From the NCBI GenBank assembly GCA_023139775.1, contig JAGLMY010000081.1, positions 1-37,691 of the forward strand: a DNA stretch of 37,691 nucleotides, read 5' to 3'. Each line of letters opens with the position of its first letter. Position 1 is the stretch's first letter. The translations under genes were made by a program, and so were the position numbers. Origin of the DNA: a bacterium. GTDB taxonomy: Bacteria > Oederibacteriota > JAAXVQ01 > JAUVAV01. A model generated the notes under the pieces. The model had not been told where the DNA came from, did no database searches, and saw nothing but the letters and a program-made list of their open reading frames with translations. Shown piece by piece: positions 1-37,691 of this stretch.

Positions 1-142
1 TCTGCTGATTTATTTTTTCCCAGGGGGAAAGCGCGCGCTTACCAAGCCGGATACGAAATTCTAAATAACTTAGCTGATCGGCAATTTTGAATTTGCACCT
101 ACGGAGGCAAGTCGCGTCCCTGGGAAAAAATAAATCAGCAGA
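1..142. repeat. Short element bounded by perfect 25-bp inverted repeats
   Basis: Positions 1-25 (starting TCTGCTGATTTATTTTTTCC) are the exact reverse complement of 118-142. The 92-bp interior has no convincing ORF and contains a 12-bp palindrome, AAGCGCGCGCTT, at 29-40. It lies about 40 bp downstream of the ompH stop. The left arm touches the window edge, so the repeat may extend further. The structure fits a MITE-like non-autonomous element or a large hairpin. No transposase is present to decide between these, and no target-site duplication can be checked because the left flank is missing. Confidence 0.6.
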
Positions 143-181
143 CCATATGTCTTTCTCGCTTCACTGACATGTTACCAGAAT

Positions 182-694
182 TTATTGCGCGTTTAATTTA
201 TCCAATACTTTATAGGTGATGTCATCACCGGCACTATACAAAACCGTTTCTTTGTCTAAAACCAACTCATACTTCTCTTTTTTAGCAATGACTTTCACAA
301 TAGCTTTGACATCGTTGACAATGCCTTCCAACAAGGTTCTCTGTTTGTTCATCAGCGTGCTCTGGACTTCACGGTATTTTTCCCGAAACACATCTTGTTT
401 GGCCTCATATTTGCTCTCGAGTTTTTTATACTTTTTCTCAGAGATAATGCCTTTTTGCTTTTCCAATTTGGCTTTGTCTTTTTCCAATTCATCATTCAGA
501 TCTTTCAATTCGGCCTTCTTGTCTTCCAATTCTTTTTCCAGACGCGTTTGTGCTTCCTGGGTTTTTTTATATTCCTTCACTACCTTGGCAGTATCCACCA
601 CTGCCACCTTGGCAGCCATAGCTGTGGCCGTAAAACAAAATCCCACCAGTAGCGCGACCAGCAGTCCCATACGGCTGAAGTATTTAAAATTCAT
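182..694 (-). CDS. ompH: OmpH/Skp family periplasmic chaperone
   Basis: This 170-residue protein has a Sec signal peptide (about residues 1-27, hydrophobic core then ATAMA|AK) followed by the typical AKVAVVDTAKVV opening strand. A long charged Lys/Glu-rich coiled coil (about 45-125) and a short C-terminal segment follow. Skp/OmpH proteins are trimeric periplasmic chaperones that hold unfolded outer-membrane proteins on their way to BamA. Length and layout match the family. The ATG start has a GGAGG ribosome site 8 bases upstream. It follows bamA by 52 bp in the same direction, the usual bamA-skp order, so co-transcription is likely. The family call is firm; client range is not visible from sequence. 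Confidence 0.93.
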   Translation of the reverse strand: MNFKYFSRMGLLVALLVGFCFTATAMAAKVAVVDTAKVVKEYKKTQEAQTRLEKELEDKKAELKDLNDELEKDKAKLEKQKGIISEKKYKKLESKYEAKQDVFREKYREVQSTLMNKQRTLLEGIVNDVKAIVKVIAKKEKYELVLDKETVLYSAGDDITYKVLDKLNAQ

Positions 695-746
695 CTTTCC
701 ATCCTCCTTTTTATTTGACCTTTCAAGAACAAGGTTATATCACGTT

Positions 747-3128
747 TTAAAATATGTTGCCAATGTTAAAGTGATATTGCAGCGCGGGTGGCAATCCGTC
801 CGGATTGGGATCCAACGGATATCCAAAATCAAAGCGGATTAAAATAACCGTGCCCGGAACTGTCAAACGAAAACCCACTCCTGCTCCTTTATACAGAGAT
901 GGATAGTCGGTAAAATACTCTGTTTTAGTGTGGCTAATATCTTCATTCGGAAATATTTCCGGATCGTACCGACTATCAATGCCACTCCACGCATTTCCAG
1001 CATCAAAAAATGCGACGCCCTTCAAGGGACCAATAATCGGGAAATGCAATTCTACGTTAGAGGCTAATTTAAACCGCCCGCCATTACCAGCCAAATTTTT
1101 CCCGAACACACCTTCTCCATAACCACGCACGGAATCCGTCCCACCCATACGAAAGCGTTCATCCGGAGGAACATTTGTGAAATCAGAAATACCAAACTTA
1201 TATCCCAGGCCATATCCAACTTCACCATGCAAAGCAAGCACCAATTTCCAAATCAAAGGGATATAATACGTGCTGTCTAAAGAATATTTTAAATAATTAT
1301 TGTCACCACCCAAGGGACCACCGGCAATTTCCACAGAGAGACGCTGATACATACCCTGTGACGGATCGAAAATATTATTCCGGGTATCATAGATTAATGT
1401 TGGGGTAATCGAGCTTGTGTCTTTTCGCCCTTCAGTATATACACTTTCATCATCCAGATCCGTATATTCATTGCTCTCTAGTTTGTAAGTTAAGTACCCT
1501 TTCCAGCGATCACTGAAACGGCGTCCCAAACGGATATCGCCACCTTGCGCGAGCAGATTATATGCCTGGCCGGTATATCCCTTGTTTTTATTAATATGCC
1601 AAACATCCACGCCAAAAGAAACCGGTGAATCAAACAACCAGGGTTCAGTAAAGGACATTTGCCAACTCTGACGCAATGCTCCCAATTCCCACTGCAAACT
1701 CACGGATTGCCCATTACCAAAGAGATTGGCCTGGGTCAACTGCAAGTAACCCATCAGATAATCAACGGATGAATACCCGGCACCCAGGCTGATGGTTCCG
1801 GTATGCCGTTCATCCACCTCAAAAACCAGGACCTGCTCAGAGGGGGTACTACCGGGCTCAGTGATCACTTTCACATCCTGAAAGAACCCCAAGTTTGTAA
1901 TTTTTTCTTTAGAACGCTGTATTTTTCTGGAATCAAAAGGCTCTCCGGGTTTGACCGCTATTTCACGACGAATCACTTTGTCTTTGGTCATGTTATTGCC
2001 GCGAATATCCACACGTTCCACCCGGGCAATGGTTCCTTCCCGGATAATAATCGTTATATCCACTTGGCCGGCGTCATCGTTGTATTCCATTTCCGGAGTA
2101 ATATCAGCAAAAATATAACCCTTTTCCGAATAGGCCATACGGACCATATACAAATCTTTCTCAAAGGTCAAGCGATTGAGAATGGCTTCACTCTTCAATT
2201 CCATCCGGCTTAGCAATTCTTGTTCAGAGTAGATGATATTCCCTTTAACGGTTACATCTCTCACTTTGTATTGCGGCCCTTCTTCCACTGCCAGGGTAAT
2301 GGTCATTTCCTTTTTAACTTCATCCACTACCAGGGCTTGTTTGGTAATAGCGGCACGTTGCAGATCCACGTCATTCATACCAAACCCATATATTTTCGCT
2401 TTTAAATACCCTTCCATGGCATAATGCATAAGGACTTTTTTCAAGTCCTCCACAAAGGTATCATCTTTATAAATACCACCCACAAACCAGCCGGCCTCTT
2501 TGGTTTCCATAATTCCTTTTATTTTGCCTTCGGAAAATGCCTGATTGCCGGTAACTTGAATTTTGGCAATCCTGACTTTCATACCTTCGGTGATCTCCAA
2601 GATCAGAGTTACTTTATCCTCCTCACGAACGACCTGGGGTTTACATTGGGCTTGATAATATTCTTTTTCTTTATAATGATTCTCGATTTTTTTAACGGCT
2701 TTATCCACGATAAAAGCAGCATAGGGGGTTCCCACAGTTAATTCGGATTTCTCGAGTAAGATTTTTTCCTTAAACGCGTGGTTGCCGGAGAAATTGATTT
2801 TAATTAATAAAGGTTTCTCTTGAACAGTAATAAGCAAGCGCACTGTTCCATCTGAGAGCGGGACTAATGAGTACACTATATTTTCGAATTTCCCGGTCTT
2901 CCAGAGCTGCTTCAAATCACGGTTCATAACCATGTGCACAGCTTTGACTTCTTCTCCGGGTTTCACCTTCAGCCAGGAAACAATATCAGCTCCGGCAATA
3001 CTTTTATTTCCTTGAATCCTAATATCAGAAATAATTTTGTTATCCAGTTGAATGGCTAAAACAGGTGAAATCATACAACCCAGCAAGATTGCTTGTACTA
3101 AAGATAATTTAAAAAGCCTTGAAAACAC
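747..3128 (-). CDS. bamA: BamA, outer-membrane protein assembly factor
   Basis: This 793-residue protein has an N-terminal signal peptide, then a periplasmic part with repeated POTRA domains (about residues 26-440; recurring patterns such as VTGNQAFSE, VKGNIIYSEQEL and IRGNNMTKDKVI). The C-terminal half is an Omp85 beta-barrel (about 445-793). The barrel carries the conserved VRGYGEG loop-6 motif near residue 667 and ends in phenylalanine, as outer-membrane barrels do. BamA inserts barrel proteins into the outer membrane. The start is GTG, supported by GGAGG about 11 bases upstream; there is no ATG at this position. Its neighbours tamB and ompH belong to the same envelope-biogenesis theme. 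A likely promoter lies just upstream at 3165-3193. Confidence 0.95.
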   Translation of the reverse strand: MFSRLFKLSLVQAILLGCMISPVLAIQLDNKIISDIRIQGNKSIAGADIVSWLKVKPGEEVKAVHMVMNRDLKQLWKTGKFENIVYSLVPLSDGTVRLLITVQEKPLLIKINFSGNHAFKEKILLEKSELTVGTPYAAFIVDKAVKKIENHYKEKEYYQAQCKPQVVREEDKVTLILEITEGMKVRIAKIQVTGNQAFSEGKIKGIMETKEAGWFVGGIYKDDTFVEDLKKVLMHYAMEGYLKAKIYGFGMNDVDLQRAAITKQALVVDEVKKEMTITLAVEEGPQYKVRDVTVKGNIIYSEQELLSRMELKSEAILNRLTFEKDLYMVRMAYSEKGYIFADITPEMEYNDDAGQVDITIIIREGTIARVERVDIRGNNMTKDKVIRREIAVKPGEPFDSRKIQRSKEKITNLGFFQDVKVITEPGSTPSEQVLVFEVDERHTGTISLGAGYSSVDYLMGYLQLTQANLFGNGQSVSLQWELGALRQSWQMSFTEPWLFDSPVSFGVDVWHINKNKGYTGQAYNLLAQGGDIRLGRRFSDRWKGYLTYKLESNEYTDLDDESVYTEGRKDTSSITPTLIYDTRNNIFDPSQGMYQRLSVEIAGGPLGGDNNYLKYSLDSTYYIPLIWKLVLALHGEVGYGLGYKFGISDFTNVPPDERFRMGGTDSVRGYGEGVFGKNLAGNGGRFKLASNVELHFPIIGPLKGVAFFDAGNAWSGIDSRYDPEIFPNEDISHTKTEYFTDYPSLYKGAGVGFRLTVPGTVILIRFDFGYPLDPNPDGLPPALQYHFNIGNIF

Positions 3129-3164
3129 AGGCTATAATTCCTCCATTCGTTAAAATTTTGACCG

Positions 3165-3193
3165 ATTCTATCAGAACTCCCATACCTCGTCAA
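3165..3193 (-). promoter_or_regulatory. Candidate sigma-70 promoter for bamA-ompH
   Basis: Reading the minus strand, TTGACG (3193-3188) is followed by a 17-base spacer and TAGAAT (3170-3165), close to the TTGACA-N17-TATAAT consensus. It lies in the 282-bp space between tamB and bamA and would give a leader of about 30 bases before the bamA GTG. The rest of this space holds the palindrome at 3362-3386 and nothing else recognisable. Confidence 0.5.
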
Positions 3194-3361
3194 GTAATTA
3201 CAGCTATTGTTTTTAATTTAAACCGGATAGAGCCAAGGGCTAGGTCAATCCCCGCCCCAGGCTCTATAACACATGAAGTGAAAGATAGAGTCTACTCAGC
3301 ATATTTATTCGACACTCGTTTTCAGCTTTGGTTCAATAATTTATCTATTTTTTATTTAATT

Positions 3362-3386
3362 GTAGGGGCACCCTTTACGGGTGCCC
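3362..3386. repeat. GTAGGG-type palindrome, right end degraded
   Basis: GTAGGGGCACCC is followed by a 5-base loop and GGGTGCCC, an 8-bp perfect inner stem. The CTAC expected at the far end is replaced by AAAT. It starts with the same GTAGGGGC as other palindromes in the window and appears to be a decayed member. It lies about 25 bp upstream of the tamB stop, on the downstream side in transcription. It has no strong U-tract, so it is not a clear terminator. Confidence 0.6.
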
Positions 3387-3410
3387 AAATAACTAGCCCC
3401 CACACACGCA

Positions 3411-6400
3411 TCAATTCATAATTTTCTCATTCAAAACCGGGGTCAGCGTGGGCATTAATTGCCGGGGAGGAGCCGCGGTTTCAGGCTGTTTCTCAATTTC
3501 AGGGTTCCACCCCTCAAATTGCATTCTGCCCTCAATGCCCCAAAACAATTCCTGATCCGAATCAACATCAAAATTCTTATATATTTTAATTTTTTTCGAG
3601 GAATCCAGATTATATTCCAAGCCAAAATAGGATTGCCAAGCCAAACCGCCTTTTTCTTCACCCACGTCTTTCAATATCCCGCGATAATTCAAAAACAGGT
3701 CATCTGTCAGGTATTTTCCCACATCAATCTGGGTATCCTGCAAGAGACTGCTTCCGGTAATATTTGAGCCTGTGTCACTCTCAGCAGTCCCGGTATTATT
3801 CGCGCCAGACACAATATTGTCCGCTAATTTCTCCACCCCGCCCAAACGGATATCAATAACATCCAAGGGTGTGATTTTTTTAATGCTTTTTTCTATTTCG
3901 CGTCCAATCAGATTCCCGGCCAGCCGTCCCAAAACCCTTGCTCCGGCACTCTGGATTTTCCGGTCTACTTCTTCCTGAGACCAACTGGAGAAATCCTCCC
4001 CTAAAGTTAACAAAGATACCATCTGAGCTTGGGTCATATCCGGATCTGATTCCAACTTAACATTGAGCGCCCCTATGGTCCCATACACACGCAAATAAAT
4101 CGTCGCATCCCTTTTACGGCCCTCATCTTTAATTTCCACGTTTCGGATGACAGTTTTTGCCAGAGCTTGCAATTGCGGTTTTTCCCGGCCCGGACAGATA
4201 ACCACAGTCTCTTCGTTCGGATCCAGATTAAAATCTGTTTCCAAATAAGTAAATGAACCCTTGGCAATCACAATCCGCCCTTCCCCGGAGAACGAATGCT
4301 TACCTCCATCCAGCATCGCGAATTGATCCGGTTTTATCTGAGCACGAACCATATCATTGTAATACCAGACATTTTTCCGCGAGACGAGTTTCAATTGATC
4401 ATAAGTCATATCGGATGCTTGAAGATTTTCAGCCCAATCCGTATGCAACCGCGCAGGAAAGGTGAACTGCCCATCGGAAAGCTCCAACGAACCTCCCAGA
4501 ATCGGAGCTTCCAACGTTCCGGTCAACAGAGCATCCATCCGCACATCAGCAGCAACAAATTCATAATCAGCGGTGGTATCCAAACGAATGGGACCATCTA
4601 AAGAATCCAGTTTCAAATTCAATTGATGAGGCTGTAAGCGGCGGAAAATAGTTACCCAGTCTCCGGCTGGTCCGGATACAACCTGCAAGCGTCCCTGGCC
4701 GATTTTCCCTTCCATTTTACTTACAAACATCTTATTTTCTTCAAACGTCACAGCGGCCTTCAAGTTTTCAATTTTCGGGGTATACAAACGAGGTTCCAGT
4801 GTGCCGTTTTCCACCCAGGCCCGGCCATACATGGTGGGATAATCCATAGTCCCTTTGATGTTCAGATCCAGCATACTCTTACCGGAAGCTTTGGCGATGT
4901 ACGGAACAAATGTAATATAAGAAAAATCACCTTCCGGCATCACCACCCGGATATCCATTTCTGCTCCCTTTAATGCTTCAGCAGCTTCATCGCATTGCGG
5001 TAAAGGCAACTTGCCGCTTAGACGCATAGTATATTTCCCATGCTTTTTCAGCACGCAAGTCCCTTCCGGACCTTGAAAATACAACCAATCATGATCCACC
5101 ACAATCTTGCCGTAAAAGGTATCAAAAGGCAGATGGAGTACACTGCCATTATCAATCTTAACCATAATATCAAAACGGGTTATTTCATTCGGATTCGTAT
5201 ACCGAAAACTTCCATTGGCCAGACCGCTCCAGGGCTGAGGCCAACCCAAAGAACGCGCAATGACCTTGGCCGGGACGTCCCGAACCTTGATCAGCAGGTC
5301 CGAGGTTCCCCGGCCATCCACCCGGCCTTGAACAGAGACATACTCCTGATCTTTATCCGAAACCGTTAAACGCCGGAAAATAACATCACCGCCCGGCGGC
5401 AGCCAAAAATCACCTACAATTTGATACGGATAATCTGCCGGAGTGCGAATCATCAAGTTTTCACCTTGATACCTCAGCGCTGCGCGAAAATCATTAAACG
5501 GATATAGATTTAATTTAAAATCCGGGCTGACTACAGCCAGCTGCAAATCAAAGGGTGCAACCGCCAATTTGCCGTTTACGCCAAAATGTCCGTGATACAA
5601 ACGCGAAAAGAAGGAAAAATTATCCGCCACTAAATTGAGGCTCAAATCCATAGTACCATCCGGATTCTCGCGCATAGCGCCGCCTTCAGAGCACAGACTA
5701 CCGCGCGCTTGAAGCCCTTCCAGGGTTTTTAAATTCCATTGTTCACCGCTGGTTTCCCAGACTGCCTTTAGGGTTTTAAAATTCCAAAGACCAAAAACAA
5801 AATCAGAGAAAATCAAATCACCATCAATTTTTTCCGGTTTCTCTGTTTTTCCCTCAAACACCACCCGGCCACTCAAGGTCCCGCGCGGCGCATGGGGGGG
5901 GGCAGCCAACAAAAATAAATCAAACAACGTCGATGTTTTAAAATTCCGCATTTGCAGACGACCCTGATAATCACTCAGGGCTCCTTTTCCGGTGAGTTGT
6001 ACGGTCGCTTCCGCGTTGAGCGTGTTTTCACCGGTCGTCAACCGAAGCTTTCCTGCTATGGCATCATCCTCAAGCATAACATTCAGGATTCCTGAAAGAT
6101 GTTCGTTTAATTCCCCTTGCTTTGGCGCCAACAGAATACGTATTGGCTTAAGATCGGAATTGTCCAGACGTATCTGGAGATTTCCTTTCTTTTCAGGCGG
6201 CAATATATACTTGCCGGTTAAGCTGATATTTTTTCCAAAATGCAGATAGGCTAAATTTATTTTGTTTTGCGAAAAAACCAGTTCACCATCAGCTGCCGGT
6301 AAAACGTGTTGATCCACCTTAAAATTATCCAGCTGCAAACGCGCGATGTATTTGGGGCACGAACCGGAATCCTGATACGAGCCTTTTACTTTTAAATCAC

Positions 6401-8852
6401 CGGTCCATTTCCGCTCTCCCAGGCTAAAGTTTTTCATCCACGCCAGAATCTGAAAAAGACCGGAACTTTTTCCCAATTCCGTTTCGAACACGGCATTTAA
6501 TTTTCCGCCGGGCTGAACAAGTTCCATTTCTTTAATCCAGACACGTTTTCCCTGCGTGGTAAAATTAATTATCCCGCTGTCAGCCTGGAGTTGCTTCCAT
6601 TTCAATTGCGCGAGAAAAATTTCACCATCACACTTCAACTTTTTCGTTGAGCCGGAAACACTCACTCTGCCGTGAACTGTGCCCTGGATCACCTCCTCTG
6701 GTACCATGCCGCCCAGAGCAGCCAAATGTTGCAACGGCATGCGCGACAGGTTTACTTCACCCTGTAAAAATGCTTTTTTTCCAAACCCAATCTGTCCATT
6801 CAGCCCAAACCGTTTACGATCCAACCATATTTTTTTAAGTTGAATATTATTCCGCGTAACCTCAATTTCCCCTTTGGCATCAAGCTTGCCTTTCGGGAAA
6901 GTCATTAAACATTTGGTATCAAAGTGACCCAACAGATATGGCGCTTTGCTGGTTCCTTTTAGTTCGCCGGTAAAATTGATGGTTCCGTTCAAATGCTTCA
7001 GTGCAACCGGCAATAACGGAATGGTCTGGATGGGTAAACCTTGAGCACTGATTTTTCCCCGCAAAACATCTTTTGTAGGTCCGCCCCACTGGCCGGAGGC
7101 CTGCAGCAATTTTTGTTTATCGCGGATAATTTGGAATTTTTCCAAATGCCAACCGTCCGGATATTTCTTGGTTTTAAGGCCCAAATGCACATTCTTCAAC
7201 GGACCCCAATCCGCATCCAAATTTAGCCGCAAGGACTCGTGGTTGTACTCCAAATTCCCTTTCACCTGCTGAAACGTGCTTCCGGACACCTTGATTTGAT
7301 CGGAATTTACTTCCGCATGCAAGGTGGGCTGTTTCACCGGTCCGGTCAGCAAAAGCATGCCGCCAAAACGTCCCTTCACGCTTTTTACACCCAAAAGATC
7401 GGCAATGTCCTGTAAAGCCAAGTCCATGGCATCACCCCGAAAATTTAAAATTGCCGGTTCATTTTCATTTTCAGGAAATAGAATACGTCCACGTCCTTCA
7501 ATCCAACCCCGGGCAAAAATACCTCTGGCGAGCAAGAGGCGTAATTCCCGCGATCGATAGCGTGTAATCACTTCAAAACGGCGAATTCGCAACCGTCCGA
7601 TTTTTCCTTTGGGCATGTAAAAATTAGCTGTCACCGTCAGGTCCGGCGCTTTCCCTTTTATTAAAATCGCCGCTTTACCTGAGCCGCTGGTATTCAACTG
7701 AGCCAGACTTGGAAACGTTCCAACCAAATCAGCAAGCTCAAGTTCATCACTTTGGACATGAATATTCAAACGTGGTGTTTGTATATCCTGAATTTTACCG
7801 CGCGCGGACCAGGTCGTTTTTCCCAGTATGGCCTGCATGTTTTTCAAGGTCATATTGCGATCCGCCAGATGAGCTACTCCAAAAATATTTTTCAACGGTT
7901 CGTTTAGCAAACGAGTCTGCAGGGTCAGATCATACATAACCAGTTTGCCTTTCACTCCCACACCTGAAATCAAATCCTGGGATGAGGGTGCGCGCGATGT
8001 GAATTTCAATTCCAAGTCCGCTTGTCCCTGCTGAATGTTAATAAAATCAGAGAGATGCACAACTTGTTCCAGTGGTTGCAGGTCCACCCGCGACGCTTTT
8101 AAACGTATACGAAAAGAACCGGCCGGCAAATCAATAATTCCGGAAATTTTCAGATTGTTCCGGCGATGTGATTCGGTCCGGCCTGCCAGATACAATCGGC
8201 CGGCTGAGGAATCCTTCAAGTTTAATAACCCTTTGAGTTTTTTAATGCTGGTAGAATGGCTGCCATCAGTCAGCCGGATTTCTGCGTCGTGCAAGGAGAT
8301 TTTAATAGGCGGCAGCTTAGGCGCCGGTGTTGCCGGGCCGGCCACGAGAGAAGGTTGTAAACGCAATGCCAGTTTTGGCGAGCGCCATATTCCGTCCGGC
8401 GAACGTTCAAATATAATCAAGGGACGAATCAATTGAATGGAATGCAGACTCTCCGCCAGCGGACGTTTACGCACCAGAATATCCCACAACGAATATTGGA
8501 CTACCACCCGCTGTATGGTAATGTCCAAAGATTCGGGCGCTGTTGTTCGGGTGGAAATACTAACATCCCGCAGCACCACCCGGTCAAACAGACCGCCTTC
8601 CAAACGGCCTACCGTCACTTCGCGACTTAGGGCCTTGGACAGTTCCACTTCCAGTTGCGGTTTGAAACGATTCGCAATTACACCGCTGGAGGAAACCATC
8701 CATAATCCACTGACTAAGAGAAACGTTCCGCCCAACAAGATGGCAAGTGAAAGCAAAGGATGGCGAGCCTTCTGAACACGTCCGGCAGGTAAATGATGAT
8801 GAACCTTTTGTTTCGCAGGTGCTTTCTTTTTAATCTTCCGTGCTGGTGGCAA
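3411..8852 (-). CDS. tamB: TamB-like translocation/assembly module protein (AsmA-like superfamily)
   Basis: This is a very long (1,813-residue) protein with a basic cytoplasmic tail (residues 1-32), one membrane anchor (about 33-55) and then continuous beta-rich repeats, as in the AsmA/TamB lipid-transfer superfamily. The last 400 residues match the TamB C-terminal region (DUF490), including a QAQMVSLLTLGED-like stretch followed by LGRLAGNLIGREIEKSI and a YNLDSSKKIKIYKNF tail. TamB-like proteins span the periplasm and are thought to move phospholipids to, or help assemble, the outer membrane. The start is TTG, 5 bases after the clpC stop, with GAGG about 10 bases upstream. It is longer than E. 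coli TamB (about 1,260 residues). The position directly before bamA supports an outer-membrane role. Confidence 0.88.
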   Translation of the reverse strand: MPPARKIKKKAPAKQKVHHHLPAGRVQKARHPLLSLAILLGGTFLLVSGLWMVSSSGVIANRFKPQLEVELSKALSREVTVGRLEGGLFDRVVLRDVSISTRTTAPESLDITIQRVVVQYSLWDILVRKRPLAESLHSIQLIRPLIIFERSPDGIWRSPKLALRLQPSLVAGPATPAPKLPPIKISLHDAEIRLTDGSHSTSIKKLKGLLNLKDSSAGRLYLAGRTESHRRNNLKISGIIDLPAGSFRIRLKASRVDLQPLEQVVHLSDFINIQQGQADLELKFTSRAPSSQDLISGVGVKGKLVMYDLTLQTRLLNEPLKNIFGVAHLADRNMTLKNMQAILGKTTWSARGKIQDIQTPRLNIHVQSDELELADLVGTFPSLAQLNTSGSGKAAILIKGKAPDLTVTANFYMPKGKIGRLRIRRFEVITRYRSRELRLLLARGIFARGWIEGRGRILFPENENEPAILNFRGDAMDLALQDIADLLGVKSVKGRFGGMLLLTGPVKQPTLHAEVNSDQIKVSGSTFQQVKGNLEYNHESLRLNLDADWGPLKNVHLGLKTKKYPDGWHLEKFQIIRDKQKLLQASGQWGGPTKDVLRGKISAQGLPIQTIPLLPVALKHLNGTINFTGELKGTSKAPYLLGHFDTKCLMTFPKGKLDAKGEIEVTRNNIQLKKIWLDRKRFGLNGQIGFGKKAFLQGEVNLSRMPLQHLAALGGMVPEEVIQGTVHGRVSVSGSTKKLKCDGEIFLAQLKWKQLQADSGIINFTTQGKRVWIKEMELVQPGGKLNAVFETELGKSSGLFQILAWMKNFSLGERKWTGDLKVKGSYQDSGSCPKYIARLQLDNFKVDQHVLPAADGELVFSQNKINLAYLHFGKNISLTGKYILPPEKKGNLQIRLDNSDLKPIRILLAPKQGELNEHLSGILNVMLEDDAIAGKLRLTTGENTLNAEATVQLTGKGALSDYQGRLQMRNFKTSTLFDLFLLAAPPHAPRGTLSGRVVFEGKTEKPEKIDGDLIFSDFVFGLWNFKTLKAVWETSGEQWNLKTLEGLQARGSLCSEGGAMRENPDGTMDLSLNLVADNFSFFSRLYHGHFGVNGKLAVAPFDLQLAVVSPDFKLNLYPFNDFRAALRYQGENLMIRTPADYPYQIVGDFWLPPGGDVIFRRLTVSDKDQEYVSVQGRVDGRGTSDLLIKVRDVPAKVIARSLGWPQPWSGLANGSFRYTNPNEITRFDIMVKIDNGSVLHLPFDTFYGKIVVDHDWLYFQGPEGTCVLKKHGKYTMRLSGKLPLPQCDEAAEALKGAEMDIRVVMPEGDFSYITFVPYIAKASGKSMLDLNIKGTMDYPTMYGRAWVENGTLEPRLYTPKIENLKAAVTFEENKMFVSKMEGKIGQGRLQVVSGPAGDWVTIFRRLQPHQLNLKLDSLDGPIRLDTTADYEFVAADVRMDALLTGTLEAPILGGSLELSDGQFTFPARLHTDWAENLQASDMTYDQLKLVSRKNVWYYNDMVRAQIKPDQFAMLDGGKHSFSGEGRIVIAKGSFTYLETDFNLDPNEETVVICPGREKPQLQALAKTVIRNVEIKDEGRKRDATIYLRVYGTIGALNVKLESDPDMTQAQMVSLLTLGEDFSSWSQEEVDRKIQSAGARVLGRLAGNLIGREIEKSIKKITPLDVIDIRLGGVEKLADNIVSGANNTGTAESDTGSNITGSSLLQDTQIDVGKYLTDDLFLNYRGILKDVGEEKGGLAWQSYFGLEYNLDSSKKIKIYKNFDVDSDQELFWGIEGRMQFEGWNPEIEKQPETAAPPRQLMPTLTPVLNEKIMN

Positions 8853-8857
8853 CCGTA

Positions 8858-11290
8858 TTATGCCTCAACTTTCACCTCAAACTTAACGACACCGTTGATG
8901 GGTTTGGTCTCCACGGTATCGCCGGTCTTGACAACGCCTTTGAGGATCAATTCCGCTAATGGATCTTCAATGAAGCGCTGAATCGAACGCTTTAGAGGAC
9001 GCGCTCCCATTTGCGGACTGTAGCCTTCCTCAATTAGAAAATCTTTAACTTCCCGGCTGACATCCAAGGTTATTTCTTTTTCTTTCAACCGCTCATTCAC
9101 ATAGCCCATGAGCAGATCAATAATTTCTTCCAAGTGCTGTTTGGCCAGGCTATGGAATACAATAACCTCATCCACCCGGTTGAGAAACTCCGGATTAAAC
9201 ACTTTCTTGACTTCACCCATAATCTTGTCTTTCATGCTCCGGTGCGTGCTCTCGGTAGATGCCGGTTGAAAACCCAATCCAGCGCCGCCCTTGTCAATCA
9301 AGCGCGCGCCGATATTGCTGGTCATGATTACCACGGCATTTTTAAAATCAACAACACGTCCGTTATTATCCGTCAGCCGGCCGTCCTCCAGCACTTGCAG
9401 CAGAATATTAAATACATCCGGATGCGCTTTTTCAATCTCATCAAACAAAATAACCGAATATGGATTGCGCCGTACTTTCTCGGTTAATTGACCACCCTCA
9501 TCATGTCCGATGTATCCCGGAGGCGCTCCTACCAAGCGTGAGACGGCAAATTTCTCCATGTACTCGGACATATCAATTCGAATCAGCATACTCTCATCCT
9601 CAAAGAGAAACTCTGCCAAGGCACGGGCCATTTCGGTCTTGCCGACCCCGGTGGGACCCAGGAAGATAAAGGATCCGATGGGGCGTTTAGGATCCGCGAC
9701 CCCGGCCCGGGAACGGCGCACGGAACGAGAGATCGCATTGATGGCTTCTTCCTGACCAATAACGCGTTTATGCAATTCTTCTTCCATACGCAAGAGTTTG
9801 GCGGATTCCTGCTCTGCCAATTTGAAAACCGGCACTCCGGTCCATTTGCTAATAATATAAGCAATATCTTCAGCTTCCACGGTACTCATGTTTTTTGTCC
9901 GGGACTGTTCCCAGAGCCGTTTCTTTTCCTCTTTTTTCTGACGCAAGGCTTTTATTTTATCCCGCAAGCTGGCGGCATATTCAAATTCCTGGGTTTTAAT
10001 GGCTGCTTCTTTTTCTTTGGTAATGGTGTCAATCTCTTCTTCAGTCTTCTTCAAATCCGGAGGCAGGATGGCAGCCGCGAGTCGTGCCCGGGCTCCTGCT
10101 TCGTCCATCACATCAATGGCCTTATCCGGCAATAGTCTGCCGGAAATATAGCGGTTCGACAATTTTACTGCCGCGCTCAAAGAGTCATCTGAGTAACGGA
10201 CATGATGGTGTGACTCATAACGATCACGTAATCCTTTTAAAATCAGTATCGCTTCCTCCACATTGGGCGCATCCACTTTGATGGATTGAAAACGCCGTTC
10301 CAAAGCGCCGTCTTTTTCAATATACTTTCGATATTCATCCATGGTAGTGGCGCCAATACATTGTACCTCACCGCGAGCCAAGGCCGGTTTTAACATATTG
10401 GAAGCATCGATCGCTCCTTCGGCAGCGCCGGCTCCCACCAAGGTATGCAACTCATCAATAAATAAAATAATGGTTGCGGCGGCTGACTTGATTTCCTGCA
10501 TCACGGTTTTCAAACGTTCTTCAAACTCACCGCGATATTTAGTGCCCGCCACCACTGCCGCCAAATCCAAGGTTACGATTCGTTTCCCCAGCAATAATTC
10601 CGGCACATTGCCGGCCACGATATTCTGAGCCAAACCTTCGGCAATCGCTGTTTTTCCAACACCCGGCTCACCGATTAATACCGGATTATTTTTAGTACGG
10701 CGACAGAGAATTTGAATTACGCGTTCGATCTCATCCTCCCGGCCAATAACCGGATCCAATTTTCCTTCGCGGCTCAATTGGGTGAGATCACGTCCGAAAG
10801 CATCCAAAGTGGGACTATTGGTTTTGGCCTGACTCTGCAGGTATTTCGGAAGGTTGCCGCCCAATAGATAAATGGTCATCTCACGCGCTTTTTCAATTTT
10901 AAGATTGAAGCGTTCCAAAACCCGCGCCGCAACACCCTCACCCTCACGAATCAAACCCAAGAGAATATGTTCCGTCCCTATATAATTATGCCCCAGGGCT
11001 TGAGCTTCTTCCAAGGCCAGCTCCAGCACCTTTTTGGCTCGTGGTGTGAACGGCACCTCACCCAAAGTCATGGTACCGCCGCCCATGTTGATGGCTTTCT
11101 CTATTTCCAATTTTATCCGTTCCAGATCGATCCCAATATTCTCCAGCACTGCAGTGGCAACCCCGCCACCTTCCTTAATCAATCCCAGCAAAAGATGTTC
11201 AGTGCCAATGTAATCATGACCCAAACGCGCCGCTTCTTCTCTGGCTAAATTGATTATTTTTTTTGCTCGTTCAGTAAATTTATCAAACAT
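8858..11290 (-). CDS. clpC: ClpC-type AAA+ unfoldase
   Basis: This 810-residue ATPase has a double Clp N-terminal repeat (about 1-145), a first AAA domain with Walker A GEPGVGKT near residue 207, and a middle region with a UVR-type motif ([15 protein letters not shown], about 433-455). The second AAA domain has Walker A GPTGVGKT near 543. The UVR-containing middle domain and the overall length mark ClpC rather than ClpA or ClpB. ClpC unfolds substrates for the ClpP protease. In Bacillus its targets can be marked by McsB arginine phosphorylation, and mcsB-mcsA lie directly upstream here. The ATG start has an AGGAGG site. clpP is not in the window. The gap to mcsB is 42 bp, so one operon is likely. 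Confidence 0.96.
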
Positions 11291-11332
11291 ATGACAGCTT
11301 CCTCCTAATTTAAGTCGGGGTGAATATACACT

Positions 11333-12403
11333 TCATTTTCGTTTTTTTTTGTCACTCAAGTAGTGTTTTAAGCTTTTTCGCAGCCATTCCGCGCGTCTCA
11401 AAAACTCATCAGTTCCGGTTAACGTTTTTTTGGCCAAGAGCTGCAAATGAGAGGTTTGGCTTTGGAGCATTAATTCATTAAACACGGTTTTGGGTATATC
11501 CGGAATAATCTTCACTTCCGCACCCAGACGTAATATGGATAAAAGATCCAATGCTTCTTCAAACCCCAGCATGCGACAATGGCTTAAGATTCCTTTCGCC
11601 CTCCCTACTTTATCCTCGAGCAAAGCGGATTCATCCTTCACTAGTTTTTGGCGGGCGTCTTTCTCCCGATCCATAATTTGACGAATCACACCAACCAATT
11701 GCTGGATAATTTCCTCCTCGGTTCTGCCTAAGGTCACTTGGTTGCTGACCTGAAAAAACATACTGCGCAATTCCGAGCCTTCGCCGTAAAATCCGCGCAC
11801 AGCCAAGCTCATGTGCAAAACTGCCTGCAATACCTGCACAATGCCCCTGGTTAAAGTTAGGGCCGGCAAATGGAGCATTACCGAAGCGCGCATGCCGGTC
11901 CCCACATTAGTGGGGCAGGCGGTTAAAAAACCAAATTCTTTATGCGTGGCCAATTCAAAACCCCGGCTTAGTTGTTCATCCAGCTGTTGACTCATCTTCA
12001 AGCAGCGTTCCAAGTTGAGTCCTTCATAGATAACCTGCGTTCGCAGATGATCTTCTTCATTGACCAAGATGGAAACCGATTGTCCCGGCCCCAATGCCAA
12101 ACCCGTATAATCAGGTTCCCGGGCGGATTCAAGATGCATCAAACCGCGTTCCGCCAAAATTCCGCGCTGCATAATATCCATGTCGCGCAAACGATAAAAT
12201 TGCAGAGCTGGTTTCAACGAAATTTTTAAAATCTGCTGTTCAATCTTACTTAAAAGTATTTCCCGTTCCTGTTTGTCCATAGCCTGCGGAAAGCGGTATT
12301 TTTTCAGATTCCGGGCTAAGCGCACGCGTGAGGATATAACAATATTTTCATTGGGCGAAGTATTTTTCAACCACGCTGGAAACGCTATTTTTTTACCCGG
12401 CAT
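11333..12403 (-). CDS. mcsB: McsB protein arginine kinase
   Basis: About 356 residues with the guanido (ATP:guanido) phosphotransferase fold: SSRVRLARNL near the start, NEEDHLRTQVI in the middle, and the active-site stretch CPTNVGTGMRASVML with its cysteine at about residue 163. McsB phosphorylates arginine residues to tag proteins for ClpC-ClpP. I chose the ATG whose first base is the last base of the mcsA stop (TGATG); a GTG one codon upstream is possible. The C-terminal region that binds phosphoarginine in Bacillus McsB (RDxxRA) reads EFLRRA here, so only its end is kept. Whether allosteric activation works the same way is uncertain. It needs the adjacent McsA as activator. Confidence 0.95.
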   Translation of the reverse strand: MPGKKIAFPAWLKNTSPNENIVISSRVRLARNLKKYRFPQAMDKQEREILLSKIEQQILKISLKPALQFYRLRDMDIMQRGILAERGLMHLESAREPDYTGLALGPGQSVSILVNEEDHLRTQVIYEGLNLERCLKMSQQLDEQLSRGFELATHKEFGFLTACPTNVGTGMRASVMLHLPALTLTRGIVQVLQAVLHMSLAVRGFYGEGSELRSMFFQVSNQVTLGRTEEEIIQQLVGVIRQIMDREKDARQKLVKDESALLEDKVGRAKGILSHCRMLGFEEALDLLSILRLGAEVKIIPDIPKTVFNELMLQSQTSHLQLLAKKTLTGTDEFLRRAEWLRKSLKHYLSDKKKRK

Positions 12404-12903
12404 CACGAATCCCTGCCTTCCAGACGACGAATCCGATCCCGCAGTTGGGCTGCCATCTCAAAATTTTCCTGTGCAATCGCCTGCTGCAACCGGGCTTTGG
12501 TTTCCTTTATTTCCTTCTGTTTTATTTTACTTTCCATCTCCTGATTTTGCATAAATCGTCCGCGATGCTCCTCGGATTGATGAAACTGTCTAAATAGCGG
12601 CAACAAATTTTTCCGAAACGTATCATAACACTGAGCACAACCAAATCGCCCAATTTCCCGGAAGCGCGAAAAGGTCATACCGCAGTTCGGACATTTTATT
12701 TCCTTGGCACTAAGCGTTGTCACACCCAATTCCAGAATCGAGGCCAGCAATTCATGAATCGCCATAGCCGGTTTGGTCAGCATCTCACCTAAATGACGCT
12801 TCTGGGCGCAGCTCTCACAAATATGCATGACGGATTGTTTTCCCCCGATATTCTCAATCAGATATACGTTCGCTTCCTCCTGATGGCAGATCTGACACTG
12901 CAT
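12403..12903 (-). CDS. mcsA: McsA, zinc-binding activator of McsB
   Basis: 166 residues. Two zinc-binding clusters are visible: C3/C6 with C29/C32, and C71/C74 with C89/C92. A C-terminal UVR motif follows (LQQAIAQENFEMAAQLRDRI). This is the standard McsA layout. McsA activates McsB and acts as an adaptor to ClpC. The reading frame runs nine codons further upstream, but the ATG at 12903, giving MQCQICHQ as in other McsA proteins, is the better start and has a GGGGTGG site before it. Even so, the gene begins 50 bases inside the 3' end of lolD. The stop overlaps the mcsB start, which implies translational coupling. Confidence 0.94.
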   Translation of the reverse strand: MQCQICHQEEANVYLIENIGGKQSVMHICESCAQKRHLGEMLTKPAMAIHELLASILELGVTTLSAKEIKCPNCGMTFSRFREIGRFGCAQCYDTFRKNLLPLFRQFHQSEEHRGRFMQNQEMESKIKQKEIKETKARLQQAIAQENFEMAAQLRDRIRRLEGRDS

Positions 12904-13597
12904 CTTTGGCCACCCCTTTCTCGCCGACAATCAAACCGTCTTCTATGGTTATAACACGATTGGCAATCCTACCCAGTTCCGGATTGTGTGTTACGATGAT
13001 GATCGTTTGACCGTGCGTTTCATTAAAACGCTGAAATAATTCATGAATTCCTTTGGCGGTGACACCGTCCAGATCGCCGGTCGGTTCATCGGCCAAGAGC
13101 AAGCGGGGTTCATTCATTAGCGCGCGGGCAATTGCCACCCGTTGCTGCTCACCACCGGACAATTCTCCCGGACGGTGCTTGAAGCGTTTTTCCAAGCCGA
13201 CCTCAGCCAGCAGGGATCGAGCGCGCTCACACGCCAAACGCCGCACAGCACCTTGAATCATGGCCGGCAGCATAACATTTTCTTCCGCCGTAAACTCCGG
13301 CAGCAAATGATGCATCTGAAAAACAAAACCCACGTATTGGCTCCGGCTGCGGGAAAGCCCCTCATCATTTTGCGCAAATAGATCGCGCCCGGATATTTCC
13401 ACAGTACCCGAGCTGGGACACATTAATCCTCCGGCAATATTCAACAGGGTGGTTTTGCCGGCACCCGATGGTCCCATGATCGCTACCGTTTCTCCTTGCG
13501 CCACGTGCAAGGATACTCCTTTGAGCACAGGAACCGGTTGTTTCCCAAGAATAAATCTCTTTTTTACAGCATTAAGTTTAAGTAAAAAATCACTCAT
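12854..13597 (-). CDS. lolD: LolD-type lipoprotein-releasing ABC ATPase
   Basis: This 247-residue ABC ATPase has Walker A GPSGAGKTT, the Q-loop region FVFQMHHLLPEF, signature LSGGEQQRVAIARAL, Walker B LLLADEPT and the GDLD D-loop typical of LolD/MacB/FtsE-like proteins. Paired with the LolC/E permease next to it, it should power release of lipoproteins from the inner membrane. It starts 8 bases inside the permease gene (ATG, with GGAAG upstream) and its end overlaps mcsA by 50 bases. The tail after the core (about 20 residues, ending GGSERISD) is longer than usual, which accounts for the overlap. LolA and LolB are not in the window. Confidence 0.92.
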   Translation of the reverse strand: MSDFLLKLNAVKKRFILGKQPVPVLKGVSLHVAQGETVAIMGPSGAGKTTLLNIAGGLMCPSSGTVEISGRDLFAQNDEGLSRSRSQYVGFVFQMHHLLPEFTAEENVMLPAMIQGAVRRLACERARSLLAEVGLEKRFKHRPGELSGGEQQRVAIARALMNEPRLLLADEPTGDLDGVTAKGIHELFQRFNETHGQTIIIVTHNPELGRIANRVITIEDGLIVGEKGVAKDAVSDLPSGGSERISD

Positions 13598-14861
13598 AAC
13601 GAATCGCTTCCACCGGATCGAGCCGGGACGCTTGCCAAGCAGGATAGATGGTCGAGATTAAGCACACCAATAATGACAACACAATTATCAGGACAACATC
13701 CAGAGTTTGCGTGGCTACCGGTAATTTTTCAATATAATATACACTTCCCCCGCCGGGAATCTGTATCGGATAAAGCTTCAACAACAAGCACGTGAACAAA
13801 CCGCCGGCCAGGCCAAGCAGCGTTCCGACGATTCCAATCACCGCGCCCTCCAGCATAAACAAGCGCATAATAAAACGGCGGTCAGCTCCAATGGCTTTCA
13901 AAATACCAATGTCTTTCTTTTTTTCCATAACTACCATGATCAACGTGGAAGCGATATTAAAAGCCGCTACCATGACAATCATGATCAAAATGATGAACAT
14001 CACAATTTTTTCAGTTTCCAAAGCAGTGGCCAGATTGCGATTCATGGCCATAAAATCCCGGGCCCAATAGCCGGATCCGATTTTTTGCAGATCACGTGCC
14101 ACCGCGCGGGCCTTTTCCAATTGATCCACCCGAATGGCTATACCATTGACCACCCCAGGCTGTTCAAAGAGTATTTGCGCGGTTTCCAAAGAGACGTACG
14201 CAAAGGTGGCATCATACTCGTACATGCCCACCTCAAAAATACCAACCACCTGAAAGGTCGCCACTTTGGGTACAGTGCCGGCAGCCGTGACCTTGAATAC
14301 CGGAGCCACAATGGTGATTTCATCACCTGTCAAGACACCTAATTTCCTGGCTACTTCCACACCCAACACAATACCCCGTCCACGCAAAGGATTATTCTTG
14401 CTTTTCGGTGGTTGATTCAGTTTTTCCAGACTACCGGTCTTCATATTCTCACCCAACTTGGTCACGGATTTCTCTCGCCGGGTATCAATGCCCCAAATCA
14501 TCACACCCTCAACATGATGCTCATTTTTCAACATCACTTGATTGGCCAGGTAAGGCGAAACCGCTTTGACCCGGGGATGTTCTTCCGCTTGGGCCAAAAT
14601 TTTTTGCCAGCCGGCTATGCCGCCTTGATCATAACTGGCAATAACCACATGGGCTTGGGCGCCAATAATTTTTTTACGGATGTCTTCCCGAAAACCGTTC
14701 ATCACCGACATCACCACAATAAGCGTCATTACACCCAAGGCTACACCCATCACCGAAATAACAGAAATAAGTGAAATAAAAGTCTGCTTTTGCTTGGCAC
14801 GCAAGTAACGCAGTCCAATATGAAATTCAAAAGGCAAAGGCAACCCGGCCACTTCCTTCAT
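13590..14861 (-). CDS. lolC: LolC/LolE-family lipoprotein-releasing permease
   Basis: 423 residues with the LolC/E layout: an N-terminal membrane segment after FHIGLRYLRAKQKQTFIS, a large periplasmic domain (about 50-270), then three membrane segments in an FtsX-type domain ending DPVEAIRYE. Only one permease gene is present, so it may act as a homodimer (LolF-like) or pair with one encoded elsewhere. Start choice is open. The ATG at 14861 has no ribosome site because a palindrome ends 12 bases away. A TTG at 14843 has GGAAG 8 bases upstream and begins nearer the family's conserved FxxxIGLRYLRA start. Co-transcription with lolD is certain from the 8-base overlap. Confidence 0.92.
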   Translation of the reverse strand: MKEVAGLPLPFEFHIGLRYLRAKQKQTFISLISVISVMGVALGVMTLIVVMSVMNGFREDIRKKIIGAQAHVVIASYDQGGIAGWQKILAQAEEHPRVKAVSPYLANQVMLKNEHHVEGVMIWGIDTRREKSVTKLGENMKTGSLEKLNQPPKSKNNPLRGRGIVLGVEVARKLGVLTGDEITIVAPVFKVTAAGTVPKVATFQVVGIFEVGMYEYDATFAYVSLETAQILFEQPGVVNGIAIRVDQLEKARAVARDLQKIGSGYWARDFMAMNRNLATALETEKIVMFIILIMIVMVAAFNIASTLIMVVMEKKKDIGILKAIGADRRFIMRLFMLEGAVIGIVGTLLGLAGGLFTCLLLKLYPIQIPGGGSVYYIEKLPVATQTLDVVLIIVLSLLVCLISTIYPAWQASRLDPVEAIRYE

Positions 14862-14873
14862 AAAATTAAAATT

Positions 14874-14901
14874 GTAGAGGCGCGATTAATCGCGCCTCTA
14901 C
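14874..14901. repeat. 28-bp perfect palindrome, GTAGAGGCGCGATT type
   Basis: GTAGAGGCGCGATT is followed immediately by its exact reverse complement. It differs from the copies at 14950 and 28351 by one compensated base pair (A/T for G/C at position 5). It lies between lysS and the lolC start, 12 bases before the ATG at 14861. Confidence 0.9.
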
Positions 14902-14943
14902 GACAACAATTTAGACACCTGTCTTTTTCGCAGGTTCTCAGGA

Positions 14944-14983
14944 GTCAGAGTAGGGGCGCGATTAATCGCGCCCCTACTCTGAC
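14944..14983. repeat. 40-bp perfect palindrome overlapping the lysS stop
   Basis: The 28-bp core (GTAGGGGCGCGATT and its complement, 14950-14977) is extended by six further complementary bases on each side (GTCAGA / TCTGAC). The TAG inside the element is the stop codon of lysS, and the last two LysS residues (Ser-Glu) are encoded in the arm. With 14874-14901, two copies lie within 110 bp. Confidence 0.92.
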
Positions 14984-16488
14984 ATGGTATCCGAAAGGTC
15001 TTCCCCATCCACATCCGAGTGTTTAATCTGTCGCAGTTGCGGAAAAAGGATAACATCCCGAATTGAAGGAGAATCAGTGAGCAACATAATTAAGCGATCG
15101 ATACCAATGCCCAATCCACCTGCCGGCGGCAATCCATATTCCAAGGCACGAATATAATCTTCATCCATCATTTGCGCTTCTTCATCTCCTTGGGCACGTT
15201 TTTGCACCTGCCTTTCAAAGCGTTTCCGCTGTTCCTGAGGATCATTCAATTCGGAAAAACCATTGGCAAATTCATGACCCACAATGTAGGGCTCAAAGCG
15301 ATCCGCCAATTCCGAATCGCCTTCTTTTTGTTTAGCCAAAGGAGACAGTTCAATGGGAAAATCCACCACAAAAGTTGGTTGAATCAGTTTCGGTTCCACT
15401 AAATTTTCAAACAGAATCTCCACCAACTCCGCTTTATCGGCTTTTTCCGGAGCATCCAGATGGTGTTCTTTGCACACTGCTTGTAATTTCTCCGGTGTTT
15501 GATTCCACACATCCACCTTGGTCTGTTCTTTGACTGCGTCCACATAGGAGACCCGACGCCAGGGTGTAGTCATATCAATCTCTTGGCCTTGATAATTAAT
15601 CTTAGTTCCATTGGTCAGCGTCTTTACCAGATGTACAAATATCTTTTCCGTCAATTCCATCATGGTTTGTCCATTGACATAGGCTTGATAGACTTCCAGC
15701 ATGGTAAATTCCGGATTGTGCATGGTACTTATACCTTCGTTCCGAAAATTACGATTCAATTCATAGACTTTTTCCAAACCACCAACCAACAAACGTTTCA
15801 AATACAATTCCGGCGCAACCCGCAAATACAAATCACGATTCAAAGCATTGTGATGCGTAATAAACGGTTTGGCAGCAGCGCCTCCGGCAATAGGCTGCAT
15901 CATGGGTGTCTCTACTTCCAGAAAACCCAAATTATCCAGAAAATTCCGGACTTCTTTCACAATCCGAAAGCGTGTCAGAAAAACAGCGCGTGATTTCTCA
16001 TTAGACAAAATATCCAAATACCGTTGACGATACCGAACTTCCACATCCTTCACGCCATGCCATTTTTCCGGCAAGGCCCGGATGGCTTTGGCCAGCAGAA
16101 TGAATTCTTCCACTTTGACTGTTAATTCTCCGGTCTTGGTGCGAAACACCTGGCCCTTAACTCCTAAAAAATCCCCCACATCCAGGCGTTTGACAATCTC
16201 AAATTTCTCTTCGCCCAGGTCATTGGCGCGAAAATAGATCTGTACCTGCCCGCTCTCATCCTGCAAATGCGCAAAAATCGTCTTACCGTGACCACGGTAG
16301 GTTTTAATTCTGCCCGGGATGGAAATCGAAACTTCAGACCGGTCCTCCCCTTGCAAACGGGAGAAAGTTTCTTGAATTTTGGCCGCGGTATGGGTACGGG
16401 CATAACGGTAGGCATACGGTTCTATCCCTGAATCACGCAGAGCTTGAATTTTTTCTAAACGTTGCTGAATAAGTTCTTTTTCCGACAC
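14974..16488 (-). CDS. lysS: Lysyl-tRNA synthetase, class II
   Basis: 504 residues. An N-terminal OB-fold anticodon-binding domain (about 55-165) is followed by the class II catalytic core. Motif 1 lies around GFLEVETPMMQPIAGGA, motif 2 is FRNEGISTMHNPEFTMLE, and motif 3 is GLGIGIDRLIMLLTD. The enzyme charges tRNA-Lys. Length matches bacterial LysS. The start is GTG, with GGAG 8 bases upstream. The stop codon is supplied by a palindromic repeat. It heads the lol-mcs-clpC gene group, with a possible promoter at 16580-16609. Confidence 0.97.
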   Translation of the reverse strand: MSEKELIQQRLEKIQALRDSGIEPYAYRYARTHTAAKIQETFSRLQGEDRSEVSISIPGRIKTYRGHGKTIFAHLQDESGQVQIYFRANDLGEEKFEIVKRLDVGDFLGVKGQVFRTKTGELTVKVEEFILLAKAIRALPEKWHGVKDVEVRYRQRYLDILSNEKSRAVFLTRFRIVKEVRNFLDNLGFLEVETPMMQPIAGGAAAKPFITHHNALNRDLYLRVAPELYLKRLLVGGLEKVYELNRNFRNEGISTMHNPEFTMLEVYQAYVNGQTMMELTEKIFVHLVKTLTNGTKINYQGQEIDMTTPWRRVSYVDAVKEQTKVDVWNQTPEKLQAVCKEHHLDAPEKADKAELVEILFENLVEPKLIQPTFVVDFPIELSPLAKQKEGDSELADRFEPYIVGHEFANGFSELNDPQEQRKRFERQVQKRAQGDEEAQMMDEDYIRALEYGLPPAGGLGIGIDRLIMLLTDSPSIRDVILFPQLRQIKHSDVDGEDLSDTMSE

Positions 16489-16536
16489 AACAAGTTCTCC
16501 TTTTAACCCTAATGGGAATAATTTCGTATCAATTAA

Positions 16537-16564
16537 GTAGGGGCGTATTGCAATACGCCCCTAC
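16537..16564. repeat. 28-bp perfect palindrome, GTAGGGGCGTATTG type
   Basis: GTAGGGGCGTATTG is followed by its exact reverse complement. It is identical to the copy at 21586-21613. It lies in the presumed lysS leader, 48 bases before the GTG start. Confidence 0.9.
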
Positions 16565-16579
16565 TACTACTACGGGCCT

Positions 16580-16609
16580 AGTCTATCAGTGCTATTACCT
16601 ATTTGTCAA
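16580..16609 (-). promoter_or_regulatory. Candidate promoter for the lysS operon
   Basis: On the minus strand, a perfect TTGACA (16609-16604) overlaps the DUF2079 stop. After an 18-base spacer comes TAGACT (16585-16580), a 4/6 match to TATAAT. The leader to the lysS GTG would hold the palindrome at 16537-16564. The -10 is weak, so confidence is moderate. Confidence 0.42.
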
Positions 16610-18072
16610 TCATTGGTAGCGGGAATTGGTGGGGCTTTCACTCCCGGATTTCTCAGGAAAATAATTATTCCCGCATCCTCTTTCCATATTTTATACCTTG
16701 TATCCAGACGCATCTGATCCAAGGTGCGCAGGTAGTTTCCCCGGGAAAAGGGCCACATGTTTCCCTTGACATGAAACACAACAAAATGCGGCAAGGTCTT
16801 GAAGGAATTCACACCTAAAACACTTACCCGGTTCTGTTCGGAAATATGTGGCGCCACATTGGCTTGGGCCAGCACTCTTCCCTGGTCCGGCAATTTATTC
16901 ACTAACTTTTTAACATTTCTATGCTCTGGGGTCACAGCATAGGGCGAGATCCAGGCAAAATTAAAGATTAATAAAAAGAGCGCTACGCCACACAACACCA
17001 ATGGTCTTTGGGTGCCGGGCAGTACGAAACGCCGCTCCATTTTAACCCAACCGGCAGCCAAGGCGGTAAATAAGAACGGTAAAATCGGCGCTGCGTAATA
17101 CATTTTCAGACCAGCCTGAGGAGCATGATTGGAAGCCAACTGAATCCAAGCCGGCACAATCAAGGTAATGCCCCAGCTGGTGAAAAACGGTAAAGCAGCT
17201 GTAGCTAAAATCATTTTTACCATTTCCGGTTTCAGCAATACTCCAAGGGCCTTAAAAGGTTGGCTAACCGCTCCACCCGCAATACCAAATATCCCCTGAC
17301 CAAAATGTGACCAGTAGGCAAAATACGGATACACTCCTTTGTTCAGAGGCAACAAGAACAGCAACGAAAGTATTCCACCGAAAAAAGCAATCGCGGCCGC
17401 GATCAAGGCCGGTGTCCGCTCTGTTGGTTTAAAAACCGCAATGATCAATGCCCACGGAAAGAGATAAAAGCCCATATCCTCTTTAATCAGCAGACAGACC
17501 ACCAACATGAGCCAAAATTTCCAATCCCGCTTGGCCAGAAAAAGGTAGAACAATGAAAAAATCGCCAAAGGAATGAGATTTTCAATATGAAAATCACTAA
17601 ACGCCATTTGCCGCGTATAGATAAAATTCAGATACAGAAAAGAAATTAAGATGGCCGGCCAGGCGGAAGCGCCCAGGCGACGGGATAGAAAATACAAAGG
17701 AATTGCCGCTGCGGCAATGACTAGTGCCTGAATCAGGAACAAAGCATTGGGAATATTATTGAATTTGATAATGGGAACAAAAAGAAACAGCAAAGGAGAA
17801 AAGTGTTCTGTAAAAAGACTTTTCTCCATAATCGGAGTATACAAATTCCAATTGGAGAGCGCTTGCAGATAAACCGAGATATCGACGGCAAAGGTGTTAA
17901 AACTGGCGTGGCGGCTTAGATTCCAGTAAAAATACACGAAGGTATAAATAACAACCAAAACGCCCAGCACAATTTCTTTCCTTATGGCGGGAAGTTTTCT
18001 CTCTTTTTTCAACAAAACATGTGCCAGGTAAAACAAAAAACTCCAAATACAAACTTTAAGAAAAAAAATCAA
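16606..18072 (-). CDS. DUF2079 polytopic membrane protein
   Basis: 488 residues with about ten hydrophobic segments. The N-terminal part holds the DUF2079 signature: a Phe/Thr-rich stretch, then DISVYLQALSNW and FTEHFSPLLFLF. DUF2079 proteins look like GT-C-type membrane glycosyltransferases, but no substrate is known. A soluble C-terminal part (about 395-488) follows the last membrane segment. The start is TTG, with GGAGG about 5 bases upstream; the only nearby ATG upstream is stopped after five codons. It is followed directly by the lysS promoter region. Family assignment is good; function is unknown. Confidence 0.8.
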   Translation of the reverse strand: MIFFLKVCIWSFLFYLAHVLLKKERKLPAIRKEIVLGVLVVIYTFVYFYWNLSRHASFNTFAVDISVYLQALSNWNLYTPIMEKSLFTEHFSPLLFLFVPIIKFNNIPNALFLIQALVIAAAAIPLYFLSRRLGASAWPAILISFLYLNFIYTRQMAFSDFHIENLIPLAIFSLFYLFLAKRDWKFWLMLVVCLLIKEDMGFYLFPWALIIAVFKPTERTPALIAAAIAFFGGILSLLFLLPLNKGVYPYFAYWSHFGQGIFGIAGGAVSQPFKALGVLLKPEMVKMILATAALPFFTSWGITLIVPAWIQLASNHAPQAGLKMYYAAPILPFLFTALAAGWVKMERRFVLPGTQRPLVLCGVALFLLIFNFAWISPYAVTPEHRNVKKLVNKLPDQGRVLAQANVAPHISEQNRVSVLGVNSFKTLPHFVVFHVKGNMWPFSRGNYLRTLDQMRLDTRYKIWKEDAGIIIFLRNPGVKAPPIPATND

Positions 18073-18222
18073 AATCCCCTCCGCATGGAAATAATGTAGT
18101 TGTATATCAGTCTACCTTAAGTCAGAGGGATTTTCCAGAAAAAATTGGAGCAGAACGCAGAACACTCGCTTTTCGGTTACTCAGAAAGCAGTGCGGAGAT
18201 GTACTGGCATCGAATTGCTACT

Positions 18223-18948
18223 CTATTGATTTTCATTGGCATTTTCCCAATAGGCCATATCCCATTCCCACCCTTGGAGCCGATGATTCTTATGAATGGC
18301 AAAAAACCAATTTTTCTCCCCGTTTTCCCAGCCTGTGGTTTTCAAGACCACACGTTCATCCTCCGCCTTGGAAATAATTTCAACGGTCGGACGCCGCAAA
18401 TTCGCCAACTCATCTGTCAGCATGTTCAGACCATCTTTATATTTAACCGCATACCGTTCGCTATAATTCCGGCCAAAACCGAAATCCCGGGAGATCAATT
18501 TCCCCAAGGCTTTTTGATCATGTTTTTGCAACGCCCTTTCCAGTTTCAAAATCAGTTCATCTAAAGAAGACATAACCCAGCTTTTGTCGCCCAGAAGCCA
18601 GTACAAGCGATTCTCCGTCATTACTCCCAGTTGTCCGCCTTCATGAATCACCGGATAGTTCATAAGCAAACGCAGATAGAGTTTCTTGGCTTCATTTTCT
18701 CTGCCAAAATTCTCAAAAGCCTGGGCAATGGTGTAAAGATAATATGCCAAGGAAACCGTGCGATTGAAATATCGGGTTTGCAGACGCACAGTTTCAACAC
18801 CCGCGACTTCCAGGCGGCGATAGTCATAGTAAGACTTCACCGCCTGTTTAGGTTCTTTAAAGTCCACATTACGCTGCGGAATTGAACCTTTTACACAACC
18901 GGTCAACAAAATCCCGGTTAAAATGTATAAAACCAGCTTATTCTTCAC
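18223..18948 (-). CDS. Predicted lipoprotein of unknown function
   Basis: 241 residues beginning with a lipoprotein signal peptide (MKNKLVLYILTGILLTGC, lipobox LTGC, Cys18). Residues 40-110 are helical (tetratricopeptide-like spacing, uncertain). The region from about 130 to the end (LERALQKHDQKALGKLISRDF, then strands ending WEWDMAYWEN) resembles the NTF2/SnoaL-like fold seen in many secreted proteins. No exact family is recognised. The start is GTG with GGGGTG upstream. A terminator precedes it (19153-19189), so it likely has its own promoter (perfect TATAAT at 18976-18971). Released by the Lol system, it could be membrane-anchored. Confidence 0.75.
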   Translation of the reverse strand: MKNKLVLYILTGILLTGCVKGSIPQRNVDFKEPKQAVKSYYDYRRLEVAGVETVRLQTRYFNRTVSLAYYLYTIAQAFENFGRENEAKKLYLRLLMNYPVIHEGGQLGVMTENRLYWLLGDKSWVMSSLDELILKLERALQKHDQKALGKLISRDFGFGRNYSERYAVKYKDGLNMLTDELANLRRPTVEIISKAEDERVVLKTTGWENGEKNWFFAIHKNHRLQGWEWDMAYWENANENQ

Positions 18949-18970
18949 AAAAAATACACCCCGGATTTAT

Positions 18971-18999
18971 ATTATACCGTTTCCTTAAACGTAGGGAAC
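18971..18999 (-). promoter_or_regulatory. Candidate promoter for the lipoprotein gene, next to the tandem array
   Basis: A perfect TATAAT (18976-18971) lies 22 bases before the GTG start. The -35 position at 17-base spacing falls inside the first 16-bp repeat unit and is a poor match to TTGACA. A new promoter is expected here because the secDF terminator lies upstream. Confidence 0.4.
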
Positions 19000-19098
19000 G
19001 GTCGCGGTAGGGAACGGTCGCGGTAGGGAACGGTCGCGGTAGGGAACGGTCGCGGTAGGGAACGGTCGCGGTAGGGAACGGTCGCGACCGTTCCCTAC
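18991..19098. repeat. Six tandem 16-bp units closed by a palindrome
   Basis: GTAGGGAACGGTCGCG is repeated six times without a base change (starts at 18991, 19007, 19023, 19039, 19055 and 19071). It then ends in ACCGTTCCCTAC, so that 19071-19098 is the 28-bp palindrome also found at 23519. This is an expansion of the left half of the palindrome. There are no spacers, so it is not a CRISPR array. Confidence 0.95.
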
Positions 19099-19152
19099 AA
19101 TAATTTATATATAAATTATAGCGCATTTCTCAACGTATCGCAAAGGTGAAAT

Positions 19153-19189
19153 AAAAAAGGCCATCCTCATTTAGCTTGAGAATGGCCTT
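19153..19189 (-). terminator. Rho-independent terminator after secF
   Basis: On the minus strand, AAGGCCATTCTCA pairs with TGAGGATGGCCTT across a 7-base loop (13 pairs, one of them G-U), followed directly by a run of T. It lies 16 bases past the secF stop and closes the secD-secF unit. Confidence 0.85.
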
Positions 19190-19204
19190 GAAAAACAATA
19201 CTTT

Positions 19205-20119
19205 TTAGCGTGGCAGAGGATCGCGATGGTGCCACTCAGTTAAAACACTACTGGCCACAAAAACAGAGGAATAGGTGCCAATTAAAATACCCATAAGCAT
19301 GGCCAAAGCAAAGGCGTGGATCACTTCACCACCCAAAATAACCAGACACAAGACCACCAACAGAGTTGTACCGGAAGTAATAATGGTACGAGAAAGGGTC
19401 TCATTAATACTGGAATTAACCAAGGGTTGCATATCTTCTTTGCGGCGATGACGCATATTCTCGCGAATACGGTCAAAAACAACGATAGTATCATTCAAAG
19501 AATATCCGGCTACGGTTAAAAGCGCGGTAATCAGAATCCAACTAATCTCATAACGCATGACCACAAAGATACCCAGTACTGCCAATACATCATGGAAAGT
19601 AGTAAAGGTAGCTGCCACCGCGAAACGAAAATCAAACCGCCACCAAATGTATAACAAAATCAAGACCGCTGCCCAAAATACCGCATACAAAGCCTGTTGC
19701 CGCAAATGCGCTGATACCGAGGGACCTACATCCTCAGAGGCCAGGAGTGTCACTTCATTGCCCTCAAACTTTGCTTTGAGTACTTCCAACACGCGGGAAC
19801 TGACGCGCTCGGTCGGTAACTTGGGCGCAAACACCCGCAGCATATATTTATACCGCCCGGGCTCACGAATGTACTGCTGGCTCACATTCTGAAAATCCGG
19901 ATCATTCAGCGCATCGCGCAATTTATCGGATTTGATCTCTTTGGAAAATTCCACTTCCATGCTGGTTCCGCCGGAAAAATCAACGCCCATATTCGCTTTG
20001 CCGGTAACAATTTGAATAATAGCAAAAATACCCATGGCTAAAAATATTCCGGAAACCAGAAACGCCAGTTTCCGTATGCGCATAAAATCTATTTTGGTAT
20101 CTCGAATGATTTGAAACAT
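19205..20119 (-). CDS. secF: SecF, protein-export membrane protein
   Basis: 304 residues. There is an N-terminal membrane helix (about 17-37), the conserved NMGVDFSGGTSMEVEF opening the periplasmic domain, and then five membrane helices carrying AGYSLNDTIVVFDRIREN. This is the standard SecF layout. SecF works with SecD to pull exported proteins through SecYEG using the proton gradient. The ATG start has AGGAGG 11 bases upstream. It follows secD by 94 bp, most of which is a 68-bp palindromic element, and is followed by a strong terminator. Confidence 0.96.
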   Translation of the reverse strand: MFQIIRDTKIDFMRIRKLAFLVSGIFLAMGIFAIIQIVTGKANMGVDFSGGTSMEVEFSKEIKSDKLRDALNDPDFQNVSQQYIREPGRYKYMLRVFAPKLPTERVSSRVLEVLKAKFEGNEVTLLASEDVGPSVSAHLRQQALYAVFWAAVLILLYIWWRFDFRFAVAATFTTFHDVLAVLGIFVVMRYEISWILITALLTVAGYSLNDTIVVFDRIRENMRHRRKEDMQPLVNSSINETLSRTIITSGTTLLVVLCLVILGGEVIHAFALAMLMGILIGTYSSVFVASSVLTEWHHRDPLPR

Positions 20120-20146
20120 TGCTGTAAAATCCTCCTAAGACTCAAT

Positions 20147-20214
20147 GTAGGGAACGGTCGCAACCGAAGGGAATCCCATACGATACCCCAACCGGTTGGG
20201 GGACCGTTCCCTAC
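20147..20214. repeat. 68-bp long-form palindromic element, copy A
   Basis: The ends GTAGGGAACGGTC / GACCGTTCCCTAC are exact complements around a 42-bp centre. The centre contains ACCGGT flanked by CCCCA / TGGGG. It is base-for-base the reverse complement of 21712-21779. The end touches the last base of the secD stop codon. Confidence 0.93.
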
Positions 20215-21551
20215 TAAATGGAAAGTTTTTTATAATGCTTCCGGGCATCAAACATTAACTTGGTTACAACTAAGGCCGTAAAGAGCGAAATTGAAATACC
20301 GCAAAGCAAGGTCACACCAAAACCTTTAATTGGACCGGTTCCGAATTGATATAAAATAAAGGCTGTAATCAAGGTTGTGACATTGGCATCAATAATAGTC
20401 CACATGGCCTTGGCATACCCGGCATCAATAGCTGCCCGGACCGTTTTGCCGGTTTTTAATTCCTCGCGTATACGCTCAAAAATAAGCACATTCGCGTCCA
20501 CAGACATACCCATGGTCAGGATAATAGCCGCAATACCGGGCATGGTTAAGGTAGCCCCCAAAGCAGCCAGCAAGGCCAACAGGAAAAGGAAGTTCAATAC
20601 TAAAGCAACGTCGGCAATCAAACCGGAAGAGCGGTAATAGACAAACATGAAGAGCACTACCATGATGATACCCACAACCCAGGATAGCGTACCTTTTTCA
20701 ATAGAATCACGTCCCAAGGTGGGACCCACAACGTACTTATTGATAATATTCACCGGAGCCGGCAAAGCACCGGCTCGCAATACCAGAGCTAAATCTTTGG
20801 CTTCCTGCAATTGGAATTGACCTTCAATGATTCCACTGCCGCCACTAATGCGTGATTTAATAACCGGCGCAGAATACACACGTTCGTCCAAAATAATAGC
20901 CAACCGCCGATTCACATTACTGCCCGTAATACCGGAAAACAGTTTTCCGCCCGCGCTGTCCAGCTTGAAAGAAACAATCGGACGAGCGTAACCATCCATC
21001 TGCACTTTGGCATCAACCAGGCTTGATCCGGTCATCAGCCGTTTGGCATCCAGCACAAAGGGTTCACCATCGCGACCAGGCAAAATCTGAAGTTCCGGAG
21101 GCACTTTAGCAGCATCCGTATTGCCATCCGCATCCAACATATCCGCCAAATTATGACTTTCATTAACCAATTTAAATTCCAAAAGCGCGGTCTGACCAAT
21201 AATTTTCACTGCCCGCTCAGGATCTTTAATACCAGGCAATTGAACAACAATCCACTGCTGCCCTTCCCGTGTAATAAGGGGTTCAGTAACACCCAAAGCA
21301 TCAACACGATTACGCAAAACTTCAATCGCACGATCCCTGGCTTCATTCAAGGTAATATCCCCGGGCAATTCCTTAATATCTACTTCCAATTTTAAGTACA
21401 TACCGCCCTGCAAATCCAGACCCAAATTAATCTTACCCTTTTTCACCAACCCGCCATCACTGTCTTTAACATCAAAAGGTGGATAAACAGCCCAAATACT
21501 GCTAATTACCAACACCACAGTCAGGGCAGTCAACCATTGCCGTAGACGCAT
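20214..21551 (-). CDS. secD: SecD, protein-export membrane protein
   Basis: 445 residues. There is a membrane helix at about 8-24, then GLDLQGGMYLKLEVD (conserved D1 motif), the periplasmic P1 domain, and five C-terminal membrane helices with MSVDANVLIFERIREEL. Length and motifs are typical of SecD as a separate subunit. With SecF it completes protein export at the inner membrane. The ATG start has GGAGGG 9-10 bases upstream. A near-consensus promoter lies about 110 bases upstream. The gene is bracketed by two identical inverted 68-bp elements, one reaching its stop codon. Confidence 0.97.
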   Translation of the reverse strand: MRLRQWLTALTVVLVISSIWAVYPPFDVKDSDGGLVKKGKINLGLDLQGGMYLKLEVDIKELPGDITLNEARDRAIEVLRNRVDALGVTEPLITREGQQWIVVQLPGIKDPERAVKIIGQTALLEFKLVNESHNLADMLDADGNTDAAKVPPELQILPGRDGEPFVLDAKRLMTGSSLVDAKVQMDGYARPIVSFKLDSAGGKLFSGITGSNVNRRLAIILDERVYSAPVIKSRISGGSGIIEGQFQLQEAKDLALVLRAGALPAPVNIINKYVVGPTLGRDSIEKGTLSWVVGIIMVVLFMFVYYRSSGLIADVALVLNFLFLLALLAALGATLTMPGIAAIILTMGMSVDANVLIFERIREELKTGKTVRAAIDAGYAKAMWTIIDANVTTLITAFILYQFGTGPIKGFGVTLLCGISISLFTALVVTKLMFDARKHYKKLSI

Positions 21552-21585
21552 AATGAAAATCCCTCCTTCATTTATCTAATCGTAG

Positions 21586-21613
21586 GTAGGGGCGTATTGC
21601 AATACGCCCCTAC
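21586..21613. repeat. 28-bp perfect palindrome in the secD leader
   Basis: Identical to 16537-16564 (GTAGGGGCGTATTG plus its complement). It lies between the secD promoter and its ribosome site, 34 bases before the ATG. Confidence 0.9.
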
Positions 21614-21658
21614 AATAAATGTTTTAATAAAACGATTGAAAAACAAACAGATTGCGAA

Positions 21659-21687
21659 ATAATACACTACTGCCAAGGGTGTGTCAA
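21659..21687 (-). promoter_or_regulatory. Strong candidate sigma-70 promoter for secDF
   Basis: On the minus strand, a perfect TTGACA (21687-21682) is followed by a 17-base spacer and TATTAT (21664-21659), a 5/6 match. This is the best promoter in the window. The leader to secD is about 100 bases and contains the palindrome at 21586-21613. Confidence 0.75.
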
Positions 21688-21711
21688 TCAATATTTGGGC
21701 GATTCAGTGCT

Positions 21712-21779
21712 GTAGGGAACGGTCCCCCAACCGGTTGGGGTATCGTATGGGATTCCCTTCGGTTGCGACCGTTCCCTAC
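21712..21779. repeat. 68-bp long-form palindromic element, copy B (inverted)
   Basis: Exact reverse complement of 20147-20214 over all 68 bases. The TAG in its terminal GTAGGG, read on the minus strand, is the stop codon of the HEAT-repeat gene. Confidence 0.93.
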
Positions 21780-23500
21780 AGCTTGTTTTCCCTAAGTACT
21801 CGTTGTATGGTCTGCCGCACAGGTATTGAGGGTTCGCGACGCAAATACCATTTCAACTGCTCGATAATTTGGACGTCCGCGATACTGCCCAACGCGATAA
21901 TAGCCTCAGAACGTATATCCTCTTTGCGGGTTTCCAGACTATTCCAGAGTATGACTTGAAAATCACGAAATCCTGCTCTTACCAGACTGGCAGCACACAA
22001 AATCCGCACCTGCGGATCCGGATCATCATTGGCCGTGTCTGCCAAAATCCGATAGCTCGTATCATCCGGGATATTTTCCAGACCCAGGATAGCGTACCGG
22101 CGTATGTGCGGATACCCATGTTCCAACGCTGTTACCAGCGGAATACGAGCACGTGGGTCGCCTTTTACACCCAGCATTAAGGCAGCGGTAAAGGATTTAG
22201 TGAATTTGGTGGATCTCAGATCCAAAGCAATCTCAGCTTGCATCTTTTCATCACTAATGGCGCCTACTGCCAAAGCATAGGTCAAGCGTGATAACAGCTC
22301 CAGATCCGTACGCTGTAATTCCTGCCACAATACCTCCGCGCCCCGTGTGTTCCCAATACTAATCAAAGCTCTGGCTGCAGCTACTTGTGCTTCCGAGGTT
22401 TCATCCCCATCCGTAATAATTTCCAGGAGCCTGGGTTCTGCCGCCTTTACCTTGAGTTCGCCCAAGGCTATGGCTGCTGAAGCACGGACCAGACTGGCTG
22501 GATGATCAAGTTTGCCCATGAGCTGCGTCGCCGCAGACGTGGCTTTCAATTGACTTAAGGTGTAGGTCGCCCAGTGTAAGGTGGTCGGGTCATCCTTATT
22601 AAAAATCTCCAAAACCACAGGAATACTGCTATCATCCGGGATTTCCACCATCGCGTACAGACACGCCATCCGGATACGCGGATCTTTGCTCCGGCGTAAT
22701 AAGGTGTGAATTTTAGGCAAAGCAGAAAAGGACTGAATTTGAGCGATCGCGTACATGCAGTGCAGCGCCAGATTAGTATTACGCTGTTCCATACCATGCA
22801 GTAATAATTCTATGGGTTTTACATGCCCAATGTTGGCAAAAGCATCTGCCAGATGAATCTTCAGCCTACGATTGGCTTTATCCCACATTTCCATTAAAAA
22901 CGGCAAGCTTGCCGAACGGCCAAGGATGGCTAAAATAACCACGGCTGTCTCGCGTACTTTTCTATTCCGATGAAGCAAAAAGGGATGCAGCTTATCCTCA
23001 AAGCCAGGCAATGGTTCCAGGCGATAAACCATTTCACGCAGCGACTCCATTATTAATAAAACCAGTTCCGTGTCTTTTACATAGGTGTCCGCTGACGCAA
23101 TTAAATAGTTGGCAATTATAGGCTCCCGCACCAAACCAGCCACATCCACAGCAGCCAGCCGGACTTTCCGTTTTTCAGCAGTCAATCCGGCAATAATGAC
23201 CTCTCCGATGCGCGGATCATCCACCCCGGCTAACAGCCGTTGGGCTGCTCGTCGAACCGGCCTGGACTTGTCATGCAGCATGGTGCGAATTATCAAGCCG
23301 CGAGCATGCTGAGTGGCAATGCGCGCTAATTTTTCCAACACCAGCATGCGTTTGTATTCCAGTCCGCGCTTCAAATCGCGTTCCAGTTTTTCCATGGCAG
23401 TCATTTTTTTATTTGTCTTGGCAGCGCATGCTTGGGGAATGCTTCCTGCCTGAAACGTCAACAGACCGGCAACCATCAGTGGTATTAAAATTTTAATCAT
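21776..23500 (-). CDS. Secreted HEAT-repeat protein
   Basis: About 574 residues. A Sec signal peptide (MIKILIPLMVAGLLTFQAG) is followed by about 14 HEAT-like helical pairs through the whole length, with recurring patterns such as DPRIRMACLYAMVEI, LVRASAAIALGEL and DPQVRILCAASLVRAG. HEAT repeats form a protein-binding solenoid; no catalytic motif is seen. I chose the ATG at 23500 (AAAGG 7 bases upstream) over the in-frame GTG at 23515, which has no ribosome site and abuts a palindrome. The stop codon comes from a palindromic element. It lies between rsmD and secD; a partner cannot be named. Confidence 0.85.
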   Translation of the reverse strand: MIKILIPLMVAGLLTFQAGSIPQACAAKTNKKMTAMEKLERDLKRGLEYKRMLVLEKLARIATQHARGLIIRTMLHDKSRPVRRAAQRLLAGVDDPRIGEVIIAGLTAEKRKVRLAAVDVAGLVREPIIANYLIASADTYVKDTELVLLIMESLREMVYRLEPLPGFEDKLHPFLLHRNRKVRETAVVILAILGRSASLPFLMEMWDKANRRLKIHLADAFANIGHVKPIELLLHGMEQRNTNLALHCMYAIAQIQSFSALPKIHTLLRRSKDPRIRMACLYAMVEIPDDSSIPVVLEIFNKDDPTTLHWATYTLSQLKATSAATQLMGKLDHPASLVRASAAIALGELKVKAAEPRLLEIITDGDETSEAQVAAARALISIGNTRGAEVLWQELQRTDLELLSRLTYALAVGAISDEKMQAEIALDLRSTKFTKSFTAALMLGVKGDPRARIPLVTALEHGYPHIRRYAILGLENIPDDTSYRILADTANDDPDPQVRILCAASLVRAGFRDFQVILWNSLETRKEDIRSEAIIALGSIADVQIIEQLKWYLRREPSIPVRQTIQRVLRENKL

Positions 23501-23518
23501 CAATTTACCTTTCACGTC

Positions 23519-23546
23519 GTAGGGAACGGTCGCGACCGTTCCCTAC
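23519..23546. repeat. 28-bp perfect palindrome, GTAGGGAACGGTCG type
   Basis: GTAGGGAACGGTCG followed by its exact complement. It equals the closing palindrome of the 18991-19098 array. It lies in the 65-bp space between rsmD and the HEAT-repeat gene. Confidence 0.92.
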
Positions 23547-23565
23547 ATCCATTCCGGTTGGGAGA

Positions 23566-24120
23566 TCATTCACTACGAAAAAAACTCAAGGTTGTTTTAC
23601 CATAACTCCGACTGCGAACCTGCACTAAATTGGCCCACGTTTCGGACACCGCGATTTTCTTAGCGTGCTGTAGCAGCAGAATACCTTTGGGCCGTAAAAG
23701 CAGGCCTAATTCTTGGTTTTTTCCCCACCGGTCTATCTCGGTTTGAGTATACGGCGGATCTAAAAATATAATATCATATTTTTCTTTTTTTAAACCCAAT
23801 TGCCGTACTACCGACACGGCATCAGCAACAATCACTTGTGTGCGTAAATGTCGGTTATCAAATTTATCTACATTGTCTTGAAGGATTTTGGCCGGCTTAC
23901 GATCCGCTTCTACAAAAACCACTTGTTGGGCTCCGCGACTCAAGGCTTCCAGACCAATACTTCCGGTACCGGCATACAGATCCAAAAAACGGGCTTCTTC
24001 CATGAGTGGCATCAAAATATTAAAAATGGATTCGCGAACACGACTCAGTGTGGGGCGGCTTTCCTCACCCAAAGGTGTTTTGATGGTTTGTCCTCGATAT
24101 AGGCCGGAAATGATTCGCAT
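23566..24120 (-). CDS. rsmD: RsmD, 16S rRNA guanine-966 N2-methyltransferase
   Basis: 184 residues. It starts MRIISGLYRGQTIKTP and has the SAM-binding FLDLYAGTGSIGLEALSRGA region (about residues 41-60) and the catalytic DPPY in IIFLDPPYTQTE. These are the defining RsmD features. It methylates G966 of 16S rRNA (E. coli numbering). The length is normal. No clear ribosome site precedes the ATG. It starts 28 bases after the receiver gene. Confidence 0.93.
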   Translation of the reverse strand: MRIISGLYRGQTIKTPLGEESRPTLSRVRESIFNILMPLMEEARFLDLYAGTGSIGLEALSRGAQQVVFVEADRKPAKILQDNVDKFDNRHLRTQVIVADAVSVVRQLGLKKEKYDIIFLDPPYTQTEIDRWGKNQELGLLLRPKGILLLQHAKKIAVSETWANLVQVRSRSYGKTTLSFFRSE

Positions 24121-24148
24121 AGGAGTGTTTTGTATTGATCTTTCGTCG

Positions 24149-24532
24149 TTAGGCAGTAAAATGTTTTTTTATGCGTTGCCGCAATTTCGCAGGTTCAAAA
24201 GGTTTCACAATATAATCATCTGCTTTTACCTTGTAACCCTGTTCGATCTCCCGTTTTTGACCAAACGCAGTAAGCATCACCACTGGAATCCCGGAGGTTT
24301 CTTTATTTCCCTTGAGACGCCGGCAGATCTCATATCCGTCCAGTTTGGGTAACATAATGTCCAGTAAGATCAAGTCAGGATTGGCTGTGATTCCCAATTC
24401 CAGCCCCTGTTCGCCATCCACGGCTTTTAACAGATCATACTCATCCGAACTGAGCGTCAATTCAATCAATTCCATAATTTCCGGCTCATCTTCCACGATG
24501 AGTATTTTATACTTCTTTTCATTGTCCCCCAT
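24149..24532 (-). CDS. Single-domain response regulator
   Basis: About 127 residues, a lone receiver domain. It has the acidic pair in LIVEDEPE, the phosphorylation site in LILLDIMLPKLDG, the Thr of VMLTAFG and the Lys of DDYIVKPF. There is no output domain. I chose the ATG at 24532 because AAGGAG lies 7 bases upstream; a GTG two codons earlier overlaps that site. It is the last gene of the chemotaxis-like group. The VEDEPEIMEL start and DDYIVKPF end resemble PhoB/DivK-type receivers more than CheY. Confidence 0.92.
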   Translation of the reverse strand: MGDNEKKYKILIVEDEPEIMELIELTLSSDEYDLLKAVDGEQGLELGITANPDLILLDIMLPKLDGYEICRRLKGNKETSGIPVVMLTAFGQKREIEQGYKVKADDYIVKPFEPAKLRQRIKKHFTA

Positions 24533-24542
24533 AGACACTCCT

Positions 24543-24927
24543 TTAGTTCATACCGCAATTATTATATGGAATGAAAGGACAACTGGCAAGCCATTTCTTG
24601 GCGGCACATTTTTTTGGCAGATTGAGTAACCCTGCCGGCACATTCAAAGCTTCACAGAAATTCCGGGAAATTCCAGGCGTCCTTGTGCCGTCCCGGGCAT
24701 TTCCGGCAGCTGTTCCCACCGGGATAAGTGTTAATGCTACCCCGGCGTTATTGGCCAATAGCAGATCACTAAGATATATTAATTTGGAAACATCGTCCTC
24801 ACAAGTATATACTGCCGTAATGACAGTATTTTGTTTTACCGGAATCAGTGTTCCGGTTTTGACCTCCACCTGATATCCGCATAAATTAAACAACAACCGG
24901 TAACACTGTATCCGGAAGTGATATCAT
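24543..24927 (-). pseudogene. Frameshifted small gene after the cheX-like gene
   Basis: An ATG at 24927 overlaps the cheX-like stop (ATGA) and has GGAGG 9 bases upstream, an excellent start. It reads MISLPDTVLPVV and then stops. One base removed from the following TTT run joins it to a 116-codon frame (FNLCGYQVEVKTG onward) ending at 24543. The joined protein (about 128 residues) has a LIYLSDLLLANNAGVALTLI stretch and NFCEALNVPAGLLN, resembling small CheX-neighbour proteins ending in EVLNVxAxLxN. I recognise this only loosely. The C-terminal third looks degenerate. It is either a true frameshift or an assembly error in a homopolymer. Confidence 0.5.
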
Positions 24928-25424
24928 TGTTTTTGACCTCCACTTTCACCTCTTTGCAACACGACCAACAAAACATTCACCGTGCCCCACAGTGAATTAC
25001 TGACCGCAGTAGCCAACGGTTCCTTAAAATGGACCATTCCATCGAAAAAGAAGGGCAAGCCGATCTGAGGTGAAGAAACGCGGTCAGCGACCAGGCGTTT
25101 TATACTTCCTGCGAGGATATTTGCCATTTCGCCTATCGCATCAGCCACATCCGCCGTGGTTACCGGTTCTGTATCCGCCATACCTAATAAACTTCGGGAA
25201 AGCGCCTGACACCCCTCCGGATCACTGAGTATCCCGATTTCCATCTTCGCTGTCTCACCATCCCCCACTAAGGGGATGTAAGCTCCAATCTTCTTTAACG
25301 GCACTTCAGTCAAGCGGCCTATGACTTCGAATTTTTCATAGCCCAGCGCTGTGGTTACCAGCTCCTGCGCGGACGTTTCCGCTGCTTCCAGCCACTCTCT
25401 CATTGACATCTGCGCGCCGCTCAT
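24924..25424 (-). CDS. CheX-like chemotaxis phosphatase family protein
   Basis: 166 residues, one CheX/CheC-type domain. It carries the ExxN phosphatase motif in DAIGEMANILAGSIKRLV (about residues 88-105), which in CheX and CheC contacts the CheY phosphorylation site. The sequence is related to both halves of the 26970-27980 protein (shared YIPLVGDGETA and GILSDPEG-type segments). The ATG overlaps the stop of the upstream receiver gene by four bases, so the receiver and phosphatase-like protein are translationally coupled and probably act together. Phosphatase activity is inferred only. Confidence 0.75.
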   Translation of the reverse strand: MSGAQMSMREWLEAAETSAQELVTTALGYEKFEVIGRLTEVPLKKIGAYIPLVGDGETAKMEIGILSDPEGCQALSRSLLGMADTEPVTTADVADAIGEMANILAGSIKRLVADRVSSPQIGLPFFFDGMVHFKEPLATAVSNSLWGTVNVLLVVLQRGESGGQKQ

Positions 25425-25783
25425 GACAGAACTCCGGAAAGGGCTTGCTGAAAAGTTCCCACTGTGAATGGTTTGGAAATAAAGAACAGGGCCCCGGCTT
25501 CTATGGCTCTTTTTCTCATCTCCGGGGTTCCTTCAGAGGTCACAAATCCAAACTTTATTGGGGAGCTGTTTTTTTTCATTTCTTCAATTAATTCCATGCC
25601 GGACATCTCCGGCATATTCCAGTCTATAAGCACAATATCCGGGGACGATTGCAGAATGATGTTTAAGGCCTCTCTCCCGGTAGCGGCCTCTTCCGTAACG
25701 AAATCATCATATCCGGCCTGGCGCAAAGTACGTTTGACGATCATGCGCATAGCCTTGCTGTCATCGACAATCAATATCTTCAT
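25421..25783 (-). CDS. cheY: CheY-type response regulator
   Basis: 120 residues, a lone receiver. It has LIVDDSKAMRMIVKRTL with the acidic pair, the phosphorylation Asp in IVLIDWNMPEMSG, and KPF near the end. The DDSKAMR start and DWNMPEMSG are typical of CheY. The Thr of the switch lies in FGFVTSEGT. Strong ribosome site (GAGGAGTGAGG) before the ATG. The coupled CheX-like gene downstream suggests that its phosphate is removed by that protein. The upstream space holds a hairpin and a broken cheR start. Confidence 0.9.
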   Translation of the reverse strand: MKILIVDDSKAMRMIVKRTLRQAGYDDFVTEEAATGREALNIILQSSPDIVLIDWNMPEMSGMELIEEMKKNSSPIKFGFVTSEGTPEMRKRAIEAGALFFISKPFTVGTFQQALSGVLS

Positions 25784-25949
25784 GTCCTCACTCCTCTTTA
25801 TTGTATTTTGATAATTTACCCTGCAGCAAACTGCAGGGAATAATCCGGTTTAATTTCCAACTTTGCGCACCCTGCGCCTCGGCGGTGAAAACGTCCTGAA
25901 ATCACAGGTTTAAAAACTATGAATATTGTCGGCTAATCATCCGAAAAAT
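25784..25949. other. Non-coding stretch upstream of cheY with a small hairpin
   Basis: Together with the cheR remnant this makes a 381-bp space without an intact gene. A perfect hairpin (CCCTGCAG, loop of 4, CTGCAGGG) lies at 25819-25838, 35 bases before the cheY ATG, without a U-tract. A TGCG-rich segment at 25861-25886 looks like low-information intergenic repeat sequence. No ORF is supported. Confidence 0.5.
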
Positions 25950-26149
25950 TTAATTTTTTATCTCCTGACTCCTAAATTCCGACTGCCGAAATTTACTTTT
26001 GAATTCCCGGATGCGCTTGCTTAAGCGCGCCCTGATTAGTTCTTGCTTACCGCTATGCAATGCAGGTTAATGCCGGTGATGGACTTCACAAACGATGCAA
26101 TCTCGCTAAGCTGCTTATCGGAAAGATCGTCGCTATCATTCCTGGACAT
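25950..26149 (-). pseudogene. cheR: Broken 5' remnant of cheR
   Basis: The ATG at 26149 (GGGTGAAG upstream) opens a frame with LSDKQLSEIASFVKSITGI, the N-terminal helical domain of CheR methyltransferases. It runs out of frame and stops at 26036. In the next frame HSGKQELIRARLSKRIREF continues the CheR pattern exactly. The join is a 5-bp tandem duplication (ATGCA twice at 26055-26064); removing one copy restores NLHSGKQE in one frame. After RIREF the similarity stops and the sequence becomes non-coding to a stop at 25950. The catalytic domain is absent, so no methyltransferase can be made. Confidence 0.75.
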
Positions 26150-26164
26150 AGACTTCACCCGACT

Positions 26165-26752
26165 TCATCCCCCGCATCCATCCTTCTCCTGAATATTTTC
26201 TTCTTTAGTATTTTCCGGCATCGTCTCAGCCAAGGACGAATCATTACTATGACTCTCGGGAAGCGATCCTAAAGAGTTGATTTCCTCGCTGGTTAATACC
26301 TTTTGAATATCCAGGAGGATAGTCACCCTTTTTTCTGATTTTCCCAGGCCCAGGATGAAGTCGGTATTAAGTGAAACCCCGAATGACGGTGTTTTTTCTA
26401 TCTCCAGTGCGGGAAAATTCACTACCTCGGAAACCTTATCAATGATTACGCCCATCTCAAGGTTTCCTAAATCGACTACAATAATACAGGTCCGGTCCCC
26501 TTGGTCTGACTCCGGCATGCCAAATCTGAGACGCAAGTCAATTATAGGAATAACTTTGCCGCGCAGATTGATAACGCCTTTTACGAAATCAGGCAGGCGG
26601 GGTATGGGAGTAATTTCCATCTTTTGTATGATTCCCTGCACCTTGAGAATCTCGATCCCATATTCCTCCCCGCTCATGCTAAATGTCAGGTACAGGCCTC
26701 CGAGGTGGCTTTCCTGTGTTTCAATTGCCGAAACTGTTGATACCTGGTTCAT
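26165..26752 (-). CDS. cheW: CheW-type coupling protein
   Basis: 195 residues with one CheW domain (about 17-155): YLTFSMSGEEYGIEILKVQ, then IPRLPDFVKGVINLRGKVIP and IDLRLRFGM, all diagnostic. CheW links receptors to the CheA kinase. The C-terminal 40 residues are acidic and Ser-rich, and are an addition to the normal length. The ATG has GAGGAG upstream. Neither CheA nor a receptor is in the window, so its partners must be elsewhere if it works. Confidence 0.93.
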   Translation of the reverse strand: MNQVSTVSAIETQESHLGGLYLTFSMSGEEYGIEILKVQGIIQKMEITPIPRLPDFVKGVINLRGKVIPIIDLRLRFGMPESDQGDRTCIIVVDLGNLEMGVIIDKVSEVVNFPALEIEKTPSFGVSLNTDFILGLGKSEKRVTILLDIQKVLTSEEINSLGSLPESHSNDSSLAETMPENTKEENIQEKDGCGG

Positions 26753-26822
26753 GGTCGACTCCTCTCTTTATGTTTTTTTCGCTTACTGTGTGTGTTAGCC
26801 ACAGCTCATCTTCAGGATTGGT

Positions 26823-26905
26823 CTAATAAACAAACATCTCTTCATGGTCATTGATGCCGTCATCATCGCTATCCCTGGATTTTAATATGCCGTCACCGGA
26901 GGGTT
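26823..26905 (-). pseudogene. Possible remnant of a thrombospondin-type-3 repeat gene
   Basis: In the 217-bp space upstream of cheW, one minus-strand frame reads GDGILKSRDSDDDGINDHEE and then MFVY, stop, TNPEDE. This fits the D-x-D-x-DG-I-x-D-x-E...TNP pattern of calcium-binding TSP3 repeats with one internal stop (TAG at 26825-26823). It has no start and only about 27 codons, so it is at best a fragment. Confidence 0.35.
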
Positions 26906-26969
26906 AATAAAAGCTTTAAACAGTTGGTGGATATGCGGTGGCCGGCACCTGATATACCACAGGAAATAT

Positions 26970-27980
26970 TTAATGGGTAATCGCTGTTTTCCACAGCCTC
27001 CGTATGACAATCAAATAAATTTTTACTGTGCCGATTTCAACCAGCGCGCAAGCGGATTCCTGATTTTTGGTTAATTCGATATTCCCCTCAATAAAATTCG
27101 GCATACCAGTCCAAAGAACCGGTCGGCGGTCTATAATCCGGCGTTTGACTATTCCACATAAGATATTCAAAACTTCTCCCACAGCATCGACCATATCTTC
27201 CTTTGTGAGTTCATTATCTCCCGGTTCGAGTCCTAAAAAAGACCGCGCCAGTTCCTGCATCCCTTGCTGATTTGAGAGTATTCCGATCAAAACCGCATCT
27301 CCTTCACCCACCAGCGGAATATACGTCCCCAAGACATCGTCCTGCGGAAAATGAGGCTCTTTAGTCTTAACCGCATAATCATCTATTCCCAAAATCGTCT
27401 GAGACAACTCAAAGGTCGCGTCCGACATTTCATTGAGCCAATCCTGCGCGGTCATTTTAGCATCCACGTCGCAACCCTGGGGCTCGTCTTGCTGGAAACC
27501 TTCCGATTGTGACCGGATGATAATCAAATGAATTTTCACCTCACCGATTTCAACCAGTGAGCAAGAGAACTCCTGATTTTTTCTTAATTCAAAATATCCC
27601 TCAACAAAAACCGGCAACCCACTCTTAAGAATCGGGTTATGCTCAACCATTTGCCGTTTGACTATTCCACATAAGATATTCAAAATCTCTTTAATCGCAT
27701 CAACTATATCTTCCTTTGACAGTTCTTCCGCGCCGGGCTCAAGCCCCAGAAAAGACTGCGCCAGTTCTTTCATCCCTTGCTGATTCGAGAGTACGCCGAT
27801 CAAAACCGCATCCTTTTCACCCACCAGCGGAATATACGCCCCCAAGACATCGTCCTTCGGAAAATCAGGCTCTTTAGTCTTGACCGTATAATCATCTGTG
27901 CCCAAAATCGTCTGAGACAACACAAAGGTCGCGTCCGACATTTCATTGAGCCAATCCTGTTTACTTATTCTGGTATGCAT
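26970..27980 (-). CDS. Tandem-duplicated CheX-like protein
   Basis: 336 residues made of two near-identical CheX-type domains (about 1-165 and 172-336), offset by 171 residues. Both begin QDWLNEMSDATF.LSQTILG and contain GxYIPLVGE.DAVLIG.LSNQQGM, and both keep the ExxN motif (KEILNILCGIVKR and GEVLNILCGIVKR). DNA identity between halves is also high, which suggests a recent duplication. It is related to the single-domain protein at 24924-25424. The ATG has AGGAG 9 bases upstream. It probably dephosphorylates or binds receivers; this is inferred from the family. Confidence 0.78.
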   Translation of the reverse strand: MHTRISKQDWLNEMSDATFVLSQTILGTDDYTVKTKEPDFPKDDVLGAYIPLVGEKDAVLIGVLSNQQGMKELAQSFLGLEPGAEELSKEDIVDAIKEILNILCGIVKRQMVEHNPILKSGLPVFVEGYFELRKNQEFSCSLVEIGEVKIHLIIIRSQSEGFQQDEPQGCDVDAKMTAQDWLNEMSDATFELSQTILGIDDYAVKTKEPHFPQDDVLGTYIPLVGEGDAVLIGILSNQQGMQELARSFLGLEPGDNELTKEDMVDAVGEVLNILCGIVKRRIIDRRPVLWTGMPNFIEGNIELTKNQESACALVEIGTVKIYLIVIRRLWKTAITH

Positions 27981-28390
27981 ATTATTAATCTCCTGCCCCG
28001 GACCAACCTAAACTGAATCCTACCGCCTCTGCGCGCCGACAAACGCAGATAAATTAATTTTGTGCTGCTAAGCAGTCAGTAATAAATCATCCCCGCACTG
28101 AAGTGCGGAGTATTAAGGTAGAGGGGATCCGGTAATATACCAGCCGTTCTCCATTATTATCGGAGCCTAAACTTTAATATTTAATTTTTCATTAATATTT
28201 CGGAGCCGTTCAAGGCTTATTTTTGGAAAGCCCTGATTATTTCCCTGGTATCCGTTCCAAAGACAAAATCGTTTGCGCCGCGCCGATTTCGGCAGCAGCG
28301 CACCGGCTCAATTATTTTAACAATATCAAAATACGTAAGGGTGACCGGCAGTAGGGGCGCGATTAATCGCGCCCCTACTGTAAAAGGAAA
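27981..28390. other. 410-bp gene-free stretch with a palindrome and possible coding debris
   Basis: It holds the palindrome at 28351-28378 and a small hairpin (CCGCACT/AGTGCGG, 28093-28108). Minus-strand frames at about 28180-28320 include short runs that look coding in style: REIIRAF, which a one-base shift joins to PKISLERLRNINEKLNIKV, and, in another frame, CAAAEIGAAQTIL. The last recalls the ACALVEIGTVKI end of the CheX-like protein. None forms a supportable gene. Confidence 0.3.
28351..28378. repeat. 28-bp perfect palindrome, GTAGGGGCGCGATT type
   Basis: The core is identical to 14950-14977. Two further complementary bases on each side (CA / TG) extend it to 32 bp. It lies 12 bases beyond the stop codon of the giant gene. 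Confidence 0.9.
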
Positions 28391-31300
28391 TTACGCCGCC
28401 CTGAAAGGCGATCTACGCATACGTTTGCGAAAGATATTATCAATAAGATCATCATTCATGCGAAATGGTAATGGTAACCAGAGATCATACAAAACCTTGA
28501 TATTTCTCCCATGTTGCAGCCATTCCGTTGGCAGCACCAATACTTGCGCTCGAGAGCCGCCCAATGGTTCTCCGACTTCGTTCCCATAGCCTGCCGCCAT
28601 GACATCAATAGGCAGCATGAGTTTCAATAATTCCGAGAAGTACAGCCACTCGGTTGTTTGCCGTCCGGCATCATCCATAGCAGTAATGTAATCTTTTACC
28701 ACCTGACCAAAGGCAATTCTGGTTTCCTTATTCGCATTCCCGGACATTTCAAAATAGGCTCTGCCAACCGATGATTTCTCATCTTGTAAAGCAATGGCCA
28801 ATTGCGAAGCTTGTGCTAATTCCGGAGCGCGTTGGGCCAGCTCTGTTTGCAGCTGAGTGAGATATAATTGCGGATTTATACGTTGTACCAGACCTTGCAA
28901 GATACGCTGGATTATTAACGGTTGAATCTGACTGAAACGCCGGAACATGGCAGCTAAAGGACGAATGATTCCATGCGCCCGGGCAGCCGGCTTGCGCGGC
29001 TCCGGTTCTTCCTCAACTATTTTTGTTTTTTTACTGCCTGCTGCCAAAAACGGTTTTTGCCCCTTATCCCGCACAGTGCTTACGCGATAAGTCACTTCAG
29101 CTGTGTAGTTCTTTTGAGTAATCGGTTTCAAACCGCGCGGATTTTTATATTCATTTAATCCATCCGGCGGCGAAGAGACCGGCTCAATAGCCAGGAATTT
29201 ATTTTTCAGCAGGTCCCATATCACCACAAACGTGAGGGAACGGCTTTGCTCCACTTCTATTAATGTGCCGTCCGTTTCATTATATAAACGTGAAGTAGCC
29301 ATACCCCGCTGATCATAATCCAGATCTTCCAACACTGCATGCCGGTCCGTGTCAGAAGGCTGTAAGTCTCTAAGGTCCAAATCCGTACCTGCCACTTCCC
29401 GGCGTGGATCTTTGGTCGGAATCATGTCCTTCATAACCACTTCTTTTTTTGCCGACGTGCTGATAAACCATTTACCCACACCGCGTTTGAACCAGGGATG
29501 GCTGCCAGTAGTAGCAATAGAACTGTTGCGCAGCTTAATCTTGCTTTTTAATTCATTGCCCTGCAGTGTATAAGAAACTGCGATCTTGCCTTTACGTCCA
29601 AAACGGCTGGATATTTCCGGATGATCCCTGTTGGCAAAAGAGGTGCGAATGGAAATCCCGTTTTTATCAAACTTTATTTTCTCCACAGTCCACGGCAATT
29701 TACGCACCATGCCGTGGTACACGACTTTGGCAGCGTCTTTTTTGGTGAGTCCCGCAGTAACCAGATCATCATCCGTTAAATCAATTTCATGTTCTTTGCC
29801 CTTTTCATCCACATAGACAGCTTTATTTCCAGCCACGCGATCAATAAAAGGATACATGACTTCAATGCCGCCGGAAGCCTGTACACTTTCAAAATACAGC
29901 ATTTCCTGGCCCTTGACTTTCCAGGATATAATCTTGCCGGCACAACCAGGCACTATTTCAAAAGAATTACCGGTATTTACATCTGTGAATATATAAGTGT
30001 CATACCCATCACGGCTGGATTGTTGCACATTATATCGGTTGGCAATAGGATTGATAAATTCCTGCGCAAAAGTAATTATCGAGATGACCAAAGCAGGCAA
30101 ACGCCTTGTCCAGGGATGCTGCATGGCCAGTATAATCCTTCTGGCTTCCCGGCCTGGATCCGGTGTGCCTTTAGGCAATAAAGCAGGTACGGCCTGTGAT
30201 TCTGGGATGAGCGGTTCTCCTGGCAGTTTTGCAGCAGGGGTTTCTACTACCGGCTCTTTTATAGGCGCTGGTTTTAGTTTTTCTGCTTTGCCGTCCCCAA
30301 CACGAATTTCAAATCCCTCGGCCAGAATAATATCCGCCTGCTCTTCGCGTTGTGGAATCCAGACGTGATGTTCCAGAATATCGTTCATAAAACTCATGAC
30401 CAAAGTATCAATACCTGGAAAAACCCTGTCAAAATCAGCTTTGGGATCAAGCAAACGTTCTACCCGAAGTTTCTCCTGATTTTTTTTGAATACCCGGATA
30501 TTAATAGCAGCTTCTAGTGCCTCGCTAATGCTCTTGGAAAAAGAACCCACCAATGCAAGCAAACCATCATCTATTACAATTATACTATAATCATTGGATG
30601 GATCCAGAGCGTGCTGAATTACTTCCATCTGTATCTCAGCTTTCTTCTGGAATAAAACATCAGTATCGATCACCTTAATCTTGGACGCTGGAATGCCGGC
30701 AAATCCCCTGTTTAACATTTGACGCGACAAATAACTTTTTCCGCTGCCTATGCGTCCGGAAACCAGAATAACTGCCCGGCCTTTTTTCGATATTTTATTT
30801 TTGACCCGGTGCTCAAGTTCCTTTAATCCCTCCTTCATGGGCAGTTCTTCAGGCCGTCGGTGCATATCATTCCAATAGGGCCTAAAGATAAACCTTATGT
30901 CTATCAGGGGAGAATCTATTTCGAAGCTGTCTGCCGGCGAACGCAAGCCCAATAAGGTTTCCATTTTCCAAATAATTGCAACTAATTTTTCAAGTTCACC
31001 TGCTTGCAAAGCATAAATTCCCATGGAATGTCTCAAATTCTCTAACCGTTCTACAGCTTGAGATAATTTTTCTTGCATTCGCTTTGCCAGCAAACTCATT
31101 CTGATCTCTTCGCGTAATGCTCTTAGTTCAGCACTCATACCGGATTGACCGGATTGCATTTGCAGGTAATGACTCACTTCATGCGCTACCTTACCTAAAC
31201 GGCGGTGTTGAGTCAAAACTTTGATGTTTTGAGGCAGTCCCAGCGCGTTGCTGGCCGGATCATAATAAGAGAGCGCGCCCAAACCCAATAATAACCACCA

Positions 31301-34300
31301 GGGATTAGTACTAACCATCGTCAGCTTTATCTGTTCGATCTCAGACGGAATGTCATCTGTCGCTCCATATATCCACGGGAGCCACGCGTCAGGCAGCTCA
31401 GTTCCCAGACCGTTTAATTGGCGCAGATCATCCCGAAAATCCAATAACTCATAATTGGAATCCGCTTTATAACGCAAAGCCCAAACATCCGGTACCCGAT
31501 ATATAAAATTCAATGTTAAAAGTGTTCCCGCAATCCATATACTGTAGGCCAGCACCATCATAACAGCTTTCGCCAGCCAAAATTCCAGTCCACGACCCCA
31601 TTGGAGCAGCAAAAAATGAGCAGCTAAACTTGCCAATATGGGAATAATCCCAACAAAGAAAATCGGTTGGCGGCCGCTTTTTTCGCGCAATTCATAATCC
31701 GGTATTTGCCAAAACATCAAATTTTTCAGACTAAACATAAGCCGGGCAAAGCGTAAGGCGCGGCGAGTCATGGTGTCTTCCCTAATTACCTGATACCGCA
31801 GGGTATGGCCCAGATGGAGTTTTGCCACTGTGGTTGTAAAGTGGGAAGGTCTTTTGTTTATATTGGCATTTTGCTCTTCAGGTCTGCTGGGCGACAAATT
31901 CAGCGCAGCCAGTATTTGGCGCGGCACGTAAATCTCCAGTTCATCCGCCTCAGCCGCTATTTTGCCTTTTTCAATTAAGCGCTCTACTGGTATCCCAAAT
32001 AATCGGTTTATCCAATACCTTCGGAATCCAAATGCTTTTTTATCCAATATTTTGATTTTAATTCTACTGTGCTTGAAATCAGCAAGGTTAAAATCATCCT
32101 TGGTAGCATACTCATACTTCAAATCAATTATAGTAGGATGCCGGTTTATTATCTTCTCAGTCGGCACTGCAGGCATCTGCCTGCCAAAAACAGAAGCAAT
32201 CCCATGCACCAAGCTAAAAAACGTCCCTAACAGTGCAACCAACCCCCAGCGAAGCGGAGGTAACCTGTCAAAAACCGGACTATGCTTGCGAAGGGGAATA
32301 TTATATTTTCGTTCTGTAGCCGGCGCAGCGTGCTTAAGCACTTGCGCAAATATTTGCTGATCAAATTCATTGTGAATGAAAGACGCCAGGAGGCCGAATG
32401 CGGCCAGAGGCAGGAACCACAGGGAGATGGCAGGCAGGGTTAAAAAGATATAAGGCAGCGTATGCTTAAATTGTTCCCGAAAATTTCCAAAAAAGCCGGT
32501 TTTCCAGTTATAGTCCTGAAGAAATTCCCTAATGGAACCCGGACGTTCTGCTGGAGGCAGTTGCCCGCGGGCACGGTACTGGGCAATTAATTTCAAGGGC
32601 TGATGCAAAAAAAGAAAAACCAGCAAACTACCCATAAAAACAATGGGAGTTCCTGTGATTCCCAGCCCAACGAGCATGCCTATTCCAAATAAGCCAACTT
32701 GCTCCAATTTTAAACCTGCCCGGCCCCATTGCACCCAACGCTTAGGGGAGCCGGGAAATAAAAACATGGCAAAGAAATATAGCAAGGAAGCTGCGGCAGC
32801 GGTGGCCGGCATTTCGCCGGCCTCAGCAAATTCAGTCGCTGCTTTAGCGCCAAAAGCATGAGATTTAGTAAGCGCGAGAGCTTCCTGAGCAGCTTGAATT
32901 TCCGCTAATTGCCGGAGGGAAATGAAACGAAAATTACCGTCCTCAATGGAATTGAATATATCCTCGCCATATACCTCTTTAAAGTATTCCCAGGTATCCG
33001 CGTGCCAAGGGCCTATGTGCATGGGAAGCGCTGACTGGTAAATACTCATTTCTGCAAGTGTACGCTTATTTTTAAAATTGAATGAAGGATCGAGATCTTC
33101 CGGCAAGGCAATCCCAATACATTTTAACTCAGCAGCGGTTTTCCCGATGGCAAGCAACAAATTTGTTAATAGAGGTTCCCCATCTAAAGCCGGCGCATTA
33201 ATGGTGTTGATGGTTAACACTTTTTCTTTAGCATCATTTTTACCCACGCCTAATCCGACATAGCCTTTCAATGCTTTACCTTTATAAACAAAATAATAAA
33301 TCATATCCTCATGCATGGCCCGAGTATAGGCATCATTATATTCCAGATCAAACGTGCAATCAATAATACCGGCCCGGCCCCGGAAAACGCCCAGAAAATT
33401 CTGCGGCACCAACAAATAAGTCTTATTTTCGTCTTCCTCAATTCGATCCGCTTTTCGGATTTCCTGAAAGACATCCGCAGAAAAAGCGTGCATTGCCGGA
33501 TAAAAACCCTTAATTTTTTGCACATTAATATCCAGAGCATTGGGAAGATGATGGATATAATTTTCGTAAAAATTCTCAAATCCAATTATACGTTCTGCTA
33601 GTGGTCCACTCTCCATCTGATTTACTAGGGCGGAATCCTCCATAGCATCACTGATCATTAATTCACACATCAAGAAAATTAGGCGTTCGGATTGTGCCTT
33701 GCGCTTTTGAGACAAATGACTTCTCAAGAAACGAAATGCGGCGAGGTAAAAAAGTCTCCGATTGGCCCGGAGTTCCCCAAATATTTCACTGATTGGTTTT
33801 GCCGGTATGGCTGCCTTGACCCTGCGATCAGGCTTCTTACCCATTTTAAAGAACAGGAACTGCAAGTATAATCGGCTAAGCTGAAAATCCGGAATTATCT
33901 TTTTTAGCTCAGCATTCCAATCCAATTGATCAACTTGCTGCTTGCAAGCGTACAATTTTTTCATATGGTTATCCAGCACATTGGGATTGACTTGCGTAGT
34001 AACCTGCTCTTGTGCGCCCTGCACGCTTAGCAGCAACGATTTTAATCCGTTGGCTTTAGTAAAAAGTTTTTCAAAATAGCCGTTATGTATTTCATCCAAT
34101 TTTGCCAATACCTCAACTCTTTTTACAAACTCCTCAAATCGAATTTTAATCCCGCAAAACCAAGTGCCGATATAAGCCAATTCCACTTGCCGGCGATCAT
34201 TATAATCAAATCCATTTTGTATTAACCTCAAGCCTTGTTGTTTGGATTCTTCCAAAAACTCGTGCGGATTCCGGCATGCGAAGTAGTCCTCAGTCGTGCT

Positions 34301-37300
34301 TTCCAAATAGGGAAATCCGGCTTTTACCCAAGCCGAATATTTCATATAATCCTGCTTTGACAATCCGCCTAAATCCTGAATAAGCGCTGTGATGAAACTG
34401 CCAATATAGCGCAGCGCTTGCTCCCTGGCTATAAAATATACCCTTCGCAGTCCTCCAGTTAAATAATTGATAAACCAGGCAGGATCACCGCCCTGTTGCA
34501 AACAGACCAGGCCGACCTTGCCAATCGCAGTTATTTCCGCCACTTCCAGGTTGATATTAATACTGAACAACAAATCCCGTAAAATCCAGGCAGGCGCTTT
34601 CCCTTTTTTTATCAATTCAGGCAAGATAAGTCCCAGCGCCAATCTTGCTGAATTAGAAATGTCTTCATTTTCATTTTCATAGGCACGGGATCTTATTTCT
34701 GCTAAAGAAAGCATTCCGTCATAAAATAACTTGGCGTACACATTGGCAAACATTTTAGGTTCATCTGTGATTTGCTTTAAACTTTTACTGCCATCAGTTT
34801 TGAAATATTCTGTTTCAAAAACCGGCAACGTTTTTTGCTCGCTCCGGATCAAAGCAATAATTTCATCCGCGTTTTTTATTATTTCAATCATTTCAGGATC
34901 TTGTTCATGCAACTGATCCCAAAAATAAGGTATATCCTCCTCTGTTTTGCCAACAATAACTTGCTGAGCAAATTTCGCAGCTTGCTGAACGGATTTATTG
35001 CTGGAGCACAGCATCCTTTGTATTTCATTTTCATTTATTAACTTTCGAAAAAACAATTGGGCCAGAACCAGACCCTGCGCTTCAGGCGCACCAAACCAGC
35101 CGGCTGAGAAAGCTTCGGCCAAAAGCAGCAGCAGTTTTCGAAGATATAATGTTTTATTTTCTTTTAACTGGGTTCTTTGCTGTTCATGCTGCAAACGCAT
35201 CCATTGTGTCGATTTTTTCTGAATTTCCCGGCCCAATATTCTGCCGACAAAACCTGGTAAAAATTTTCGATCGATTTCCGGTCTTTTTAAAACCTCAGCT
35301 AAATTGCGCAAAAGCTCTGCAGCAAAAACCGGTGCCGCTGTGGGATCTGATAATATACTTTTATGCAGCAATACCGCATGTGGAGAATCCAACCCTATAT
35401 CCGGTATTGCCAATCCCAGCAAGTCAATACCCGCTGTCACTGCCGCATACGGCCCAATATTAATCTGCATATTTTCAATCACAAAAAAACCTTTGACCTC
35501 TTCGCCCCATTGCAGATGAAAATTTTCCTTTAGGGATATCCGATTAAGGATTTCTGCTGCTTGAATAATACGCCTGAGCACTTTTTGATCTTCAGTTACA
35601 GGCCCATGATTATCCAGAAAATTTTCGTATCCTTTCATTGCTTCACTGATTAGCCTTTTTTCATTCGGTCTTAAGACTCGGAGTTTTAATACCATATGGA
35701 CAGGTTCCTCAGTCAATTCCCCGTCTGAAGTAACGCCCCGCGCCGAAATTCGTATCAGCTTAGGCCCTGGAACTCCAACCTCTCTTTCTATATCTTTGCT
35801 TTCTATTCCTGTAAGCGCTACCTGCCGCGAGTCCTTAGCCGCTACCAACTCCGGCTTTTTGCCATCACTTCGTCCTTCATTCAATAAAGCTGGTTTGATT
35901 TTTTTACTAACCTTCAATATTCTTCGTCCTACCACTCGCGGCACTCCGGCCAATTGCATATACCTTAAATCCATTATCCTTCGTGTTAAAATACTTAAAA
36001 TCAGTAGTCCGGTTATTACTATGCCTGGCATATTGCCGCTGACTATAAATATCGCCAACGCGATTCCTATCGCAGCGCCGGTCCAGGCCTGCGAACTTTC
36101 AATCTCTACTCTGGCCGGGATATTCAAAATCCAAGTCAATGCCTGTCTTGGCAAATTGAGAACTCTTTTACTTATTCGGTTAAGCCTAGCCGCCGGCGAT
36201 TGCCGTTGACTATGGAATATTTTTTCTATATCAACTTTTGCTTCTTCTGAAGAATAATAATAGGCAATATTATAAGGACCGATTTGCCCGGTTTTTTGAA
36301 AACTATGCTTTAAATTCCCTGCGATATTTTTTGCCGCTGATACAATCGCTATCATTGATTCACCGGATTTAGCTTGAAGCTTAGTGGGAATAATATGTAC
36401 ATCCGGCATTTGCTGGAGCAACGCTTTATTCTCAGTATAAAATTTATTATCCACAGCCACACAGACCGGCCCTGCTTGCGTGCTTTCTTCAAGCAGTGAT
36501 TTCAATTTCTCCACGCCTAATTCCGCGGCTGCTATCACTTCGCAGTTTAATCTGAAATTACTCGCGAAAGTCCTCTGAAAGTTTTTAACTGCTTCTGTAT
36601 GCTGAAGAAATGATTCCATAGCCATGATGTTCTGATTTTTGGCCAGCAGTTTTTCCAGCGGGGTCTGTTGGTTTTGCAGCAGGGAAAAATAGGGATTGAT
36701 CACATCCTGTTGGGTCAGGCCAGGTGTGATGGATACATAAGTTATGCCGCGGCGTTTGAGTTCTGCCAGCACGTGGTCTGTGTGAAACCCGCCGGTGATC
36801 ATAACCGACAGCTTTTCTCCGCTGCGGTTCATCTTCCGGATCAAATTGTCCACAAACTGAATGCTTCGCTCATCTGCCAGATGATAAAAATCATCCACTC
36901 GCTGCAAATAGTTGTCAAGGGCATACATCTCCGGGTCCGGTTGTAAGGGCACGGCATCCGACTTCGCTAAAGCGATGTCGGACAAGCATCGTGCCCTTAC
37001 GTTATTAATAAAATTGGTAAATTCTTTCATGCTGTATTTTTCCCGCTGAGTGCGAAATTCTGCCAACTCATCAGCAGAAACGGAAATATTCAGGAGTTTT
37101 TCTACGATATCCAGACGGCGATAGAGAATATCTAATTCACGCTGGGGCTCACTGATATACAGCTGTTGGCGTATGACTGTATCCAGTTTATCCAGTTCCT
37201 GAAAAAGCCGGTCCGGATTGATTTCCAAAGAAAAGAAGTTCTGGTTCTCACTTACAAAGCGCTTAAGCTGGGGATAAATATCTACCTTCAGTTTCAGCTT

Positions 37301-37691
37301 GCAGGCGCTGGTATATAGATGGACGCAGTATTTCAAAAGATCCAGGCTGCCTTCACGCCACGCCACGCGCCTGGCATCGAATTGCTTTAGCCGGGAGTTA
37401 TAAAGCGTGGCTTTCAGTTCATCCAGTATCTCGCGCAGGTCATAGCAATATCCCTGGCTCTCGGCATTTAAAAAAGAACCAACAGCCTGTCGGCTGGCTT
37501 CATACAAGGCCGGGGTCTCAATGCCTTCCAGGCGGATAGGATATTCGCCAATAGCCGCGTAAAATTCCGCGCCGGTGAGCTTGCCCTGTTTGACAAAATA
37601 GTCGCTGACTTGCTCTCTGGCTTGCTTGATCGGAAAATCGCTGATAGCCGCAGTGTTAACAGTATTAAAAGCGCCTTCCTCACCCACCAGT
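28391..37691 (-). CDS. Giant mosaic protein, 5' end outside the window
   Basis: At least 3,099 residues; the frame is still open at the edge, so the true start is not seen. Numbering below is from the GTG at 37687. Parts in order: a helical N-terminal region; a GGFHTDH motif (299-305) in a domain common to giant proteins of this type as I recall; two hydrophobic segments (about 533-565); long helical-repeat stretches (about 700-1400); an acetyltransferase-like segment (about 1463-1530, weak); several membrane helices (about 1629-1834 and 2004-2062); HEVSH (H2169, E2170, H2173), a metallopeptidase-like zinc motif; a P-loop GRIGSGKS (2311-2318); and an aldose-1-epimerase-like domain (about 2560-2865) with HGMVR (H2658), HPWF (H2730) and EPVSSPPD (E2835). 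No signal peptide can be judged. It carries a palindromic repeat in frame at 230-249. Overall function unknown. Confidence 0.85.
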   Translation of the reverse strand, partial: LVGEEGAFNTVNTAAISDFPIKQAREQVSDYFVKQGKLTGAEFYAAIGEYPIRLEGIETPALYEASRQAVGSFLNAESQGYCYDLREILDELKATLYNSRLKQFDARRVAWREGSLDLLKYCVHLYTSACKLKLKVDIYPQLKRFVSENQNFFSLEINPDRLFQELDKLDTVIRQQLYISEPQRELDILYRRLDIVEKLLNISVSADELAEFRTQREKYSMKEFTNFINNVRARCLSDIALAKSDAVPLQPDPEMYALDNYLQRVDDFYHLADERSIQFVDNLIRKMNRSGEKLSVMITGGFHTDHVLAELKRRGITYVSITPGLTQQDVINPYFSLLQNQQTPLEKLLAKNQNIMAMESFLQHTEAVKNFQRTFASNFRLNCEVIAAAELGVEKLKSLLEESTQAGPVCVAVDNKFYTENKALLQQMPDVHIIPTKLQAKSGESMIAIVSAAKNIAGNLKHSFQKTGQIGPYNIAYYYSSEEAKVDIEKIFHSQRQSPAARLNRISKRVLNLPRQALTWILNIPARVEIESSQAWTGAAIGIALAIFIVSGNMPGIVITGLLILSILTRRIMDLRYMQLAGVPRVVGRRILKVSKKIKPALLNEGRSDGKKPELVAAKDSRQVALTGIESKDIEREVGVPGPKLIRISARGVTSDGELTEEPVHMVLKLRVLRPNEKRLISEAMKGYENFLDNHGPVTEDQKVLRRIIQAAEILNRISLKENFHLQWGEEVKGFFVIENMQINIGPYAAVTAGIDLLGLAIPDIGLDSPHAVLLHKSILSDPTAAPVFAAELLRNLAEVLKRPEIDRKFLPGFVGRILGREIQKKSTQWMRLQHEQQRTQLKENKTLYLRKLLLLLAEAFSAGWFGAPEAQGLVLAQLFFRKLINENEIQRMLCSSNKSVQQAAKFAQQVIVGKTEEDIPYFWDQLHEQDPEMIEIIKNADEIIALIRSEQKTLPVFETEYFKTDGSKSLKQITDEPKMFANVYAKLFYDGMLSLAEIRSRAYENENEDISNSARLALGLILPELIKKGKAPAWILRDLLFSININLEVAEITAIGKVGLVCLQQGGDPAWFINYLTGGLRRVYFIAREQALRYIGSFITALIQDLGGLSKQDYMKYSAWVKAGFPYLESTTEDYFACRNPHEFLEESKQQGLRLIQNGFDYNDRRQVELAYIGTWFCGIKIRFEEFVKRVEVLAKLDEIHNGYFEKLFTKANGLKSLLLSVQGAQEQVTTQVNPNVLDNHMKKLYACKQQVDQLDWNAELKKIIPDFQLSRLYLQFLFFKMGKKPDRRVKAAIPAKPISEIFGELRANRRLFYLAAFRFLRSHLSQKRKAQSERLIFLMCELMISDAMEDSALVNQMESGPLAERIIGFENFYENYIHHLPNALDINVQKIKGFYPAMHAFSADVFQEIRKADRIEEDENKTYLLVPQNFLGVFRGRAGIIDCTFDLEYNDAYTRAMHEDMIYYFVYKGKALKGYVGLGVGKNDAKEKVLTINTINAPALDGEPLLTNLLLAIGKTAAELKCIGIALPEDLDPSFNFKNKRTLAEMSIYQSALPMHIGPWHADTWEYFKEVYGEDIFNSIEDGNFRFISLRQLAEIQAAQEALALTKSHAFGAKAATEFAEAGEMPATAAAASLLYFFAMFLFPGSPKRWVQWGRAGLKLEQVGLFGIGMLVGLGITGTPIVFMGSLLVFLFLHQPLKLIAQYRARGQLPPAERPGSIREFLQDYNWKTGFFGNFREQFKHTLPYIFLTLPAISLWFLPLAAFGLLASFIHNEFDQQIFAQVLKHAAPATERKYNIPLRKHSPVFDRLPPLRWGLVALLGTFFSLVHGIASVFGRQMPAVPTEKIINRHPTIIDLKYEYATKDDFNLADFKHSRIKIKILDKKAFGFRRYWINRLFGIPVERLIEKGKIAAEADELEIYVPRQILAALNLSPSRPEEQNANINKRPSHFTTTVAKLHLGHTLRYQVIREDTMTRRALRFARLMFSLKNLMFWQIPDYELREKSGRQPIFFVGIIPILASLAAHFLLLQWGRGLEFWLAKAVMMVLAYSIWIAGTLLTLNFIYRVPDVWALRYKADSNYELLDFRDDLRQLNGLGTELPDAWLPWIYGATDDIPSEIEQIKLTMVSTNPWWLLLGLGALSYYDPASNALGLPQNIKVLTQHRRLGKVAHEVSHYLQMQSGQSGMSAELRALREEIRMSLLAKRMQEKLSQAVERLENLRHSMGIYALQAGELEKLVAIIWKMETLLGLRSPADSFEIDSPLIDIRFIFRPYWNDMHRRPEELPMKEGLKELEHRVKNKISKKGRAVILVSGRIGSGKSYLSRQMLNRGFAGIPASKIKVIDTDVLFQKKAEIQMEVIQHALDPSNDYSIIVIDDGLLALVGSFSKSISEALEAAINIRVFKKNQEKLRVERLLDPKADFDRVFPGIDTLVMSFMNDILEHHVWIPQREEQADIILAEGFEIRVGDGKAEKLKPAPIKEPVVETPAAKLPGEPLIPESQAVPALLPKGTPDPGREARRIILAMQHPWTRRLPALVISIITFAQEFINPIANRYNVQQSSRDGYDTYIFTDVNTGNSFEIVPGCAGKIISWKVKGQEMLYFESVQASGGIEVMYPFIDRVAGNKAVYVDEKGKEHEIDLTDDDLVTAGLTKKDAAKVVYHGMVRKLPWTVEKIKFDKNGISIRTSFANRDHPEISSRFGRKGKIAVSYTLQGNELKSKIKLRNSSIATTGSHPWFKRGVGKWFISTSAKKEVVMKDMIPTKDPRREVAGTDLDLRDLQPSDTDRHAVLEDLDYDQRGMATSRLYNETDGTLIEVEQSRSLTFVVIWDLLKNKFLAIEPVSSPPDGLNEYKNPRGLKPITQKNYTAEVTYRVSTVRDKGQKPFLAAGSKKTKIVEEEPEPRKPAARAHGIIRPLAAMFRRFSQIQPLIIQRILQGLVQRINPQLYLTQLQTELAQRAPELAQASQLAIALQDEKSSVGRAYFEMSGNANKETRIAFGQVVKDYITAMDDAGRQTTEWLYFSELLKLMLPIDVMAAGYGNEVGEPLGGSRAQVLVLPTEWLQHGRNIKVLYDLWLPLPFRMNDDLIDNIFRKRMRRSPFRAA
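36943..37000. repeat. 58-bp palindromic element inside the giant ORF
   Basis: The GTAAGGGCACG / CGTGCCCTTAC ends are exact complements. An inner stem TCCGACTTCGCT / AGCGATGTCGGA has one mismatch and a 2-base loop. It is read in frame as residues 230-249 of the giant protein (VRARCLSDIALAKSDAVPLQ). The end sequence makes it a relative of the GTAGGG palindromes found between genes. Confidence 0.85.

What the first reader, a model, noticed from the sequence alone, without database searches (positions are those of the whole stretch)
28391..37691. Giant mosaic protein joining protease-like, P-loop and sugar-epimerase-like domains with membrane helices
One open frame of more than 3,090 codons holds a HEVSH motif, a GRIGSGKS P-loop and an aldose-1-epimerase-like domain that keeps both catalytic-type histidines and the glutamate. 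It also has helical repeats and at least seven membrane segments. This combination is not a known enzyme. The epimerase-like domain (HGMVR, HPWF, EPVSSPPD) looks intact enough to bind or act on a sugar. Such giants are a trait of Omnitrophota, whose functions are unknown. It may be a surface or predation-type factor, but that is speculation.
Basis: partly seen in the sequence, partly recalled or inferred. Interest (0 to 1): 0.78.

Follow-up and report, generated by a model that had tools for sequence, protein, structure and literature searches.

The report
Giant exported mosaic proteins, shared ends
The frame is one of about 34 giant proteins in this uncultured bacterium (and of hundreds in Omnitrophota) that share one exported, enzyme-like front end, almost all share one kind of tail, and have interchangeable bodies; this gives the long-puzzling giant genes of these bacteria a common, testable plan.

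Summary
The frame is real: 3,099 codons on the minus strand, open at the contig edge, with HEVSH, P-loop, an epimerase-like domain and about eight membrane segments where stated. Residues 1-365 are the end of a constant head found at the front of about 34 giant ORFs in this genome (about 9% of the assembly). The head occurs in all 8 genomes of this order, in none of 37 others of the phylum, and in 143 of 285 Omnitrophota-group genomes, fronting ORFs of up to 35,113 aa. Relatives show a Sec signal peptide plus a confidently modelled domain whose best fold matches are EreC/BcR135; a D-x-H...E...H set matches the TIKI-superfamily active site. Bodies are interchangeable: heads up to 97% identical in DNA join unrelated bodies at abrupt breakpoints. 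The last ~180 residues are a second constant domain. Giants end in -AA/-SA/-SV (49/54 against 33/304 control ORFs); stand-alone heads do not. HExxH is conserved in all nine copies of its module; kinase and epimerase are one-off cargo. The organism is not Omnitrophota but an FCPU426/Firestonebacteria/Goldiibacteriota-labelled lineage. Best reading: polymorphic exported giants with recombining cargo, probably used on other cells. Architecture is shown; function is inferred.

The parts
28391..37690 (-). Giant ORF, 3,099 codons plus stop, 5' end missing at the contig edge (about 130 aa missing by comparison with L077)
36596..37690 (-). Constant head, C-terminal part (residues 1-365): TIKI/EreA-like domain with E5 (=E90 of model) and H303 (=H382); signal peptide and D-x-H motif lie in the missing 5' part and are known only from relatives
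   Evidence: found in 34 places of this genome
35966..36085 (-). Hydrophobic hairpin (residues 536-575), part of a recurring module 518-615
35114..35809 (-). Module C (628-859), eight copies in giants; most of the other copies carry an HELGE-type motif, degenerate here (RNLAE)
32789..35083 (-). Residues 870-1634, no relative found in any fetched giant; helical by eye only
31694..32788 (-). Modules G and H (1635-1999), membrane segments; shared with L077 (about 50% identity) where they lie about 480 residues apart, and G with further copies in other giants
31097..31681 (-). Membrane metalloprotease-like module (2004-2198): hydrophobic hairpin, then AHEVSH; HExxH kept in 9 of 9 copies that reach it, glutamates 22-32 residues later in most
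30311..30823 (-). P-loop NTPase domain (about 2290-2460), weakly uridine-kinase-like, GRIGSGKS
29075..30013 (-). Aldose-1-epimerase-like domain (2560-2872) with HGMVR, HPWF, LAIEP
28394..28939 (-). Constant C-terminal domain (2918-3099) ending ...FRAA; 25 giants, at or within 15 residues of the C-terminus; confident model, no PDB fold match

Best explanation
The frame is one member of a polymorphic family of exported giant proteins. Constant head: a Sec signal peptide followed by a domain of the TIKI/erythromycin-esterase/ChaN fold with a D-x-H...E...H active-site set. Variable body: modules joined by recombination (membrane hairpins with HExxH metalloprotease domains, captured enzyme domains such as the P-loop and epimerase domains here). 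Constant end: a ~180-residue domain closing with a small-residue -AA tail. Shown by sequence: head, tail, body exchange, HExxH conservation. Inferred: the head is exported co-translationally and acts as a hydrolase (peptidase or esterase) in the periplasm or at the surface; the tail is read by a C-terminus-recognising protease (ClpXP- or Tsp/Prc-like) for quality control or processing; the bodies are cargo or binding parts used on other cells, which would explain copy number and diversity. Confidence: about 0.9 in the architecture, about 0.4 in use against other cells.
For: Head in 34 places of the genome and in 8 of 8 genomes of the order, in 12 of 12 further genomes that loci came from, in 143 of 285 of the Omnitrophota-type phylum. 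Model pLDDT 82; top five PDB matches all erythromycin-esterase-like (6xcs, 6xcq, 2rad twice, 3b55), ChaN 2g5g and HopBA1 5t09 lower down. D60, H62, E90 and H382 invariant across the lineages aligned; H-to-E spacing 28, as in BcR135 (H85/E113) and VvRRSP (H3902/E3930) (PMC6254334). Heads up to 97% identical in DNA, then a cliff; median 0% of bodies alignable although heads are >=38% identical. Tail 49/54 against 33/304, p 2e-32, also on most closed >9,000-aa giants of other lineages, not on three stand-alone heads. C-terminal domain in 25 giants. dN/dS 0.23-0.53 between giants of two species. Cargo with intact motifs: J-domain HPD, AAA Walker A/B, NAD-epimerase glycine loop, SecA-like GSGKT. 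Literature: peptides of the V. archaeovorus giant ORF are 3-fold up in attached cells (PMC10066038).
Against: Foldseek TM-scores are low (0.25) and no match reaches E 1e-3; the first Glu of the TIKI set is Asp; no Pfam EreA or ChaN profile matches. The window gene's own signal peptide is not in the assembly. Several captured domains are cytoplasmic in type (ATP, NAD, SecA, DnaJ), which sits badly with a periplasmic place. No neighbour or expression evidence ties the family to predation here; window neighbours are housekeeping genes. RTX repeats and autoprocessing domains of known giant toxins were not found.
Confidence: 0.6

Rival explanations
1. Envelope-resident giants that serve the cell itself: a membrane-anchored or surface coat or scaffold, with degenerate enzyme modules used as binding domains rather than as weapons.
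For: Membrane-length hydrophobic segments in every giant examined; a coat was proposed for V. archaeovorus (PMC10066038); the window copy of module C has lost its HE motif and the kinase in L085 is a pseudokinase.
Against: HExxH kept in 9 of 9 copies; head residues invariant; 8-34 divergent copies per genome with exchanged bodies is unusual for a structural coat.
Confidence: 0.25
2. A recombination graveyard: gene fusions piling up behind a promoter and signal peptide, mostly without function.
For: Captured domains unrelated to one another; sharp non-homologous joints; one stop inside a copy (C95) and one probable frameshift (L067/L068).
Against: Nearly all frames open over 2,000-9,000 codons; dN/dS 0.23-0.53 over the variable body; conserved C-terminal domain and tail at the far end.
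Confidence: 0.08
3. A polyprotein: the giant is cut, perhaps by its own HExxH and rhomboid-like modules, into many separate proteins.
For: Membrane protease-like modules repeated inside giants; stand-alone head proteins exist in Omnitrophota.
Against: No repeated cleavage-site motif was identified (none was searched for systematically); no internal signal peptide noticed.
Confidence: 0.15
4. A cytoplasmic multi-enzyme for sugar metabolism (kinase plus epimerase).
For: Adjacent P-loop and epimerase domains.
Against: Relatives start with a signal peptide; the pair is unique to this copy; other copies carry SecA, DnaJ, methyltransferase or kinase domains instead.
Confidence: 0.02
5. Several genes joined by assembly error.
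For: The contig ends inside a repeat (the head).
Against: A single frame; the same plan in independent MAGs and in a record labelled as a chromosome (L163).
Confidence: 0.01

Closest known systems
Giant ORFs of Omnitrophota (Seymour et al. 2023, PMC10066038; V. archaeovorus 39,678-aa ORF)
   Same: Very long single frames with membrane helices and few annotated domains; the head found here fronts many Omnitrophota ORFs, up to 35,113 aa
   Different: They were described as poorly conserved with unknown function; the shared head, the tail and body exchange are not described in the passages read; whether the 39,678-aa ORF itself has the head was not tested; this window is from another phylum
TIKI superfamily (erythromycin esterases EreC and BcR135, ChaN, HopBA1, VvRRSP)
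   Same: Best fold matches; DxH...E...H after three strands; 28-residue H-to-E spacing
   Different: Asp for the first Glu; a long helical insert; no profile-level match; always behind a signal peptide, and in most copies fused to a giant body
MARTX and other polymorphic secreted proteins (working analogy, from general knowledge)
   Same: Constant ends flanking an exchangeable middle
   Different: Sec signal peptide instead of type I secretion; no RTX repeats or cysteine protease domain found; membrane hairpins inside
Aldose 1-epimerase family PF01263 (3k25 Slr1438)
   Same: His, His, Glu retained
   Different: About 300 residues inside a 3,099-aa exported giant; unique to this copy

Membership tests
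TIKI/EreA/ChaN superfamily (head) | Central parallel sheet with the superfamily fold | tested here: inconclusive
   Five best Foldseek matches are EreC and BcR135 (E 1.5e-3 to 0.15, prob 0.98 to 0.38), TM about 0.25
TIKI/EreA/ChaN superfamily (head) | 2His/2Glu catalytic set (E-x-H, E, H) | tested here: inconclusive
   Both His and one Glu invariant with the 28-residue spacing; first Glu is an invariant Asp
TIKI/EreA/ChaN superfamily (head) | Match to Pfam Erythro_esteras or Cofac_haem_bdg above cut-off | tested here: not met
   Best ChaN match E 0.063 in 1 of 27; none in 44 genomes
Aldose 1-epimerase PF01263 | Profile match above cut-off | tested here: met
   28.9 against 27 bits
Aldose 1-epimerase PF01263 | Two histidines and a glutamate at the active site | tested here: met
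   HGMVR, HPWF, LAIEP correspond to HGFAR, HPYF, LCLEP of 3k25 (the second His by eye, since the alignment is shifted there)
Aldose 1-epimerase PF01263 | Activity on a sugar | not testable with these tools
   needs an assay
Uridine kinase | NCBIfam PRK05480 cut-off | tested here: not met
   15.6 against 180 bits; P-loop present
Zinc metalloprotease (gluzincin-like) | HExxH conserved in the family | tested here: met
   9 of 9 copies that reach the motif
Zinc metalloprotease (gluzincin-like) | Third ligand Glu downstream | tested here: inconclusive
   Glu pair 22-32 residues on in most copies; not aligned in all
Omnitrophota-type giant ORF | Single frame of very great length with membrane helices | tested here: met
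   shorter than the 20-kb threshold used in PMC10066038
MARTX-type toxin | RTX repeats and cysteine protease domain | tested here: not met
   No such Pfam match in this or 14 related giants
PEP-CTERM, LPXTG and similar sorted proteins | C-terminal motif plus membrane helix plus basic tail | tested here: not met
   No hydrophobic segment in the last 500 residues of the window protein

The most novel reading that the evidence does not exclude
Many giant proteins of Omnitrophota, FCPU426-type bacteria and a further lineage are one family with one plan: an exported TIKI-fold enzyme at the front, a recombining body that captures foreign enzyme domains, and a C-terminal tail read by the cell's proteases; the cell uses this repertoire as a multi-effector delivery system on neighbouring cells.
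Probability: 0.3. Interest if true: 0.92.

Novelty: new variant of a known kind. Interest (0 to 1): 0.77.

Why it matters
Giant genes are among the oddest traits of these uncultured bacteria, and the literature read here calls them poorly conserved and of unknown function. A shared front domain with a recognisable active site, a shared end and a shared tail turn hundreds of unrelated-looking giants into one family with concrete tests: assay the head, follow export, test the tail. It also shows a genome that spends about 9% of its length on one recombining gene family.

Tried and rejected
Pfam, NCBIfam and PDB profile searches of the whole protein show only the epimerase. Profile search of the head against PDB: nothing. 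Weak Epsilon_antitox matches to 8 of 27 heads: judged chance on helices. C-terminal domain against PDB folds: nothing usable. Phage origin: only two weak matches in viral contigs. Presence of ordinary EreA or ChaN families in the phylum: none, so the head could not be tied to them by profile. Origin of the epimerase and kinase cargo in the phylum: none, apart from one weak P-loop match. Membrane topology by positive-inside counts: inconclusive. tmRNA tags of three genomes of the same order end in ALAA, so the giants' -AA tails resemble but do not copy the degron; left as an idea. Idea rejected: kinase plus epimerase as a sugar pathway.

Full report
What is there. The window is one whole contig of a 3.59-Mb, 362-contig MAG. 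The frame lies on the minus strand, 37690 to 28391, 3,099 codons, and runs off the contig end. Pfam finds only the aldose-1-epimerase domain; PDB finds 3k25 Slr1438.

What it belongs to. A search of the genome with the protein gave 42 places. Almost all match the first 360 residues, on ORFs of about 1,500-9,000 aa; with a profile of that stretch there are 34 places in this genome, 8-18 in each other genome of the order, none in 37 other genomes of the phylum. The ORFs add up to about 8.8% of the assembly (several are cut by contig ends). Complete relatives show what the window lacks: about 130 residues with a hydrophobic signal ending in (L)TWAFD, then HIQDLHCNYEVQ. Omnitrophota carry distant relatives: 143 of 285 genomes of that phylum, copy numbers 1-71 in the genomes examined fully, fronting ORFs up to 35,113 aa; stand-alone secreted versions of about 510-590 aa exist. 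A third group (phylum of R3-B46) has it in 9 of 44. Some Omnitrophota counts are lower bounds, since only five candidates a genome were scored.

What the head is. The AlphaFold model is confident (pLDDT 82, pTM 0.79). The five best Foldseek matches in the PDB are erythromycin-esterase-like proteins (EreC twice, BcR135 three times); ChaN and HopBA1 appear lower down. E-values and TM-scores are weak, but the list is the one given for the TIKI superfamily (PMC6254334). D60, H62, E90 and H382 are invariant from FCPU426-type bacteria to Omnitrophota; each follows a strand of the sheet; H62 to E90 is 28 residues, as in BcR135 (H85, E113) and VvRRSP (H3902, E3930). The first Glu is Asp here. No ordinary EreA or ChaN profile matches. 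I therefore call the head TIKI-like, probably a hydrolase, without claiming membership or substrate.

Bodies are exchanged. Over 378 pairs, heads are at least 38% identical (median 48%) while the median share of the rest that can be aligned is zero. The window and L077 share 88% of head residues (97% of nucleotides in the first 40 codons), then identity falls to the level of unrelated sequence near residue 365; the same cliff is seen at about 490 (L083/L085) and 614 (L081/L083). That is recombination, and it probably explains why the contig breaks in the head. Two orthologous giants of sister species have dN/dS 0.23-0.49 in windows over 2,000 residues, a second pair 0.37-0.53: fast but constrained.

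What the bodies hold. In the window: module C (HE motif lost here, present in most other copies), membrane modules G/H shared with L077, a metalloprotease-like module whose HExxH is kept in nine of nine copies, a P-loop domain and an epimerase domain found in no other fetched giant. Other giants carry a SecA-like motor, a J domain with HPD, an AAA domain with LRRs, a pseudokinase, a methyltransferase, an NAD-epimerase. Cytoplasmic-type domains in proteins that start with a signal peptide are unexplained; either the membrane hairpins turn them inwards, or they act in another cell, or they only bind.

The end. The last ~180 residues are homologous in 25 giants, at the C-terminus; the model is confident but matches no PDB fold. 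The last two residues are small-then-A/V in 49 of 54 giants against 33 of 304 other ORFs, many of which look like truncated giants. Most of the closed ends fetched from giants of more than 9,000 aa in other lineages show it too; the three true stand-alone heads end in acidic residues. tmRNA tags of the order end in ALAA. The tail may be a protease-recognised signal; this is an idea, not a result.

Mechanism. Shown: constant head, exchanged body, constant end, retained active-site residues. Inferred: Sec export, hydrolase activity, tail recognition. Function on other cells is an inference from diversity, copy number and published proteomics of one Omnitrophota predator (PMC10066038); nothing in this genome proves it. 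The rivals are in their own section; the strongest is a self-serving envelope scaffold.

Novelty. Giant ORFs in Omnitrophota are known; in the papers read they are described as poorly conserved. I found no paper joining them with an erythromycin-esterase-type head, but preprints are not held, so priority is not established.

Noticed in passing
window:182-28000: Neighbours are housekeeping genes of a diderm: Skp, BamA, TamB, ClpC, McsB-type arginine kinase, MacB/FtsX-type ABC transporter, LysRS, SecD, SecF, RsmD, CheY and CheW.
   Followed up: partly
L079:377-10297: An exported giant holds a SecA-like motor (GSGKT and GRVGR kept, Walker B altered) beside Fis-type HTH motifs.
   Followed up: partly
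L083:971-8719: An exported giant carries an intact J domain (HPD) at residues 842-904.
   Followed up: partly
L085:3761-14647: Pseudokinase domain (HTSINSKN in place of HRD..N, NFS in place of DFG).
   Followed up: partly
L068, residues about 3270-3360 of the long ORF: A rhomboid-like stretch (WQLVTHMFLHGSLIH) follows the second HExxH module; seen by eye only.
   Followed up: no
G047:C14:19427-91574, G003:C34, L147: Giants stand in tandem, head following tail closely.
   Followed up: partly
L173: A short contig in a MAG labelled Clostridia carries an Omnitrophota-like head; probably mis-binned.
   Followed up: no
L067/L068 (G002:C12): The 9,269-aa giant continues in another frame for 1,013 aa with a normal C-terminal domain: a frameshift in the gene or in the assembly.
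   Followed up: no
G148:C37 and G054:C22: Open frames of 35,113 and 24,620 aa start with this head; their C-termini could not be read clearly (masked bases in one).
   Followed up: partly
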